Shown: in pieces, positions 1 through 64,000 of the stretch
How the letters are laid out: each line of letters opens with the position of its first letter
How positions within the stretch are numbered: position 1 is the stretch's first letter
Source: Siccirubricoccus sp. G192
Lineage (GTDB): Bacteria; Pseudomonadota; Alphaproteobacteria; Acetobacterales; Acetobacteraceae
NCBI RefSeq assembly: GCF_019084075.1
Contig: NZ_JAHREN010000001.1
Location: forward strand, 3,073,501 to 3,137,500
Length of the DNA stretch: 64,000 bases
Direction of reading: 5' to 3'
The notes under the pieces: model-generated
What the model saw: only the letters and a program-made list of their open reading frames with translations
What the model was told of the DNA's origin: nothing
Database searches by the model: none
Position numbers and translations under genes: made by a program

Positions 1-294
1 AAGGCCAACAAGCTGAAGCCCGAGGAATTCCAGGGCGGCGGCTTCAGCATCTCCAATATGGGGATGTATGGCGTGCGGGAATTCTCGGCCATCATCAACC
101 CGCCCCAGGCCGGCATCCTGGCGGTGGCGGCGGGCGAGCCGCGGCCGGTGGTGAAGGCGGGCGCCCTGGCCATCGCCACGGTGATGACCTGCACCCTCTC
201 GGTCGATCACCGCGTCATCGATGGCGCGCTCGCGGCCGAGTTCATGCAGGCGCTGAAGGGCGTGATCGAGGATCCGCTGAGCCTGATGCTGTGA
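1..294 (+). CDS. pdhC: Pyruvate dehydrogenase E2 (dihydrolipoamide acetyltransferase), 3' part only
   Basis: Open at the left edge, so only the last 97 codons of the catalytic domain are visible. E2 transfers the acetyl group from lipoamide to CoA in the pyruvate dehydrogenase complex. The segment shows the acyltransferase fold signature GGGFSISNMGMYGV, the INPPQAGILAVA strand and the active-site motif DHRVIDGA with its catalytic histidine. A 2-oxoglutarate dehydrogenase E2 would look similar, but the following lpdA and lipA genes fit the alphaproteobacterial pdh operon. The stop codon overlaps the GTG start of the next gene by four bases. Confidence 0.9.
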   Translation, partial: KANKLKPEEFQGGGFSISNMGMYGVREFSAIINPPQAGILAVAAGEPRPVVKAGALAIATVMTCTLSVDHRVIDGALAAEFMQALKGVIEDPLSLML

Positions 295-788
295 CAGCGG
301 CCGGATTGACGCTGCGCGATGCGGTGGCGGAGGACCTGCCGCTGGTGGTCCACTTCGTGGCCACGCTGGCCGAATACGAGAGGCTGGGCCATCTCGTGGT
401 CGGGACGGAGGCCGATTTCGGCCGCCTGCTCTTTGGCACGCCGCGGCGCGCCGAGGCCCTGATCGCGGAATGGGATGCGGCGCCCATCGGCTTCGCGCTT
501 TGGTATTTTGGCGTGAGCACCTTTGCCGCGCGGCCCACGCTGTATCTGGAAGATGTCTTCGTGGAGCCGGCCCGGCGCGGCAGGGGCATAGGCCGGGCGA
601 TCTTCGCCGAACTGGCGCGGCGCGCGGTGGCTGCGGGATGCGGTCGGATGGAGTGGTCCGTGCTCGACTGGAATGCGCCCTCCATCGCCTTCTACCGCTC
701 GCTCGGCGCAAGGCCACGCGAGGGTTGGACGCTGCAACAACTGACCGGGCCTGCGCTCAATGCGTTGGCCGCCGCCCAGGGGAGGTGA
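291..788 (+). CDS. GNAT-family N-acetyltransferase inside the pdh operon
   Basis: A 165-residue GNAT enzyme, expected to move an acetyl group from acetyl-CoA to an amine. The acetyl-CoA pyrophosphate loop is visible as RRGRGIGRAIFAEL around residue 97-110, followed by the usual MEWSVLDWNAPSIAFYRSLG segment near the C-terminus. It starts with GTG whose last bases overlap the pdhC stop (GTGA), so translation is probably coupled, and lpdA follows after three bases. The substrate cannot be read from the sequence. A GNAT gene between E2 and E3 is not part of the textbook pdh operon. Confidence 0.85.
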   Translation: MTAAGLTLRDAVAEDLPLVVHFVATLAEYERLGHLVVGTEADFGRLLFGTPRRAEALIAEWDAAPIGFALWYFGVSTFAARPTLYLEDVFVEPARRGRGIGRAIFAELARRAVAAGCGRMEWSVLDWNAPSIAFYRSLGARPREGWTLQQLTGPALNALAAAQGR

Positions 789-791
789 GCC

Positions 792-2195
792 ATGGCCGAC
801 GAACAGCAATTCGACCTGATCGTGCTGGGCGGCGGCCCCGGCGGCTATGTGGCGGCGATCCGCGCCGCGCAGCTCGGCATGAAGACCGCGGTGGTGGAGC
901 GTGAGCATCTCGGCGGCATCTGCCTGAACTGGGGCTGCATCCCGACCAAGGCGCTGCTCCGTTCCAGCGAGATCAACCACCTGCTGCACACGCTGGATGC
1001 CTATGGCTTTGCCGCCGACAATATCCGCTTCGATATTGCCAAGGTGGTGAAGCGCTCCCGCGCCATCGCCGGGCAGCTCTCGGGCGGCGTGAAGCACCTG
1101 CTGCGGAAGAACAAGGTCACGGTGTTTGACGGGCACGGAAAGCTGGCCGGCAAGGGCAAGGTTTCCGTCGCCAAGGACGGCAAGCCGGTGGCGGAACTGG
1201 CCGCGAAGCACATTATCCTGGCCACCGGCGCCCGCGCCCGGGTGCTGCCGGGGATCGAGCCGGATGGCAAGCTGATCTGGACCTACCGCGAGGCGATGGT
1301 GCCGCCCGCCATGCCGAAGCGCCTGATCGTCATCGGCTCCGGCGCCATCGGCGCGGAATTCGCCAGCTTCTACCTCAACATGGGCGCCGAGGTGACGCTG
1401 ATCGAGGTGCTGGACCGCATCCTGCCGGTGGAGGATGCGGAGATCGGCGCCTTCGTCCGCAAATCCTTCGAGAAGCAGGGGATGAAGATCCTGGTCGGCG
1501 CCAGGGTGCAGGGGCTGCGGAAGGGCGCCGACGAGGTCACCGCCGTGGTCGAGGCGAATGGCAAGGTGCAGGAGATCGTGGCGGACCGGGTGATCTCCGC
1601 GGTCGGCATCGTCGGCAATGTCGAGGATATCGGCCTGGAGGGCACGGGCGTGAAGGTGGATCGCACCCATGTCCTGATCGACGAGTGGTGCCGCACCGGG
1701 GAGCCCGGGGTCTATGCCATCGGCGACCTGGTCGGCCCGCCCTGGCTGGCGCACAAGGCCAGCCATGAGGGGGTGATCTGCGTCGAGAAGATCGCCGGGG
1801 TGGAGGGCGTGCATCCGCTCGATGCCGGCAATATCCCGGGCTGCACCTATTGCCGGCCGCAGGTGGCCAGCGTCGGCCTGACCGAGGCGGCGGCCAAGGA
1901 GGCCGGGCACGAGGTCCGGGTCGGCCGCTTTCCCTTCATCGGCAATGGCAAGGCCATCGCCATGGGCGAGCCGGAGGGAATGGTGAAGACTGTCTTCGAT
2001 GCGAAGACGGGCGAGCTTCTGGGGGCCCATATGGCCGGGCCGGAAGTGACCGAGATGATCCAGGGCTATACCATCGCCCGCACCATGGAGACGACGGAGG
2101 TGGAACTCATGCACACCGTCTTCCCGCACCCCACCATCTCCGAGGCTATGCATGAGGCGGTGCTTGATGCCTATGGCCGAGTGATCCACATCTAG
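792..2195 (+). CDS. lpdA: Dihydrolipoyl dehydrogenase (E3)
   Basis: Flavoprotein disulfide reductase of 467 residues that reoxidises dihydrolipoamide of the E2 subunit with NAD+. Visible parts are the FAD-binding [10 protein letters not shown] at the N-terminus, the redox-active disulfide in [13 protein letters not shown], the NAD-binding [13 protein letters not shown], the second FAD motif YAIGDLVG, and the C-terminal dimer-interface catalytic pair in [15 protein letters not shown]. Length is normal for the family. It lies three bases after the GNAT gene and is followed at its TAG stop by two strong hairpins. Confidence 0.97.
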
Positions 2196-2241
2196 AGCAA
2201 ACGCCCTTCGCGTGGAATCACGCGAATGGCGTAATTTGCTC
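2195..2241. repeat. Imperfect palindrome starting at the lpdA stop codon
   Basis: Outer arms GAGCAAA (2195-2201) and TTTGCTC (2235-2241) enclose a 13-bp stem with one mismatch (2203-2214 region against 2219-2230) around the loop GAAT at 2215-2218. The first base of the arm is the last base of the lpdA TAG stop. There is no T-run after it, so it is not a classic terminator. Similar TAGAGCA-type intergenic palindromes are known to me from alphaproteobacterial genomes, but assignment to a named family is not possible here. Confidence 0.75.
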
Positions 2242-2254
2242 GTTGAAACAAACA

Positions 2255-2300
2255 GCCAGGGCCTTTTCCGTGAGCCAATGCGAAGGGAAAAGGCCCTGGC
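2255..2300. repeat. Perfect 15-bp stem-loop between lpdA and lipA
   Basis: GCCAGGGCCTTTTCC at 2255-2269 is an exact inverted copy of GGAAAAGGCCCTGGC at 2286-2300, with a 16-base loop. It lies 23 bases before the chosen lipA start and directly follows the palindrome at 2195-2241. It could end the pdh transcript, stabilise its 3' end, or weaken readthrough into lipA; the sequence does not decide between these. Confidence 0.85.
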
Positions 2301-2323
2301 GGCCGCGAGACAGGATTCGCAGC

Positions 2324-3316
2324 ATGACCACCCGCATCCTGGTGGATCACCGGGCCGCTACGCCCCGCCATCCGGAAAAGGCCCACCGGCCGGACAACCC
2401 GATCCAACGGAAACCCGCCTGGATCCGCGTCAAGGCGCCGACCCACCCGGTCTACCACGAGACCCGGGCACTGATGCGCGACAACCGCCTGGTCACGGTC
2501 TGCGAGGAGGCCGCGTGCCCGAATATCGGCGAGTGCTGGTCGCAGCGCCACGCCACCATGATGATCATGGGCGATACCTGCACCCGGGCCTGCAGCTTCT
2601 GCAACGTGGCGACCGGCCTGCCCGGGGCGCTCGATGCCGATGAGCCGCGCCGCGTGGCCGAGGCGGTGGCCAAGCTCGGCCTCCGCCATGTGGTCGTCAC
2701 CAGCGTGGACCGGGACGACCTGGCGGATGGCGGCGCGGCGCATTTCGCCGCCACCATCCGGGCACTGCGCGCCACCGCGCCCGAGACCACGATCGAGGTG
2801 CTGACCCCCGACTTCCTGCGCAAGGACGGTGCGCTGGAGGTGGTGGTGGAGGCCCGGCCGGACGTCTTCAACCACAACCTGGAGACGGTGCCGAAACTCT
2901 ACCCCGCGATCCGGCCTGGCGCCCGCTACTACCATTCGCTCCGGCTGCTGGACCGGGTGAAGGCGCTCGACCCTTCCATCTTCACCAAATCCGGCCTGAT
3001 GGTAGGGCTCGGCGAGCAGCGGATCGAGGTATTGCAGGTGATGGACGACCTGCGCTGCGCCGAGGTGGATTTCCTGACCATCGGCCAATACCTGCAACCC
3101 ACGGTGAAGCACGCTGCAGTGGACCGTTTCGTGGAACCGGCGGAGTTCGAGGATTACGCCCGGATGGCCCGCGGCAAGGGCTTCCTGCTGGTCTCGGCGA
3201 CCCCGCTGACGCGCAGCTCCTATCATGCCGACCGCGACTTCGCCGCGCTCAGGGCGGCGCGGGAGACGCAACTGGCAGTCACGCAACTGGCGGCCCCCGG
3301 GCCGCGTTCGGCCTAG
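2324..3316 (+). CDS. lipA: Lipoyl synthase
   Basis: Radical SAM enzyme of 330 residues that inserts two sulfur atoms into protein-bound octanoyl groups, making the lipoyl cofactor of PDH and related complexes. Both iron-sulfur clusters are visible: the auxiliary-cluster motif [12 protein letters not shown] (CX4CX5C) and the SAM-cluster motif CTRACSFC (CX3CX2C). The ATG at 2324 is chosen because AGGA precedes it at good spacing and the protein then begins like known LipA; an in-frame TTG at 2243 lies before the upstream hairpin and would add an unrelated leader. Its place behind lpdA fits its role in maturing this complex. Confidence 0.96.
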
Positions 3317-3320
3317 CCTG

Positions 3321-3797
3321 ATGCCAACCCATGCCGAGAAGCGCATCCTGCGCTACACGCCGGAACAGCTTTTCGACATGGTGGCCGATGTCCGCCGCTA
3401 TCCCGAATTCCTGCCCTGGTGCGTCGCCGCCCGGGTTGTCTCGCATACCGAAACGGAACTGGTCGCGGATCTCACCATCGGCTTCAAGATGTTCCGGGAG
3501 ACCTTCCGCAGCCAGGTGACGCTGGAGCGGCCGCAGCATGTGCATGTGCGCTACCTGAACGGTCCCTTTCGCTACCTCAACAACCACTGGCGCTTCACCC
3601 CGCATGCCCAGGGCACCGAGGTCAATTTCTTCGTGGATTTCGAGTTCCGCTCCCGCCTGCTCCAGGCGGTGATCGGCACCGTCTTCAATGAGGCGGTGCG
3701 GCTGATGGTCCGTGCCTTCGAGCGCCGGGCAATGCAGCTCTACGGCCGCCCGGCGGCGCCGGCCCAGGCCTCGGCCCCTTCCGCGACCTCGGCCTGA
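3321..3797 (+). CDS. RatA/COQ10-like START-domain protein
   Basis: 158-residue SRPBCC/START-type protein of the family that includes mitochondrial COQ10 (ubiquinone binding) and E. coli RatA. The core segments RYTPEQLFDMVADVRRYPEF, LPWC and the late FFVDFEFRSRLLQAVIG stretch are typical. It starts four bases after the lipA stop, an order common in alphaproteobacteria. A role in ubiquinone handling is the likely function in this lineage; the RatA ribosome-binding toxin activity was described in E. coli and should not be assumed. The C-terminal tail is alanine- and proline-rich. Confidence 0.88.
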   Translation: MPTHAEKRILRYTPEQLFDMVADVRRYPEFLPWCVAARVVSHTETELVADLTIGFKMFRETFRSQVTLERPQHVHVRYLNGPFRYLNNHWRFTPHAQGTEVNFFVDFEFRSRLLQAVIGTVFNEAVRLMVRAFERRAMQLYGRPAAPAQASAPSATSA

Positions 3798-3809
3798 AAG
3801 GCTGGCGGC

Positions 3810-4451
3810 ATGGGATATGTCCTCCATGGGGACCGCCGCTCCGGCTCCGCCGCGGTCGAGATGGTCCTGGCGGAGATCGGCGCCGCGGTGGAGCTTCGAC
3901 CGGTGCCGCTCGATCGCGATGCGCAACTGGCCGCGGAGCACCGCCGGCTCAACCCGATGGGCCGGGTGCCGGTGCTGCTGCTGCCGGATGGCACGGTGGT
4001 GACGGAATCCCTGGCCATCCTGCTCGCGCTCTGCGACCGGCACCCGGAGGCGGGGCTGCTGCCGCCGGCCGGCGACCCCTCCCGGGCGGTAGCGCTGCGC
4101 TGGATGGCCCTGGCCGCCGGCGAGATCTATCCCTGCGTCACCCGTGCGGACTACCCGGAGCGCTTCAGCGCCGATCCCGCCCATGCCCCCGCCATCCGCA
4201 CCCGCGCGGTGGAGATGGGACAGGAGATCTGGCGGATCATCGAGGAAAGCGCCGCGCCATCGCCCTTCCTGCTGGGCGCGCGCTTCTCGGTGGCCGACCC
4301 CTACCTCGCGGTCCTGTCCCGCTGGATGGGTGGCGAGGCCTGGATGCCCGCCCATTGCCCGCGGATCGAGGCCCTGGCCCGGGCAGTGGCGGCGCGGCCG
4401 GCCAGCGGGCCAGCCTGGCGCCGGCATTTCGCCGACCCGCCGGCGCCCTGA
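3810..4451 (+). CDS. Glutathione S-transferase family protein
   Basis: 213 residues with the GST layout: a thioredoxin-like N-terminal half with the cis-proline segment NPMGRVPVLLLPDG and the glutathione-binding VTESLAIL, then an all-helical C-terminal half with LLGARFSVADPYLAVLSRWM. The likely reaction is conjugation or reduction using glutathione, or a stress role; no substrate can be inferred. It follows the RatA-like gene after 12 bases and may be read from the same transcript. Confidence 0.85.
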   Translation: MGYVLHGDRRSGSAAVEMVLAEIGAAVELRPVPLDRDAQLAAEHRRLNPMGRVPVLLLPDGTVVTESLAILLALCDRHPEAGLLPPAGDPSRAVALRWMALAAGEIYPCVTRADYPERFSADPAHAPAIRTRAVEMGQEIWRIIEESAAPSPFLLGARFSVADPYLAVLSRWMGGEAWMPAHCPRIEALARAVAARPASGPAWRRHFADPPAP

Positions 4452-4469
4452 CCTGGGCCGGGCGGCCAG

Positions 4470-5018
4470 CTACCGCGCCGGGCTGCTGCCGCAGCGGTTG
4501 TCGAGCCGGCCGCCATCGGCGATGCCCAGCACCACCACGATCTCCTCCGGCCGCGGCGCATCCGCCACCATCACGGTGATCGTATCGAAATGCGCGAAGG
4601 ACCAGGGATCGTCCTTGTGGCCGAGCGGCAGGTCGAGCATCGCCCCCGCCGCCGCGAGTTTCACATTGGAGGGGATCACCGCCTGCCCGCCGCCGATCGC
4701 CGCCCGCATCGGCCGGCCGAGCATGGGGTGGATGCAGGCACCGCCATGCTCCATCTCGCCCGCGACGCCGACGATGGCGCCCTTGCCATAGGACACGGCG
4801 GGCCGGCCGCCCAGCAGCCGGACCAGCTCCGGCATCAGCCGTTCCCCGAGTTCGGCGCCAAGCCCGAAGAGCGGCGAAAGATCCGCCTCCCGCCGCCCGG
4901 CGAAGGGATTGGCGATCACCGCCAGCGCCACGGCGCGCTGCACCGGCGTGGCGGCCGCCTGGCCCATTTCCCCCAGCACCTGCTCGCGCAGCGTCACGAT
5001 CTTGCGGATGGAAAGCAT
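4470..5018 (-). CDS. Amino acid synthesis family protein (DUF1185)
   Basis: 182-residue protein that resembles the PF06684 / DUF1185 family, whose biochemical role is not established despite its name. Recognisable stretches are the N-terminal KIVTLREQVLGEMG, the GKGAIVGVAGEMEHGGACIH glycine/histidine-rich core and HPMLGRPMRAAIGGG. It is convergent with the GST gene and begins 21 bases upstream of the DUF4337 stop region on the same strand. No signal peptide or membrane segment is visible. Confidence 0.8.
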   Translation of the reverse strand: MLSIRKIVTLREQVLGEMGQAAATPVQRAVALAVIANPFAGRREADLSPLFGLGAELGERLMPELVRLLGGRPAVSYGKGAIVGVAGEMEHGGACIHPMLGRPMRAAIGGGQAVIPSNVKLAAAGAMLDLPLGHKDDPWSFAHFDTITVMVADAPRPEEIVVVLGIADGGRLDNRCGSSPAR

Positions 5019-5040
5019 GGTCCCCTCCCTTGGCAGGCGA

Positions 5041-5604
5041 TCAGAAATGCACGGCTTCCGGCGCGAAGAAGCCGAGGCCGGTCAGCACCAGCCCGCCAAG
5101 CCCCACCACTACCGCGCCCGCCGCCAGCGCCGGCACCGCCGTGACGATGGAGGCGGAGGCCAGCACGATCGCTACCTGGAAGGCGGCGGAGCCGTATTCG
5201 TAGTGGTGATAGGCCGCGAAGGACAGGTCCCGCTTCGCCTCCGCGGCGCGGGCGCGGGCCGATAATTCGCGGCGGCCCTCGCCGGTCTCGGGCTCGCTCT
5301 CCCAGCGCTGGGCGGTCGCCCGCCAGGCCTGCTGCTGCTGCTCGATGGCGGTGCGGAGCGTGGCGTCGGTGGCGGCCTGGCGGGCCAGGTCCGCTTCCTC
5401 GGCGGCGGTGCGGACGGTGGTCTGGCGGATGCTGCGGGCCTGGAAGAAGGCCCAGAGATTGGCGGCCTCGATATTGCGGGAGATCGCCTCGGTCTGGGCG
5501 CTTTTCGCGCCCGTCTCGGCCAGGGCCAGGAACAGCGCCAGGATGGCGATCAGCAGCGCGATGCGCTTGTCGCCATTGTGGTCCAGATGGGCATGCCCGG
5601 CCAT
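5041..5604 (-). CDS. DUF4337-type membrane protein
   Basis: 187 residues with a hydrophobic segment near the N-terminus (RIALLIAILALFLALAETG), a long polar helical middle part rich in Ala, Arg, Glu and Gln that may form a coiled coil (about residues 50-125), and two C-terminal hydrophobic stretches ending in GLGGLVLTGLGFFAPE. This matches the DUF4337 family, whose function is unknown. The start at 5604 is preceded by GGGGGAGAGGA, a strong ribosome binding site; the reading frame is open further upstream but has no support there. Confidence 0.75.
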   Translation of the reverse strand: MAGHAHLDHNGDKRIALLIAILALFLALAETGAKSAQTEAISRNIEAANLWAFFQARSIRQTTVRTAAEEADLARQAATDATLRTAIEQQQQAWRATAQRWESEPETGEGRRELSARARAAEAKRDLSFAAYHHYEYGSAAFQVAIVLASASIVTAVPALAAGAVVVGLGGLVLTGLGFFAPEAVHF

Positions 5605-5696
5605 TCCTCTCCCCCGATGCTGCAATCCCAGGGAGAGATGCCAGAGCGCGCCGCGATTCGCACCCCCGATGCTCGCGGGGGTGCGCCGCTTGCCGG

Positions 5697-6056
5697 TCAG
5701 GCCGCCTGGCGGGCCGGGCCTTCGGCCATGGCCCTGGCGCGCACCGATCTCAGCACCTGCTCCGCCTCGTCGGCATAGGCGGTGCTGGTCTCGGCGATGA
5801 AGCGCATCTGCAATTCCATCGCCTCCTGCAGGTCGGAGCAGCGCCGGAGCCCCTCCATCAGGGAGATCTGCGCCTGCCACCGCCTGGTCCCGAAGCCGAC
5901 CAGCTCCTCGGCCAGCATCAAGGTCACGTCGGAGACCTGCCGCTGGGTCACGAAGAACTGCTCGGCCAGGGCGACGTCGGAGCCGGATGAGCCGCTGACG
6001 GGCTGCGCCGCCTGGCCGGGCCGAAAGCCCGGCAGGGTGGATACGATCTTGCTCAC
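5697..6056 (-). CDS. Phasin-like protein
   Basis: 119 residues, mostly one helical region. The segment from LAEQFFVTQRQVSDVTLMLA through LQEAMELQMRFIAETSTAYA resembles phasin-family proteins (PF09361), which coat polyhydroxyalkanoate granules. The family is weakly conserved, so this is a pattern-level call. It begins with GTG, preceded by GGGAGG. It lies upstream of the DUF4337 gene on the same strand with a 92-base gap. Confidence 0.6.
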   Translation of the reverse strand: MSKIVSTLPGFRPGQAAQPVSGSSGSDVALAEQFFVTQRQVSDVTLMLAEELVGFGTRRWQAQISLMEGLRRCSDLQEAMELQMRFIAETSTAYADEAEQVLRSVRARAMAEGPARQAA

Positions 6057-6293
6057 TAACTTTCCTCCCGAACTGTGCTGCTTCCGGAAGCCGGCGGTCG
6101 GCCGCGATGCGCGGCAGGGGAAATCGCCGGCGGCCGGCAGTGTGGGGAGCCGGGCCAGCCCCTTCCAGGCGCCCCGCAGGCTTTGTAAGGGAGGTCACGC
6201 GGATGAGATTGGCGGCGCCGGTCTGGTCCCGCCGCCGCTTCCCTGGCAGGCTCGGCTCCGCTCGCAGCCCAGCCATTCAAGGTGTCGTCACGC

Positions 6294-7361
6294 ATGGTCC
6301 ACGCCCCCGCCCGCCCGCCGGAGAACGCGCCCCCGGTGCGCATCAACCTCTATTCCGATACCCAGACCCGCCCGACCGCCGCCATGAAGGAGGCGATGAT
6401 GCGGGCCGAGGTCGGCGACGAGCAGCATGGCGACGATCCCACCGTGCATGCGCTCTGCGACCGCATGGCGGCGCTGCTCGGCAAGGAGGCGGCGGTGTTC
6501 CTGCCGTCCGGCACCATGTGCAACGTGGTGGCCATCCTGACGCATTGCCGCAGCGGCGATGAGGTGGTGGCGCATGAGACCAGCCATATCCTGCACAGCG
6601 AGGGCGGCGCGCATGCCGCCTTCACCGGCGTGCAGATCATGCCGCTCAAAGGCGCCAAGGGCATGTTCACGGCCGAGGACCTCCGCGCCGCCATCCGCCC
6701 GCGCACCCGCTACACCCCGCCGCAACGGCTGCTGGAGGTGGAGCAGACCGCCAATATCGGCGGCGGCGCGGTCTGGCCGCTGGCGCAGCTCAACGCGGTG
6801 GCGGAGATCGCCCATGGCCAGGGCTGGGGCACGCATATGGACGGCGCCCGGCTGATGAATGCCTGCGTCGCCGCCGCGATCCCTCCCGCCGAGATGGTGG
6901 CGGGTTATGACAGCGTCTGGCTCGACTTCACCAAGGGGCTGGGTGCGCCGCTCGGCGCGGTGCTGGCGGGATCCTCGGAATTCATCGGCCAAGCCTGGCG
7001 CTGGAAGCAGCGGCTGGGCGGCTCCATGCGCCAGGCCGGGATCTGCGCCGCCGCCTGCCTTTACGCCTTGGACCACCATGTGGACCGGCTGGCGGAGGAC
7101 CACGCCAATGCCAAGGCCCTGGCCCGCGGGCTGAGGCAGATCCCGGGCGTGGTGGTGGAGGAACCGGAGACCAACCTGGTCTTCTTCGATATCCGCGGCA
7201 CCGGCCTGGACGTGGCGCGGCTGCAGGAGCGGCTGCGGATGCAAGGCATCATGATAAGCGGCCTCGGCGGCCGGGTGCGCGCCTGCCTGCACCTCGATGT
7301 GAGCGCGCCGATGGTGGAGGAGGCGGTGGCCGCCATCCGCGCCACCCTGGCCGCCGCCTGA
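6294..7361 (+). CDS. ltaE: Low-specificity threonine aldolase
   Basis: PLP enzyme of 355 residues that cleaves L-threonine or allo-threonine to glycine and acetaldehyde. Visible are INLYSDTQTRPT at the N-terminus, the substrate/cofactor region FLPSGTMCNVVA, HETSHILHSEGGA, the aspartate in GTHMDGARLMNA and the PLP lysine in LDFTKGLGAPLG. A GTG at 6282 would add four residues; the ATG at 6294 is preferred because AAGG lies 11 bases upstream. YraN follows immediately. Confidence 0.9.
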   Translation: MVHAPARPPENAPPVRINLYSDTQTRPTAAMKEAMMRAEVGDEQHGDDPTVHALCDRMAALLGKEAAVFLPSGTMCNVVAILTHCRSGDEVVAHETSHILHSEGGAHAAFTGVQIMPLKGAKGMFTAEDLRAAIRPRTRYTPPQRLLEVEQTANIGGGAVWPLAQLNAVAEIAHGQGWGTHMDGARLMNACVAAAIPPAEMVAGYDSVWLDFTKGLGAPLGAVLAGSSEFIGQAWRWKQRLGGSMRQAGICAAACLYALDHHVDRLAEDHANAKALARGLRQIPGVVVEEPETNLVFFDIRGTGLDVARLQERLRMQGIMISGLGGRVRACLHLDVSAPMVEEAVAAIRATLAAA

Positions 7362-7414
7362 GCACGCCGCCCCCCGCCACCACCCGGCGCCGGCTGCGCG
7401 GCGCGCGGGCGGAG

Positions 7415-7756
7415 GTGGCGGGCCGCGGTGGCGAGGATGCGGCCGCCGCGGCGCTGGTGCGGGAGGGTTGGACGGTACTCGCCCGCCGCGCCCGCACCCC
7501 GGCCGGCGAACTCGACCTGGTGGCGGAGCGGGAAGGGCTGCTGGCCTTCATTGAGGTCAAGGCGCGGCCGAGCCTAGCGGAGGCAGCCTTCGCACTTGGC
7601 CAGCGGCAGCGGGTGCGGCTGCTCGCCGCGGCCGAATGCTGGCTCGCGGAGAATCCCGGGCATGGGGCGGCGGGGATTCGCTTCGATGTGCTGCTGGTGG
7701 CGGCGGGTGGTGCGGTGCGGCGGATCGCCGATGCGTTCCGGCTTGGGGATGGCTGA
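7415..7756 (+). CDS. yraN: YraN-family (UPF0102) nuclease-like protein
   Basis: Small protein of the YraN/UPF0102 family with a PD-(D/E)XK-type nuclease core: GELDLVAEREGLLAFIEVKA shows the acidic residues and the EVK triad. It carries the usual EEGW-like helix (ALVREGWTVLARRARTP) before the core. The annotated GTG start gives 113 residues, yet the frame is open and family-like further upstream (about 18 more codons, TTRRRLRGARAEV), so the true start may be a rare codon closer to 7360 and the N-terminus here may be short. Function is not firmly known. Confidence 0.8.
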   Translation: MAGRGGEDAAAAALVREGWTVLARRARTPAGELDLVAEREGLLAFIEVKARPSLAEAAFALGQRQRVRLLAAAECWLAENPGHGAAGIRFDVLLVAAGGAVRRIADAFRLGDG

Positions 7757-7791
7757 GCGCCGACCCCTTTCACGACTCGGCGAGGCATGAT

Positions 7792-7833
7792 GGGCAGCAT
7801 GCCGTCCCGCGGCCTGGTGGGCGCATGCTGCCC
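7792..7833. repeat. Inverted repeat between yraN and the TPR gene
   Basis: GGGCAGCATGC at 7792-7802 pairs exactly with GCATGCTGCCC at 7823-7833 around a 20-base loop. It lies 36 bases after yraN and could be a transcript end or a processing hairpin; no T-run follows. Confidence 0.5.
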
Positions 7834-7883
7834 CTGGTGCCCAGCCGGCCACGAGAGCCGGCGGGCGCCGGGAGGCCGAGACG

Positions 7884-9488
7884 ATGACCCATCCTGTCCT
7901 GACCGGGCTCGCCCTGGCGGCGGGCCTCTCCCTCGTGCCGATGCCAACGGGCGCGCAGCAGCAACATGACCATGCCGGCCACGGGCCGGTGCTCGGGGAG
8001 GTGCATTTTCCCGTAAGCTGCACGCCCGAGGCCCAGGCCGCCTTCGACGAGGGAATGAAGCTGCAGCATTCCTTCTGGTACCAGGCGGCCGACGAGGTCT
8101 TCCGCCAGGTGCTGGAGCGGGACCCGGGTTGCGCCATGGCCCTCTGGGGGCGGGCGCTCGCGGTGCAGGACAATCCCTTCATCGTGCCGGGCATGCCGCT
8201 GCTGCGCCAGGCCCGCGCCTTCCTGGAGGAGGCTAGGCGCATCGGCCCGAAGACCGAGCGCGAGGCCGGCTTCATCGAGGCACTCTCGCTGCTTCACGCC
8301 GGCGACGATCCCGCCGGCCACCCGGCCCGGCGCGTACAGTATGCTGAGGCGATGGAGCGGCTGCATGCCCGCTTCCCGGACGACCCGGAGGTGGCCATCT
8401 ATACCGCCCTGGCGCTCGCCGTCGCGGCCTCGCCCGCCGACAAGACCTACGCCCGCCAGCTCCGCGCCGCGGCGATCCTGGAGAGGGAGTTCGAGCGGCA
8501 GCCGCAGCATCCCGGCGTGGCGCACTACCTCATCCACGCCTACGACCTTCCCGCCCTGGCCGAGCGCGGCCTGCCTGCCGCCGAGCGGTATTCGCGCATT
8601 GCGGCCGATGCGCCGCATGCCCTCCACATGCCCTCACATATCTACACCCGGGTAGGCCGCTGGGAGGAATCGATCGAGGCGAACAGCCGCTCCGCCGCGA
8701 CGGCACGCGCGAGGGAAGAGTTCCGCGACGAGATCCACGCGCTCGACTACCTCGTCTACGCCTATCTCCAGACCGGCCAGCCCGGAGCGGCCAGGCGCGT
8801 GCTCGACGATCTCGCGCGCTTCGCCAATTGGTCGCCTCCCGCGCCCATCCCCGCCGCTTATGGGCTGGCCGCGATGCAGGCGCGCTACGTGCTGGAGCGC
8901 GGTGCCTGGGAGGAGGCGGCGGCACTTGATACCCGGCTGTTCAACGCGCTCCAGGTTGACGCGATCACGCATTTCGCCCGCGCCATGGGCGCCGCGCGCG
9001 CCGGCCGGCCGGATGCGGCGGCGGCCGATATCGAGGCGCTGCGCGCGGCGGCCGCGGCTTTGCAGGGCCGCGATGCCTATTGGCAGGAACAGGTCGAGAT
9101 CCAGCGGATCGCCGCCGAGGGCTGGGTCGCCTTCGCCCGCGGCGAGCGCGACCAGGGCCTCACCCTGCTGCGCGAGGCGGCGGAGCGCGAGGGCCGCACC
9201 GAGAAGCACCCCGTCACTCCGGGCCCGCTCGCCCCGGCGCGGGAGCAGGTGGCGGAGATGCTGCTGCTCATGGACCGCCCTGCCGAGGCGCAGCGCGAAT
9301 TCGAGGCGGTGCAGCAGACCGAGCCGCGGCGCTTCCGGGCCGTCTACGGCGCCGGCCGCAGCGCCGAACTCGCCGGCGACCGGGAGGCGGCGCGCCGCTA
9401 CTATGCGAACCTGCTGGAGATCGCGGCAAAGGCCGAGATGCCGCGGGCGGACCTCACCGCCGCACGGAACTGGCTGGACCGGAACTGA
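7884..9488 (+). CDS. Exported tetratricopeptide-repeat protein
   Basis: 534 residues. The N-terminus (LTGLALAAGLSLVPMPTGAQ) reads as a cleavable signal peptide, followed by a short histidine-rich stretch HDHAGHG. The rest is a series of helical TPR-like repeats, for instance AFDEGMKLQHSFWYQAADEV, DPGCAMALWGRALA, HLPSHIY-like and REFEAVQQTEPRRFRAVYGA. Such proteins are common in soil alphaproteobacteria and are of unknown role, presumably periplasmic scaffolds. The histidine-rich start could bind metal, but this is only a guess. Confidence 0.8.
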   Translation: MTHPVLTGLALAAGLSLVPMPTGAQQQHDHAGHGPVLGEVHFPVSCTPEAQAAFDEGMKLQHSFWYQAADEVFRQVLERDPGCAMALWGRALAVQDNPFIVPGMPLLRQARAFLEEARRIGPKTEREAGFIEALSLLHAGDDPAGHPARRVQYAEAMERLHARFPDDPEVAIYTALALAVAASPADKTYARQLRAAAILEREFERQPQHPGVAHYLIHAYDLPALAERGLPAAERYSRIAADAPHALHMPSHIYTRVGRWEESIEANSRSAATARAREEFRDEIHALDYLVYAYLQTGQPGAARRVLDDLARFANWSPPAPIPAAYGLAAMQARYVLERGAWEEAAALDTRLFNALQVDAITHFARAMGAARAGRPDAAAADIEALRAAAAALQGRDAYWQEQVEIQRIAAEGWVAFARGERDQGLTLLREAAEREGRTEKHPVTPGPLAPAREQVAEMLLLMDRPAEAQREFEAVQQTEPRRFRAVYGAGRSAELAGDREAARRYYANLLEIAAKAEMPRADLTAARNWLDRN

Positions 9489-9517
9489 GGGGCGGCGGAT
9501 CCAGGGGCGGAGCAGCA

Positions 9518-10630
9518 TCAGCTATCTGGTGCTGCCCAGTCTCCCGGCACATCGCCTTGATCCCGCGCCACGAAGCCCGCCATGGTCTGGGCGTTTCTGG
9601 CCAACCAGCCGCCGGCCGCATCGAAGGGCGCGCCGGCCCGGATTTCCTGCAGGATGGCACCCTGCGCGCCCGCCGTTCCCGCATGCACGGCCGCGAGGTC
9701 GCGGCCCATCGCATGCAGCATTTCGGGCGCGACCAGCACGCCGGCCTTCTTCGCCTCGATCTTGCGGTTGTTCGGCGAGAGGCGGCGCACGGCCACCGCG
9801 TCACGCACCAGGAGATGCGGATCGGGCGCGCGATAGGGGCCGCGCGCCGCCTCCGCCAGCCGGCTGACGGACGGCCCCTGGGCACCGGCAGGAGCCCAGG
9901 CCGAGGGCAGGACGGCCTTCGCCTCGCGCAGGATGGGCCCGCCCTGCCAGAGCGCCTTGACCACCCAGCGCGGCCGGCCAAGGCTGCCGGCGCCCGCCAC
10001 GCGCGGCCAGGGTCTGCCGGGCACCGCGTCTCGCGGCAGGGCCTCGGCCAATGCCGCCAGGATGCGTGGCGGCGGCGTGCCGAAAGGCCCCGCCGGCGGA
10101 CTCATCTTCGCCCAAAACTCGCTGCGCTCCTCGTCCTCCACCATGGCGACCTGGGACCGCAGCCAGGCGAAATCGTGGTCCAGCACGATGGGCCGGGGGT
10201 CGCTGATGCCCTCGGCATAGCCGGCCATGAGGGCCACCGCGTCGTCCCGGGCGACCGAGGCGCCGGCCTGCCGCTTCGGCACGAGCAGGGCGCTCGTCGC
10301 CAGACGCAGCAGGTCGAGCGGCCATGGCATCACGGCGGCTTCGTCATAATCGTTCACGCCCCAGACGAGACGTCCTTCGGCATCGCGCCAGGTGCCGAAA
10401 TTCTCCAGGTGCACGTCCCCCACGGCCAGCACCGGCGTGCCACCGAGTGCCGCCGGGCAGGCTGTCCCGACCGTCTCGGCCCAGCGCCAATAGGTTGCGC
10501 GGAGGAAGGTGAAGGCATTCTTCGCCATCTTCGCGCGCTTGCGCGCCAGGTCGGGCGAGGAGGTCTCGTCGCCAAGCTGCCCGCGGAGCCAGGTCTCATA
10601 GGCCTGGGTGGACGCGACAATGCCGCTCAT
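9518..10630 (-). CDS. DUF2252 family protein
   Basis: 370 residues with the hallmarks of DUF2252, a family with a remote kinase-like fold. The segment GDVHLENFGTWR near residue 70 and the NDYDEAAVMPWPLDLLRLAT stretch correspond to the conserved catalytic-loop-like DxHxxNFG and DFD-like motifs. The biochemical activity is not established. It starts with ATG preceded by GGGAGGG. It is convergent with the TPR gene and 133 bases downstream of the cinA-like gene on the same strand. Confidence 0.85.
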   Translation of the reverse strand: MSGIVASTQAYETWLRGQLGDETSSPDLARKRAKMAKNAFTFLRATYWRWAETVGTACPAALGGTPVLAVGDVHLENFGTWRDAEGRLVWGVNDYDEAAVMPWPLDLLRLATSALLVPKRQAGASVARDDAVALMAGYAEGISDPRPIVLDHDFAWLRSQVAMVEDEERSEFWAKMSPPAGPFGTPPPRILAALAEALPRDAVPGRPWPRVAGAGSLGRPRWVVKALWQGGPILREAKAVLPSAWAPAGAQGPSVSRLAEAARGPYRAPDPHLLVRDAVAVRRLSPNNRKIEAKKAGVLVAPEMLHAMGRDLAAVHAGTAGAQGAILQEIRAGAPFDAAGGWLARNAQTMAGFVARDQGDVPGDWAAPDS

Positions 10631-10763
10631 GATCCCTCCCGGACCGGATGTCCGTCCCCGGGCAGGAATTGGCGGCGCCAGCGATGGCCGCCCTGGCCTC
10701 CAGCGGGAGGGGCGATTCTATCACCGCCGCTTCCGGGGCGGGGCCGGGCTCGGACCCGGCAGA

Positions 10764-11270
10764 TCAAGACTCCTTGTGCCGCGGCCCGATCGCGTCGCGG
10801 GCCAGCGCCAGCGCCTCCGCTACCGTCGCCGCGCGCACCGCCGCGCGGTCGCCGGGGAAGACACGGCGGAGCACATGCGGCTCGGCACCGCGCCGGGCCG
10901 CGCCGATGAAGACGAGCCCGACCGGCTTGCCCGGCGTCGCGCCGCCCGGTCCGGCGATGCCGGTGCAGCTCAGCGCGAGATCGGCACCGCTGGCCCGCAG
11001 CGCGCCCTCCGCCATGGCGCGCGCCACCGCCTCGCTCACCGCGCCGAGATGCGCCAGCACCTCCGCCGGCACGCCGAGCATCTCCTGCTTCGCCTCGTTG
11101 GAATAGGTGACATAGCCGCGCGTCACCACGGCGGAGGAGCCGGGGATGGCGGTGAGCGCCGCGGCGATCAGCCCGCCGGTGCAGCTTTCCGCAGTGGTGA
11201 GCGTCAGGCCGCGCGCTTCCAGTCGGGCCAGCAGGTCGCGGGCGGCATCGAGGGTCGATTGCGGCAGCAT
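10764..11270 (-). CDS. pncC: CinA-family nicotinamide-nucleotide amidohydrolase
   Basis: 168 residues, corresponding to the C-terminal domain of CinA, which deamidates NMN to nicotinic acid mononucleotide in the NAD salvage cycle. The family signatures TTAESCTGGLIAAALTAIPG, VTYSNEAKQEMLGV and SCTGIAGPGG are complete. The N-terminal molybdopterin-binding domain of long CinA proteins is absent, which is normal for PncC-type proteins. It overlaps the pgpA stop as TGATG, so both are likely translated in a coupled manner. Confidence 0.9.
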   Translation of the reverse strand: MLPQSTLDAARDLLARLEARGLTLTTAESCTGGLIAAALTAIPGSSAVVTRGYVTYSNEAKQEMLGVPAEVLAHLGAVSEAVARAMAEGALRASGADLALSCTGIAGPGGATPGKPVGLVFIGAARRGAEPHVLRRVFPGDRAAVRAATVAEALALARDAIGPRHKES

Positions 11271-11722
11271 CAGAGGGTGCCTCCGGGCCAGAGCAGGCGC
11301 AGCAGCAGCAGGGCGGCGGCGGCCATGGCGCCGGCGAGCAGGTCGTCCAGCATCACCCAGGCGGTGCCCTTGCGCCGGTCCGCCCAGCCCACCGGGCCGA
11401 GCTTCAGGATATCGAAGAAGCGGAACAGGGCGAAACCTGCCACCACCCAGAGCCAGGGTGCGCCGGCCGGCACCAGGCTGAGCGCCAGCAATTGCCCTGC
11501 GCCCTCGTCGATGACGATCCAGCCGGGATCATGCGCTGCACCCTCCCGCGCCAGGGAGGCCACCGCCCAGAGCCCCGCCAGCAGCAGCAGCACCGAGAGG
11601 CCGAGGCAGGCCGCCGGTCCGAGCCAGGCCGCCGGCAGCACCATGGCCGAGGCCCAGGTGCCGGGCGCCGGCCGGATCAGCCCGATGCCGCCAAGCGTCG
11701 CCACCGCCCGCGCCAGAGTCAT
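11270..11722 (-). CDS. pgpA: Phosphatidylglycerophosphatase A
   Basis: 150-residue membrane enzyme that removes phosphate from phosphatidylglycerophosphate to make phosphatidylglycerol. The conserved GLIRPAPGTWASAMVLPAAW segment and the acidic catalytic motif WIVIDEGAGQLLAL are present, along with three to four hydrophobic segments. The start ATG overlaps the stop of the preceding alpha/beta hydrolase gene (ATGA) and its stop overlaps the pncC start, so hydrolase - pgpA - pncC form one tightly packed minus-strand unit. Confidence 0.9.
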   Translation of the reverse strand: MTLARAVATLGGIGLIRPAPGTWASAMVLPAAWLGPAACLGLSVLLLLAGLWAVASLAREGAAHDPGWIVIDEGAGQLLALSLVPAGAPWLWVVAGFALFRFFDILKLGPVGWADRRKGTAWVMLDDLLAGAMAAAALLLLRLLWPGGTL

Positions 11723-12575
11723 GGCAGCGCCGCCAGGAAGCGGTCGAGCGCGAGCAGCGAGGCCGGCTCCATCAGTGTCGGCGCATGGCCGATGCCGGGC
11801 AGCGGGACCACCGCCATGTCCGGCCGCGCCGCGCGCATCCGGGCCACCGTCGCGGCCGAGAGCAGGGCGCTCTCCTGGCCCCAGAACAGCAGCAGCGGCA
11901 CCGCCTCCAGCGCGCCGAACAGGGGCCAGGATTCGGCAGGTTCGGCGGCGGGTGGCGCCATGCCCTGGATGATGCGGGTGTCCCAGCGGGGATGCCAGCG
12001 CCCATCCGCGCCGCGCGCATAGGTGGTCTCGGCCACCGCCCGCCAGCCGGGCTCCGGGATGCCGAGCGAGGGCAGGGTGCGGCGGAGGAAGGCAATGGCC
12101 TCCTCGATACTGCCGAAGGCAGGGTCGCGCCCGATGAATTCGCGCACGAGTTCGAGCCCCCCCCCGGCTCCAGCCGCGGCCCGGTGTCGTTCAGCGCCAG
12201 CCCCGCCAGGCAGCCCGGCCGCAGCACACCGAGCGCCATGCCGAGCATCCCGCCGAAGCTGGTGCCGAGCAGTGCCACCCGGTGCAGGTGCAGCGCCGCC
12301 ATGGCATCCAGCAGGTCGCGCAGCGTCGTCTCGGTGCGGTAGCGGGCGGGGTCGGCGGCGCGGCCACTCTCGCCGTGCCCGGCATAGTCCAGCGCCACCA
12401 CCCGGCGATGGTGGCGGTGGCGCAGCGCGACGCCGGTGAAGTCGAGCGCGGTGCGGGCGATGCCGGGCAGGCAGAGCAGCGGCGTGCGGCCCTCCCCGCC
12501 GGGCGGCCCCGCCCAGTCGAGCGCGGCAAGGACCAGCCCGTCCCGGGCGCTGAAGCGGCGCTGTCGGGGTTGCAT
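11719..12575 (-). pseudogene. Alpha/beta hydrolase, frameshifted in a run of nine C
   Basis: The N-terminal part from 12575 shows an alpha/beta hydrolase with LDYAGHGES and the nucleophile elbow GTSFGG, and runs to NDTGPRLEPGG. The C-terminal part continues in another frame from GLELVREFIG to the catalytic histidine in GIGHAPTLMEP and ends at 11719. The break lies at the C9 tract at 12157-12165 (G9 on the coding strand); one extra G, or two fewer, restores a normal protein of about 285 residues. Everything else looks intact, so a sequencing error is as likely as inactivation. Substrate unknown. Confidence 0.8.
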
Positions 12576-12578
12576 GGT

Positions 12579-14603
12579 TCAGCCGGGCAGGGGGCGCAGC
12601 CAGCGGGTCATCGGGTGTTCCCGCCCCGCCGCCTCGGCGTCGCGGGCGCGGTAGATGGCCATGTTCTCGATCACCCGCTGGACGTAATTGCGCGTCTCGC
12701 CGAAGGGAATCATCTCCATCCAGTCCAGCATGGCGATGGAGCCGTCGCGCGGGTCGCCATAGGTGCCGAGCCATTCCTCCACCCGTCCCGGCCCGGCATT
12801 ATAGGCGGCAACGGCCAGCGGCAGCGCATCGCTGAAGCGCGCGAGCATCTGCTCCAGATAGCCGGCGCCGAGGCGCATGTTGTGGCCGGGGTCGCTGGTC
12901 AGCATGGCGGTCTGGTGCCGCAGCCCGAGCCGCTTCGCCACCGATTGCGCGGTGGCCGGCAGCAGTTGCATCAATCCGCGGGCATTGGAGGAGGAGACCG
13001 CCTCGGGGTCGAAATTGCTTTCCTGCCGGGTCACGGCATGGATCAGCGCGGGCTCCGGCTGCGCGGCGGCGCCGAGCGGCGATTGCCCATAGGGGGTGGG
13101 CCAGCCCTCCTGCAGTAGCATCAGCCCGGCGGCGCCGGCGCGACGCACCACCCAGACCGCATGGTCCGGCCGGCTGCTGCGGGCGGCGAGCCGGGCCACC
13201 AGCGCCTTCTCCTCCGGCCCTTCCGCCAGTTCCTCCAGCCGCAGCAGGAATTGCCGGGCGCGACGGCCCTCGCCGATCGCGTCCAGCGCCGGCACCATGC
13301 GGGCCAGTTCGGTATTCGCCAGGGCCCGGGCCTCGGCGGCGCTGGTTTCGGGCGGCGGCGTGCGGGCGATGCGAGCGGAGAGCGCGGCGCCGTCCTCGCC
13401 CAGTGCCAGCGCGGCAAGCTGGCCATAGAAGGCGAGGGGAAAGGCGGCAGCGGCGGCGAAACGCTCGCGCGCTCGGGCCTCGGCGCCTTGGGCCGCCGCG
13501 GCACGTCCCTGCCAGTAGAGGCTGCGGGCGCGGGTGATGACGCTGCGGCTGCCCTCGGCCAGGCGCAGGAAATGCCGCTCCGCCGCGGCCGGGTCCTCCA
13601 GCCGCCGCAGGGCGATGAAGCCGGCCAGGAACTCGGCCTCCTGCCGCGGCTCGCCGGGCTCTGCGATGCCGTGCCCGGCGGCCAGGGCATAGGCGGTGCG
13701 GGCGTCACCCAGGTGGAGCAGCTTGCGCGACAGGATCTGGCGCTCGGCCCAGATCCTACGGATCGCCTCCGGCGGCAGGGGCGCCCGGAGCGCGGCCCAG
13801 GCGGCGGCGGCTTCGGCATCCTGTTCGCGCCGGCGCAGCCAGCGGGCGCGTTCCAGGGTGAGGCCGGGATCGCCCGGCGCGGCGGCGGCGCGGGCCGGGG
13901 TATCCGCATCCGCCCGATCAGAGGCGTAGTCGAGCCGCGCCGCCGCGATGCCCTGTCGGGCCGGGTCGAGGAAGCCCAGCACCCGGCCGGCCGCGGCATT
14001 CTCCCGCGCGAAAGCGAGCCGGTCGAAGCGGTGCCAATGCGCCTCCGGCGTCAGCAACGCCTGGTTGCGTTCCAGGAAGCCGGGCTCGGCAATGGCGTCG
14101 GCAGGGGCCTCGGCCCAGCCGGTGCGGAGGACGGTGGCGGCATTGGCGTCGCGGCCGGCGCGCGCGAGGGCATCGGCCAGGCGCTGATAGCCCTCCAAGG
14201 AGCGGGGCGCGCGGGCGGCGAACCATTCCAGGGCGAGGGCGTCATCCGGCTCCGTGGCCAGGGCCTCCTCGGCCCGGCGGGTCAGGGCGATCTGGCCCGG
14301 CCAGTCCGGATTGGCGAGGGCGAAGGCCAGGATTTCGGCCGCGGTCGCGCCGCTGCCGCGGGATTGCAGGCGCATCCAGGCGACCAGCTTGCAGATCAGC
14401 GGATCGGCGCCTTCAGCGACGGCCATGGCCTCCGGCCAGCGCCCGGCATTGGCCAGGGCGACGGCTTGGCGCCCGGCAGCCTGCTGCCCGGTGGTCGGGA
14501 TGGCCGGCATCGAGGCGCGCGGCTGGGCCCGCGCGGCCGGGGCCAGCAGGCCAAGGGGCGGCAGTATGGCCAGGGGAAGGCGGAACAGGGAGCGGCGGCG
14601 CAT
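12579..14603 (-). CDS. slt: Soluble lytic murein transglycosylase
   Basis: 674-residue exported enzyme that cleaves the glycan strands of peptidoglycan. It has a signal peptide ([20 protein letters not shown]), a long alpha-helical superhelix domain, and a C-terminal lysozyme-like SLT domain with the catalytic glutamate in [11 protein letters not shown], then [12 protein letters not shown] and [13 protein letters not shown]. The order of domains and the length match Slt70-type enzymes. It is divergent from dapA, a common arrangement in alphaproteobacteria, with 180 bases between them holding both promoters. Confidence 0.95.
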
Positions 14604-14783
14604 CCGGGAGTTGTAGCCGATGCCGCCCCCGCCTGTCCCGTTCCGCGCTCAGGCTGTCGCAACCCTTGCCGCTGGCCCTTCCGGCCACTAGCTTGGCGGT
14701 CCCTGGCCGCTGGCATGCCGCGCCCTTCCGCGCAGATCCGTCCCGCCGGGCCAGCCAATCCAGGTGCCGGAGGAACGCAGGCA

Positions 14784-15662
14784 ATGTTCAAGGGATCGAT
14801 GGTCGCGCTGATCACGCCGATGCGTGCCGACGGGTCCATGGACGAGAAAGCATTCCAGGACCTGGTCGAGTGGCAGATCGGCGAGGGTACCGAGGGGCTG
14901 GTCCCGGTCGGCACCACCGGCGAGAGCCCGACGCTGACGCATGCCGAGCACAAGCGCGTGGTGGAGATGTGCGTCGAAGCGGCGCGCGGCCGGGTGCCCG
15001 TCATCGCCGGCACCGGCAGCAACAGCACCGCCGAGGCGATCGACTTCACCCGCCATGCCCGCAAGGCGGGTGCCGATGCCTGCCTGGTGGTGACGCCCTA
15101 TTACAACAAGCCGACGCAGGAGGGGATGTACCTGCATTTCAAGGCCATCGCCGATGCGGTGGACCTGCCTGTCATCATCTACAACATCCCGCCCCGCAGC
15201 GTGATCGACATGAGCGTCGAGACCATGGCGCGGCTGGCGAAGCACCCGAACATCGTCGGCGTGAAGGACGCGACCGCCAACCTGGCGCGGCCTCTGCACA
15301 CGCGCCGTGCCTGTGGCGAGGATTTCTCGCAATTGTCGGGCGAGGACCATACCGCGCTCGCCTTCAATGCCGCGGGCGGGCATGGCTGCATCAGCGTGAC
15401 GGCCAATGTGGCGCCGCGGCTCTGCGCCGATATGCAGCGGGCCTGGCGCGGCGGCCGGCTGGCCGAGGCCATGGAGATCCAGGACCGGCTGCTGCCGCTG
15501 CATGACGCGCTCTTCGCCGAAACCTCCCCCGGCCCGGTGAAATACGCCGCCTCTCTGCTCGGCAAGGGCACCGAGCATTGCCGCCTGCCGCTGGCGCCCG
15601 CCAGCGATGCGACCAAGGCGCGGGTGCGGGACGCGATGGTCTCGTCCGGCCTCCTGAACTGA
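14784..15662 (+). CDS. dapA: 4-hydroxy-tetrahydrodipicolinate synthase
   Basis: 292-residue TIM-barrel lyase condensing pyruvate with aspartate semialdehyde, the first committed step of lysine and diaminopimelate synthesis. The signature [14 protein letters not shown], the catalytic tyrosine in [11 protein letters not shown], the [11 protein letters not shown] segment and the Schiff-base lysine in [11 protein letters not shown] are all present. The ATG at 14784 sits behind GGAGGAACGC. The reading frame is open far upstream on this strand, antisense to slt, but only the part from 14784 resembles DapA. Confidence 0.97.
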
Positions 15663-15666
15663 GATC

Positions 15667-16152
15667 ATGGCAGAGAAAAAGAAGAAGACGCTCATCTCGC
15701 ACGGCATCGCGGCGCAGAACCGCCGGGCCCGCTACGACTACACGATCGGCGACACCATTGAGGCCGGGCTGATGCTGGTGGGGCCCGAGGTCAAGTCGCT
15801 CCGCGCCGGCCGCGCCAGCCTGAGCGAGGCCTGGGCCGGCGAGCGGAACGGCGAGTTGTGGCTGTTCAACGCGCATATCCCGGAATGGCAGGCCGGCAGC
15901 ACGGTCGCGAAATTCGAGCCGCTGCGGCCGCGCAAGCTGCTGCTGCACCGGAAGCAGGTGCGGGAGCTCACCGGCACCGTCGCGCGGGACGGCACCACGC
16001 TGGTGCCGCTGCAGATCCACTTCAACGACCGCGGCCGCGCCAAGGTGCTGCTCGGCCTGGCCGAGGGACGGAAGAAGCACGACAAGCGGGCGGCGATCGC
16101 GGCGCGCGACTGGCAGCGCGACAAGGCGCGGCTGATGCGGGACCGGGGGTAG
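15667..16152 (+). CDS. smpB: tmRNA-binding protein SmpB
   Basis: 161 residues, normal for SmpB, the partner of tmRNA in rescue of stalled ribosomes. Recognisable are the basic N-terminus, NRRARYDYTIGDTIEAGLML, GPEVKSLRAGRASLSEAW, the mid-domain FNAHIPEW and the basic tail KKHDKRAAIAARDWQRDKAR. It starts four bases after dapA and is probably cotranscribed. The ssrA gene itself is not in the window. Confidence 0.96.
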   Translation: MAEKKKKTLISHGIAAQNRRARYDYTIGDTIEAGLMLVGPEVKSLRAGRASLSEAWAGERNGELWLFNAHIPEWQAGSTVAKFEPLRPRKLLLHRKQVRELTGTVARDGTTLVPLQIHFNDRGRAKVLLGLAEGRKKHDKRAAIAARDWQRDKARLMRDRG

Positions 16153-16187
16153 GGGCCTGCGCCGCTGGCACCTGGGCCGGAGAGGAA

Positions 16188-16865
16188 ATGCGCATGGGCG
16201 ACGAGGATGCGGTGCCCCTGACCGGGCGGCTGAAGGACAAGCTGATCGAGGCCAAGCAGGACTGGGCCCGGAAGGGTCGGCTGCTGACCGGCACCAGGCT
16301 GGACCCCGCGCGCGATCGCCTGCCGCCCGGCCAGACCCTGGTGCGGGACTGGCCGGTGCTCGACCTCGGCGTGCAACCCGATGTCTCCCGGGAGAAATGG
16401 CGGCTGCGGCTGGAAGGCCAGGTGGAGGCGCCGCTCCGGCTCGACTGGGAGGCCTTCATGGCGCTGCCGCAGACCGAAGCGGTGGGCGACATCCACTGCG
16501 TCACCCAATGGAGCCGCTACGACAACCGCTGGCAAGGGGTGCGCGCGGTGGATCTGCTGGCCCTGGCACGGCCCCGGCAGGCGGCGCGCTTCGTCGGCTT
16601 CACCAGCTATGACGGCTACACCACCAATGTGCCGATGGAGGAATTCGCCCGCGAGGAGGTGCTGCTGGCGCATAGCTGGGAGGGCCTGCCGCTGACCCGC
16701 CAGCATGGCGGGCCGGTGCGGGTGGTGATCCCGCGGCTCTATTTCTGGAAGAGCCCGAAATGGGTGACGCGGATCGAATTGCTGGGCGCCGACCGCCCCG
16801 GCTTCTGGGAGGTCCGCGGCTACCACAACAACGGCGATCCCTGGGCGGAGGAGCGCTACGGCTAG
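16188..16865 (+). CDS. Sulfite-oxidase-like molybdopterin oxidoreductase
   Basis: 225-residue single-domain protein of the sulfite-oxidase molybdenum-cofactor fold (YuiH/MsrP-like). The molybdenum-ligand cysteine lies in VGDIHCVTQWSRYDNRWQGV, with GFTSYDGYTTNVPM and PRLYFWKSPKWV later. No signal peptide is visible, so it is probably cytoplasmic, unlike MsrP. Its substrate is unknown. The start at 16188 has GAGAGGA upstream. Its stop overlaps the convergent uracil-DNA glycosylase gene by four bases. Confidence 0.88.
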   Translation: MRMGDEDAVPLTGRLKDKLIEAKQDWARKGRLLTGTRLDPARDRLPPGQTLVRDWPVLDLGVQPDVSREKWRLRLEGQVEAPLRLDWEAFMALPQTEAVGDIHCVTQWSRYDNRWQGVRAVDLLALARPRQAARFVGFTSYDGYTTNVPMEEFAREEVLLAHSWEGLPLTRQHGGPVRVVIPRLYFWKSPKWVTRIELLGADRPGFWEVRGYHNNGDPWAEERYG

Positions 16866-17516
16866 GCCGGGGCGCCGACGCGCCGTACCGCCTCGGCCAC
16901 CACCGCCTCGAACATTTCCGGTGTCAGGCGGCGCGTCGAGGTGTTGTAGCGGCTGACATGATAGCTGTCGGCCAGCAGCAACCCGTCCGGCAGCGCATGC
17001 ACCGCGCCATGCGTGAAGCGGCGGTGGCTGGCGGGCAGGCCGGCGGCGCGCAGCAGCGCCGCATGCGCCAGCACGCCGAGCGCCAATACCAGGCGCAGGC
17101 GTGGCATGGCGATCAGTTCGCCCCGCAGGAACTGGTTGCAGGTCTTGATCTCCGCCGGCACCGGCAGGTTGGCGGGAGGCACGCAGCGCACCGCGTTGGA
17201 GACGCGGCAGCCGGTCAGCTCCATCCCGTCATCCGGCCGCTCCGCATAGGTGCCGCGGGCCAGGCCGAATTTCAGCAGGGTGGCATAGAGCAGCTTTCCT
17301 GCATGGTCGCCGGTGAAGGGCCGGCCGGTGCGGTTGGCGCCGCGCTGCCCCGGCGCCATGCCGAGCACCAGGATCGGCGCATCGGGCGGCCCCCAGGAAG
17401 GCACCGGGGCATTGTGCCAGTCCGGGAAGGCGGCGCGGTTCGCCTGCCGCAGCGCCACCAGGCGCGGGCAGAGCGGGCAGTCCCGGCCGGGCTGGGGGGG
17501 CTTCCGCCTCGGTCAT
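16862..17516 (-). pseudogene. Uracil-DNA glycosylase, type 5 family, frameshifted near the N-terminus in a G7 run
   Basis: Iron-sulfur uracil-DNA glycosylase that removes uracil from DNA. The body shows VLGMAPGQRGANRTGRPFTG and the second active-site loop DSYHVSRYNTSTRRLTPE. The expected N-terminal cluster motif DCPLCPRLVALRQANRAAF is readable, but the only good start, ATG at 17516 (MTEAEAP), is in a different frame. Removing one base of the G7 tract at 17494-17500 joins them into about 217 residues. Without that correction the first in-frame start is a GTG at 17458, which drops the cluster cysteines. Confidence 0.82.
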
Positions 17517-17525
17517 GCGGCGGCC

Positions 17526-18185
17526 CTATTCGGGAAGATCCTGCGCCTCCCGGAAGGGCTCGGCCGGGGTTGCCCGGATCGCGCCATGGGAGGGGCCGGC
17601 GCCGCGGCCGGCGCCCTGGGAGGCGCGGGGCCGCTGCTCCACCTGGCGCCGGGTGATGTGGTCGGCGAGGTCGGCGAGGTCGAGGAAGGCATCCGCCTGC
17701 CGGCGCAATTCGTCGGCGATCATCGCCGGCTGGCTGCGGATGGTGGAGATCACCGTCACGCGCACGCCGCGCCGTTGCACGGATTCCACCAGCCGCCGGA
17801 GGTCGCCATCGCCGGAGAACAGCACGACATGGTCGAGATGCGGGGCGAGGTCGAGCACATCCACCGCCATTTCGATATCGACGCTGCCCTTCACCCGCCG
17901 CCGCCCGGTGGCATCGGTGAACTCCTTGGCCGGCTTGGTCACCACCGAATAGCCGTTGTAGCCGAGCCAATCCACCAGCGGCCGCAACGGCGAATATTCA
18001 TCGGTCTCCAGCAGGGCCGTATAGTAGTAGGCGCGGACCAGATAGGCGCGCTCCCGGAAATGCCCGAGCAGGTTCTTGTAGTCCACGTCGAAGCCCAGGG
18101 TGCGGGAGGCGGCGTAGAGGTTGGCGCCGTCAATGAAGATGGCGATGCGTTCAGGCCGGTCAGCAGGCAATGGCGTCACTCTCAA
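17526..18185 (-). CDS. NYN-domain protein (LabA/DUF88 type)
   Basis: 219 residues with an NYN (PIN-like) ribonuclease domain in the first 165: the acidic residues are in RIAIFIDGANLYAA, KGSVDIEMAVDVL and LFSGDGDLRRLVE, which form the metal site in this family. A low-complexity tail rich in Arg, Gly and Pro follows. It starts with TTG (or GTG at 18179) and lies ten bases upstream of the uracil-DNA glycosylase on the same strand. It is divergent from folK, with the two starts within 42 bases of each other. Confidence 0.88.
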   Translation of the reverse strand: MRVTPLPADRPERIAIFIDGANLYAASRTLGFDVDYKNLLGHFRERAYLVRAYYYTALLETDEYSPLRPLVDWLGYNGYSVVTKPAKEFTDATGRRRVKGSVDIEMAVDVLDLAPHLDHVVLFSGDGDLRRLVESVQRRGVRVTVISTIRSQPAMIADELRRQADAFLDLADLADHITRRQVEQRPRASQGAGRGAGPSHGAIRATPAEPFREAQDLPE

Positions 18186-18226
18186 AATGCGGTTCGAAAC
18201 TGATCCGAAAGGACAATAGGGGAAAA

Positions 18227-18766
18227 TTGCCGAGTCGTAAGCGAAAAAACATCATCCTCATCGCGCTCGGCGCGAATTTGCCGGCTCCCGATGGCGCCTC
18301 ACCCCTGGAAACCTGCCGTCGCGCCACCGTGGTGCTGGATGGCCTGATGGGATTGCGCCTGGTGGCCATTTCGCAATGGTATAGCACGATTCCGGTCCCG
18401 CCACTCCCCGGTGCACCCTGTTACGTAAACGGAGTGGCTCGGCTGGAGGTTCCCGCCGGCGGCAAGCTGCCGGACCCGGCCGCGCTGCTCGGCGCGCTGC
18501 AGGCGCTGGAGCAGCGGGCGGGGCGGGAACGGCCCTTTCCCAATGCGCCGCGCAGCCTCGACCTCGACCTGATCGATTGCGGCGGGATGGTGCGGCCGGG
18601 GCCGGACCCGGTCCTGCCGCATCCGCGGGCGCATCTCCGTCGCTTCGTGCTGCAGCCGCTGGCCGATGTCGCGCCAGGCTGGCGGCATCCGGTGCTGGGC
18701 CGGAGCGTTGAGGCGCTGCTGGCGGCGCTGCCGGAGGTGGACCTGCCGCGGCCGATCGGCGAATAG
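18227..18766 (+). CDS. folK: HPPK, folate pathway pyrophosphokinase
   Basis: 6-hydroxymethyl-7,8-dihydropterin pyrophosphokinase, which activates the pterin for folate synthesis. Motifs seen are IALGANL at the N-terminus, [12 protein letters not shown], and the ATP/metal motif [19 protein letters not shown] start at 18227, just after AGGGGAAAA, is preferred over an ATG at 18170 that would overlap the divergent NYN gene. This gives 179 residues, close to the usual family length. Confidence 0.85.
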
Positions 18767-18799
18767 GCCGATGCCATGTGCTGCGCCGTGGCAAGGCGC

Positions 18800-18828
18800 T
18801 TGCACAAGCTGCCCCTGGTGGCTATCTG
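18800..18828 (+). promoter_or_regulatory. Candidate sigma-70 promoter of rpoZ
   Basis: TTGCAC at 18800-18805 and TATCTG at 18823-18828 are separated by exactly 17 bases and stand 72 bases before the rpoZ ATG. Both hexamers are good matches to the housekeeping consensus in an otherwise GC-rich stretch. Confidence 0.6.
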
Positions 18829-18900
18829 AAAGGTTCACCAGCCATCTGCTGTGCTGCCGGCCCGTCCGGACCGGCACGCCCGAACCGTCACGAGGCCGTC

Positions 18901-19302
18901 ATGGCGCGCGTTACCGTTGAAGACTGCATCATCCAGATCCCCAACCGGTTCGAGTTGGTGCTGCTCGCCGCCCAGCGGGCCCGCAATATCGGCCGTGGCG
19001 AGGAATTGACCCTCGACCGCGACAACGACAAGAACCCCGTCGTGGCGCTGCGCGAGATCGCCGACCAGACCATCGACCTCGGTTCGGTCGAGGCGGATCT
19101 CATCAAGTCCCTGCAGCGGGCGCCCGAGCCCGAGCCGGCGGAGGAGGAGGTGCTCGACCTCATCGCCACCGACGAGAACATCTTCGGCGTCATGGATGTG
19201 AACGAGGATCTGCCCGTCGAGGGCCAGGGCCTCGAGGACATGTCACCCGATGATATCGAGGCCGCGATCGCAGCCGAGCTGGGCGGCGGCGGCCGCCGCT
19301 GA
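18901..19302 (+). CDS. rpoZ: RNA polymerase omega subunit
   Basis: 133 residues. The N-terminal half is typical omega: [30 protein letters not shown] and [11 protein letters not shown]. It helps assemble the beta' subunit and, in proteobacteria, forms part of a ppGpp site. The C-terminal part is an acidic tail ([13 protein letters not shown] and [16 protein letters not shown]) that makes it longer than E. coli omega, as is usual in alphaproteobacteria. It lies just ahead of the ppGpp synthetase gene. Confidence 0.95.
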
Positions 19303-19312
19303 GTCGCAGCCC

Positions 19313-21616
19313 TTGACCACGCGCGCCACCGGGCCCCTCGACGCCCCGGCGGCGCGCGCGCCTGAAGGGCCGGCATCGGCGGTCCCCGCGGCCACCGCGC
19401 CGCCCGGCCTGGACGAGGCCCTGGCGCTGGCCCACCGCGTCGCCGCCTATGATCCCCGCACCGATATCGCTTGGCTGGAACGTGCCGGCAGGCTCGCCGC
19501 CGAGGCGCACGCGAACCAGACGCGGGAGAACGGCGAGCCCTATATCACCCACCCGCTCGCCGTCGCCGGCATCCTGGCCGATTACCGGCTGGATGGCGCC
19601 ACCATCGCCACCGCGCTGCTGCACGATGTCGCGGAGGATACTGCGGTCGGGCTGAAGGAGATCGAGCGGCTCTTCGGGTCCGAGGTGGCCCGGCTGGTGG
19701 ATGGCGTCACCAAGCTGACGCGCATCGAGTTGCAGAGCGAGCGCACCAAGCAGGCGGAGAACCTCCGCAAGCTGGTCCTGGCGATGAGCGAGGACATCCG
19801 CGTCCTGCTGGTGAAGCTCGCCGACCGGCTGCACAACATGCGCACCCTGCATTTCGTGCCGCAGCCGGAGCGGCGGCGCAAGACGGCGCGCGAGACGCTG
19901 GAGATCTTCACCCCGCTCGCCGAACGCATCGGCATGGATGCGCTGAAGACCGAGTTGGAGACGCTGGCCTTCCAGGAACTGCATCCGGAGGCGCGGCAGA
20001 CCATCGCCGCGCGCCTGACCTTCCTGCGCGGCCAGGGTGCCGACCTGATCCGTGAGATCGAGCGGGATCTGAAGCGCGTGCTGGCCTCGCACGAGGTGAC
20101 GGCGCTGGATGTGGTGGGGCGGGAGAAGTCGCCCTATTCCATCTGGCGCAAGATGCAGAAGAAGAATGTGGGCTTCGAGGCGCTCTCCGACGTCATGGCC
20201 TTCCGCGTCATCGTCGAGGGACGGGCGCAGTGCTACGCGGCGCTCGGTGCGGTGCACGACGCCTATCGCGTGGTTCCCGGCCGTTTCAAGGACTATATCA
20301 GCACGCCGAAATCGAACGGCTACCAGAGCCTGCATACCGGCGTGACGGTGCCGGAGCGGCGCAACGCCAAGATCGAGGTGCAGATCCGCACCCGCGAGAT
20401 GCACGAGGTGGCGGAATACGGCGTCGCCGCGCATTGGATCTACAAGCAGGGCACCGAGGCGGAAGCCGCCGCCGGCAAGGCCCGCAAGCGTTACCCCTGG
20501 GTGCGGGCGCTGCTCGACATCCTGGAGAATGCAGAGGGGCCGCAGGACTTCCTCGACCACACCAAGCTCGAACTGCACCGCGACCTGGTCTTCTGCTTCT
20601 CGCCCAAGGGCGACCTGATCGAGCTGCCGCGCGGCGCCACGCCGATCGACTTCGCCTATGAGGTGCACAGCCAGGTCGGCGATACCTGCGTCGGCGCCAA
20701 GGTCAACGGCAAGATCGTGCCGCTGCGGGCGCAGCTCGAGAATGGCGACCAGGTGGAGATCATCACCGCGCGCGGCGGCACGCCGAACCCGGCCTGGGAA
20801 CGCTTCGTCGTCACCGGCAAGGCGCGTGCCCGCATCCGCCGCTTCGTGCATGCCAGGCAGCGCCAGGAACACCAGGAAAGCGGCCGCGCCGCCATCGCCA
20901 AGGCCTTCCGCCAGGAGGGGCTGGACTTCTCCGAGAAGCTGCTGGAAGGCGCGCTGAAGGCCCTGAAACAGCCGGGCGTCGAGGAGGTCTATACTGCGGT
21001 TGGCGCCGGCTCGCTCTCGCCGCGGGAGGTGCTGCATGCGGCGGTGCCGGAACTGCGCATTCCGCCGCGCGCGGTCGATCCCATCGCGCTCGGGCGGCCG
21101 CGCGGGCGGATCGGCGCCGGGCCGCTGCTGTCCAAATCCGACCGGCCGGGGCTGCGCCCGGGGGTGCATGCCGGGCTGCCGGTCACCGGGCTGGTCAGCG
21201 GCATGCCCTACCACTTCGCCGGCTGCTGCCATCCGCTTCCCGGCGAGCGCATCATCGGCATCGTCACGACCGGCAAGGGGGTGACCATCCACGCTGCGGA
21301 TTGCCACACGCTCGAGAATTTCTCGCAGACGCCGGAGCGTTTCCTCGACATCGAATGGGACGAGACGGCTTCCGGCGGCCGCATCGGGCGCATCATCGTC
21401 GAGACCCGCAACCGCCCCTCCGCGCTGGCCTGCCTCACCGATGCGGTGGCGCAGCAGGACGGCACCATCACCGGCCTTCGCGTGGTCAGCCGCGATGCCG
21501 ATTCCTGCGAGGTGGCGCTGGATGTGGAAGTGACCGACCTCCGCCACCTGGAGCGGATCATGGCCAGCCTGCGGGCGCCCGCGGACAACCTGCGGGTGGA
21601 GCGGGCGCGCGGATGA
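19313..21616 (+). CDS. spoT: Bifunctional ppGpp synthetase/hydrolase (Rsh/SpoT)
   Basis: 767-residue stringent-response enzyme. In order: HD hydrolase domain ([20 protein letters not shown] with the HD pair, then [13 protein letters not shown]), synthetase domain ([30 protein letters not shown]-type segment [13 protein letters not shown]), TGS domain ([20 protein letters not shown]), and a C-terminal ACT domain ([20 protein letters not shown]). An intact HD pair suggests real hydrolase activity. A TTG at 19313 is taken as start because the upstream part of the frame overlaps rpoZ. The acpS start overlaps its stop (ATGA). Confidence 0.95.
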
Positions 21617-22023
21617 TCCTCGGCATCGGCAATGACACGGTGGATATCCGCCGCATCGAACGCACCCTGGAACGCCATGGCGAGCGCTTCCTGGAACGCG
21701 TCTTCACGCCGCTGGAACGCGCCAAGGCGGAGCGCCGCACCGAACGCATCCGCGCCGCCACCTATGCCAAGCGTTTCGCGGCGAAGGAGGCGGCATCCAA
21801 GGCGCTCGGCACCGGCTTCCGCGCTGGCGTCTTCTTCCGCGACCTCGGCGTGGTCAATCTCCGCAGCGGCCAGCCGACGCTGCACCTCACCGGCGGCGCC
21901 GCGGCGCGGCTGGCGGCCATCACCCCGCCGGGGCACCAGGCGCAGGTGGCGCTCACCATGACGGATGAATACCCCTATGCCAGCGCGGTGGTGGTGATCT
22001 CCGCGGTGCCGCTGGTGGGCTGA
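21613..22023 (+). CDS. acpS: Holo-[acyl-carrier-protein] synthase
   Basis: 136-residue phosphopantetheinyl transferase that converts apo-ACP to holo-ACP. The two family motifs are present: [13 protein letters not shown] at the N-terminus and [17 protein letters not shown] in the middle, holding the metal-binding acidic residues. It overlaps spoT by four bases and is therefore probably translated in a coupled manner, as in many alphaproteobacteria where rpoZ, spoT and acpS are linked. Confidence 0.95.
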
Positions 22024-22069
22024 CCCCGGCCAGCCTAGTCTCCGGCGGATCGCAAGGGGAGGTGAGGGC

Positions 22070-22810
22070 ATGAACCGGCTCGACATGCAGGGGCGCGTGG
22101 CGGTGGTCACGGGCGGGGCGCGCGGCATCGGCCTCGCCATCGCCGAGCGTTGCGCCGCCAGCGGCGCCAGGGTCTCGATCTGGGACACCGACCTCGGGGA
22201 GGCGCGCCAGGTCGCGGAACGGCTGGGCGGTTTCGCGGCGGGGGTGGATGTCGCGGACAGCGCCGCCATCGGCGCGGCGCTGGCGGGCACGGAAGCGGCG
22301 CTCGGGCCGGTGGATATCCTGGTCGCCAATGCCGGCATCACCGGGCCGAATGGCCTGGTGGAGGACTATCCCGTCGAGGCCTGGCGTCGGGTGATCGAGG
22401 TGGATCTCACCGGCGTGTTCCTCTGCTGCCGCGCCGTGGTGCCGGGGATGCGGGCGCGCAATTACGGCCGCATCGTCAATATCGCCTCCATCGCGGGCAA
22501 GGAGGGCAACCCGAATGCCGCCGCCTATTCCGCGGCCAAGGCGGGGGTGATCGGCTTCACCAAATCCCTCGGCAAGGAACTGGCGGCCACCGCGGTGCGG
22601 GTGAATTGCGTGACCCCGGCGGCGGCGGCGACCGACATCTTCAAGCAGATGACCGAGCAGCAGATCGCCTACATGCTCAGCAAGATCCCCGCCGGGCGCT
22701 TCGCCGCGGTGGAGGAGATCGCCGCCCTGGTCTGCTGGCTGGCCACCGAGGAGTGCAGCTTCTCGACCGGCGGCGTCTTCGACGTTTCGGGCGGCCGCGC
22801 GACCTATTAG
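22070..22810 (+). CDS. SDR-family oxidoreductase (FabG-like)
   Basis: 246-residue short-chain dehydrogenase. The nucleotide-binding motif VVTGGARGIGLAIAE, the NAG motif VANAGITGP, the catalytic serine region IVNIASIAGKEG and the YSAAKAG (YxxxK) pair are complete, and the C-terminus FDVSGGRATY is typical. NAD(P)-dependent reduction of a 3-oxo or similar carbonyl is expected; the exact substrate is unclear and it need not be the fatty-acid FabG. It follows acpS by 46 bases. Confidence 0.88.
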   Translation: MNRLDMQGRVAVVTGGARGIGLAIAERCAASGARVSIWDTDLGEARQVAERLGGFAAGVDVADSAAIGAALAGTEAALGPVDILVANAGITGPNGLVEDYPVEAWRRVIEVDLTGVFLCCRAVVPGMRARNYGRIVNIASIAGKEGNPNAAAYSAAKAGVIGFTKSLGKELAATAVRVNCVTPAAAATDIFKQMTEQQIAYMLSKIPAGRFAAVEEIAALVCWLATEECSFSTGGVFDVSGGRATY

Positions 22811-22814
22811 CGGG

Positions 22815-23507
22815 TCAGTCTGCCGCCGCACGCTCCCGCAGGATGCCGAGCGCCCGGCGGAAGGCCAGCGCCATGCGCTCCGGCGGCATGGCGCCGGAGA
22901 ACAGCACATGCCCCTCCAGCGCGAAGCTCGGCACGCCGGAAATCCCGGCGCGGCGGAAGCCGAGATCCTCCTGCCGGACCTCCGCCTCGCCGGCATCGCT
23001 GGCGAGGTGTGCCACGACTGCCGCGGCCTCCATCCCGGCCCCGGCGGCGACCTCGGCCAGCACCGCCCGGCTGCCGATATCCTGCCCCTCCTGGAAATAG
23101 GCGCGGAACAGCGCCTCCACCACCGCGCCCTGCCGGGCGGGGCCAGCCTCGCCGGCCAGGCGGATCAGCCGGTGCGCATCCAGGGTATTCGGTGTCCGCA
23201 GCATCCGGTCATGGCGGAATTCCAGCCCGGCGGCGGCGCCGGCCTCGGCCACCTGCGCGTCCAGCTCGCGCGAGCGTTCCAGGCTGCCGAATTTCTCGGC
23301 GCGGTAGGCGCTGCGCTCCACGCCTTCGCGCGGCATGTCGGGGTTGAGCTGGAAGGGGCGCCAATGCACCGTGAAGTGCTCGCCCTCCTCGGCGAGTTGC
23401 GCCAGCGCGGCGTCCAGGTTGCGCTTGCCGATCCAGCACCACGGGCAGATGGCGTCGGAGACGATGTCGAGGCGGGACCCTGCGCCTGTGGAAACTCCAT
23501 CATCCAT
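22815..23507 (-). CDS. DsbA-family oxidoreductase (FrnE-like)
   Basis: 230 residues with a thioredoxin fold interrupted by a helical insert, as in FrnE and 2-hydroxychromene isomerase relatives. The redox motif lies in VSDAICPWCWIGKRNL (CPWC) near the N-terminus and the cis-proline region in GVPSFALEGHVLFSGA. No signal peptide is seen, so it is probably cytoplasmic. The ATG at 23507 has GGAGTC upstream and is preferred over an open extension of the frame. It is convergent with the SDR gene. Confidence 0.87.
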   Translation of the reverse strand: MDDGVSTGAGSRLDIVSDAICPWCWIGKRNLDAALAQLAEEGEHFTVHWRPFQLNPDMPREGVERSAYRAEKFGSLERSRELDAQVAEAGAAAGLEFRHDRMLRTPNTLDAHRLIRLAGEAGPARQGAVVEALFRAYFQEGQDIGSRAVLAEVAAGAGMEAAAVVAHLASDAGEAEVRQEDLGFRRAGISGVPSFALEGHVLFSGAMPPERMALAFRRALGILRERAAAD

Positions 23508-23527
23508 GGTGTGACTCCTCGCTTTGC

Positions 23528-24223
23528 CTAGAGGTCGTGCCCCGGGGTGGCGCGCGCAAGCCCGCCGAACAGGTCCAGCATCCGGCTGCGCCACTCGGCC
23601 ACCGGGTCATCGGCGGCCAGCAGCGGGAAGGGGCTGCAGACACGGGCCCATTGGAAGGCGCCGAAGACGATGTAGTCGGCGTAATTCGGCGCCTCGCCAC
23701 CTAGCCATGGCTGCGCCCGGAGCGTCAGGCGAAGCGGCAGCAGGTCCCGGCGGAAGCCCTCCACGCTGCGCTCGCGCTCCGCCACCACCTGTTCCAGCGT
23801 CATGCCGAAACGGCGCTCGCGGCTTTCGCGGAAATAGGCCTGGTCGGCGGGGGCGAGGAGGGAGGCGATATCCGCCACCACCAGCCGTGCCACGCCGGGA
23901 TGCAGCACGCCATCCGCCCAACTGTTCAGGAAGCGTGCCATGGCGCGCCCGCCGGCGCCGCCGAAGAGCAAGGGGCGGTTCGGGTATTCCTCCTCCAGCC
24001 AGCAGGCGATGGCCCAGGAATCATGGACCACCCTGCCGTCATCCACTAGCACCGGCACCAGCCCCTGGCCGGAGAGGGCGATCTTCTCCTTCTCGGTGAA
24101 GTGCCAGGGGATGGTCTCCACCGCCAGCCCCTTATGGGCCAGCGCCAGGCGGCTGCGCCAGCAAAAGGGGCTGAAGCGGCGCTCCGGGTCGGCGCCGGCC
24201 AGGTCGTAGAGAATGCGGCTCAT
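23528..24223 (-). CDS. Glutathione S-transferase family protein
   Basis: 231 residues. The N-terminal thioredoxin-like half shows FSPFCWRSRLALAHKGL and the segment VPVLVDDGRVVHDSWAIACW with the glutathione-binding proline and serine; the C-terminal half is helical and ends with a typical PNYADYIVFGAFQWAR stretch. This pattern fits the GST/beta-etherase-like class. It lies 20 bases upstream of the FrnE-like gene on the same strand, so the two may work together in thiol chemistry. Confidence 0.85.
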   Translation of the reverse strand: MSRILYDLAGADPERRFSPFCWRSRLALAHKGLAVETIPWHFTEKEKIALSGQGLVPVLVDDGRVVHDSWAIACWLEEEYPNRPLLFGGAGGRAMARFLNSWADGVLHPGVARLVVADIASLLAPADQAYFRESRERRFGMTLEQVVAERERSVEGFRRDLLPLRLTLRAQPWLGGEAPNYADYIVFGAFQWARVCSPFPLLAADDPVAEWRSRMLDLFGGLARATPGHDL

Positions 24224-24348
24224 GCGGGCTGGTCCCTCCCGGCGCCAGTCTCGCCCGCCCGTTCGCGGCTGACCAGGGCGGGAAAGCCTTGCCGCCGGCG
24301 CCGGGCGCTGCGCAGTGAAGAGCGGCGCAGGGGAGTGGAGTGCGGGCC

Positions 24349-25524
24349 ATGCGGACAGAGGTGGGCATCGTGGGCGCTGGGCCGGCCGGGCTGCTGCTGG
24401 CGCATCTTCTGCACCTGGCCGGCATCGACACCGTGGTGCTGGAGGCGCGCTCCCGCCAGCATGTCGAGGAGCGTATCCGGGCCGGGCTGCTGGAGCAGGG
24501 CACGGTCGATATCCTCACCGAAGCCGGCCTCGGCGACCGCCTGCACCGGGAGGGGCTGCGGCATGACGGGCTGGAGCTGCGCTTCGACGGCACCGGCCAC
24601 CGGATCGACCTGCATGGCCTCACCGGCAAGCGGGTGACGATCTATGGCCAGCAGGAGGTGGTGAAGGATCTCATCGCCGCCCGCCTCGCCCAGGGGCAGC
24701 CGATCCTGTTCGAGGTCGCGGATACGGCGGTGCACGACCTCGACACCACCCGCCCGCGCATTACCTTCCGCCATGAAGGCCGGGACCAGGCGCTGGACTG
24801 CGACCTCATCGCCGGCTGCGACGGGTTCCACGGCATCTGCCGCGCCGCCATCCCGACCGGCCTGCTGACCGTGTTCGAGCGGGTCTATCCCTTCGCCTGG
24901 CTCGGCATCCTCGCCGCCGCGCCGCCGCCCTCGCATGAGCTGATCTATGCCCGGCACGAGCGCGGCTTCGCCCTGGCCACCATGCGCTCGCCCAGCCTCT
25001 CCCGCCTCTATCTGCAATGCGCGCCGGATGAGGATGCCCATGCCTGGTCCGATGACCGGATCTGGGCGGAGCTGCATGCGCGGCTGGCGCTGCACGGCGC
25101 CGCCAGCCAGCTCCGCGAAGGCACGATCCTGCAACGCGGCGTCACCGCCATGCGGAGCTTCGTGGTGGAGCCGATGCGGCACGGCCGGCTGTTCCTGGCC
25201 GGGGACGCCGCGCATATCGTGCCGCCCACCGGCGCCAAGGGAATGAACCTGGCGGTGGCGGATGTGCGGGTGCTGGCGCGGGCGATCGAGGCTTTCCAGC
25301 GTGGCCGGAACATGGCGCTGCTTGATGCCTGGTCCGCCACGGCGCTCGCGCGCATCTGGAAGGCGCAGCGCTTCTCCTGGTGGATGACCTCCCTGCTGCA
25401 CCGCTTCGACGATGCCGATCCCTTCGAGCACCGGTTGCGCCTGGCGGAGTTGGACTATGTCTGCCACTCCCGCGCCGGGGCGATGAGCCTGGCCGAGAAC
25501 TATGTCGGTCTGCCGCTGGACTAG
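24349..25524 (+). CDS. pobA: 4-hydroxybenzoate 3-monooxygenase
   Basis: 391-residue flavoprotein that hydroxylates p-hydroxybenzoate to protocatechuate with NADPH and oxygen. FAD motif VGIVGAGPAGLLLAHLL, VLEARSRQHVEERIRAGLLE, the DG segment CDLIAGCDGFHG and the second FAD motif LAGDAAHIVPPTGAKGMNLA all match PobA closely. The start ATG is preferred over GTG at 24340. No pcaHG or ring-cleavage genes are adjacent. Two hairpins begin right at its TAG stop. Confidence 0.93.
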   Translation: MRTEVGIVGAGPAGLLLAHLLHLAGIDTVVLEARSRQHVEERIRAGLLEQGTVDILTEAGLGDRLHREGLRHDGLELRFDGTGHRIDLHGLTGKRVTIYGQQEVVKDLIAARLAQGQPILFEVADTAVHDLDTTRPRITFRHEGRDQALDCDLIAGCDGFHGICRAAIPTGLLTVFERVYPFAWLGILAAAPPPSHELIYARHERGFALATMRSPSLSRLYLQCAPDEDAHAWSDDRIWAELHARLALHGAASQLREGTILQRGVTAMRSFVVEPMRHGRLFLAGDAAHIVPPTGAKGMNLAVADVRVLARAIEAFQRGRNMALLDAWSATALARIWKAQRFSWWMTSLLHRFDDADPFEHRLRLAELDYVCHSRAGAMSLAENYVGLPLD

Positions 25525-25548
25525 ACCACAGTCTTCCAGACTGTGGTC
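25524..25548. repeat. Perfect 10-bp hairpin beginning at the pobA stop codon
   Basis: GACCACAGTC at 25524-25533 and GACTGTGGTC at 25539-25548 form a perfect stem with loop TTCCA. The first G is the last base of the pobA TAG, an arrangement also seen after lpdA at 2195. Confidence 0.8.
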
Positions 25549-25575
25549 CAGCCTTTACAGGTGCGGCCAACTTTA

Positions 25576-25615
25576 CCGTGCCGGCTGGAAACGCTCGCGT
25601 TTCCAGCCGGCACGG
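25576..25615. repeat. Perfect 18-bp hairpin between pobA and the enoyl-CoA hydratase gene
   Basis: CCGTGCCGGCTGGAAACG at 25576-25593 pairs without mismatch with 25598-25615 around the loop CTCG, and short outer arms CCAAC (25568-25572) and GTTGG (25617-25621) extend it. Together with the hairpin at 25524-25548 it repeats the two-hairpin layout found between lpdA and lipA. No T-run follows, so it is not a standard terminator. Confidence 0.85.
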
Positions 25616-25673
25616 CGTTGGACTTGCCGCGACAGCCGCCACATCCTGCGTGCCGCAAAGGGAAGGGACCGCC

Positions 25674-26471
25674 ATGGCCGACGACACGCCGCTGCTGGTC
25701 ACGCGCGAGGGGCCCGTGGTCCGCGCCGTGATGAACCGGCCGGAGCGCCGCAACGCGCTCAGCACCGCTATGGGCCAGGCCTGGGACGCGCTGCTGGTCG
25801 ATCTGCGCCAGGACCGCACCGCCCGGGTGCTGGTGATCTCCGGCGCCGGCGGGCATTTCTGCGCCGGGCTCGACCTAACCGAGGTCGCCTCCGATGCGAC
25901 GCCGGAGGAGAGGCTGGCCCGCCAGCAGGCGCGCAACCACCGCACCGGCGCGCGCTTCGCCGATATCGCCGGGCTGCCGCAGGTAGTGATCGCGGCGATC
26001 GAGGGCAGCGCCCATGCCGGCGGCCTCGGCTTCCTGTGCAGCGCCGATATCGCCTTCGCCACGGCGGATGCACGTTTCGCGGCGCCCGAGGTGCGGCGCG
26101 GCCTGGTGCCGGCGCAGATCCTGCCTTGGCTCGCCCGCCGTATGGGCCGCGCCGCCGCCACGCGGCTGGTGCTGGAGGCGCGGGTGATCGAGGCCGGGGA
26201 GGCCGCCCGCATCGGCCTAGTGCATGAACTGGTGCTGGATGCCGCGGCGCTGGCAGCGCTGGTGGCGACCACGGTGGCGCATGTGCTGGAAGGCGCGCCG
26301 GGTGCGCTGGCGGAGACCAAGCTCCTGTTGGCGGCGCTCGGCCCGATCTCGCCCGAAGGCTATGCGGAAGCCGGCGCCGCCGCCTTCGCCCGTACCGCCA
26401 CGAGCGAGGAAGCGGCGGAGGGGATCGCTGCCTTCCAGGCCCGGCGGAAGCCGCGCTGGGTGGCGGGGTAG
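25674..26471 (+). CDS. Enoyl-CoA hydratase/isomerase family protein
   Basis: 265-residue crotonase-fold protein. The CoA-binding region NRPERRNALSTAMG, the oxyanion-hole segment SGAGGHFCAGLDL and the second loop IEGSAHAGGLGFLCSADIAF are present. The second catalytic glutamate is retained (FAAPEVRRGLVP), but the first one, normally in GGGxE, is replaced here by GGLGF, so the enzyme may be an isomerase or another crotonase rather than a plain hydratase. It follows pobA, which suggests but does not prove a role in aromatic acid breakdown. Confidence 0.87.
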   Translation: MADDTPLLVTREGPVVRAVMNRPERRNALSTAMGQAWDALLVDLRQDRTARVLVISGAGGHFCAGLDLTEVASDATPEERLARQQARNHRTGARFADIAGLPQVVIAAIEGSAHAGGLGFLCSADIAFATADARFAAPEVRRGLVPAQILPWLARRMGRAAATRLVLEARVIEAGEAARIGLVHELVLDAAALAALVATTVAHVLEGAPGALAETKLLLAALGPISPEGYAEAGAAAFARTATSEEAAEGIAAFQARRKPRWVAG

Positions 26472-26477
26472 GGGGCT

Positions 26478-26864
26478 CTACCCCTTCGTCTCGTCGTAGT
26501 AGTGCGTCTCCAGCAGCAGGCAGCCCGTCTCGCTGCGGAAAGGGCCATGCGGGACGCCGGGCGGGCGGCAGGCATAGGCCCGGCCGGTGAAGCGCTCGCC
26601 GCCCCGGCCCGAGGCGTCGTTGCCGACGATCAGGTCGCCGGAGACCAGCCACACCTCCTCCCAGTAGTCATGCACGAAGGGGGTGGTGGTGAAGCGGCCG
26701 GGGGCGAAGCGCAGCAGCCGGGTGCGGTGACCGCGCCGGCCGGCCTCGTCGAGGAAGCCGGCCAGGACCTTCTGCTCGATCCCCTCGGGATAGCCGCCGG
26801 GATTGTGCCAGCCGCTGTCGAGGTCGGGGGCGTGGGATTCCAGGTGTTCCTTCTCGATCGGCAT
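26478..26864 (-). CDS. Cupin-domain protein
   Basis: 128-residue single cupin. The barrel region has FVHDYWEEVWLVSGDLIVG, matching the first cupin motif, and PPGVPHGPFRSETGCLLLET, matching the second with its histidine. Metal binding is likely. It lies five bases after the DUF2848 gene and would be the last gene of a minus-strand unit FAD monooxygenase - tctC - DUF2848 - cupin. Confidence 0.82.
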   Translation of the reverse strand: MPIEKEHLESHAPDLDSGWHNPGGYPEGIEQKVLAGFLDEAGRRGHRTRLLRFAPGRFTTTPFVHDYWEEVWLVSGDLIVGNDASGRGGERFTGRAYACRPPGVPHGPFRSETGCLLLETHYYDETKG

Positions 26865-26869
26865 GGCTG

Positions 26870-27559
26870 CTACCCCTGGTCCGGCAGGAAGCGGGCAGTA
26901 TAGGCGTGGCGGATGGTCTCGCCGCGCACCGGGTCGTGCAGCGAGAGGCGGAAGGCGGCGCGCGGGCGGATGCCGCCGATCACCGGCAAGGTGCCGCCGA
27001 ACATCAGCGTATCCGGACCGATGCGGTGGCCGGCCGCCTCATAGGCGCGCAGCAGGTCGCGCGGGTCGCGCATGGCGGCGACGCTGCCGCGCTGATAGGC
27101 GGTGAAGCCGGCGCCGTCATCCACCTCGCTCAGGATCTCGAGCTGGTCCCAGTGGTCCGCCACTTCCTCGAAGCGCCAGAGCACGGGGGCCACCGGCTTC
27201 GGGCACATCTGCTTGGAGACGGTGATGGAATAGGCTTCCACCTTGCGGTCGGTATGGTCGGAACCGGCGCCGACCCACCAGCCGTCCTCGCGCAGCAGCA
27301 GGAAGAACTCCGCCTCGCCGCTGCTCCCGGCGCCGAGGCAGTCGATCTCGGGCGCGGTGGTCAGCAGCGCGGCACCGGCGCGGTAGAAGCAGGGCACCGA
27401 GGCCGGCGGCGCGACGCCGAGCGCTGCCAGCTCCTCGATATGCTCCTGCACCTTGTGGCTGTCGCGCCCGGTCCAGCCGGCGATGACGAGGTCGCGCACC
27501 GGCACGCTGCGGCGCTCGGCGCCGGCCCGGCTGCGGAATTCGAAGCTCAGCATGTGCAT
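26870..27559 (-). CDS. DUF2848 family protein
   Basis: 229 residues resembling DUF2848, a family often found beside TctC receptors and ring or amide metabolising enzymes. The conserved block DLVIAGWTGRDSHKVQEHI near the N-terminus and VGAGSDHTDRKVEAYSI in the middle are typical; the latter resembles a fumarylacetoacetase-like metal-binding motif. Cofactor-independent hydrolase or lyase activity is plausible but not shown. The gene starts 12 bases after the tctC stop. Confidence 0.85.
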   Translation of the reverse strand: MHMLSFEFRSRAGAERRSVPVRDLVIAGWTGRDSHKVQEHIEELAALGVAPPASVPCFYRAGAALLTTAPEIDCLGAGSSGEAEFFLLLREDGWWVGAGSDHTDRKVEAYSITVSKQMCPKPVAPVLWRFEEVADHWDQLEILSEVDDGAGFTAYQRGSVAAMRDPRDLLRAYEAAGHRIGPDTLMFGGTLPVIGGIRPRAAFRLSLHDPVRGETIRHAYTARFLPDQG

Positions 27560-27571
27560 CTGCGGCCCCCC

Positions 27572-28540
27572 CTAATCGGCCCTGGCGCCGGAGGCGCGAA
27601 TGATGGCCTGCATGCGCGTGGTCTCCGCGGCGATGAAACGGGCGAACTCCGCGCCGCCACGGGCGCGGGGGATGCTGCCCGTCTCGACGATGCGGGCACT
27701 GACGGCAGGGTCGACGATGGCCTCCATTGCCTCCTGCTCCAGCCGCGCCAGGATGGGGCCTGGCGTGCCGCTCGGCGCCAGCAGGCCGAACCAGCCGACG
27801 GTGGTGACATCCACCCCCGCCTCGCGCAGCGTCGGCAGCGCGGCGAAGACCGGCACCCGCTCCTCGCCGGTGACGGCGAGCGCCTTCATCCTGCCGCTGC
27901 GCGCCAATTCCGCGACGGCGGAGATGGACTGGAACAGCACATGCACCCGCCCCTCCATCAGGTCGGTATTGACCTGGGCCGGGTCGCGATAGGGAACATG
28001 CTGCATCTGCGTGCCCGTCAGCATGTTGAACTGCACGCCGGCCAGGTGCTGCGAGGTGCCATTGCCGATCGAGCCGAAATTCACCGCCGTGCCGCGCGGC
28101 TTCGCCCAGGCCAGGAATTCCGGCACGGTCGAGACCGGCAGACCGGGCGGCACCACCATCAGGTTCGGCACCAGCGCCAGCAGGCTGATGGGCGCGAAGT
28201 CCTGGTCGGGATCATAGGGCAGGCTGCGGAACAGGAAGCGGTTCACCGCGAGCGTGCCGACCGCGGCAAGCGTCAGGGTATATCCATCGGGTGCCGCCCG
28301 CGCGCCGGCCTCGGTGCCGAGATTGCCGCCGGCGCCGGAGCGGTTCTCCACCACCACCGGCTGGCCGAGCGAGCGCCCCATGCGCTCCCCCACCACGCGG
28401 CCCAGGAAGTCGCTGGCGCCGCCGGGCGGATAGGGGACGATCAGGCGGACCGGGCGGCTGGGCCAGGCCTCCTGCGCCCGGAGCGCGGGGGCGGCAAGCA
28501 GGGCGGTGGCGCCCAGCGCCAGGCGGCGGGTGAGGGGCAT
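27572..28540 (-). CDS. TctC/Bug tripartite tricarboxylate transporter receptor
   Basis: 322-residue periplasmic solute receptor with a signal peptide (MPLTRRLALGATALLAAPAL) and the Bug-family landmarks RLIVPYPPGGASDFLGRVV, VVVENRSGAGGNLGTEAGAR, the LPYDPDQDFAPISLLA strand and a central MQHVPYRDPAQVNTDLMEG. Such proteins capture carboxylates or small organic acids for TctAB permeases. No TctA or TctB gene is nearby, so it must borrow a permease encoded elsewhere or act as a sensor. Its start overlaps the stop of the FAD monooxygenase gene (TGATG). Confidence 0.93.
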   Translation of the reverse strand: MPLTRRLALGATALLAAPALRAQEAWPSRPVRLIVPYPPGGASDFLGRVVGERMGRSLGQPVVVENRSGAGGNLGTEAGARAAPDGYTLTLAAVGTLAVNRFLFRSLPYDPDQDFAPISLLALVPNLMVVPPGLPVSTVPEFLAWAKPRGTAVNFGSIGNGTSQHLAGVQFNMLTGTQMQHVPYRDPAQVNTDLMEGRVHVLFQSISAVAELARSGRMKALAVTGEERVPVFAALPTLREAGVDVTTVGWFGLLAPSGTPGPILARLEQEAMEAIVDPAVSARIVETGSIPRARGGAEFARFIAAETTRMQAIIRASGARAD

Positions 28541-29722
28541 CAGGCGATCTCCTCGGCGCGGCGCAGGCTGGCGATCATGGAAATGCCCGTGAGGTATGCA
28601 TGCGCCTTCACCGGGTCGGCGGCGGCCTCGCGCATGCGGTCGCGGAAGGCCCGCTGCGCCTCGGGCTCCTTGGCTTCCAGGTTCTGCTTGTTGGCGATGG
28701 TCTGGCGCTGCACATGCTCCACCGTCACGCCGCGGCGCTGCCGGTCGTAGTGGTCGAGCAGCGAATCGGGCGCACCATCCTGGATCACCTGGGCGAGCTT
28801 GCCGGCCAGGTTCACCGCGTCATGCACGCCGCCATTCAGCCCCATGCCGCCGAGCGGGTTGTTGATATGCGCCGCATCGCCGGCCAGCAGCACGCGGCCC
28901 TGGCGGAAGCTTTGCGCCACGCGCTGATGCACGCGGTAGAGCGTGCGGTGGCGAATTTCATAGCCGCCGCGCCCCTCGATGATGCGCGCCATACGCGCCG
29001 CGGCGAAGGCATCGGAGGCGATCTCAGCCTCGCTGACCTCCGCCGCCACCGGGAACATGGCGCGCCAGAGACCGGGGACGCGCAGCAGGAAGAACCATTC
29101 CTCCGGATCGGCATAATAGGTGACATCGGCGAGGCCAGGGATCGCATCGGCGAATTCGAAGGGGGTGGAGAGCACCAGAAAGCGCTCCGGCCAGGTGAAG
29201 CCCTCGAACTCGATGCCCGTCGCGCGCCGCACCGCGCTGCGCGCGCCATCGGCGCCGATCAGCCAACTGCCCTCAAGCTGCTCGCCATTCTCCAGCGCCA
29301 CGCGGACGCCCTCGCCGAGATCGGTGCAGCCCTCCACACGGGCGCCGTAGCGCAGGGTGAAGCCGGGCTCGCCTTCCAGCAGGTCGGCCAGGATGCGGGT
29401 CAGCTTGGAATTGTTCCACCTGCACCCGGAAGGGATGGCGCGTGAGGTCGGCGATCCGGCCGAAATCGAACTCGGCGATCAGACTATGGTCGCGGTTGCG
29501 GTATTGCAGCCTGGGCGCGACCAGCCCCTGGGCGATCATCGGCCGCGCGGCGCCGAGCGCATCCAGCATGTCGAGCGTCGGCGCATGGAAGGTGGAGGCG
29601 CGCAGCTCGATGGGCAGCGCCGGTTCCGCCTCCAGCACCGTCACCGGAATGCCGCGCCGCACCAGCGCCGCCGCGGCGACCAGCCCGACCGGCCCGGCCC
29701 CCGCCACCAGGACCGGCTGCAT
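28540..29722 (-). pseudogene. FAD-dependent aromatic monooxygenase, frameshifted once
   Basis: The N-terminal part starting at 29722 has LVAGAGPVGLVAAAALVRRG and LRASTFHAPTLDMLDALG, and the C-terminal part has WLIGADGARSAVR and LLAGDAAHINNPLGGMGLNG. These are the FAD motifs of UbiH/PheA-type hydroxylases. The two parts are in different frames, joined near 29407-29413, where GGAATTG on the plus strand should probably read GGATTG. Corrected, the enzyme has about 393 residues. It is divergent from a 3-hydroxyisobutyrate dehydrogenase-like gene and heads the tctC - DUF2848 - cupin unit. Confidence 0.85.
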
Positions 29723-30002
29723 CAACGGCACCGCGGCGGGCAGGGGCGCGCGGCCGGCCGCCGGGCCTGCCCCCGGCATGGGTCTGCTGTGAAAGGGGCG
29801 CTCTCGCGTGGCATGCGGCCATCCTTCGGACTGTGCCGGTGGCGGATCACGCCATCCCGGCTGGCCTGGCGCGGCACAGCGACTACCCGGGGCGGGATGG
29901 CCGGGCAGCTTAACGACCGGGCCGCGGCGCCGGCAACCCGGCCCGGCTTGCCATCGCCCGCGGAGGCGGCGAAACATCCCCCGGCAACGGGAGGGAAGTG
30001 CG

Positions 30003-30902
30003 ATGGCGGAAATGGTGGGGTTCATCGGCCTCGGCATGATGGGGCTGCCAATGGCGCGCTGCCTCCTGCGGCGGGGCCGCTCCCTGGCCGCCTGCGACCC
30101 CTCCGCCACGGCGCGGGAGGCGCTGGCCGAGGGCGCGGCGCCTGGCAGCCTGCGCTTCGTGGGCACCCCTGCCGAGGTGGCGGAAGCCTGCGACATCATC
30201 GTCACCATGCTGCCGGACAGCCGCGCCGTGGCGCAGGTGATGGAGGGGCCCGGCGGCCTGCTCGCGGTGCTGCGGCCGGGGCAACTGGTCATCGACATGG
30301 GCTCCTCCCTGCCCGCCGAGACGCGGCGCCTGGCGGCCGCGGCGGCCGGGCGCGGCGCGGCGCTGGTGGATGCGCCGGTCTCCGGCAGCGTGGTGAAGGC
30401 CAAGGCAGGGACGCTGGCCATCATGGTCGGCGGCAATGACGCGGCCTATGCCAAGGCCGAGCCGGTGCTGCGCGACATGGGCGAGACGCTGATCCGCACC
30501 GGCGCCACCGGCAGCGCCCATGCCATGAAGGCGCTCAACAACTACGTCTATGCCGCCGGCCTGCTGGCGACGGCGGAGGCGCTGCGCATGGCGGAGCGGC
30601 TGGAGCTCGACCTCGGCATCCTGGCGGATGTGCTGAACGCCTCCTCCGGCCGCAACATCGCCACCGAGACCAAGGTGAAGCAGGAGATCCTGCCCGGCCG
30701 CTACCAGGGCGGCTTCCAGCTCGGGCTGATGCGGAAGGACCTGGAAACCGCCGGGGCCATCGCCGAGGAAACGGGCTTCGACGCGCAGGCGCTGGCACTC
30801 TGCCGCGCCTTGTGGAACGAGGCGGTCGCGGCGCTTGGACCCAAGGCCGACAATACCGAGATCCACCGCTTCCTCGGTGGCCGGGAAGGGACGAGCCGAT
30901 GA
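30003..30902 (+). CDS. NAD(P)-dependent 3-hydroxyacid dehydrogenase (3-hydroxyisobutyrate dehydrogenase family)
   Basis: 299 residues with the beta-hydroxyacid dehydrogenase fold: cofactor motif GFIGLGMMGLPMARCLLRRG, the substrate segment VDAPVSGSVVKAKAGTL, and the catalytic lysine in HAMKALNNYVYAAGL. It probably oxidises a short 3-hydroxyacid such as hydroxyisobutyrate, tartronate semialdehyde or a relative. The following tctC gene overlaps its stop (ATGA), suggesting that the receptor supplies its substrate. Confidence 0.88.
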   Translation: MAEMVGFIGLGMMGLPMARCLLRRGRSLAACDPSATAREALAEGAAPGSLRFVGTPAEVAEACDIIVTMLPDSRAVAQVMEGPGGLLAVLRPGQLVIDMGSSLPAETRRLAAAAAGRGAALVDAPVSGSVVKAKAGTLAIMVGGNDAAYAKAEPVLRDMGETLIRTGATGSAHAMKALNNYVYAAGLLATAEALRMAERLELDLGILADVLNASSGRNIATETKVKQEILPGRYQGGFQLGLMRKDLETAGAIAEETGFDAQALALCRALWNEAVAALGPKADNTEIHRFLGGREGTSR

Positions 30903-31864
30903 CCAGCCTCACCCGCCGCGTGGCCCTTGCCGCGCCGCTCCTGCTCCCCGCCCTGGGCGCGCGTGCCCAGGCGAACTGGCCCGACCGGCCGATCCGCCTG
31001 GTGGTGGCCTTTCCGGCCGGCAGCGTGACGGACACGCTGATGCGCCACCTGTCCGAGCCGCTCTCGCGCGAACTCGGCCAGCCGGTGATCGTGGACAACC
31101 GCCCCGGCGGCAATGGCGTGGTCGGCACCGAATCCGCGGCGCGGGCGCCGGCGGATGGCCTGACCTGGTGCGTGCTCAGCGTCACCAATGGCGCGCTGAA
31201 CACCTACCTGATCCGCCGCCTGCCCTATGACCCGCTGCGTGATTTCGCACCGATCGGCTTCGTCTCGGAGACCGCCTATATCCTGGTCGTGCCGGCGAAC
31301 CATCCGGCGCGCGACCTGCGCGGGCTGATCGAGCTGGCGAAGCGGCGGCCGGGGGAGCTGACCTACAGCCACGGCAATTCCAGCGCCCATATCGCCTCCG
31401 CTACCCTGGCGCGCATGGCGGGGGTGGAGATGGAGGCGGTGCCCTATCGCGGCGGGCCGGAGGCGCTGACCGATGTGATCGCCGGGCGCATCGACAGCAC
31501 CTTCACCGATTTCGCCGCGGGCATGCCGCAGATCAGGGAAGGCAAGGTGCGGGCGCTTGGCGTCACCCTGCCCGAAGCCTTCTCGCTGGCGCCCGAGATC
31601 CCGCCGGTCAGCGCGGTGCTGCCGGGCTATGGCTTCTCCTTCTGGTTCGGCATGGCGGCGCCCGCCGGCACGCCGGCGCCGGTGATCGCGCGGGCCAATG
31701 CGGCGCTCAACAAGGTGCTGCAACTGCCGGAACTGGGCGAGCGCCTGGCCCGGCTCGGCTATGCGCCGCGCGGCAGTGAGCCGGCCTATTTCCGCAGCTT
31801 CCTGCAGGAGCAGATCGAGACGCTGACGGCGCGGGCGAAGGAGGCGGGGCTGGAGCCGGGCTGA
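30899..31864 (+). CDS. TctC/Bug tripartite tricarboxylate transporter receptor
   Basis: 321 residues with signal peptide (RRVALAAPLLLPALGARAQ) and Bug signatures RLVVAFPAGSVTDTLMRHL, VIVDNRPGGNGVVGTESAAR, DPLRDFAPIGFVSET and MEAVPYRGGPEALTDVIAG. It overlaps the upstream dehydrogenase gene by four bases, so the two are coexpressed. As with the other receptors here, TctAB partners are missing from the window. Confidence 0.93.
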   Translation: MTSLTRRVALAAPLLLPALGARAQANWPDRPIRLVVAFPAGSVTDTLMRHLSEPLSRELGQPVIVDNRPGGNGVVGTESAARAPADGLTWCVLSVTNGALNTYLIRRLPYDPLRDFAPIGFVSETAYILVVPANHPARDLRGLIELAKRRPGELTYSHGNSSAHIASATLARMAGVEMEAVPYRGGPEALTDVIAGRIDSTFTDFAAGMPQIREGKVRALGVTLPEAFSLAPEIPPVSAVLPGYGFSFWFGMAAPAGTPAPVIARANAALNKVLQLPELGERLARLGYAPRGSEPAYFRSFLQEQIETLTARAKEAGLEPG

Positions 31865-31936
31865 GCGGCCCGATGACCGCAGGGCCGCATGGCCCGGAGG
31901 TCTGAATCGGTCCGCAAGATACAAGCCGCCCGGGCC

Positions 31937-32916
31937 TCAATCCGGCTTGATACCGGCGCTGGCGATGACCACGCGCCAGCGTTCCAGCTCGCCGCGGATC
32001 ATCGCGGTATAGTCCGCGGGGCCGAGCGTCCCGGGCACCACGCCGATGGCGGCGAAGCGCTCGCGCAGCCGTGGCGCCGTGAGCGCCATGGTGATCTCCA
32101 GCCGCCAGCGCTCGGCGATCGGCGCCGGGATGCCGGCAGCGGCGGAGAAGCCGAACCAGTTGGTGGATTGCGCGGCGGCGAAGCCGGCTTCGGCGAAGTT
32201 CGGCACCTCGGGCGTCGCGGCATCCCGCGCCGCCTCGCTGGTGGCGAGGGCGCGCAGCCGGCCGGCGCGGATATGCGGCAGGGCGATCGGCAGGCTTTCC
32301 ATGATGGCCGGGATCTGCCCGCCCATCGCATCCGCCAGGGCCGGCGCCGAGCCGCGATAGGGCACATGGGTCAGTTCGATGCCCGCGGCACGGGCCAGCA
32401 TTGCCCGACCAGATGGTTCATCGTGCCATTGCCGCCCGAACCGTAGGACAGCCCGCCGGGCCGCCCGCGGGCGAAGGCGATGAACTCCGCCAGGGTCTGC
32501 GCCGGCACGCCGGGATTGACCGCGAGAACGCTGGCGAAGGTGCCGATCAGCGCGATATGGGTGAAATCCGCCAGCGCGTCATAGGGCATGTTCGGGTAGA
32601 GCACCGGGCCGATGCCATGCGAGGCGGCGCTCGAGATCATCACCATATGGGCGTCGCCGTGCGCCTTGGCGAGCAGGTCGCTGCCCACCAGCCCGCCGGC
32701 GCCCGGCCGGTTCTCGATGACGATGGGTTGGCCGAGCCTGGTGCCGATCTGCTCGCCCAGCGTGCGGGAGAGCGTGTCCGCCGCGCCGCCGGGCGGGAAA
32801 TTCACGACCCAGCGGATCGGCCGCTCGGGCCAGACGGCCTGCGCCCGCGCGTCGAGGGAGGGCAGGGCAAGGCCACCCAGCAGCAGGCGGCGGGGCAGGG
32901 CGGTGCTGCGTTTCAT
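31937..32916 (-). pseudogene. TctC/Bug receptor gene with a one-base frameshift
   Basis: From ATG at 32916 the N-terminal part has a signal peptide (ALPRRLLLGGLALPSLDARA), WVVNFPPGGAADTLSRTLG and VIENRPGAGGLVGSDLLAK, up to GNGTMNHLVGQ. The rest continues in another frame as MLARAAGIELTHVPYRG to the end at 31937. One base is missing around 32399-32405; restoring it gives a normal receptor of about 326 residues. It lies 38 bases downstream of the cyclase gene and AAGGAG precedes its start. Confidence 0.85.
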
Positions 32917-32954
32917 GGCGCGGTCTCCTTGCTGCCGCCCGCGTGCCAGCCGGC

Positions 32955-33647
32955 TCACCCGAACATCGCCACGGCGCGGATCGGGCTCGCGGTGCCGCCG
33001 CGGATTTTCAGCGGGAAGCCGATGAAGGTGAAGCGGCCACGGCCGACCAGGCTGTGCAGGTTGGCCAGGCATTCCATATGCGTGATGCCGCGCTCGGCGC
33101 AGGCCATATGCGCCTGGAAATTCGGCTCGCCCTCCGGTGCCGGGCTGATCGCCTCCACGCCGAACATGCCGATGCCGCGATCCGCCAGCCAACGCACGCT
33201 CTCCAGCGCCAGGCCGGGGAAGTCGTGCAGGTAGCCGGGCTTGCCGAGCAGCCGCTCATTCACCGCCATCCAGAGCAGCACGGTATCGCGTGGCCGGATC
33301 TCCTGGCCGGATTCCGCCAGCGCCGCCTCCATCTCGCGCACGGTGATGGCGTGCTTCAGGGGCACATGCGACAGGTCGAGGCAGATGGCAGACGTATAGA
33401 AATCCGCCAGCGGTACCTGGTCGATGGAGGCGGCGCCGGGGCGCGGGTCGAAATGCACGGGCGCATCCACATGCGTGCCGGCATGGTCGCTCATCGAAAG
33501 GAACAGCACCTTGCTGGTGAAGGTTGTATTGCCGGCCTGCTTCTTCTCCGCATGGTCGTTCCAGACCGTCGTCACGACGGGCGGGTGGCTGGGATGGGTC
33601 TGGGTGCGGTGGAAGATCTCGCGCGAGAGATCAACGGATCCGGGCAT
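32955..33647 (-). CDS. Cyclase-family (kynurenine formamidase-like) hydrolase
   Basis: 230-residue metal-dependent hydrolase of the cyclase/KynB family. The metal-binding motif SDHAGTHVDAPVHFD (HxGTHxDxPxH) is complete and the C-terminal LKIRGGTASPIRAVAMFG is typical. Substrates in this family are N-formylkynurenine, cyclic amides or lactones; the exact one is not evident. The ATG at 33647 has GGAGA before it. It heads a two-gene unit with the downstream frameshifted tctC and is divergent from another tctC at 33795. Confidence 0.9.
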   Translation of the reverse strand: MPGSVDLSREIFHRTQTHPSHPPVVTTVWNDHAEKKQAGNTTFTSKVLFLSMSDHAGTHVDAPVHFDPRPGAASIDQVPLADFYTSAICLDLSHVPLKHAITVREMEAALAESGQEIRPRDTVLLWMAVNERLLGKPGYLHDFPGLALESVRWLADRGIGMFGVEAISPAPEGEPNFQAHMACAERGITHMECLANLHSLVGRGRFTFIGFPLKIRGGTASPIRAVAMFG

Positions 33648-33794
33648 GGCGGCGTTCTCCGTCCGGCGGGCTTGGCGCGGCGATGATAGGCCGCAGCGGC
33701 GGCGGCGGAACAGCCGCGGCCGGGCCTCGCGCCGGACTTGCTGCCGCCGGGCCTGCCGATTATGCGAAGGCCCAGCCACCCCGGGAGAAGCCCA

Positions 33795-34778
33795 ATGCGC
33801 CGCCGCCGCCTGCTGACCGCTGCACCCGCCCTGCTGCTGGCGCCCGCTGCCCTGGGGCAGGGGACCGATGGCTGGGTGCCGGCCCGCCCGATCAGCATCA
33901 TCGTGCCCTTCGCCGCCGGTGGCCCGACCGACCTCATTGCCCGGCTGATCGCCGAGGCCATGGCCAAGGACCTCGGCCAGAGCGTGGTTGTCGAGAACGT
34001 GACAGGCGGCGGCGGCACCATCGCCGCGGCCCGGGTCGCCCAGGCGCGGCCGGACGGCACCACGCTGCTGATCCACCATATCGGCCATGCCGCGGCGGCG
34101 ACGCTCTATCGCCGGCTGCCCTATGACGTGCAGGAGAGCTTCACGCCGCTCGGCTTGGTGAGCGAGGTGGCGATGACCATCGTCGGCCGACCCGACTTCC
34201 CCGCCAATACCATGCAGGAATTGCTGGCCGAGATCCGCCGGCGCGGCGATGCGCTCAACCTTGGCCATGCCGGGCTCGGCAGTTCCAACCAGCTCTGTGG
34301 CATGCTGCTGCAGGCGAAGGCCGGCACGGCGATGACCGGCGTGGTGTTCCGTGGCGCGGCGCCGGCCAATACCGAGCTCATGGCCGGGCGGCTCGACCTC
34401 TCCTGCGACCAGGCGACCAATACCGTCCCCTTCCTGCGCGACCATCGCATGAAGGGCTTCGCGGTAACGGCGGCAAGGCGAGTGCCCGGGATCGAGGATG
34501 TGCCGACCGCGGCGGAAGGCGGCCTGCCGGATTTCGAAATCAGCGTCTGGCACGCGCTGTATGGGCCGAAGGGCCTGCCGGACGAGATCACCGCCCGCCT
34601 CTCGCGCGCCATCCAGGCGGCAATGAAGGACGAAAAGCTGCGCACCCGCTATGCCGAGCTGGTGACGGATATCCCGGCGCCGGAGAAGGTGACGCCGGAC
34701 TACCACCGCCGCTTCCTGGCGCAGGAGGTCGCGCGCTGGCGGCCGCTGATCCAGGCGGCGGGGCAATACGCCGACTGA
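33795..34778 (+). CDS. TctC/Bug tripartite tricarboxylate transporter receptor
   Basis: 327 residues, signal peptide MRRRRLLTAAPALLLAPAAL, then ISIIVPFAAGGPTDLIARLI, VVVENVTGGGGTIAAARVAQ, LPYDVQESFTPLGLV and GVVFRGAAPANTELMAGRL. The Asn-Thr-Gly-Gly variation in the ligand loop is common in Bug proteins. An earlier ATG at 33738 would add 19 residues before the signal peptide and is not favoured; GGGAGAAG lies before 33795. Confidence 0.92.
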   Translation: MRRRRLLTAAPALLLAPAALGQGTDGWVPARPISIIVPFAAGGPTDLIARLIAEAMAKDLGQSVVVENVTGGGGTIAAARVAQARPDGTTLLIHHIGHAAAATLYRRLPYDVQESFTPLGLVSEVAMTIVGRPDFPANTMQELLAEIRRRGDALNLGHAGLGSSNQLCGMLLQAKAGTAMTGVVFRGAAPANTELMAGRLDLSCDQATNTVPFLRDHRMKGFAVTAARRVPGIEDVPTAAEGGLPDFEISVWHALYGPKGLPDEITARLSRAIQAAMKDEKLRTRYAELVTDIPAPEKVTPDYHRRFLAQEVARWRPLIQAAGQYAD

Positions 34779-34818
34779 CGCTGCGGGGAGGGCGCCGGCC
34801 AGCGCCCTCCCTGCACGC

Positions 34819-35896
34819 TCAGGCGTTGGCGCCGGACAGCGCCGCGATCACCGCATCCTTCACCTGCGCCGTGGTGGCGCTGCCGCCGAGGTCGGGCGTC
34901 AGCACCTGGCCGCGGGCTGTCACCGCCTCCACCGCCGCCATCAGCCGCTGCGCCGCGCGCGCCTCGCCCAGGTGCTCCAGCAGCATGGCGCCGGTCCAGA
35001 AGCAGCCGAGCGGGTTGGCGATCCCCTTGCCGGTGATGTCGAAGGCGCTGCCATGGATCGGCTCGAACATCGAGGGCCGCTGGCGCGAGGGGTCGATATT
35101 GCCTGTCGCGCCGATGCCGAGGCTGCCGGCCAGCGCGCTGGCGAGATCCGACAGGATATCGGCATGCAGGTTGGTGGCGACGACCGTGTCGATGCTCTCC
35201 GGCTTCATCACCATGCGCGCGGTCATGGCATCGACCAGCATCTTGTCCACGGTGAGGTCCGGGTATTGCGCGGTGACACTGGCGCAGACCTCGTCCCACA
35301 TCACCATGCCATGGCGCTGCGCATTGGACTTGGTGACGACGGTGAGCAGCCTGCGCGGCCGCGCCATCGCCACCTCGCAGGCATGGCGGCAGATGCGCTC
35401 CACACCGGCGCGGGTGAAGACCGCGACATCCATCGCCACCTCGATCGGCAGGCCGCGATGCGCGCGGCCGCCGACGCCCGCGTATTCGCCCTCGGAATTC
35501 TCCCGCACGATCACCCAGTCGATGCCCCGCCCAAGCTCCTCCCGCAGCGGGCCGGTGACGCCGGGCAGCAGCCGGGTCGGGCGGACATTGGCGTATTGGT
35601 CGAAGCCCTGGCAGATCGCCAGACGCAATTCCCCAGAGCGTGACATGGTCGGGGATTTCAGGGTCGCCGACCGCGCCGAAATAGATGGCGTCGAAGCCCT
35701 CAAGCTGCCGCAGCCCGTCCTCCGGCATCATGCGGCCGGTGCGGCGATAGAGGTCGCTGCCCCAGTCGAAATCCTGGAAGTCGCAGGCGAAGCCGCCATC
35801 CGCCGCGGCGGCGGCCTCCAGCACCCGGCAGCCGGCGGCGACGACCTCCGGCCCGATCCCGTCCCCGCCGATCGCGGCGATCTTCAATCTGCGCAT
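34819..35896 (-). pseudogene. Tartrate dehydrogenase / decarboxylase-like enzyme, frameshifted once
   Basis: Member of the isopropylmalate/isocitrate dehydrogenase superfamily most like tartrate dehydrogenase. N-terminal part from 35896: IAAIGGDGIGPEVVAAGCRV and FDAIYFGAVGDPEIPDHV. C-terminal part in another frame: WVIVRENSEGEYAGVGGRAH, SNAQRHGMVMWDEVCAS and SMFEPIHGSAFDITGKGIAN. The break is at AATT, 35627-35630, where one base too many is present (GGAATTG for GGATTG on the coding strand). Corrected length is about 358 residues. GGGAGGACACC precedes the start. It follows the DUF1028 gene. Confidence 0.86.
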
Positions 35897-35938
35897 GGTG
35901 TCCTCCCGCAATGCCAGCCGGGCTTTAGCAATGCGGGG

Positions 35939-36658
35939 CTAACGCCGGAAGCGCAGATCCAGCCCCCGCGCCCGCCAGCCCGCCTCGATGGCATCGAGAT
36001 CCACCATGCCGGAGGGGTCGGCCCTGCGGGGCTGGTTCTGCAGCCCCGGCTCCCGCTCCCGCCGCCAGATCCCGAGCAGGCGGCGCAATTCGGCCAGAGG
36101 CGCCGCATGGTCGTCCACGCGGAGGTTGATGTCCGGGAAGTCCTCGGTGGTGGTCAGCATCAGCGCGGCGGATTGGCGGCCGCGCCGGTCGCCCCCGGCG
36201 GCCTCCCCGGCATCCAGCGCCGCCAGCAGCCGTTCCGGCAGGGGCAGGTCGGCCCGCGCCAGCCAGGTGGCGGTGGTCTCCGCCAGCACCGCCGGGCCGG
36301 CGAGCATGTTGCCGGCGACGGAAAAGCCCTCGCCCGGCCTCTCGCCGCACCATTCCACGCAATTGGCGCCGGTCCAGGCGGCGCTGCGGCCCTGCCGGTC
36401 CACCGCATGCACCTGGCGGATGCCGCGCCCCTCATCCCCGGCCAGCGCCCCCTCGATCGCCGCGGCGGGGGCCAGGCCGCGCGCCATGGCATCCAGGATG
36501 GCGGGGCCAAGATAGCGGTTGGTCATGGACTGGGTGGAAACGGCGCCGACCCCGGCGCGCAGGTAGGGGCAGCTTGCGCCCACCGCGAAGGCGCAGGTGG
36601 TGACGGCGACGGCGAAGGCGCCCGTCGCGGGATCATGGGCGGTGATGGACCAGGTCAT
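35939..36658 (-). CDS. DUF1028 family protein
   Basis: 239 residues beginning MTWSITAHDPATGAFAVAV, with AVGASCPYLRAGVGAVSTQS and GRSAAWTGANCVEWCGE, characteristic of DUF1028, an Ntn-hydrolase-like family of unknown substrate often found in amino acid or carboxylate utilisation loci. It lies 42 bases upstream of the tartrate-dehydrogenase-like gene on the same strand and divergent from a tctC gene at 36816, so a shared metabolic role with both is likely. Confidence 0.87.
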   Translation of the reverse strand: MTWSITAHDPATGAFAVAVTTCAFAVGASCPYLRAGVGAVSTQSMTNRYLGPAILDAMARGLAPAAAIEGALAGDEGRGIRQVHAVDRQGRSAAWTGANCVEWCGERPGEGFSVAGNMLAGPAVLAETTATWLARADLPLPERLLAALDAGEAAGGDRRGRQSAALMLTTTEDFPDINLRVDDHAAPLAELRRLLGIWRREREPGLQNQPRRADPSGMVDLDAIEAGWRARGLDLRFRR

Positions 36659-36815
36659 GCGGCCTCCCCAGGGCAGGGGCGGCAGCATAGACCGGATGGC
36701 CGGGGCGTCACGCTCCCGGCAGCAGGGCGGTTGCGCCCCGGCCGTGGGGAGGCCGTTGCGCCGGGGCGCGGGCGGCGGCAGGTTGCGTCGGAGCGCCAGG
36801 AACAGGGAGGCCACC

Positions 36816-37811
36816 ATGCCGCAGGATTCAGGACCCGCATTCGGCCGCCGCAGCGCCGGCGCGCTCGGCCTCGCCGCTGCGCTCGGCCTGGCGCGCACCG
36901 CCCGGGCGCAGTCCTGGCCGGACCGGCCGGTGCGGCTGGTGGTGCCCTTCGGGGCCGGCGGCGCGGTGGATACCCTCTCGCGCACCGTCGCCAATGCCTT
37001 CCCGGGCCAGACGGGCGGCCAGACCCTGGTGGTGGAGAACCGGGCCGGCGCCGGCGGCACCATTGCCGGCGCCGCGGTGGCGCAGGCAAGGCCGGATGGC
37101 GGCACCCTGATGATGGCCGATCTCGGCGCCAATGCCATCGCGCAGGAGCTGATGCGCGGCCTGTCCTACGACCCGCTGCGCGCCTTCCAGCCGATCTGCC
37201 ACCTGGTCAACCTGCCCCTGGTGCTGGTGGTGCCCGCCGCCAGCCCGGCGCAGGACGTGGCCGGGCTGCTGCGCATGGCGAAGGAGCAGCCGGAGATGCC
37301 CTATGCGCATCCCGGCATCGGCTATGTCGGGCACCTGGCGCAGGAGCTCATGCTGCGCGAGGCGGGCGTGCGGATGACCCCGGTGCCCTATCGCAGCGGC
37401 GCCGAGGTGGTGCGCAGCCTGGTGGCGAACGACACGACCTGTTCCTTCATCACGGTCTCCACCTCGCTGCCCTTCGTCCGCGAGGGCAAGCTGCGGGCAC
37501 TGGCGGTGGCGGGCAAGGCGCCGGTGGCGGCGCTGCCCGGGGTGCCGGTCATGGCCGCCACCCTGCCGGGCTTCGAGGCGCAGGTCTGGCACGGCATCGT
37601 CGCCCCGGCCGGGCTGCCGGCGGAGATCGTGGCGGCCACCAACCGGGTGTTCAATGCCGTGCTGCGCCAGCCCGAGGTCAGGCGCGCGGTGGAACAGGTC
37701 CAGGCCGGCGATGTGGTCGGCGGCACGCCGGAGGAATTCGGCGCCTTCATCCGCGCCGAGGCCGAGCGCTGGGTGCCGGTGATCCGCGCCGCCGGCCTTC
37801 GTACCGAATAG
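36816..37811 (+). CDS. TctC/Bug tripartite tricarboxylate transporter receptor
   Basis: 331 residues with a signal region (RRSAGALGLAAALGLARTAR), then RLVVPFGAGGAVDTLSRTVA, LVVENRAGAGGTIAGAAVAQ, LSYDPLRAFQPICHLVNLPL and MTPVPYRSGAEVVRSLVAND. GGGAGG lies at good spacing before the ATG. It is the fifth receptor gene in about 10 kb, divergent from the DUF1028 and tartrate dehydrogenase genes and 13 bases upstream of a NUDIX gene. Confidence 0.93.
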   Translation: MPQDSGPAFGRRSAGALGLAAALGLARTARAQSWPDRPVRLVVPFGAGGAVDTLSRTVANAFPGQTGGQTLVVENRAGAGGTIAGAAVAQARPDGGTLMMADLGANAIAQELMRGLSYDPLRAFQPICHLVNLPLVLVVPAASPAQDVAGLLRMAKEQPEMPYAHPGIGYVGHLAQELMLREAGVRMTPVPYRSGAEVVRSLVANDTTCSFITVSTSLPFVREGKLRALAVAGKAPVAALPGVPVMAATLPGFEAQVWHGIVAPAGLPAEIVAATNRVFNAVLRQPEVRRAVEQVQAGDVVGGTPEEFGAFIRAEAERWVPVIRAAGLRTE

Positions 37812-37824
37812 AGGAAGCTGCCCG

Positions 37825-38613
37825 ATGAGCGATGTGAAGCCACCGCCCCCCGCCCGGCCTGCCGCCACCGTGCTGCTGCTGCGCGATGGCGAGGCGGGGC
37901 TTGAGGTCTTTATGGTGGTGCGCCACCGGGCGATCGAGTTCGCCTCCGGCGCGCTGGTCTTCCCCGGCGGCCGGGTGGAGGAGGGCGACCGCGCCATCGC
38001 CGCCGCCACCGCCTCTGGCGCGCCGCTCGGCGATTTCCGCATCGCCGCCATCCGCGAAACCTTCGAGGAATGCGGCGTGCTGCTGGCGCGGCCGGTTGGC
38101 GCCGAGCCGCTGCTGGATGGCGGCAGGCTGGCGGTGATCGAGGCGGCGCACCGGGCGGCGCTGAACCGCGGCGAACTCGCCTGGGACCATCTGCTGGCCA
38201 CCGAGGCGCTGGTCCCGGCCGCGGATGCGCTGGTGCATTTCGCCCATTGGGTGACGCCCGCCAGCCGGCCCAAGCGTTTCGACACGCAATTCTTCCTGGC
38301 CGCCGCGCCGCCCGACCAGCTTGCGGTGCATGACGGCGGCGAATCCGTGGACAGTGTCTGGATTCGCCCGGCCCAGGCGGTGGCGGAAACCGATGCTGGG
38401 CTCCGCAAGCTGGTCTTCGCGACCCGGAAGAACCTGGAGAAGCTGGCGCGCTTCGCCTCCGTGGCCGAGGCGATGGAAGCCGCCGCCGCGGTGCGGGTGG
38501 TGATGGTGCAGCCCGAGATGATCCGCACCGAGGCCGGCTGGCGCCTACGAATCCCCCTCGCGGCCGATTACGGCGGCGATACCTTCGAGGTGCTGGACGC
38601 GCCGGCGATGTAG
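37825..38613 (+). CDS. NUDIX hydrolase (NUDT7/19-like)
   Basis: 262-residue NUDIX enzyme. The N-terminal LVFPGGRVEEGD and a later FRIAAIRETFEECGVLLARP form the NUDIX box, split by an insertion of about 20 residues as in the CoA- and NUDT19-like subgroup. It is expected to hydrolyse a nucleoside-diphosphate-linked compound such as CoA or its esters; this is inferred from the box layout. It lies 13 bases after tctC and may share its transcript. Confidence 0.87.
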   Translation: MSDVKPPPPARPAATVLLLRDGEAGLEVFMVVRHRAIEFASGALVFPGGRVEEGDRAIAAATASGAPLGDFRIAAIRETFEECGVLLARPVGAEPLLDGGRLAVIEAAHRAALNRGELAWDHLLATEALVPAADALVHFAHWVTPASRPKRFDTQFFLAAAPPDQLAVHDGGESVDSVWIRPAQAVAETDAGLRKLVFATRKNLEKLARFASVAEAMEAAAAVRVVMVQPEMIRTEAGWRLRIPLAADYGGDTFEVLDAPAM

Positions 38614-38627
38614 CCGCCGCCCCGCCG

Positions 38628-40069
38628 TCAGAGTTGCGATTCGATCGGCAGCGCCCGCGCCAGGAAGGCCATGGCGCGCCGCCGCAGCGAGGCATCGGGC
38701 TCGCCATGCCAGACCCGCTCGGTGCCGCCCGAACGTTCCGTCCAGGTCAGGCGGCCATGCGCATCGAGCTGCACCCGGTAGCTCCGCGCCGGATCGGCCA
38801 GCCGGCCGAGTCGGCGCCGAGCCGGCGGCCGAGTTCCGGGTGCCGGACGAAGCCGCCCATTTCGGTGTTCAGCTTCGCCGAGCGCGGATCGAGGTTGAAG
38901 GAGCCGACGAAGATCAGCCCACCGTCCACCACGAAAGCCTTGGTATGCAGGCTCGCGCCGCGGGAGCCGAGCACGCCGCGCCCTTTCTCCCCGCCGCGCT
39001 TCAGCTCCCAGAGCTCCGCCCCGGCTTCCAGCAGCCGGTGGCGGTAGCGGGCATAGCCGCCATGCACCGCGGCGACATCGGTCGCGGCCAGGGAATTCGT
39101 CACCACCGCAACCCGCACGCCGCGGCGGAGCAGGCCGGTCAGCAGCGCCATGCCACGCTCGCCCGGCACGAAATAGGGCGAGATCAGCAGGGCTTCGTGC
39201 TGTGCCGTGGCCAGCGCGGCATCCACCGCCTCCGCCACCCCGTCCAGCGGTGCGCCGGTCGCCTTGGCGGGTGGGTCGGCCAGGATCTCCATCGTATCGG
39301 CCGCCACCAGCACATGCTTGCCGGCCAGGATGCGGCCGAGCACCGGCGCGCGGCGCAGCCTTTCGCGGAAGGGGCGCGCCGCCGGCGCCGCCGCCCGCCG
39401 CTCCAGCAGGCGACGCAGCGCGGGCAGCTTGCGGGCCGGCTTGCTGGCGGTAGGGTATCGGGCGACCGGGGTCGATAGCGGGGCCTGCCAATAGGTCTCG
39501 AAAATCGCCGAAGCCTGGGCCGCGGCCTCGCCGGCCACGAAGAGGTCGAGGTCGCGGAAATTGAATTCGCCGGACGCGTCGAAATACTCGTCGCCGATGT
39601 TGCGGCCGCCGACCAGCGCCAGGCCGCCATCGGCGATCCAGGCCTTGTTGTGCATCCGCCGGTTCAGCCGGAACCCGCCGAGCAGCATCTCCAGCATGAA
39701 GCCGAACCGCCCCCAGGACCGCAGGCGAGTGGCGTTGAACAGCCGCACCTCGATCGAGGGATGCTTGGCCAGGATCGCCAGCGTCCGGTCGGCGCCGACG
39801 ACATAGATATCGTCCAGCAGCAGACGCACCCGCACGCCACGGTCCGCGGCCAGCAGCGCCTCGCGGGCCAGCAGCCTGCCGGTCAGGTCGCCGCGCCAGA
39901 TGTAGTATTGCAGGTCGAGGCTGCGGCAGGCGCCCCGGGCGGCCAGGGCCCGCAGCGCAAAGGCGTCAAGCCCGTCTGAAACCAGCCCGGCCAAGCTCCT
40001 GGCATCGGCCAGGCCGCGCAGCGGATCGGGGCTGCCCGCCGCCGGCCTGGCTGGCGCGGTGGTGCTCAC
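38628..40069 (-). pseudogene. Phospholipase D-family protein (cardiolipin synthase ClsC-like), frameshifted near the C-terminus
   Basis: Two HKD motifs are complete: MHNKAWIADGGLALVGGRN and LHTKAFVVDGGLIFVGSFN, about 240 residues apart, as in ClsC-type cardiolipin synthases and other phosphatidyltransferases. The frame runs intact to RRLGADSAG; the last 60 residues (GRLADPARSYRVQLDAHGR onward) are in another frame, so one base is missing near 38800-38815. The gene starts with GTG at 40069. An endonuclease/exonuclease/phosphatase gene lies upstream on the same strand. Confidence 0.82.
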
Positions 40070-40145
40070 GGGAGCATCACCCCTGCCTTGCCGGCCTCCA
40101 TGATCCCGGCCCATGCACCGTCCAAGCCGCCAGTCCTCCACTTCG

Positions 40146-40185
40146 TCCCGGCCGCAGGCCGGAGGGTGGGACGCTGCGGCCGGGA
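40146..40185. repeat. Perfect 12-bp inverted repeat between the EEP and phospholipase D genes
   Basis: TCCCGGCCGCAG at 40146-40157 pairs exactly with CTGCGGCCGGGA at 40174-40185 around a 16-base loop. It lies 40 bases beyond the stop of the EEP gene in its direction of reading and may end or process that transcript, though no T-run is present. Confidence 0.6.
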
Positions 40186-40225
40186 TGCCTCAGGCTAAGA
40201 GCGGAACGGCGGGGCCACGGTTCCT

Positions 40226-41131
40226 TCAGGCCGCCGCCGCCAGGGGTTCCTCCAGCATCTGTGCGCCGGCGGACAGGTTAATTCGTGCCTTGAGCGGCAG
40301 GTGGTCGGAGGCGATGCGCGCCAGCGGCGTGTCATGCACCTCGACCCTTTCGACCACGCCATGCGGCCAGCCCAGGATGCGGTCCAGCGCCAGCACCGGC
40401 AGCCGCGCCGGAAAGCTCGCCGGGCTGAAGCGGGCCGGGCCGAAGACCGGCTCCAGCCGGCGCAGCGGCTCGGCCCGCGGCCGCCATTCGTTGAGGTCGC
40501 CGAGCAGCAGGGTGGGCATGGTCTCGCCCTCGGCGATGGCCTCCAGGATCATCGCCACCTGGCGCGCCCGGCAGCGCCTGAGCAGGCCGAGATGCGCGGC
40601 CACGGCCCGGATCGGGCCGCCCGGCAGGCGGGATTCGGCCAGGACGGCGCCGCGCGGTTCGGCGCCGGGCAGGGTCAGGCGGCGCACCCGCGTCAGGCTG
40701 CCCTCCCGCACCAGGACCGCATTGCCGTGCCAGCCCAAACCGTCCGGGATATCCGAGACGGGCAGGGGCACTAGGCCGGTTTCCCGTTTCAGCGCCGCGA
40801 TGTCGATCAGGCCGGTTCGCCGCCCGAAGCGCCGGTCGGCCTCCTGCAGCGCGACCAGGTCGGCACCGATCTCGGCAAGCACCGCCGCCACCCGGTCCGG
40901 CCGGAACCGCCCGTCCGCGCCCACGCATTTATGGACGTTGTAGGAGGCCGCCAGGATGCCGCTGCCCGGATTTTCCACGGCCGGCGCCGGCTGGGCCGGC
41001 ACGGGGGCCTGCGGCAGGGCACCATGATGCACCGCGATCGAAGGGGCGCGCCGATACGCCGCGCGGCCATGGCTGTGGTGCGACCCGGAGGGCGCATGCC
41101 CGGAAGGCGCATGCGGTGTGCGGCGGTGCAT
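40226..41131 (-). CDS. Endonuclease/exonuclease/phosphatase-family protein (YbhP-like)
   Basis: 301 residues. After a low-complexity, His/Pro-rich N-terminal stretch of about 55 residues comes the EEP fold with AASYNVHKCVGADGRFRPDR, IGADLVALQEADRRFGRR (catalytic glutamate), LLLGDLNEWRP (DxN) and RIASDHLPLKARI (the terminal DH pair). Its pairing with a cardiolipin-synthase-like gene resembles E. coli ybhP-clsB, suggesting a membrane-lipid role. The start is uncertain; ATG 41131 is chosen, upstream parts of the frame lack support. Confidence 0.85.
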   Translation of the reverse strand: MHRRTPHAPSGHAPSGSHHSHGRAAYRRAPSIAVHHGALPQAPVPAQPAPAVENPGSGILAASYNVHKCVGADGRFRPDRVAAVLAEIGADLVALQEADRRFGRRTGLIDIAALKRETGLVPLPVSDIPDGLGWHGNAVLVREGSLTRVRRLTLPGAEPRGAVLAESRLPGGPIRAVAAHLGLLRRCRARQVAMILEAIAEGETMPTLLLGDLNEWRPRAEPLRRLEPVFGPARFSPASFPARLPVLALDRILGWPHGVVERVEVHDTPLARIASDHLPLKARINLSAGAQMLEEPLAAAA

Positions 41132-41338
41132 CGAGGGGCGTGACCTGTCGGTAGTGGCGGAAGGGAGAATACAGCTAAACCCTGCGGCTGCTTCATCCAA
41201 GTGGCCCGTGCGGGGCAGCAATCAACCGCCCCGAGGCCGCTCCGGTTCCCTGGGCTGGGCCGGAACAGGCCGGGATGGCCGGCGTTGCCTCCCGGCGACC
41301 CCTGCCTTCGGGTCGCAACCGGAACCAAGGATCGCCCC

Positions 41339-41764
41339 ATGCGTATCGCCGAGGTCATGACCGGCCATGTCGCCTTCATCCCGCCCGAGGCCGCGGTGCA
41401 GGAAGCCGCCGTCATGATGGGCGAGCTCGATATCGGCGGCTTGCCGGTCGGTGCCGAGGACGACCTCATCGGCATCGTGACCGATCGCGACATCCTCTAC
41501 CGCCTGGTCGCCCGTGGCCGCGACCCGGCGCGGACCCGCGTGAGGGAGGTGATGACCAGCCCGGTCATCGCCTGCGCCCCGGACGACACGGTGGAGGCGG
41601 TGATGGACCTGATGGCGGCGCAGCATATCCGGCGCGCGCCGGTGTGCGAGGCCGCCGGCCGGGTCCTGGGCTGGATCACCCTCGCGGATCTGTCGCGCCG
41701 GTTGCTGCTGGAGGACCCGGCGCTGCAGGACCGGCTCCGCCAGCTCACCGAGGCGCCGGGCTGA
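41339..41764 (+). CDS. CBS-domain pair protein
   Basis: 141 residues made of two CBS repeats: VMTGHVAFIPPEAAVQEAAV with DLIGIVTDRDILYRLV, then VMTSPVIACAPDDTVEAVMD with RVLGWITLADLSRRLL. Such stand-alone pairs bind adenosine nucleotides and act as regulators of unknown partners. It is divergent from the EEP gene (207 bases between starts) and its 3' end overlaps the convergent DUF533 gene by 20 bases. Confidence 0.9.
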   Translation: MRIAEVMTGHVAFIPPEAAVQEAAVMMGELDIGGLPVGAEDDLIGIVTDRDILYRLVARGRDPARTRVREVMTSPVIACAPDDTVEAVMDLMAAQHIRRAPVCEAAGRVLGWITLADLSRRLLLEDPALQDRLRQLTEAPG

Positions 41765-42386
41765 CCCTTGCCGCCCGGCCCGGCACCATCCGGCCGCCAT
41801 GGCGGCGATGCAGCGCGGTGGTGACCGCCGCGGGCAGGCCGAGCCGGGCCGCCAGGTAATCGAGCCAGGCACGGTTGACCCGGCTGCGGTGGCCAAGGGC
41901 GATCAGCGAGGCTGCATAGGCATGCGCGCCCAGCCGCGCCTCCTGCACTTCCCGCAGCAAGGCGGAGAGCGGCGCGGGACTGGCGAGCGCCTCCGGCAGC
42001 AGGTGGAGCTCCGCCTCGCCGGCCCCCGCATTGGCGAGCGCATCCCCGATGCGCTCCGGCGTCACGGCCTTGCCATCCGCCAGGGCGGCGGCCACGGCCA
42101 TCTGCACCAGCAGCCAGCGGCTCCTTGCATCGAGCCGGGTGAAGTCCAGGGTCAGGGGAAACAGCGCGCGCTGGCGGTCCCGCAGCCAGCTTTCCAGCAG
42201 CTTGAGCGCGAGTCTTTCCGACAGGAGGCGGCGCGGCTCCTGCGCCAGCCTTTGCCGCCGGTGGGCGTCCGAGGGTGCCGCCTCGGTCGCGGGCGGCTCC
42301 GCGGAGTCCGGCTCGGCGGAGCCCGGCCGGGCATCCCCGCCCGGTCCGGATTGGAGCAGGCGCTCCAGGAACTGCCGCGCACCCAT
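41745..42386 (-). CDS. DUF533 / TerB-like fold protein
   Basis: 213 residues. The first 65 are low-complexity and acidic; the rest matches DUF533 (YebE-like), helical and related to the TerB fold: LALKLLESWLRDRQRALFPL, LLVQMAVAAALADGKAVTPE with the conserved acidic/lysine loop, and YAASLIALGHRSRVNRAWLD. Function unknown. GGGAGG precedes the ATG at 42386. It overlaps the CBS gene tail to tail. Confidence 0.7.
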   Translation of the reverse strand: MGARQFLERLLQSGPGGDARPGSAEPDSAEPPATEAAPSDAHRRQRLAQEPRRLLSERLALKLLESWLRDRQRALFPLTLDFTRLDARSRWLLVQMAVAAALADGKAVTPERIGDALANAGAGEAELHLLPEALASPAPLSALLREVQEARLGAHAYAASLIALGHRSRVNRAWLDYLAARLGLPAAVTTALHRRHGGRMVPGRAARVSPAPR

Positions 42387-42596
42387 CGTCGGGGCCTCCC
42401 CCCTGTTGCGGCCACTGGCAAACCCGTCGCCGGGCGGGTGAACGGCGGGGCGGCAGCGGCGTTCCCGCGTGGCACCGCAGGATCGCGGGCTGGCGTCGCC
42501 CATCCCGGGCTGCCTGCCATCGGCCGCGGACCAGATGCAAGGAAACCTCCCCATGATTCCGCGGCGCAACTCTCCTCCTCGCGGTCCGGGGGCAGG

Positions 42597-44378
42597 ATGA
42601 GCCTCGACCAGGGCTTCGCCTTCGGCATCATCGGCGTCACGGTGGTGCTCTTTGTCTGGGGCAGGCTGCGCTACGACCTGGTGGCCCTGCTGGCGCTGCT
42701 CGCCGGGGTCGTCACCGGCGTGGTGCCGGCGGACCGGGCCTTCACGGGGTTCAGCGACGACGTGGTCGTCATCGTCGCGGCGGCGCTGCTGGTCAGCGCG
42801 GCGGTGGCGAAATCGGGCGCGGTGGAGACGCTGATGCGCCCGGTGCTGCCCTATCTCGGCACGGTGCGCAGCCAGGTGCCGGTCCTGGCGGCGGCGGTGA
42901 TGCTGGCCTCGGTCTTCACCAAGAACATCGGCGCGCTGGCGATCTTCCTGCCGGTGGCGCTGCAACTGGCGCGCCGCACCGGCACCTCGCCCTCCAGCCT
43001 GCTGATGCCGATGGCCTTCGCCTCCCTGATCGGCGGGCTCATCACCATGATCGGCACCTCGCCCAACATCATCGTCTCCCGCGTCCGGGAGGAGCTGACC
43101 GGCCAGCCCTTCGGCATGTTCGACTATACGCCGGTCGGCCTCGGCATCGCGCTCTCCGGCCTGGTCTTCCTGGCCTTCGGCTGGCGCCTGCTGCCAAGGG
43201 GCCGCCAAGCCGCGGCCTCGATGGACAGCGCCATCAACATTGAGGCCTACATGACCGAGGCGCGGCTACCCCCGGACTCGCCCGTGATCGGCCAGACGGT
43301 GGCGGAGCTGGAGGCGCTGGGGGAGGGGCGGGTCACCGTCGCCACCATCATCCGCGAACGCTTCCGCCGCTACGTCCCGGCACCGGACTGGCCGCTGCGG
43401 GAAGACGACGTGCTGCTGCTGGAGGGCGAACCGGAGGATCTGGAGCGCATCGTCGCCCGCGCCGGGCTCCGCCTCGCCGGCGAGACGCGGCAGCAGGCGG
43501 AGGCCCCGCCCGAGGATGTCGGCGTGGTCGAGGCGGTGGTGACGGGTGATTCCCCCCTGGTCGGCACCACCCCCGGCCAGGCGAGGCTGCGGCAGCGTTT
43601 CGAGGTCAGCCTGCTGGCGGTGAGCCGCCGCGGCCAGCGCATCGCGCAGCGCCTGAACGCGGTGCTCTTCCAGCCCGGGGACGTGCTGATCCTGAAGGGC
43701 CCCGAGGCGGCGCTGCCGGAAGCGCTCGGTGGGCTGCGCGTGCTGCCGCTGACCGAGCGCAGCATCCCGCTCGGCCGCAGCCGGCGGAGCTGGGTGCCGA
43801 TCGGCGTGCTCGGCATCGCGATGGGGCTGGTGGCCTTCCATCTGGTGCCGGTGGCAGTGGCATTCTTCGGCGCCTCGGTGGTGCTGCTGCTGTTCCGCGC
43901 CCTGACCATGCCGGAAGCCTATGGCGCGATGGAATGGCCGGTGCTGATCCTGCTCGGCGCCCTGATTCCGGTTTCCGAGGCGATCCGCACCACGGGCGGC
44001 GCGGACCTGATCGCCGGCTGGCTTTCGGGCGCGGTGGAATTGGTGCCGCCGCTGGTGGCGCTGGCGCTCATCATGGTGCTTGCCATGGCGGTGACGCCCT
44101 TCCTGAACAACGCCGCGACCGTGCTGATGCTGGGGCCGATCGCGGCGAGCCTGGCGCAGCGGGTTGGCCTCAACCCCGACCCCTTCCTGATGGCGGTGGC
44201 GATCGGCGCCGCCTGCGACTTCCTGACGCCGATCGGCCACCAGTGCAACACGCTGGTGCTGGGGCCGGGCGGCTACCGCTTCGGCGACTACTGGCGCCTC
44301 GGCCTGCCGCTCTCCTGCATCGTGCTGCTGGTGGGCGTGCCGCTCATCGCCCTGTTCTGGCCGCTGGCGGGGCGCTGA
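42597..44378 (+). CDS. SLC13-family permease with two TrkA-C domains
   Basis: 593-residue inner-membrane transporter. The N-terminal half has about five to six hydrophobic helices and the SLC13 motif GTSPNIIVSRVREELTG; a cytoplasmic middle region (roughly residues 225-390) has two TrkA-C (RCK-C) ligand-binding domains (SPVIGQTVAELEAL and SPLVGTTPGQARLRQRF); the C-terminal half repeats the membrane layout with a NNAATVLMLGPIA motif and TPIGHQCNTLVLGPGGYRFG. Sulfate, di- or tricarboxylates are typical substrates. The TrkA-C insert suggests control by a bound nucleotide or ligand. Confidence 0.92.
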   Translation: MSLDQGFAFGIIGVTVVLFVWGRLRYDLVALLALLAGVVTGVVPADRAFTGFSDDVVVIVAAALLVSAAVAKSGAVETLMRPVLPYLGTVRSQVPVLAAAVMLASVFTKNIGALAIFLPVALQLARRTGTSPSSLLMPMAFASLIGGLITMIGTSPNIIVSRVREELTGQPFGMFDYTPVGLGIALSGLVFLAFGWRLLPRGRQAAASMDSAINIEAYMTEARLPPDSPVIGQTVAELEALGEGRVTVATIIRERFRRYVPAPDWPLREDDVLLLEGEPEDLERIVARAGLRLAGETRQQAEAPPEDVGVVEAVVTGDSPLVGTTPGQARLRQRFEVSLLAVSRRGQRIAQRLNAVLFQPGDVLILKGPEAALPEALGGLRVLPLTERSIPLGRSRRSWVPIGVLGIAMGLVAFHLVPVAVAFFGASVVLLLFRALTMPEAYGAMEWPVLILLGALIPVSEAIRTTGGADLIAGWLSGAVELVPPLVALALIMVLAMAVTPFLNNAATVLMLGPIAASLAQRVGLNPDPFLMAVAIGAACDFLTPIGHQCNTLVLGPGGYRFGDYWRLGLPLSCIVLLVGVPLIALFWPLAGR

Positions 44379-44399
44379 GCCGCCCGGTTCAGCACCCCT

Positions 44400-44942
44400 T
44401 CAGTGCTCAGTGCGCTCCTCGATCGCGCCGCGGCGCTTCAGTTCCTCGACGATGCGGATGCCGTGGCGGCCCTCCGTATCGGCCGGGGTCGGCATGGCCA
44501 ATTGGTCGATCCCGTCGCCGCCCTCGGCATCCTCCGCCCGGTCGAGTTCGAGCAGCAGGGCCTCGCTGGAGGCGTGGCGGACCAGCGCCTCGGCTTCGTC
44601 CAGGGTGGTGTCGGGGTCGGTCAACTGCTCATGCAGCGCATCCGCCTCCTGGATCCATTCGCCGTAATCCTCGGGGGTTTCGGCGTGGAACCCCTCGGGC
44701 ACGATCTCGACCGTGCCATTCGAGAAGCGGATCTCATCGGCCTCGAACAGGGTGCCGAGGTCGCTGCGGTTGCGCAGCAGCACGCGCAGCAAGCCGCGAT
44801 CCTTCAACTCCGCCAGCACGCCCACGGCATGGGCGACCAGCAACTCATCCTGCAGATCGGCCAGTTCATCGGCGCTCGGCAGGGCGGACAGGCTCTCCTC
44901 CGGGCCGGGTGGCCGGTGGCCATTGTTTTCGTCGTCGCTCAT
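44400..44942 (-). CDS. Acidic hypothetical protein
   Basis: 180 residues, strongly acidic, no signal peptide or membrane helix. The N-terminus (MSDDENNGHRPPGPEESL) is disordered-looking; the centre (LQDELLVAHAVGVLAELKDR and RNRSDLGTLFEADEIRF) appears helical. I do not recognise the family. It is convergent with the SLC13 permease gene, 22 bases apart. The ATG at 44942 is taken as start (GGAGTTCCC before it); upstream the frame is open but unlike a protein. Confidence 0.65.
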   Translation of the reverse strand: MSDDENNGHRPPGPEESLSALPSADELADLQDELLVAHAVGVLAELKDRGLLRVLLRNRSDLGTLFEADEIRFSNGTVEIVPEGFHAETPEDYGEWIQEADALHEQLTDPDTTLDEAEALVRHASSEALLLELDRAEDAEGGDGIDQLAMPTPADTEGRHGIRIVEELKRRGAIEERTEH

Positions 44943-45189
44943 GGGAACTCCTGCGATGCGATGTGGGGGGGCCGTCCCGGGCGCGGCAGCCCATGGCACA
45001 GGGGGCCTATGAAGGCCGTCCTGGCCGATCCTGCAAGCCATCCTTCCGCCGGCATCCCTCGCACGATCCCGCGCGCCGGGGAACCGGGCTGGTCCCGGAA
45101 AGGCAGGATGCAATCGTGAATTCAGAAACAATACGCTTCAACAGCGTTGATAGAGGCACTAGGTTGCGGCAACAGCGAGGGAGGGCACC

Positions 45190-45687
45190 ATGCCCCATGA
45201 CGGCCACCACAGCCATGAAACACCGCCGGATGGCTGGAAGCACAGCGGCGTCCGGGTGATCCCGGGCGACAACCTCGACACCAATACTGCCCAGACACCG
45301 GGCATGAACCGTGCCGCGGCCATCAACGCCGCCCGGGTCGGCGCGCAGAAGATCTGGGCCGGCACGGTGCATATCCACCCGGATGCCAAGACCGGTGCGC
45401 ATCATCATGGCGCGCTGGAAAGCGTGATCTACGTGGTCAAGGGCCGCGCCCGCATGCGTTGGGGCGAGCGGCTGGAATTCGTCGCCGAGGCCGGCCCGGG
45501 CGATTTCATCTATGTGCCGCCCTATGTGCCGCACCAGGAGATCAACGCCTCCACCGATGAGACGCTGGAATGCGTCCTGGTCCGCAGCGACAACGAGGCG
45601 GTGGTGGTGAATCTTGATATCGAGCCGGTGGAGCGGCCGGAGAAGGTGCTCTGGGTGGACCCGATCCACAAGGCGCCCGGCGGCTGA
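45190..45687 (+). CDS. Cupin-domain protein
   Basis: 165-residue single-domain cupin. The metal ligands are visible in HPDAKTGAHHHGALESVIYV (first motif) and PGDFIYVPPYVPHQEIN (second motif). A histidine-rich N-terminus MPHDGHHSHETPP precedes the barrel. It is the first gene of a plus-strand run cupin - class II aldolase - iron alcohol dehydrogenase, suggesting a short catabolic unit. GGAGGG lies upstream. Confidence 0.87.
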   Translation: MPHDGHHSHETPPDGWKHSGVRVIPGDNLDTNTAQTPGMNRAAAINAARVGAQKIWAGTVHIHPDAKTGAHHHGALESVIYVVKGRARMRWGERLEFVAEAGPGDFIYVPPYVPHQEINASTDETLECVLVRSDNEAVVVNLDIEPVERPEKVLWVDPIHKAPGG

Positions 45688-45734
45688 TCCTTGGAAGCGA
45701 GGCCGGCCCCGCACCGTCAGGAGGTTCATGCGCC

Positions 45735-46504
45735 ATGCCGCTGCCGCCACCACCTATCCCGCCGGAGCCGGGGCATGTGCCCACGGAGCGCGAGCTGCGC
45801 GAGGACCTGGCCGCCGCCTACCGGCTGATCGCGCTGCATGGCATGACCGACTTGGTTTTCACCCATCTCTCGGCCAGGGTCCCAGGGGAAGGGCATCGCT
45901 TCCTGGTCAATCCCTATGGCCTGCTCTTCGAGGAAGTGACCGCCAGCAGCCTGGTGCTGGTGGATGCCGCAGGCGAACCGGCGCAGCCCACGCCCTGGCC
46001 GGTGAACCCTGCCGGCTTCGTCATCCATTCCGCCGTGCATCTCGGCCGCGCCGATGCGCAATGCGTCATGCACACGCATACCTTGGCTGGCATGGCGGTG
46101 GCGGCGCAGACCGGCGGGCTGCTGCCGCTGAACCAGATCTCGATGGAATTCAGCGGCCGCGTCGCCCTGCACGACTATGAGGGCATCGCGGCGGAGGACA
46201 ACCTCACGGAGCGCGAGCGGCTGGTGCGCGACCTCGGCGACCGGCCCTGCATGATCCTCCGCCATCATGGGCTGCTGACGCTGGGCCGCAGCGTCGCCGA
46301 AGCCTTCTACCGGATGTGGTACCTGGAACAGTCCTGCCGCATCCAGCTTGCGGCCCAGGGGTCCGGCGCGCCGCTCGCCATCCCCTCGCGCGGCATGCTG
46401 GAGCGCACCCGCGCGCAATCGAGGCCGGGCCGGAGACCGGCTGGCTGCCCTGGCAGGCGCTCCGCCGCAAGCTCGACCGCGAACAGCCGGACTACCGCAC
46501 CTGA
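45735..46504 (+). pseudogene. Class II aldolase/adducin-family enzyme, frameshifted near the C-terminus
   Basis: Zinc-dependent aldolase/decarboxylase/epimerase family. The N-terminal LRPEDLAAAYRLIALHG-like helix (ELREDLAAAYRLIALHGM), the THLSARVPGEG segment, the metal ligands in CVMHTHTLAGMAVAA and the later LRHHGLLTLGRSVAEAF are normal. After MLERTRA the frame slips in the CG-repeat at 46410-46416 and the expected end AIEAGPETGWLPWQALRRKL continues in another frame to 46504. One base is missing; corrected length is about 256 residues. Confidence 0.85.
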
Positions 46505-46590
46505 CCTGACACCGGGCTCCCGACCGGCTCCCCTGGCCGAGGCTGCCGGCCGGCCCTATCCTGCGTGCCTAGGGCAGGAGGAATGGCGCG

Positions 46591-47757
46591 ATGGTGGCAG
46601 TGATCGTCTCGCCGCGGCTGATGCGGATCGGCGGCGGCAGCCTGCGGCAGGCGGCGGAGGTGCTGCGGCAATTCGGCCTCTCGCGGCCGCTGGTGGTGAC
46701 CGATCCCTGGATGGTCTCCTCCGGCACGGTGGAGCGCTGCCTGGCGCCGCTGCGCGAGGCCGGCATCGCCGCCCAGGTCTTCAGCGACACCGTCCCGGAC
46801 CCCACCGACACCGTCATCGAGGCCGGCGTCGCGGTGCTGGCCGCCGGCGATTTCGATTGCCTGATCGGCTTCGGCGGCGGCAGCCCGATGGATACCGCCA
46901 AGGCCATGGCGATCCTGGCCGCCGCGCCGCAGGGTGCAAAAATGCGCGAATTCAAGGTGCCGGCCCAGGCGGATCACGGCCTGGTGCCGGTGATCTGCAT
47001 CCCCACCACCGCCGGCACCGGCAGCGAGGCCACCCGTTTCACCGTCATCACCGATACCGAAACCGACGAGAAGATGCTGATCGCGGGGCTCGGCGCCCTG
47101 CCGCTGGCTGCGATCGTGGATCATGAACTGACCTTCAGCCTGCCGCCGCGCACCACGGCCGATACCGGCATCGACAGCCTGACCCATGCGCTGGAAGCCT
47201 ATGTCTCGAAGCGCGCCAACCCGCATGCGGATAGCCTGGCACTCTCGGCCATGCGGCTGATCGGCGCCAATCTCCGCAGCGTCTGGCGCGACCCCGGCAA
47301 TGCGGCGGCACGGGAGGCGATGATGCTCGGCGCCATGCAGGCGGGGCTCGCCTTCTCCAACAGTTCGGTCGCGCTGGTGCATGGCATGAGCCGGCCGATC
47401 GGCGCGCATTTCCATGTGCCGCACGGGCTCTCCAACGCCATGCTGCTGCCGGCCGTGACGGAATTCGGCCTGAACGACGTACTGCCGCGCTATGCCGAGG
47501 CGGCGCGCGCCATCGGCGTCGCAACCCGCGAGGATGCCGACCAGGTGGCCGGCGCTCGGCTGCTGGAGGAATTGCGGGCGCTGAACACCGAATTGCAGGT
47601 GCCCACCCCGCGCGCCTACGGCATCGCGCCCGACAAGTGGGAGGGGCTGCTGCCGCTGATGGCGAAACAGGCCCTGGCCTCCGGCAGCCCGGCCAACAAC
47701 CCGCGCGTGCCGACCGAGGAGCAGATCATCGGCCTCTACACCAAGGCCTATGGCTGA
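46591..47757 (+). CDS. Iron-containing alcohol dehydrogenase
   Basis: 388-residue group III alcohol dehydrogenase. NAD-binding GFGGGSPMDTAKAMAIL and PTTAGTGSEATRFTVI; metal site DTGIDSLTHALEAYVS and HGMSRPIGAHFHVPHGLSNA, with the usual aspartate and histidines. It probably reduces or oxidises an aldehyde/alcohol made by the upstream aldolase, as in lactaldehyde-type pathways; this link is inferred from gene order. It begins 86 bases after the aldolase. Confidence 0.92.
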   Translation: MVAVIVSPRLMRIGGGSLRQAAEVLRQFGLSRPLVVTDPWMVSSGTVERCLAPLREAGIAAQVFSDTVPDPTDTVIEAGVAVLAAGDFDCLIGFGGGSPMDTAKAMAILAAAPQGAKMREFKVPAQADHGLVPVICIPTTAGTGSEATRFTVITDTETDEKMLIAGLGALPLAAIVDHELTFSLPPRTTADTGIDSLTHALEAYVSKRANPHADSLALSAMRLIGANLRSVWRDPGNAAAREAMMLGAMQAGLAFSNSSVALVHGMSRPIGAHFHVPHGLSNAMLLPAVTEFGLNDVLPRYAEAARAIGVATREDADQVAGARLLEELRALNTELQVPTPRAYGIAPDKWEGLLPLMAKQALASGSPANNPRVPTEEQIIGLYTKAYG

Positions 47758-47763
47758 GGCTGC

Positions 47764-48903
47764 CTAACCCGGCCCGCCGCCGCGCCAGCCGGCCCACCAG
47801 GCCGGCAGGGCGGCCGCGGGCAGCGGCCGGCCGACCAGGAAGCCCTGCGCGGCATGCACGCCGAGCGCGCGCACCGTGGACCAGAGCCGGGCATCCGAGA
47901 CACCCTCGGCGATCACGGTCTGGCCGCGCTTCTCGGCATGGCGGACCAGCCGCCGGACCTCGCGCCGGACCTGGCCCTGCGCCGGCAGGGCTTCCACCAT
48001 GCTACGGTCCAGCTTGAAGCCGGCGAAGGGCAGGCCGAGCAGCCGGTCCCTGCCGTCATGCAGCACCAGATCGTCCAGCAGCACGCGGTGCCCGGCCTCG
48101 CGCAGGCGCAGCACTGCCCGGCGGAGCGCGGAGATATCCTGCACCGAGGTGGTTTCGGTCAGTTCCAGCGCCATCTGCTCCGCCCGCAGGCCGGTGCCGC
48201 GGCGGGCACGGGCGAGCCAGAGCGGCAGGTCGGGCTCCTGCAGCAGCGCCAGGGGCAGGTTGACCGAGACGCCAAGCCGCAACCGCTGCCAGAGCGGCGC
48301 CAGATCCGCGGCGGCGCGGGAGGCGACGATGACGGAGAGTGCCCGCGAAAGCCCGGCACTCTCGGCGAGCGGCACGAAGGCCGCCGGTGAGATCGGTGCC
48401 TCCGGGCGGTGCCAGCGGGCCAGCGCCTCCACCATCACCGGCCGGCGGTCCTGCAGGCGGACCACGGGCTGGTAGCGCACCACGATCTCGCCATTGGAGA
48501 GGCCGGCGCGCAGGGCGGCGGCGGCATCCCGTGGCAGCCTGCCGGGTTGCTGCCCGGCCTTCAGCATGGCCGCGGCCATGCGGCCGGAATCGACCGGCAA
48601 GGTGGGCCGGCCACCATGGCTGCGGCCCGGCGAGGCGGAGACGATGACCAGGCCGGTGCGCGCGCTGGGGTCGGACAGGGTGGCCAGCAGATGCGGCCAA
48701 CTGTTGCCCGCGGCCGCGGGGTCGCAAACCAGATGGCCGGGGCCGTCGCCCGGCGCGGCCAGGTGCGCCAGCACCTCCGGCCCGGAGCCGATCACCAGGG
48801 CCGGTGCACGCCTGACGCGATGGGCGGCATCCTGGGCCGCGGCGATGATCGCCGGGTCATGCGCCAGCACCAGGATTTTGTCCCGGTAGGCCGTCGCCTG
48901 CAT
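47764..48903 (-). CDS. EAL-domain protein with a receiver-like N-terminus
   Basis: 379 residues. The N-terminal 115 resemble a degenerate receiver domain (DKILVLAHDPAIIAAAQDAA, HLVCDPAAAG). The rest is an EAL-type c-di-GMP phosphodiesterase fold: VEALARWHRPEAPISPAAFV keeps the EAL motif, ALELTETTSVQDI keeps the glutamate, but the DDFGTG loop reads LDDLVLHDGRDRL and the usual KID is KLDRSM. It may be inactive or weakened and act by c-di-GMP binding. ATG 48903 is used; TTG 48924 is possible. Confidence 0.83.
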   Translation of the reverse strand: MQATAYRDKILVLAHDPAIIAAAQDAAHRVRRAPALVIGSGPEVLAHLAAPGDGPGHLVCDPAAAGNSWPHLLATLSDPSARTGLVIVSASPGRSHGGRPTLPVDSGRMAAAMLKAGQQPGRLPRDAAAALRAGLSNGEIVVRYQPVVRLQDRRPVMVEALARWHRPEAPISPAAFVPLAESAGLSRALSVIVASRAAADLAPLWQRLRLGVSVNLPLALLQEPDLPLWLARARRGTGLRAEQMALELTETTSVQDISALRRAVLRLREAGHRVLLDDLVLHDGRDRLLGLPFAGFKLDRSMVEALPAQGQVRREVRRLVRHAEKRGQTVIAEGVSDARLWSTVRALGVHAAQGFLVGRPLPAAALPAWWAGWRGGGPG

Positions 48904-49036
48904 CAGGCCGCTGGAGATTTCCAAAATCCTGGCATCCCGGTGGCAAAGGAGTGGTTGATCGGCCGGTGGTGCTGCTGCGCCGTTGCCTCAGCATTCGCAT
49001 AATGTCTCGGCGCGTTCAACGCTCCCTTGAGCGGTA

Positions 49037-49987
49037 TCAATCCCGGCGGAGAATCCAGGGGTCGCTGATCCAGCGTGCGGATAATTCCGAGACGGTGCGC
49101 CGGATGAGGATTTCCCAGGCATTCGGGCCGATGAAGGCCGGGATGTAGCCGCGTGACTGGCACAGGGCAGCGAATTCCGGATCGGTAATGACGGAGCGAA
49201 GTGCCGCCACCAATGATTGAAGGAAACTCATATCTATTCCCGCCGAAAGCGCAAAGCCACGATGCGCTGCCAGCACAAGGGCGATTCCCTGTTCCGACAG
49301 GGTCGGAACCTCCGGCAGAAGCGGACTCCGCTCTTCCCGTGCCAGTCCGAGTCCCACCAGCCTGTCGTCGCGCAGCCCCGCCATCGCCTCCGGTGCCGCC
49401 AGCATGGCGCAGGGAATGTTCCCCGCCAGCACCGCCTGCCGCGCCGCCGCGGCATTGGGAAAGGCAAGCAGGTTGAGTGGCATGGCCCGGCTGAAGGCCA
49501 GCGCCGCCAATTGCGCCGCGGTGCCGGGCGGTGGGGTGCCCAGCGTCGCCTGCGGCCCCAGTGCCCGCAGCGCGGCGAGATCCGTGGCCGAGCCGGGATG
49601 CGCCACCAGCACCAGCGGCTCCTCCGCCACGGCGGCGACGAATTGCAGCCGGTCGAGCAGCGCCGCATCCCCGGCCTCGACCGCCCGCGCCAGCAGCAAC
49701 GGCGTGGAGAAGGCGCCGACCAGCCGCCCATCGGGCCGCGCCGCGGCCAGCACCCGCGCCGCGGCCAAGCCGCCCTGGCCGGGCCGGTTCACCACCGCGA
49801 CCGCGGCGTGCGGCCAGTGTCGCTCCAGGAAGGGGGCGAAGGCGCGGGCCCAGCTATCGGCGGCGCTGCCGGGCGCCCCGCCGGCCAGCAGCGTCATCGG
49901 CCCGCCCGCCTCGCGCCCCACGCTCTGCCCCGGCCCGGCGGCAAGCAGGGCTGGCAGCGAAAGCGCCGCCCGGCGGGAGGGGCGCAT
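49037..49987 (-). CDS. Divergent TctC/Bug-like receptor directly behind secDF
   Basis: 316 residues. A short signal-like N-terminus (RAALSLPALLAAGPG) is followed by the Bug pattern: MTLLAGGAPGSAADSWARAF, VNRPGQGGLAAARVLAAARP and a central TAAQLAALAFSRAMPLNLLA. It is clearly more divergent than the five receptors around 27-38 kb. It starts one base after the secDF stop, so the two are cotranscribed and probably translationally coupled. The ligand is unknown. Confidence 0.78.
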   Translation of the reverse strand: MRPSRRAALSLPALLAAGPGQSVGREAGGPMTLLAGGAPGSAADSWARAFAPFLERHWPHAAVAVVNRPGQGGLAAARVLAAARPDGRLVGAFSTPLLLARAVEAGDAALLDRLQFVAAVAEEPLVLVAHPGSATDLAALRALGPQATLGTPPPGTAAQLAALAFSRAMPLNLLAFPNAAAARQAVLAGNIPCAMLAAPEAMAGLRDDRLVGLGLAREERSPLLPEVPTLSEQGIALVLAAHRGFALSAGIDMSFLQSLVAALRSVITDPEFAALCQSRGYIPAFIGPNAWEILIRRTVSELSARWISDPWILRRD

Positions 49988-49988
49988 G

Positions 49989-52571
49989 CTAGACCCGGGC
50001 CGCCGCCTGGTTCTTGGCCCTGTCGGCGGCGCTGGCAGGCTCGCCGCGGCGCAGCCGGTTCTCGCCAGTGAAGCGCACGATCGGCGCCGCGATGAAGGTC
50101 GAGGAGGAGGTGCCCACCACGATCCCGAAGATCATCAGCCAGGCGAAGCCGGAAAGCGCCTCGCCGCCGAACAGCGCCAGGGGCAACGCCGAGAGCAGCA
50201 GGGTCATCGAGGTGCCGAGCGTCCGGTTCAGCGTCTCGTTGATCGAGAGGTCCACCAGTTGGTCCAATGGCATCTGCTTGTATTTGCGCAGGTTCTCCCG
50301 CATTCGGTCGAAGACCACGACCTTGTCGTTGGCATTGAAGCCGATGATGGTCAGGATCGCCGCGACCGTTGTCAGGTTGAACTCGATTCCGGTCAGCACC
50401 ATGAAGCCGACCACCTTGGTGGTGTCGAGCATCAGGGTCACCACCCCCGCCACCGCGAATTGCCATTCGAAGCGGAACCAGATGTAGATCAGCATCGCCA
50501 GGAAGGAGATCGCCAGCGCGATCATGCCGCCGAGGAACAACTCGTCCGAGACGCGGTTGCCCACCGCCTCCACTCGCAGGATGCGCACCCCCGGCGCGGC
50601 CTGCTCCAGCGCGCCGCGCACCGCATTCACCGCCCCCTGCGTCCCCGCCTCGTCGCCCTGGACGGGCAGGCGGATCAGCACCGTGCTGGCATCGCCGAAT
50701 TGCTGCAGCCCGACATCGCCGAGATTGAGCCCGCTGGCCGCACTCCTGAGCCGTCCGAGATCGGCAGGGCCCGGGGTGCGGACCTCCATGACGATGCCGC
50801 CCTTGAAGTCGATGCCCTTCTCCAGCCCGGGATAGAAGGCGCCGATCACCGAGGCGGTGGAGAGCACGGCCGAGGTGAGGAGGCCGATCCGCGCGCCCCG
50901 CATGAAGCGGATCTTGGTATTGTCCGGCACCAGCCGGAACAGCGGCCGCGACAGCCGGTCGAGCAGCCCGCGCCCGCCTTCCACCACCGGCAATTCCTTC
51001 GGTCGCTTCCAGCGGAACCACCAGGAGGCCAGCAGCCGCACCAGCGTGGTCGCCGTCCACATCTGCACCACCGTGCCGATCGCGACCGTCACCGCGAAGC
51101 CTTTCACCGGGCCGCTGCCAAAACCATAGAGGCAGCCCATGGCGATCAGGTTCGTGAGGTTCGAATCCATGATCGTGCCGCTGGCCTTGGTGAAGCCGGC
51201 CTCCAGGGCGCTGATCGGCGTGCGGCCGTTCTTCACCTCCTCCCGGATGCGTTCATTGATGAGGATATTGGCGTCGAGCGCGGTGCCGAGCGTCAGCACG
51301 ATGCCGGCGATGCCCGGCAGGGTCAGCGTCGCCTCCAGCACCGAAAGCCCGGCCAGCAGCAGGATGATGTTCACCAGCAGGGCGATATTGGCGAACCAGC
51401 CGAACAGGCCATAGGCCAGGCCCATATAGAGGAAGACGAAGGCCGCCCCGGCCGCCAGCGCTAGCACGCCGGCGCGGATGGCGTCGGCGCCGAGTTCCGG
51501 CCCGACGGTGCGTTCCTCCACCACCGTCAGCGGCGCCGGCAGGGCGCCGGCCCGCAGCAGCACGGCCAGTTCATTGGCGCTGCGGGCGGTGAAGCTGCCG
51601 CTGATCTGGCCGCGGCCGCCGGTGATCGGCTCTCGGATATTCGGGGCGGTGATAACCTTGTCATCCAGCACGATTGCAAAGGGCCGGCCGACATTCTGCC
51701 GCGTCACCTCGGCGAAGCGGCGGGTGCCGATGGAATCGAAGGTGAAATTCACCACCCATTCGCCGTTGCGGCTGTCCTGGCCGGCGCGGGCATCGGAAAG
51801 GTTGGCGCCATCCACCTCGACCCGGCGGCGGACCGCGAAGCGCTCCGGCTGGCCGCCGCGGCCCTCGCCGGTCAGGAACATCACGCCGGGGGGCGGCGTG
51901 GCGGCCGTGGGGTTCACGCTCTCGTCCAGCAGGTGGAAGGTCATGCGGGCGGTCTTGCCCAGCAGGTCCTTGATCCGGTTGGGGTCCTCCACCCCCGGTA
52001 ATTGCACGAGGATGCGGTTCTGCCCCTGCCGGGCGATCAGCGCCTCGGCCACGCCGGTCTCGTCGATGCGGCGGCGGACGATCTCGATCGACTGCTCCAC
52101 CGCGCCGGAGGCCTTGGCGCGGAGCCCGGCCTCGGTCAGCGTGGCGGTGACGGTACCATCCGGCGCGGTGGCGACCTCGATATCCGGGGCGGTGGTGCCG
52201 GCGCCGGTCGGGATCTGGTTGGCCAGCTCCCGCATCTGCCGCGCCGCGGCCTCGGCCTGGGCGGTATCGCGCACTCGGAAGCTGACGCGCCGGCCGGCGG
52301 CATCGGCGGCCAGGTTCACATAGCCGATATTGGCGCCGCGCAGCCGGGTGCGGGCGCCATCGGCCAGGCTTTCCAGCCTTTCCCGCACCACCGCGTTCAT
52401 GTCCACTTCCAGCAGCAGGTAGGATCCGCCGCGGAGATCGAGGCCGAGCGAGAATTGCCGAGCCCAGGAGGGCAGTTCCCCCTTGGGCGCCAGGTTCGGC
52501 AGGCAGAGCAGGACCCCGATTAGGCAGACGGCCAGGATTGCGGCGGTCTTCCAGCGGGCGAAATACATCAT
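49989..52571 (-). CDS. secDF: Fused protein translocase subunit SecDF
   Basis: 860-residue membrane protein that uses the proton gradient to help pull proteins across the membrane with SecYEG. The SecD half has FSLGLDLRGGSYLLLEVDM near the start, two large periplasmic regions and LGTALDANILINERIREEVK; the SecF half has KGIDFKGGIVMEVRTPG and FNANDKVVVFDRMRENLR. The start at 52571 fits the common N-terminus; upstream codons are unlike protein. No yajC gene lies directly upstream, unlike in many genomes. Confidence 0.95.
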   Translation of the reverse strand: MMYFARWKTAAILAVCLIGVLLCLPNLAPKGELPSWARQFSLGLDLRGGSYLLLEVDMNAVVRERLESLADGARTRLRGANIGYVNLAADAAGRRVSFRVRDTAQAEAAARQMRELANQIPTGAGTTAPDIEVATAPDGTVTATLTEAGLRAKASGAVEQSIEIVRRRIDETGVAEALIARQGQNRILVQLPGVEDPNRIKDLLGKTARMTFHLLDESVNPTAATPPPGVMFLTGEGRGGQPERFAVRRRVEVDGANLSDARAGQDSRNGEWVVNFTFDSIGTRRFAEVTRQNVGRPFAIVLDDKVITAPNIREPITGGRGQISGSFTARSANELAVLLRAGALPAPLTVVEERTVGPELGADAIRAGVLALAAGAAFVFLYMGLAYGLFGWFANIALLVNIILLLAGLSVLEATLTLPGIAGIVLTLGTALDANILINERIREEVKNGRTPISALEAGFTKASGTIMDSNLTNLIAMGCLYGFGSGPVKGFAVTVAIGTVVQMWTATTLVRLLASWWFRWKRPKELPVVEGGRGLLDRLSRPLFRLVPDNTKIRFMRGARIGLLTSAVLSTASVIGAFYPGLEKGIDFKGGIVMEVRTPGPADLGRLRSAASGLNLGDVGLQQFGDASTVLIRLPVQGDEAGTQGAVNAVRGALEQAAPGVRILRVEAVGNRVSDELFLGGMIALAISFLAMLIYIWFRFEWQFAVAGVVTLMLDTTKVVGFMVLTGIEFNLTTVAAILTIIGFNANDKVVVFDRMRENLRKYKQMPLDQLVDLSINETLNRTLGTSMTLLLSALPLALFGGEALSGFAWLMIFGIVVGTSSSTFIAAPIVRFTGENRLRRGEPASAADRAKNQAAARV

Positions 52572-52785
52572 CGGGATTTGGCTCGTTCTTTGGGGGCGAA
52601 CCCCCCTGGAAAATCGCCCGGAATGTGACCGCCGGACCCCGGGGATGCAAGCCCGGCCCCGGGCTGCCGGGCCCATATCCCTCAGACCGTGGCCAGGGCG
52701 ATATGGTCCAGCCTTCCTGGGTGTTTCCATCCGGGGTGATTGAGGGCTAGACCGGGGCCGGTTTGCGGCTTGGGGACAGGGGCGC

Positions 52786-53719
52786 ATGGGGCTCAGGATC
52801 GGCGTGCTGGGGGTCGGGCATTTCGGGCGGTTCCACGCACTGAAACTGGCCGCGCGCGGCTGCCTCGCGGGGGGTGCATGACGCCGATCCTGCCCGCGCC
52901 GCCGCCATCGCCGCCGAAACCGGCGCCCCGGCCCTGGCCGCCGAGGCGCTGATCGCCGCCAGCCAGGCGGTGGTGGTGACGGTGCCCACGGCCTTCCATC
53001 ACGCGGCCGCCATGCAGGTGCTGGCGGCCGGCCGGCATCTTTTCGTCGAGAAACCGATCGCCGCCACCACCGACCAGGCCCGCGAGATCATCGCCGCCGC
53101 CCGCGCCCGCGGCCTGGTGCTGCAGGTCGGGCATATCGAGCGCTATTCGGCCGCCATCCGCACCCTGCGGGAGAGCGGCGCGGGGCAGGGCGCCCTGGCT
53201 TTCGAGGCGACGCGGGTGGCGCCCTTCCGGCCCCGCAGCCTGGATGTCTCGGTGGTGCTCGACCTGATGATCCATGACCTCGACCTGGTGCTGGGCCTGG
53301 CGGCCTCGCCCTTGGCCGGGGTGCGGGCGGTGGGAAGGGCGGTGATGTCGCCGCACCCGGATTTCGCCGTGGCGCAATTGCGGTTCGAGAGCGGCGCCGC
53401 CGCCACGGTCACGGCCAGCCGGATCAGCGTCGGGCTGGAACGCCGGCTGCGGGTGCTGGGGCCGGGGGGCGAGACGCGGGTGGACTTCCTGGCCCGCAGC
53501 CTGGAGCGGGTGCATCCCGGCGGCGCGGAACCCGTCGCCACCATGCCCGGCTGGGGCATCAGCCGCGCCACCTGGACCGAGCATGACAGCCTGGAGGCGG
53601 AGCAGGCGGGCTTCATCGCCAGCATCACCGCGGGCGCGCCGGTGGAGGCGGATGGCGAAGTGGGGCTGCGGGCGCTGGATGCGGCGCTGCGGGTGGAGGC
53701 GGCGATTGCGGGCAGGTAG
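52786..53719 (+). pseudogene. Gfo/Idh/MocA-family oxidoreductase, frameshifted in a G6 run
   Basis: NAD-binding start MGLRIGVLGVGHFGRFHALK from ATG 52786 reads to GCLAGG and then stops; the rest (HDADPARAAAIAAETGA, FVEKPIAATTDQAREIIAA, VGHIERYSAAI) continues in another frame from 52875. Removing one G from the G6 tract 52869-52874 joins them into about 310 residues. The EKP motif is the sugar-dehydrogenase hallmark. Members next to lpxB include UDP-GlcNAc 3-dehydrogenases of lipid A (GnnA), a possible role here, but it is convergent with lpxB, not in its operon. Confidence 0.85.
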
Positions 53720-53940
53720 CGGGCGGGCTGGCTTTTGCCGTTTCGTTGTGTTATCCTTGCGCGGTCAACGGGCTTGGTGTGCTCGCTCTCCGGGGCGTGC
53801 AAGCCTCAAAGCGCGAAACCTAAAATTCCAAAAGCCCTAGAGCATGATATTTGCTTTAAAATAAAAGACTTATGTTGGCTTCATCACCTTATATCGCAGA
53901 AATTCCTCAACCGAATTGAGCGACTTTTAGCCTCAATTCC
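53720..53940. other. AT-rich intergenic segment between the oxidoreductase and lpxB
   Basis: No gene is seen. From about 53810 the composition turns visibly AT-rich, with CTAGAGCATGATATTTGC and TTTAAAATAAAAG stretches unlike the flanking DNA. A 12-bp direct repeat AATTCCTCAACC occurs at 53901-53912 and 53935-53946, the second covering the lpxB stop codon. It may be a remnant of an intergenic repeat of the TAGAGCA type common in alphaproteobacteria. Confidence 0.6.
53913..53939 (-). terminator. Possible lpxB transcription terminator hairpin
   Basis: GAATTGAG at 53913-53920 and CTCAATTC at 53932-53939 form an 8-bp perfect stem with an 11-base loop, two bases beyond the lpxB stop on the minus strand. 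Only a weak T-stretch follows. Confidence 0.4.
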
Positions 53941-55077
53941 TCAACCAGCCACCTCTAGCACCGCCGCCGCCGCCGCCTCGCTCGGCAGGCCCTCGGGCGG
54001 CCGCAGCAGTGCCAGTGCCTTGGCGAAGCCTTCCCGCTGCGCCGCCACCGCTGCCGGCTCCCGCAGCAGCCGGACCAGCTCGGCCGCCAGCTTCCCGGGC
54101 GTGCAATCCTGCTGGATGCGCTCCGGCACCACCTCCCGCTCCGCCAGCAGGTTCACCAGCGAGGCATGCGGCACCTTAACCAGCCGCCGGACAATGGCGG
54201 CGGTGACCGGGTTCACCCGATAGGCCACCACGTGAGGAATGCCCGCCACCGCCATCTCCAGCGAGGAAGTGCCGGACTTGATCAGCCCGGCCGCCGCCGC
54301 GGCGAAGGCGTCGTGCTTATCCGCCGCGCCCTGGACCAGGATCGGCGGCACCGGCCAGCCGGCGGTGCCGGCCCGGACCGCGGCCTCCACCGGCCCGGCC
54401 AGCGCCACCACCGGCCGCAGCCCCGGCACCTCCGCCGCGGCGAGCCGCAGGGCCTCCCCGAATGTGCCGAGCAGCCGCCGCACTTCGCCCCGCCGGCTGC
54501 CGGGCATGACGATCACCGGCCGGGCCCCGCCGCCCAGCCCATGCGCGGCCCGGAAACGGGTGGCATCCCCGGCATCGACGCCGCTTTCCAGCACGGGATG
54601 GCCGACGAATGTCACCGGGATGCCCGCCGCCTCGAAGAAGGGCGGCTCGAAGGGCAGCAGGGCCAGGATACGGTCCACCCGCTGGCGCATCTTCACTACC
54701 CGGCCCGGGCGCCAGGCCCAGACCTGCGGCGCCACGTAATGCACCACCTTGATGCCCGCCGACCGCACCCTTTCGGCCAGCCGCAGGGTGAAGCTCGGCG
54801 CGTCGATCGTCACCAGCACGGCGGGGCGGCGGGCGGCGATGTCGGCCTCGGCCTGGTCCATGCGCCGGGCCAGGCGGCGGAGGTTGGGCACCACCTCCAG
54901 CAGCCCCATCAGCGACAATTCCCGCATGGGGAAAAGGCTGGCGAGGCCCTGTTCCGCCATCCGCTCGCCGCCGATGCCAGCGAATTCCAGCCCCGGCCGG
55001 CGCCGGCGCAGCGCCGCCATCAATCGACCGCCCAGGATGTCACCCGAAGCCTCGCCGGCCACCAGATAGACCAACAC
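53941..55077 (-). CDS. lpxB: Lipid-A-disaccharide synthase
   Basis: 378-residue glycosyltransferase joining UDP-2,3-diacylglucosamine and lipid X into the lipid A disaccharide, at the inner face of the inner membrane. The N-terminus LVAGEASGDILGGRLMAAL, the FAGIGGERMAEQGLASLFPM segment, HYVAPQVWAWRPGRVVKM and VGHPVLESG are typical. It begins only five bases after the COG0523 GTPase stop, so its ribosome binding site lies inside that gene, which suggests tight coexpression. Confidence 0.95.
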   Translation of the reverse strand: MLVYLVAGEASGDILGGRLMAALRRRRPGLEFAGIGGERMAEQGLASLFPMRELSLMGLLEVVPNLRRLARRMDQAEADIAARRPAVLVTIDAPSFTLRLAERVRSAGIKVVHYVAPQVWAWRPGRVVKMRQRVDRILALLPFEPPFFEAAGIPVTFVGHPVLESGVDAGDATRFRAAHGLGGGARPVIVMPGSRRGEVRRLLGTFGEALRLAAAEVPGLRPVVALAGPVEAAVRAGTAGWPVPPILVQGAADKHDAFAAAAAGLIKSGTSSLEMAVAGIPHVVAYRVNPVTAAIVRRLVKVPHASLVNLLAEREVVPERIQQDCTPGKLAAELVRLLREPAAVAAQREGFAKALALLRPPEGLPSEAAAAAVLEVAG

Positions 55078-55082
55078 CTTCC

Positions 55083-56168
55083 CTAGCCGCCGCCCGTGAT
55101 CGCCGCCTGCTGCCGGGCGCTCTCGGCGAAGGCCCGCAACCCTTTCTCCACCGTCGCCCGGTCGAGGTCGCGCAGGATGAAGACCAGGCGGGAGCGCCGG
55201 TCATCCCCCTCTGGCCAGGCCGACAGCTTCACCGGCGGATGGAACAGGTGCTGCACGCCGTGGATGGCGACCGGCCGCTCCTCGCCCTCCAGGTTCAGGA
55301 TGCCCTTGATCCGCAGCACGTTCTCGCCCCGCGTCATGGTCAGCACCTCCAGCCAGGTGGCGATGCCATCCCAGGGGAGGGGGGTGTCGAAACTCAGGCA
55401 GAAGGAATGGATGCGGGCATCGTGCCGGTTTGGGTCATGGTGGTGGCCGTGGTCATGCCCATGGTCCTGCGCCACCGCATAGGCTTCCGCATCCAACCAG
55501 CGCCGCACATCCGGGATCTTCCGGGTCGCGTCATAGAGGCCGCATTCCAGCAGCGCATCCGGCGCGATCTCGCCATGCCGGGCTTCCAGCAGCGGTGCGC
55601 CGGGGTTGAGGCTGCGCAGCCGGTCGCGCAGCGCCGCCATCTGTTCCGGCGTCGCGAGATCGGCTTTGGTGAGCACCAGCCGGTCGGCCATGGCGGCCTG
55701 CTTCACTGCCTCCGGCTGGCTGTCCAGGGTTGCCATGCCGGTCGCAGCATCCACCAGCGTCACCACCCCGTCCAGCCGGAAGCGGAAGAGCACCACCGGG
55801 TCGCTCATCAAGGTCTGCAGGATCGGCGCCGGATCGGCGAGCCCCGTGGTTTCCAGCACCACCCGGCGGATCGTGTGGCCGCCCTCGATCCGCACCGCGA
55901 GGTCCCGCAGCGCCCGCACCAGGTCGCCGCGCACCGTGCAGCAGAGGCAGCCGGCATTCAGCAGCACGGTATCGCCATCCAGCCGCTCCACCAGCAGGTG
56001 GTCGAGGCCGATCTCACCGAATTCGTTGATGAGCACCGCGGTATCGGTGAGGTCCGGGTGGCGCAGCAGCCGGTTCAGCAGGGTGGTCTTGCCGGCGCCG
56101 AGGAAGCCGGTCAGCACCGTGACGGGGACAGGCTCGGGGCGGGCGGGGGCCTGGGGCTGGTCGCTCAT
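55083..56168 (-). CDS. COG0523-family GTPase, putative zinc metallochaperone
   Basis: 361-residue G3E GTPase of the CobW/YeiR/ZNG1 type. GTP-binding [22 protein letters not shown] and a TKAD guanine motif; metal-binding CLCC in [19 protein letters not shown]; and a histidine cluster [11 protein letters not shown] near residue 245, followed by a CobW C-terminal domain. A zinc role is supported by the neighbouring zur gene. Its ATG overlaps the hisI stop (ATGA) and lpxB follows after five bases. CobW of cobalamin synthesis is less likely in this context. Confidence 0.92.
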
Positions 56169-56581
56169 CGTCCGTACAGGGCCTCCGGATCCATTTCGGG
56201 CCGGGCGATCTCGGTCACCTGCCCATCGCGCAGCGCAAGGTAGAAGCAATTCCGCCGCCCGGTGTGGCAGGCGACGCCGGTCTGGTCCACCAGCAGCAGC
56301 AGCGTGTCGCCATCGCAATCAAGCCGGAGGTCCACCAGCCGCTGCACCTGGCCGGAGGTCTCGCCCTTGCGCCACAAGCCGTTGCGGCTGCGGGAGAAGT
56401 AGCAGACCCGGCCGGTGGCCAGCGTCTCCTCCACCGCCGCCTGGTTCATCCAGGCCAGCATCAGCACCTCCCCGGTATCGTGCTGCTGGGCAATGGCGGG
56501 CACCAGGCCACGCAGGTCAAAGCGGATGGCGGCGATGAGCCGGGCGCGGGATTCGGGGTCGGCGATGCTGGTTTCGGGCAT
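56165..56581 (-). CDS. hisI: Phosphoribosyl-AMP cyclohydrolase
   Basis: 138-residue zinc enzyme opening the purine ring of PR-AMP in histidine synthesis. The active centre [33 protein letters not shown] has all three zinc-binding cysteines, so it is not a zinc-free version. It is the first gene of a minus-strand unit hisI - COG0523 GTPase - lpxB and lies 54 bases from the divergent zur gene. It may be the only hisI or a zinc-stress paralog; the window does not tell. No hisE domain is fused. Confidence 0.93.
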
Positions 56582-56635
56582 GGATGATCTCCGCCTCTCC
56601 CTATATGGGGGATCAGGTCAGGACGGGAGAAGGGA

Positions 56636-57121
56636 ATGGCCTCGGCCATGCCGCTGGAGGCGATGCTGGACCGGGCGGAGGCGCTCTGCGCCCGCCGCGG
56701 CGCGCAACTGACCGAATTGCGCCGGCAGGTGCTGCGCCTGGTGCTGGAGACGGAGCAGCCGGTGGGTGCCTATGCGCTGCTCGACCGGCTACGGGCGCTG
56801 CGCGCCGGCGCCGCGCCGCCCACGGTCTACCGGGCGCTGGACTTCCTGCGGGAACAGGGGCTGATCCACAAGGTGGAGCGCCTGAACGCCTATGTCGGCT
56901 GCATCGAGGCGGCGCAGCACCCGGCGGATTGCGATTGCGGGGCGGAGCACGACCACCCCCACCAATTCCTGATCTGCCGCCGCTGCGGCGCCACCGCCGA
57001 GATCAGCGACCCGGCGGTGGCCGCCGCCCTGGGAGCGGCGGCCGCGCGGGCCGGCTTCTCCCTGGACCGGGCGACGGTGGAGGCCGAGGGTCTCTGTGCC
57101 CGGTGCGGAGTGGCGGGTTGA
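56636..57121 (+). CDS. zur: Fur-family regulator, probably Zur
   Basis: 161 residues with a winged-helix DNA-binding half (LTELRRQVLRLVLETEQPV, PPTVYRALDFLREQGLIHKV) and a metal-binding dimerisation half with HDHPHQFLICRRCGATAEI and a terminal CARCGVAG; the two CxxC pairs form the structural zinc site. A Zur rather than Fur assignment is based on the cysteine layout and the divergent hisI - COG0523 unit. No clear palindromic Zur box was found in the 54 bases between the genes; only CCTATATGG could be a core promoter element. Confidence 0.85.
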   Translation: MASAMPLEAMLDRAEALCARRGAQLTELRRQVLRLVLETEQPVGAYALLDRLRALRAGAAPPTVYRALDFLREQGLIHKVERLNAYVGCIEAAQHPADCDCGAEHDHPHQFLICRRCGATAEISDPAVAAALGAAAARAGFSLDRATVEAEGLCARCGVAG

Positions 57122-57125
57122 GGCG

Positions 57126-58343
57126 CTACCCCTCCAGCCGCCGCAGCCCCTGTTCCAGATCCGCGATCAGATCCGCCGGCTCCTCCAGCCCGATATGGAT
57201 GCGCGCCATCGGGCCGCCGAAATCGCCGGTGCCGGCGGTGCGGGTAATGAAGCCAGTGGTGGGCAGGGCCAGGCTCTCGAAGCCGCCCCAGCTCGCGCCG
57301 ATGCCAAACAGCGAGAGGCTGTCGATGAAGCGCATCACGTCCTCGATCCGGTAGCGCGGCTGGAACACCACGCCAAACAGGCTGCAGGCGCCGGTGAAGT
57401 CGCGCCGCCAGAGGTCGTGCTGGGGATGCGAGGGCAGCGCCGGATGCATCACCCTGAGCACCTCCGGCCGCGTCGCGAACCAGCGCGCCACTTCCAGCCC
57501 CGACTGTTCCTGCCGCTTCAGCCGCACCGCCATGGTGCGCACGCCGCGCAGCGCCAGCCAGGCATCATCCGGCGAGGCGAATTGCCCGAGCAGCGAGGCG
57601 GTGGCGCGCACCGCCTGCCAATCGGCATCACTGTTCACCGTGACGCTGCCGAGCAGCACATCCGAATGCCCGCCGACATATTTGGTCAGGGCCTGGATGG
57701 AGACATCCACCCCATGCGCAAAGGGCTGGAAGTGGTGGATGCCCCAGGTATTGTCCATCAATACCTTGATGTCCCCTGGGGCCCCGGCGGCATGCGCGGC
57801 GCGGGCGATTGCGGGCACGTCCTGCATCTCGAAGGTATGGCTGCCCGGGCTCTCGGTATAGACCACCCTGGTATTGGGGCGGATCAGCGCCCGCATCCCC
57901 GCCTCACCTACCGTCGGGTCGTAGAAGGTGGTCTCGACGCCCCAGCCCTTCAGCAGCGTTTCACAGAGGTTGCGCGCCGGCCCATAGACACTGTCCGGCA
58001 TCAGGCAGTGGTCGCCGGACTTGAGATAGGCCATCAGCGGCACCGCCACCGCGGCGAGGCCGGTGCCGACGATCAGGCAGCGCGTGCCGCCCTCGATCTC
58101 GGCCACCACGTCTTCCAGCGCGTAATGGGTGGGGCCGCCCTGGGTGCCATAGGTCATGAACTGCTCGAAGCGGTGCTTCGCGCCATCGCGCCGCGCCTCG
58201 CAATTCGGGTGCAGCACGGTCGAGCCGCGATGCACCGCCGGATTGACGAAGCCATGCACATGCGTGCCCGCCCGCCCGGCATGGCTCATGCGCGTGGCGA
58301 AGCCCTGCGCGGTGCGGGTTTTTGGCATGGAATCGTCGGGCAT
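57126..58343 (-). CDS. metC: Cystathionine beta-lyase / Cys-Met PLP enzyme
   Basis: 405-residue PLP enzyme of the Cys/Met metabolism class. Visible are the N-terminal GFVNPAVHRGSTVLHP, the MTYGTQGGPTHYALEDVVAE cofactor region, the LPSLY-like VYGPARNLCETLL segment, MDNTWGIHHFQPFAHGVD and the Schiff-base lysine in SIQALTKYVGGHSD. The reaction is splitting of cystathionine or cysteine with loss of pyruvate. The start ATG at 58343 overlaps the sseA stop (TGATG); the frame upstream of it is unlikely. Confidence 0.9.
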   Translation of the reverse strand: MPDDSMPKTRTAQGFATRMSHAGRAGTHVHGFVNPAVHRGSTVLHPNCEARRDGAKHRFEQFMTYGTQGGPTHYALEDVVAEIEGGTRCLIVGTGLAAVAVPLMAYLKSGDHCLMPDSVYGPARNLCETLLKGWGVETTFYDPTVGEAGMRALIRPNTRVVYTESPGSHTFEMQDVPAIARAAHAAGAPGDIKVLMDNTWGIHHFQPFAHGVDVSIQALTKYVGGHSDVLLGSVTVNSDADWQAVRATASLLGQFASPDDAWLALRGVRTMAVRLKRQEQSGLEVARWFATRPEVLRVMHPALPSHPQHDLWRRDFTGACSLFGVVFQPRYRIEDVMRFIDSLSLFGIGASWGGFESLALPTTGFITRTAGTGDFGGPMARIHIGLEEPADLIADLEQGLRRLEG

Positions 58344-59189
58344 CAGCGCGTCACCTTCGGGGTTTCGGGCCGTCCGGCCCATTCGGTCCAGGAACCATCA
58401 TAGACGGCGGGTTCGGGAAAACCCGCCTGTACCAGGCCAAGCGCGAGGATGCAGGCGGTGACGCCGGTGCCGCAGGAGGTGACGACGGGCTGTTCCGCCT
58501 CCACCCCCGCCGCCTCGAAACGGGCGCGCAGCGCGGCCGGCGCCAGCATGGTCTGGTCGGGATTCAGCAACTCGTTGAAGGGCAGGCTTGCCGAGCCCGG
58601 CATATGGCCGGAGGGCAGGCCGGGGCGCGGCTCCGGCGCGCTGCCGTCGAAGCGGCCGCGGGCACGGGCATCCAGGATCAGCGCCGCGCCGCCGCCTTGC
58701 CGCACGATCCGCTTGATGTCGCCGATGCCGCGCACCCGCTCCGCCTGGAAATCCGGGACGAAGCTGGCGGCAGAGGGAGCAGGGGGGGGGGCCGCTTTCG
58801 GTGGGGCGGGTTTCGTGCTGCCATTTCGGCAAGCCGCCATCCAGCACCGCCGCCGCCTCATGCCCGAAGAGCCGCATCAGCCACCAGCCGCGCGCCGCGC
58901 TGGCCAGGCCCTTCTGGTCGTAGAAGACGATCCGCGAGGCGTTGGAGACGCCCATGGCGCCCATCAGCTTCGCGAAGCGTGCCGGTGTCGGGATCATGTG
59001 CGGCAGGTCGCTGTCCGGGTCCGCGACCTCGTCGATATCGAAGTAGCGGGCGCCCGGGATATGCGCCTCGGCGAATTTGGCGCGGCCGTCGAGCTTCTCG
59101 TTCGGCAGGTATTTGGTGGCATCGAAGACGATGAGATCGGGCTTGCCAAGCTCCCTGGCGAGCCATTCCGTCGAAACCAGGTTGTCCAT
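58343..59189 (-). pseudogene. sseA: 3-mercaptopyruvate sulfurtransferase, frameshifted in a G10 run
   Basis: Two rhodanese domains. The N-terminal one is intact from 59189: VSTEWLARELGKPDLIVFDA, HIPGARYFDIDEV and LDGGLPKW. The C-terminal one is in another frame: FVPDFQAERVRGIGDIKRIV and the active-site loop VVTSCGTGVTACILAL with the catalytic cysteine of the CG(S/T)GVT type. The junction is the G10 tract at 58782-58791; nine G restores about 281 residues. It overlaps alaX and metC by TGATG. Confidence 0.87.
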
Positions 59190-59932
59190 CACGCCTGCTC
59201 CCCGACCAGCGTTACATAGACCCGCCGGTTCTGCCTGCCCTTGTTCTCCAGCTTCGTCACCTCGACCCGGCCGATCTCGGCGGTGCTCCGCACATGCGTG
59301 CCGCCGCAGGGCTGCAGGTCCACCGGCGCCGCCGCCGCGCCGATCCGCACCAGCCGGACGCGCCCGGCGCCGCGCGGCGGCTGCACAGAGAGGGTGCGCA
59401 CCAGGCCGGGATTGGCCTCAAGCTCCGCCTCGGTGATCCATTGCTCGCCTACCGGATGGTCGGCCGCGATCAGCGCGTTCAGCCGCTCGGTCAGCCAGTC
59501 CTTGGTGGGCGGCTCGGCCAGGTCGAAATCCAGCCGCGAGCGCTCGGCGCCGATCTGTCCGCCGGTGACGCCGGCGCCGGGGATCAGGCTGCACAGGAGA
59601 TGCAGGCTGGTATGCATCCGCATATGCCGGTGCCGCAGCCCCCAATCCAGCCGCGCCGTCACCATGGCGCCAAGGGGTGGCAGGGTAGCGCCCTCGGCGG
59701 GGAGGTGCAGCACACTCTCGCCCGGCCCCTTCACGGCGCGGGCCACCGGCATCTCGCCCCCGTCCCAGGCCAGGACGCCGGCATCGCCCGGCTGGCCGCC
59801 GGCCTGGGGGTAGAAGACGCTCTGGTCCAGCACCACCCCCTCCGGCCCGGCCGCCAGCACGCGCGCTGTGCAGTCCTGGGCATAGGCATCCTCGCGGAAC
59901 AGCGGTTCGGTCCGCATCTCGGTCACGTCCAT
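59189..59932 (-). CDS. alaX: Alanyl-tRNA editing protein AlaX
   Basis: Stand-alone editing domain that hydrolyses mischarged Ser- or Gly-tRNA(Ala). Metal ligands are seen as HTSLHLLCSLIPG (HxxxH) and DLQPCGGTHVRSTAEIG (CxxxH), with the usual GGQPGD segment in FYPQAGGQPGDAGVLA. The ATG at 59932 overlaps the NUDIX gene; an ATG at 59917 is also possible and gives a start like most AlaX proteins. It forms an operon with NUDIX, sseA and metC. Confidence 0.9.
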   Translation of the reverse strand: MDVTEMRTEPLFREDAYAQDCTARVLAAGPEGVVLDQSVFYPQAGGQPGDAGVLAWDGGEMPVARAVKGPGESVLHLPAEGATLPPLGAMVTARLDWGLRHRHMRMHTSLHLLCSLIPGAGVTGGQIGAERSRLDFDLAEPPTKDWLTERLNALIAADHPVGEQWITEAELEANPGLVRTLSVQPPRGAGRVRLVRIGAAAAPVDLQPCGGTHVRSTAEIGRVEVTKLENKGRQNRRVYVTLVGEQA

Positions 59933-60564
59933 TCGCGCCTGAGCCTCTCCCGGTTCTGCCGCAGCCAATAGAGGCAGACCGCGGCGGTCACGTTCTCGAT
60001 CCGATTGGCATCCAGCAGGGCGAAGGCCGCCGCGGCCGGCAGCACCAGCACCCGGATATCCTCGCCCTCATGGACCAGGCCATGGGTGGTGCCGAGGGCG
60101 CCCGCCTCGGGCAGCGTCACCTGCGCGGCGTAGTAGAACATCAGCTCGTCGCAGCCGCCCTGCATCAGCATGAAGCGGCCGATCGTCTCGAAGCGGCCGG
60201 GGAGGAGGCCGGTCTCCTCCTCGATCTCGCGCCGGGCCGCCGCCTCCGGGTCCTCGCCGATCTCGACCAGGCCGGCGGCGCATTCGGTCATCACCGGCGG
60301 CAGGCCGGCGGCCAGCGCCGGCAGCCGGAATTGCTCGATCAGTACGAGCCGGTCGGTCACGGGGTCATAGGGCAGCACGGCCACGCCGCGGCCGCGCCGC
60401 CACAACTCCCAGACCAGCTCGCCCGAGGGCGCGCCGTCAAACCGGGTGTAGCGGAATCGCACCCGTTGCAGCGGGAAGCGGCCATCCCAGACCACCTCAT
60501 CCGCTGAAACCTCCAATCCCGGATGCGCCGGGATGTACGGCGCCTTGGCTGGTCTGGCCTTCAT
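59923..60564 (-). CDS. NUDIX hydrolase, ADP-ribose pyrophosphatase-like
   Basis: 213 residues. The NUDIX box is EIGEDPEAAARREIEEETGL (GX5EX7REUXEEXGU pattern with the preceding AAGLV), preceded by LIEQFRLPALAAG and followed by GRFMLMQGGCDELMFYYAAQ, the layout of ADP-ribose and ADP-sugar pyrophosphatases. It is divergent from the DMT transporter gene, 39 bases apart, and the first gene of the minus-strand run to metC. Confidence 0.88.
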   Translation of the reverse strand: MKARPAKAPYIPAHPGLEVSADEVVWDGRFPLQRVRFRYTRFDGAPSGELVWELWRRGRGVAVLPYDPVTDRLVLIEQFRLPALAAGLPPVMTECAAGLVEIGEDPEAAARREIEEETGLLPGRFETIGRFMLMQGGCDELMFYYAAQVTLPEAGALGTTHGLVHEGEDIRVLVLPAAAAFALLDANRIENVTAAVCLYWLRQNRERLRREWT

Positions 60565-60603
60565 GCGCCGGGGACCGTAGCCTCCGGGGGGGGAACGCCG
60601 TCC

Positions 60604-61557
60604 ATGGACACCCAGCCGATTATCCAACCACCCCTTGGGCCCGCCGCCCGGCCCCCCGACGAGGCCGCGCTGCGGCTGCGGCGGGACCGCGCCCGGAAGC
60701 GGGCGGTCTTCTTCGTGCTGGGCGCGGCCGGGATCTTCACCATCGCCGCCGCCTTCGTGAAGGCGCTGGAGGGCGGCATCCCGCTGGCCCAGGTGATCTT
60801 CTGCCGCAATCTCTTCGCAATTCCGGCCCTGCTGCCTCTGCTCTGGCGGCATGGCGGGCTGGCGGCGCTGCGCACCTCGTATCCGGGGATGCATGCGATC
60901 CGCACTGCCGCCGGCCTGCTCGGCATGGCCGGCGCCTTCTACGGTTATGCCACCTTGCCGCTGGCCACCGTGACCGCGCTCGGCTTCACCATGCCGCTGT
61001 TCCTGACGGTGCTTTCCGTGCCGCTGCTGCGGGAGCGCGTCGGGCCGCGCCGGGGCGCGGCGGTGCTGGCGGGCTTCTGCGGCGTGTTATTGATGGCGCA
61101 TCCTTCGGAGGGCGCCGCGGGGCAGCATTTCGCCACGCTGATGGTGCTGCTGGGGGCGCTGGGCTGGGCGATTGCCATGATTACCATCCGCCGCATGGGC
61201 GATGCTGGGGAGGCGGGCGTCACCATCGTGCTCTGGTTCTCCTTCGCCGCCGCGGTGGTCTCCGGCTTGGCCAGCATCCCGGTCTGGGTGGCGCCCACGG
61301 CCTGGCAATGGGCGATGCTGGCCGGCACCGGCCTGGTCTCGGCCCTGGCGCAGGTGCTGATGACCGAGGGCTACCGGCGGGGCGAGGCATCCCTGCTCGC
61401 CCCCTTCGAATATTCCGCCATCCTCTGGACCACCCTGCTCGGCGCGCTGGTCTGGGCGGAACTGCCGGATGGCTGGGATTTCGCCGGCATGGCGGTGCTG
61501 GTGGCAAGCGGCCTCTATATCTGGCGTCGCGAAATGGCCCTGGGGATCCGGCGCTAG
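60604..61557 (+). CDS. DMT-superfamily (EamA) transporter
   Basis: 317-residue inner-membrane exporter-type protein with about ten hydrophobic segments in two EamA repeats: AVFFVLGAAGIFTIAAAFVK, LATVTALGFTMPLFLTVLSV and, in the second half, ATLMVLLGALGWAIAMITIR and LLAPFEYSAILWTTLLGALV. The exported or imported solute is unknown. Its last eight codons (MALGIRR and stop) are duplicated at 62186-62212, behind the AT-richer island. Confidence 0.9.
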   Translation: MDTQPIIQPPLGPAARPPDEAALRLRRDRARKRAVFFVLGAAGIFTIAAAFVKALEGGIPLAQVIFCRNLFAIPALLPLLWRHGGLAALRTSYPGMHAIRTAAGLLGMAGAFYGYATLPLATVTALGFTMPLFLTVLSVPLLRERVGPRRGAAVLAGFCGVLLMAHPSEGAAGQHFATLMVLLGALGWAIAMITIRRMGDAGEAGVTIVLWFSFAAAVVSGLASIPVWVAPTAWQWAMLAGTGLVSALAQVLMTEGYRRGEASLLAPFEYSAILWTTLLGALVWAELPDGWDFAGMAVLVASGLYIWRREMALGIRR

Positions 61558-61636
61558 GGCGGCGCTACCGCGGCCGCGGCGCCCGCGCCACCTGCTCCAG
61601 GAAGGCCGCCGTCTCTTGGTTGAGGAAGTCCGCATC
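61528..61636. repeat. Direct repeat, copy 1: transporter / hydrolase junction
   Basis: A segment of about 109 bp that spans the end of the DMT transporter gene, its stop, a short spacer and the last 23 codons of a MetX-like hydrolase read on the minus strand. A second copy lies at 62183-62295 and, aligned by eye, differs by roughly ten substitutions and one 3-base gap. The longest identical stretch, 43 bases, lies within the hydrolase part. Confidence 0.85.
61565..61636 (-). pseudogene. Duplicated C-terminal fragment of the MetX-like hydrolase
   Basis: Encodes DADFLNQETAAFLEQVARA plus PRPR and a stop, matching the true hydrolase end (DVDFLNQETAAFLEQVTRA) with two changes. Upstream of 61636 the hydrolase homology ends abruptly, so this is a 3' remnant. 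The frame continues open upstream to 62083 but nothing there is recognisable. Confidence 0.75.
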
Positions 61637-62182
61637 TGTGTGCGGGCGAGACCGGGCGCTTCGATTCAGCATGGCGACATGAAGCGTGGAGGGGCATCGG
61701 GCAGCGACGCCATGCCATTCGAGGAGCATCAGCGATGGTCTGCTGCTTCGAGGCTTGGCCGCTGGGAGGAATCCAAGCTGGCGCCGAGCGTGAGAAGCCC
61801 AGCAGAAAAAGCCAGGGCAAGTACGATGAACAACCAACGGCTGAGCATGATTCCCCGTTTCCCACCTTATAGCGCTTGAACATGCCGAATGTGGAATGGA
61901 GAAAGGTACATTAAAAATATATTTAAACAAGAACAGGAAACTCACGTCACCGGCAGTTGAGGTCCAAAACACTGGCGGCCGTGCTGGATGCGCTGAGTGA
62001 CTCGCAACCTGGCTCAGATTCGCGACAGTCTCACCACGCTGGAACTGGTGCGGGTGGTGAGCCGGGTATCGTGACGCTCGCAAGGAGCTGAACCAATTGC
62101 ATCACTGCAAGCACGCCCACGGCGGCTGCGGCGGTCTGTAACGGCGCAGTCCAGGTTTGCCTTGGTTCCTTAGCCAAGAGAG
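61637..62182. other. Compositionally foreign island between two direct repeats
   Basis: About 550 bases, visibly less GC-rich, including an AT-rich stretch around 61895-61935 (ACATTAAAAATATATTTAA). It contains no recognisable family, no transposase and no clear terminal inverted repeats. The only plausible coding element is a 39-residue ORF on the minus strand at 61729-61848. Short, broken, protein-like pieces such as NLAQIRDSLTTLELVRVVSR near 62001-62069 are seen on the plus strand. Confidence 0.6.
61729..61848 (-). CDS. Possible 39-residue membrane or signal-bearing peptide
   Basis: ATG at 61848 gives MLSRWLFIVLALAFSAGLLT, then a short polar tail ending in DHR and a stop at 61729. The sequence reads like a signal peptide or single membrane helix with a positively charged N-terminus and a hydrophobic core of about 15 residues, and GGAAACGGGGAATC lies before the start. 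There is no known relative in view. It could be real or a chance ORF in decayed DNA. Confidence 0.35.
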   Translation of the reverse strand: MLSRWLFIVLALAFSAGLLTLGASLDSSQRPSLEAADHR

Positions 62183-62295
62183 CGCGACGTGGCGCTAGGC
62201 ATCCGGCGGTAGGGCGGCGCCGCTACCGCGGCCGCGGTGCCCGCGTCACCTGCTCCAGGAAGGCCGCCGTCTCTTGGTTGAGGAAGTCCACATCC
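62183..62295. repeat. Direct repeat, copy 2: transporter / hydrolase junction
   Basis: Second copy of the segment at 61528-61636. On the plus strand it still encodes VALGIRR and a stop (62189-62212), the end of a DMT transporter that is not otherwise present here, and on the minus strand it is the true 3' end of the following hydrolase gene. Confidence 0.85.
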
Positions 62296-63332
62296 GCCGG
62301 GAAGCCGCCGCCGGCCGCGGCATGGCCCGTCACGGTGCCCGGGCTGATCGTCACCACCCGCACGTCGCGGATGAAGCGGGCGGCCTCCCGCGGTTCGTAT
62401 TCCGGGTTCAGCAGGTCCTTGGTGCCGGTCAGGATCAGGGTCTTGGCCCGGATCGCCCGCAGCGCCCGGATCAGGTCGCCCTCCATGCCCGGCGTCGCGC
62501 CGATATCGTGCCGCTCATAGGCCCAGGTCTGGTAGATCCAGTCATTCGCGTCGAAGGCGCCGATCAGCGCGGTCTCCTGCGCCGTCATCCAGGGCAGCAC
62601 CTCCAGCGGAGCCTGCGGGAATTGGTCGCGGTACATCTCGGGGCTGCGGGCCGAGAGGAAGCTCAGGATGTCGCGCCACAGCCGGATGCCGCGCTCCGGC
62701 GGGGCGGTGTAGTCGCCCTCGTTCCAGGCGGGGTCGAGCATGATGGCCTTGCGGCTCGCCTCCAGCACCGCCACGGTCCAGGCCGGGGTGCGCGCCAGCG
62801 GCACCATCGCCACCAGCCCATCCATGAAGCCGGGATGGCTGACGCCCCATTGCAGCACCTGCATCCCACCCATCGAGGGGCCGACCACCGCCACCACATG
62901 ATTGATGCCGAGATGCTCGGTCAGTAGCCGATGCTGCGAGGCCACCATGTCCCGTATGGCGAAGCGCGGGAAGCGCATGCGCGGCTGCGCCGTGCTGTTG
63001 CTGGGTGAGGTGGTAAGGCCATTGCCGATCGCGTCGGTGGCGATGATGAAATACCTGTCGGTATCGAGGGCCTTGCCCGGCCCGATCAGGAAATCCAGCC
63101 GGTGATGGTTGCCGCTGATCGCCGTCACCATCAGGATCGCGTTGGATTTCTCTGGGTTCAGCGTGCCATGCGTCACGTAGGAGATGCCGAAATCCCGGAT
63201 CACCTCACCGCCTTCGAGGCGGAGGTCGCCCATCCGCCAGAGCTGGTGCGGCGCCTGGTTCGGCCCATGCGCCGCGGCGGGTTGCAGCAGCAAGGCCAGG
63301 CCGAGCACGGCGAGCGCGAACAGGTTCCGCAT
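62223..63332 (-). CDS. Exported alpha/beta hydrolase of the MetX (homoserine O-acetyltransferase) family
   Basis: 369 residues. A signal peptide (MRNLFALAVLGLALLLQPAA) precedes a MetX-like fold: ISYVTHGTLNPEKSNAILM, the nucleophile serine in VGPSMGGMQVLQWG, an aspartate in LTGTKDLLNPEYEPREA and the histidine in TVTGHAAAGGG. True MetX is cytoplasmic, so this exported form is more likely an esterase or acyltransferase of unknown target. GGGAGGAATTGC precedes the start at 63332. Its 3' end is duplicated at 61565-61636. Confidence 0.88.
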   Translation of the reverse strand: MRNLFALAVLGLALLLQPAAAHGPNQAPHQLWRMGDLRLEGGEVIRDFGISYVTHGTLNPEKSNAILMVTAISGNHHRLDFLIGPGKALDTDRYFIIATDAIGNGLTTSPSNSTAQPRMRFPRFAIRDMVASQHRLLTEHLGINHVVAVVGPSMGGMQVLQWGVSHPGFMDGLVAMVPLARTPAWTVAVLEASRKAIMLDPAWNEGDYTAPPERGIRLWRDILSFLSARSPEMYRDQFPQAPLEVLPWMTAQETALIGAFDANDWIYQTWAYERHDIGATPGMEGDLIRALRAIRAKTLILTGTKDLLNPEYEPREAARFIRDVRVVTISPGTVTGHAAAGGGFPADVDFLNQETAAFLEQVTRAPRPR

Positions 63333-63414
63333 GCAATTCCTCCCTTCGGTCTGACGCCGATGCGCCAAGCCTAGGGGAGGACATGCGGCCGGGGGAAACG
63401 AAATCCGGCGAGGC

Positions 63415-64000
63415 TCAGGCCAGCAGCACGATCTTCCCGAAATGCTGGTTCGCCTTCATATGCGCCAGCGCCGCCACCGCCTCCTCCAACGGGAAGGTCC
63501 GGTCGAGCGGCAGGCGCAGCCTGCCGGCCTCCACCGCCGCCCAGAGATCGGCGCGCATCCGGCGGTTGATCTCCCGGACTTCCTCCAGGCTGCGGGTGCG
63601 GAAGGTGACGCCGATATAACTGATCCGCCGCATCGCATGCAGGTCGTAGTCGAACTCGCCCCTGCTGCCGCCGAGGCGCCCGACATTCACGATGCGCCCG
63701 AGGATGGCGCAGGCCCGCAGATTGCCGTTCGCGACACTCGCGGAGACCTGGTCCACGATCAGCTCGACCCCCTTGCCGTCGGTGGCCTCCAGCACCCGGT
63801 CCGGCCAGGCGGCATCGCCGGTGTCGATCGCGATGTCGCAGCCATAGTCCTTGAGCTTCGCCCGCCGCCCCGCATTGGTGGAGCTGCCGAGCACCAGCTT
63901 CGCGCCCATCAGCTTCGCGATCTGCATGCCCATCAGCCCGACCCCGGAGGAGGCGCCCTGGATCAGGATGCTCTCGCCCGCTGTCAGGCGGCCATTCGTC
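63415..64000 (-). CDS. Zinc-type alcohol dehydrogenase / quinone oxidoreductase, 3' part
   Basis: Runs off the right edge; about 194 codons are visible. The medium-chain dehydrogenase nucleotide-binding motif ILIQGASSGVGLMGMQ, KLVLGSSTNAGRRAKLKDYG, and the end FPLEEAVAALAHMKANQHFG with GKIVLLA are typical of the quinone-oxidoreductase-like MDR subfamily, which often lacks zinc. The N-terminal domain with any catalytic zinc ligands is not visible. It lies 82 bases upstream of the exported hydrolase's start, on the same strand. Confidence 0.88.
   Translation of the reverse strand, partial: TNGRLTAGESILIQGASSGVGLMGMQIAKLMGAKLVLGSSTNAGRRAKLKDYGCDIAIDTGDAAWPDRVLEATDGKGVELIVDQVSASVANGNLRACAILGRIVNVGRLGGSRGEFDYDLHAMRRISYIGVTFRTRSLEEVREINRRMRADLWAAVEAGRLRLPLDRTFPLEEAVAALAHMKANQHFGKIVLLA

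Follow-up and report, generated by a model that had tools for sequence, protein, structure and literature searches.

This locus raises the question of how the ends of two neighboring genes came to be present twice, once on each side of a short stretch of foreign-looking DNA. The locus lies in a 64-kb stretch (C1:3073501–3137500), the whole of which was analyzed and is referred to as the window. The window belongs to a 5.96 Mb genome in three contigs, an assembly that is ~95% complete.

The duplicated gene junction

The first gene (60604–61557, plus strand) is a complete open reading frame encoding a 317-residue EamA/DMT-family transporter (Pfam EamA, 1.8e-20) that ends in REMALGIRR followed by a TAG stop and has syntenic orthologs in relatives. 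It is arranged tail to tail with a complete gene on the minus strand (62223–63332) that encodes a 369-residue MetX-like α/β-hydrolase predicted to be exported. The hydrolase matches Pfam Abhydrolase_1 at 1.1e-20 and NCBIfam PRK07581 at 3e-76, a match under the cut-off of that model, and is 82% identical to its ortholog in the family genome G227. The stretch containing both gene ends is present twice, and both genes remain complete on either side of the DNA inserted between the copies. In copy 1 (61528–61636), the transporter end is the true one and is joined to an apparent relic of the hydrolase 3′ end that covers its last 23 codons (DADFLNQETAAFLEQVARAPRPR). In copy 2 (62183–62294), the hydrolase end is the true one and is joined to an apparent nine-codon relic of the transporter 3′ end (RDVALGIRR, TAG). 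Self-BLAST of the window paired the two copies with 89.3% identity over 112 columns (E = 1.8e-35), which is the top-scoring repeat in the whole 64 kb, and the alignment contains 9 substitutions and one 3-base gap. The insert between them is 546 bp long (61637–62182). These results bear out the preliminary description, which had reported a doubled transporter/hydrolase junction whose copies differ at about ten positions and enclose ~550 bp of AT-richer DNA without a transposase.

The rest of the genome was sampled as 400 kb of stretches that, together with the window, gave 464 kb for own-genome statistics. No other direct repeat of at least 50 bp around a spacer of similarly low G+C was found in these 464 kb. 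A direct repeat of 263 bp with 83% identity lies just upstream of the window (L178, 17484–17745 and 18927–19188; C1 about 3070984–3072688), within a pyruvate dehydrogenase E1-β-like open reading frame and again ~1.4 kb downstream. This repeat fits an ordinary match between the lipoyl domains common to adjacent pyruvate dehydrogenase subunit genes.

Composition and content of the insert

The insert is foreign-looking DNA. Its G+C content is 57.7% compared to the window mean of 71%, which places it below all 1270 segments of the same size sampled in the 64 kb, and about 0.7% of the same-size segments in the 464 kb of own chromosome are as low. Stretches that are richer still in AT (47–51% G+C in a 70% G+C chromosome) occur elsewhere in the genome, one in L179 (from 6551) and two in L195 (from 10751 and 19201), and these are probably acquired DNA.

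Searches of Pfam, NCBIfam, and PHROGs with the insert reading frames returned nothing above chance, no transposase, and no recognizable gene. Interpretation of the insert as a coding remnant was rejected, and the hits to phrog_31740 (E = 0.05, with a stitched frame) and NF038075 (E = 0.02, far under the cut-off) were taken as chance. A 39-residue reading frame with a hydrophobic N-terminus (MLSRWLFIVLALAFSAGLLTLG...) was read from the minus strand of the insert (61729–61848). It has no match among the families of Pfam, NCBIfam, and PHROGs or among the plasmids, and may be either a chance frame or the truncated start of a gene. An RNA element was rejected on the lack of an Rfam match and of an unusual fold (z = −1.06), and the insert contained no significant repeats. 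No terminator or promoter sites were found in the insert, and it has no terminal inverted repeats. No recognizable piece of either neighboring gene was found in the insert, the best local matches being at chance level. A candidate third copy of the hydrolase tail, inverted at 62166–62186, had p = 0.09 against shuffled sequences and was dropped.

The preliminary description had raised the possibility that the insert came from a captured circular or linear molecule. The insert DNA matched none of 72,556 plasmids and 50,697 phages, and its translated frames, where tried, likewise matched no plasmid or phage record; a plasmid or phage origin was rejected on the lack of DNA and protein matches. A second copy of the insert was not found in the genome itself. 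The 397 genomes of the family contained no homolog, only scattered short matches. A 30-bp segment of the insert (62031–62060) has a ~93% match in several family genomes (E = 2e-5 per genome) that coincides with conserved codons for TTLELVR in NAD-dependent epimerase-like genes and does not extend further. This match is attributed either to chance or to a tiny patch.

The site in relatives and the fate of the orphaned gene ends

The gene order around the site remains recognizable in other genera of the family as alaX-like, nudix, transporter, hydrolase where present, and quinone reductase-like genes. Among the loci examined, the hydrolase gene adjoins the transporter gene in three family genomes, each with one junction. 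The single-junction state that the preliminary description had suggested looking for thus exists in G035, G015, and G227, all of which belong to other genera; the genomes compared cover one species of the window's own genus, so that the empty site is seen at genus distance only. G035 has a single bare junction between the two genes. An unrelated gene of ~0.8 kb separates them in G015 (L135, about 5000–5816), and a short remnant of that intervening gene is found at the junction in G227 (L136, about 4990–5170). The hydrolase gene is absent from the locus in G143, which belongs to the same genus as G035. The transporter–hydrolase pair is patchy in the family, and the site between the genes is variable and tolerant, repeatedly gaining and losing DNA across genera. 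Because a single junction is present in each relative with this gene pair, the duplication is derived in the window lineage, to which the doubled junction seems, on the genomes compared, to be private. The MetX-like hydrolase of G015 (L135, 5834–6705) was recovered by tblastn as two separate pieces (residues 39–85 and 85–367), a pattern that suggests a frameshift or a pseudogene.

Each junction copy combines a portion of a live gene with an orphaned end, which belongs to the hydrolase in copy 1 and to the transporter in copy 2. In the orphaned hydrolase tail, an alanine replaces a valine at a position occupied by V, I, or L in 12 of 12 relatives, and another alanine replaces a threonine that is present in most relatives. 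The orphaned transporter tail has an aspartate at a position with glutamate in every relative listed, and contains a CTA codon, which accounts for 0.66% of the leucine codons counted across 182 genes of the genome. The live copies retain the conserved residues at the sites altered in the orphaned ends. The live transporter has a methionine where most relatives have a valine, and methionine is found there in two relatives as well. The substitutions are unevenly distributed (6 of 30 positions in the transporter tail versus 3 of 79 elsewhere; p = 0.013), and five of the six in the transporter tail fall at third codon positions, as could also be the case had the copies diverged as live alleles. 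Both copies have a TAG stop followed by GGCGG, features absent from the relatives with the gene pair. The copies therefore descend from one recent junction and split after the lineage left the genera of those relatives.

The orphaned gene ends look like nonfunctional relics that are decaying in place, and comparison of the copies with the sequences of relatives favors a course in which duplication came first and decay in place followed. The preliminary description had proposed that the event was not recent or that one copy came from a related strain. The donor strain is not needed to account for the divergence because the substitutions in the orphaned halves resemble decay in place. Given congener sequences, decaying ends of this kind would let the event be ordered in time.

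Origin of the insert

The pattern of the insert most likely corresponds to a known one, insertion with long target duplication, a name that comes from genome comparisons in Helicobacter pylori (Nobusato et al. 2000, described in PMC1643837 and PMC3031569). The locus shares with the cases presented there a long direct target duplication, a single copy of the target in relatives, and the lack of a transposase. The described insertions often carry restriction-modification genes, an association in those accounts and not a requirement, whereas the insert here has no recognizable gene; the empty site in this case is known from other genera only, unlike the situation in those accounts. Homology-facilitated illegitimate recombination and the single crossover of circularized fragments (PMC3240628) can likewise set foreign DNA beside a duplicated homologous stretch, but they require junction homology in the incoming DNA, and no donor is seen here. 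IS elements and MITEs also lie between direct repeats, but the ~110-bp target duplication is far longer than the 4–10 bp usual for IS1 and IS5 (PMC3031569). An IS element or MITE was rejected on the lack of terminal inverted repeats, of a transposase, and of another copy in the genome. Campbell-type integration of a plasmid or phage was rejected on the negative searches of those collections, and the insert is too small for a replicon.

We favor, with a probability of about 55%, an old and ordinary recombination scar in which a short foreign fragment was inserted with a target duplication of ~110 bp. The ancestor would have had the transporter and hydrolase genes tail to tail at a single junction. 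A short fragment of foreign DNA, now about 546 bp, would have been inserted at a break, with duplication of ~110 bp of junction sequence around it; the outcome amounts to a very short tandem duplication whose novel joint contains filler DNA. Both genes would have been kept whole, and the leftover duplicate ends, being functionless, would have decayed ever since. We infer that a single event produced both the insertion and the duplication and that it involved illegitimate joining, by alternative end joining, template switching, or homology-facilitated illegitimate recombination. The scar most likely has no function.

Import from a related strain is a less probable course, though one to be taken seriously. 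The incoming DNA would have carried a junction together with other DNA and either recombined by homology at one side with an illegitimate join at the other, or circularized and entered by one crossover; in either case, one junction copy would represent the donor allele. The 9 substitutions and the gap between the copies are consistent with such an origin, and the third-position bias in the transporter tail is what would be seen between two live genes. Circularization of linear DNA followed by a single crossover is documented in E. coli, as is homology-facilitated illegitimate recombination (PMC3240628), and the genome encodes a ComEC-type competence protein, although this family is widespread. 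Against import, the donor junction would already have to be fused to unrelated DNA, the insert is absent from every plasmid, phage, and family genome searched, and the orphaned halves bear changes typical of nonfunctional DNA. The preliminary description had offered both single-crossover capture of a molecule carrying the junction and an unusual duplication-insertion. The latter agrees with the single junction in relatives and the foreign-looking spacer. The former calls for a circle no larger than about 656 bp with a junction already fused to unrelated DNA, and no plasmid or phage of this kind was found; capture of such a circle, though formally possible, would be unparsimonious.

A larger tandem duplication of the transporter–hydrolase pair is doubtful. 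It would have been followed by internal deletion and replacement that left the hydrolase tail of the first unit, the transporter tail of the second, and unrelated DNA between them. This scheme directly yields the observed gene order and orientation, and the intergenic site is one that gains and loses DNA in relatives, as seen from the intervening gene of G015 and its remnant in G227. However, it requires more steps, and the spacer retains no trace of the missing gene parts, which would be recognizable at about 8% divergence. An assembly artefact, such as the joining of two strain haplotypes, is very improbable: the locus is in a 5.48 Mb contig of a three-contig assembly, the copies differ and appear to have decayed in a gene-specific manner, and the spacer is found nowhere else in the assembly. 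Least probable of all is an origin of the insert as a small mobile element of an undescribed type, perhaps mobilized in trans, that regularly makes target duplications of ~110 bp; recurrence of the insert elsewhere with its own long duplication would point to such an element.

The recombination scar that we favor would have arisen by Ku-independent joining, the route that is left since no Ku gene (PF02735) was found in the ~95% complete assembly by a search in which the control was detected. Fragment capture mediated by nonhomologous end joining was rejected on this result, and Ku-dependent end joining is unlikely. On this reading, the locus clearly exemplifies the capture of a short foreign fragment, accompanied by a long target duplication, in a genome in which no Ku gene was found.
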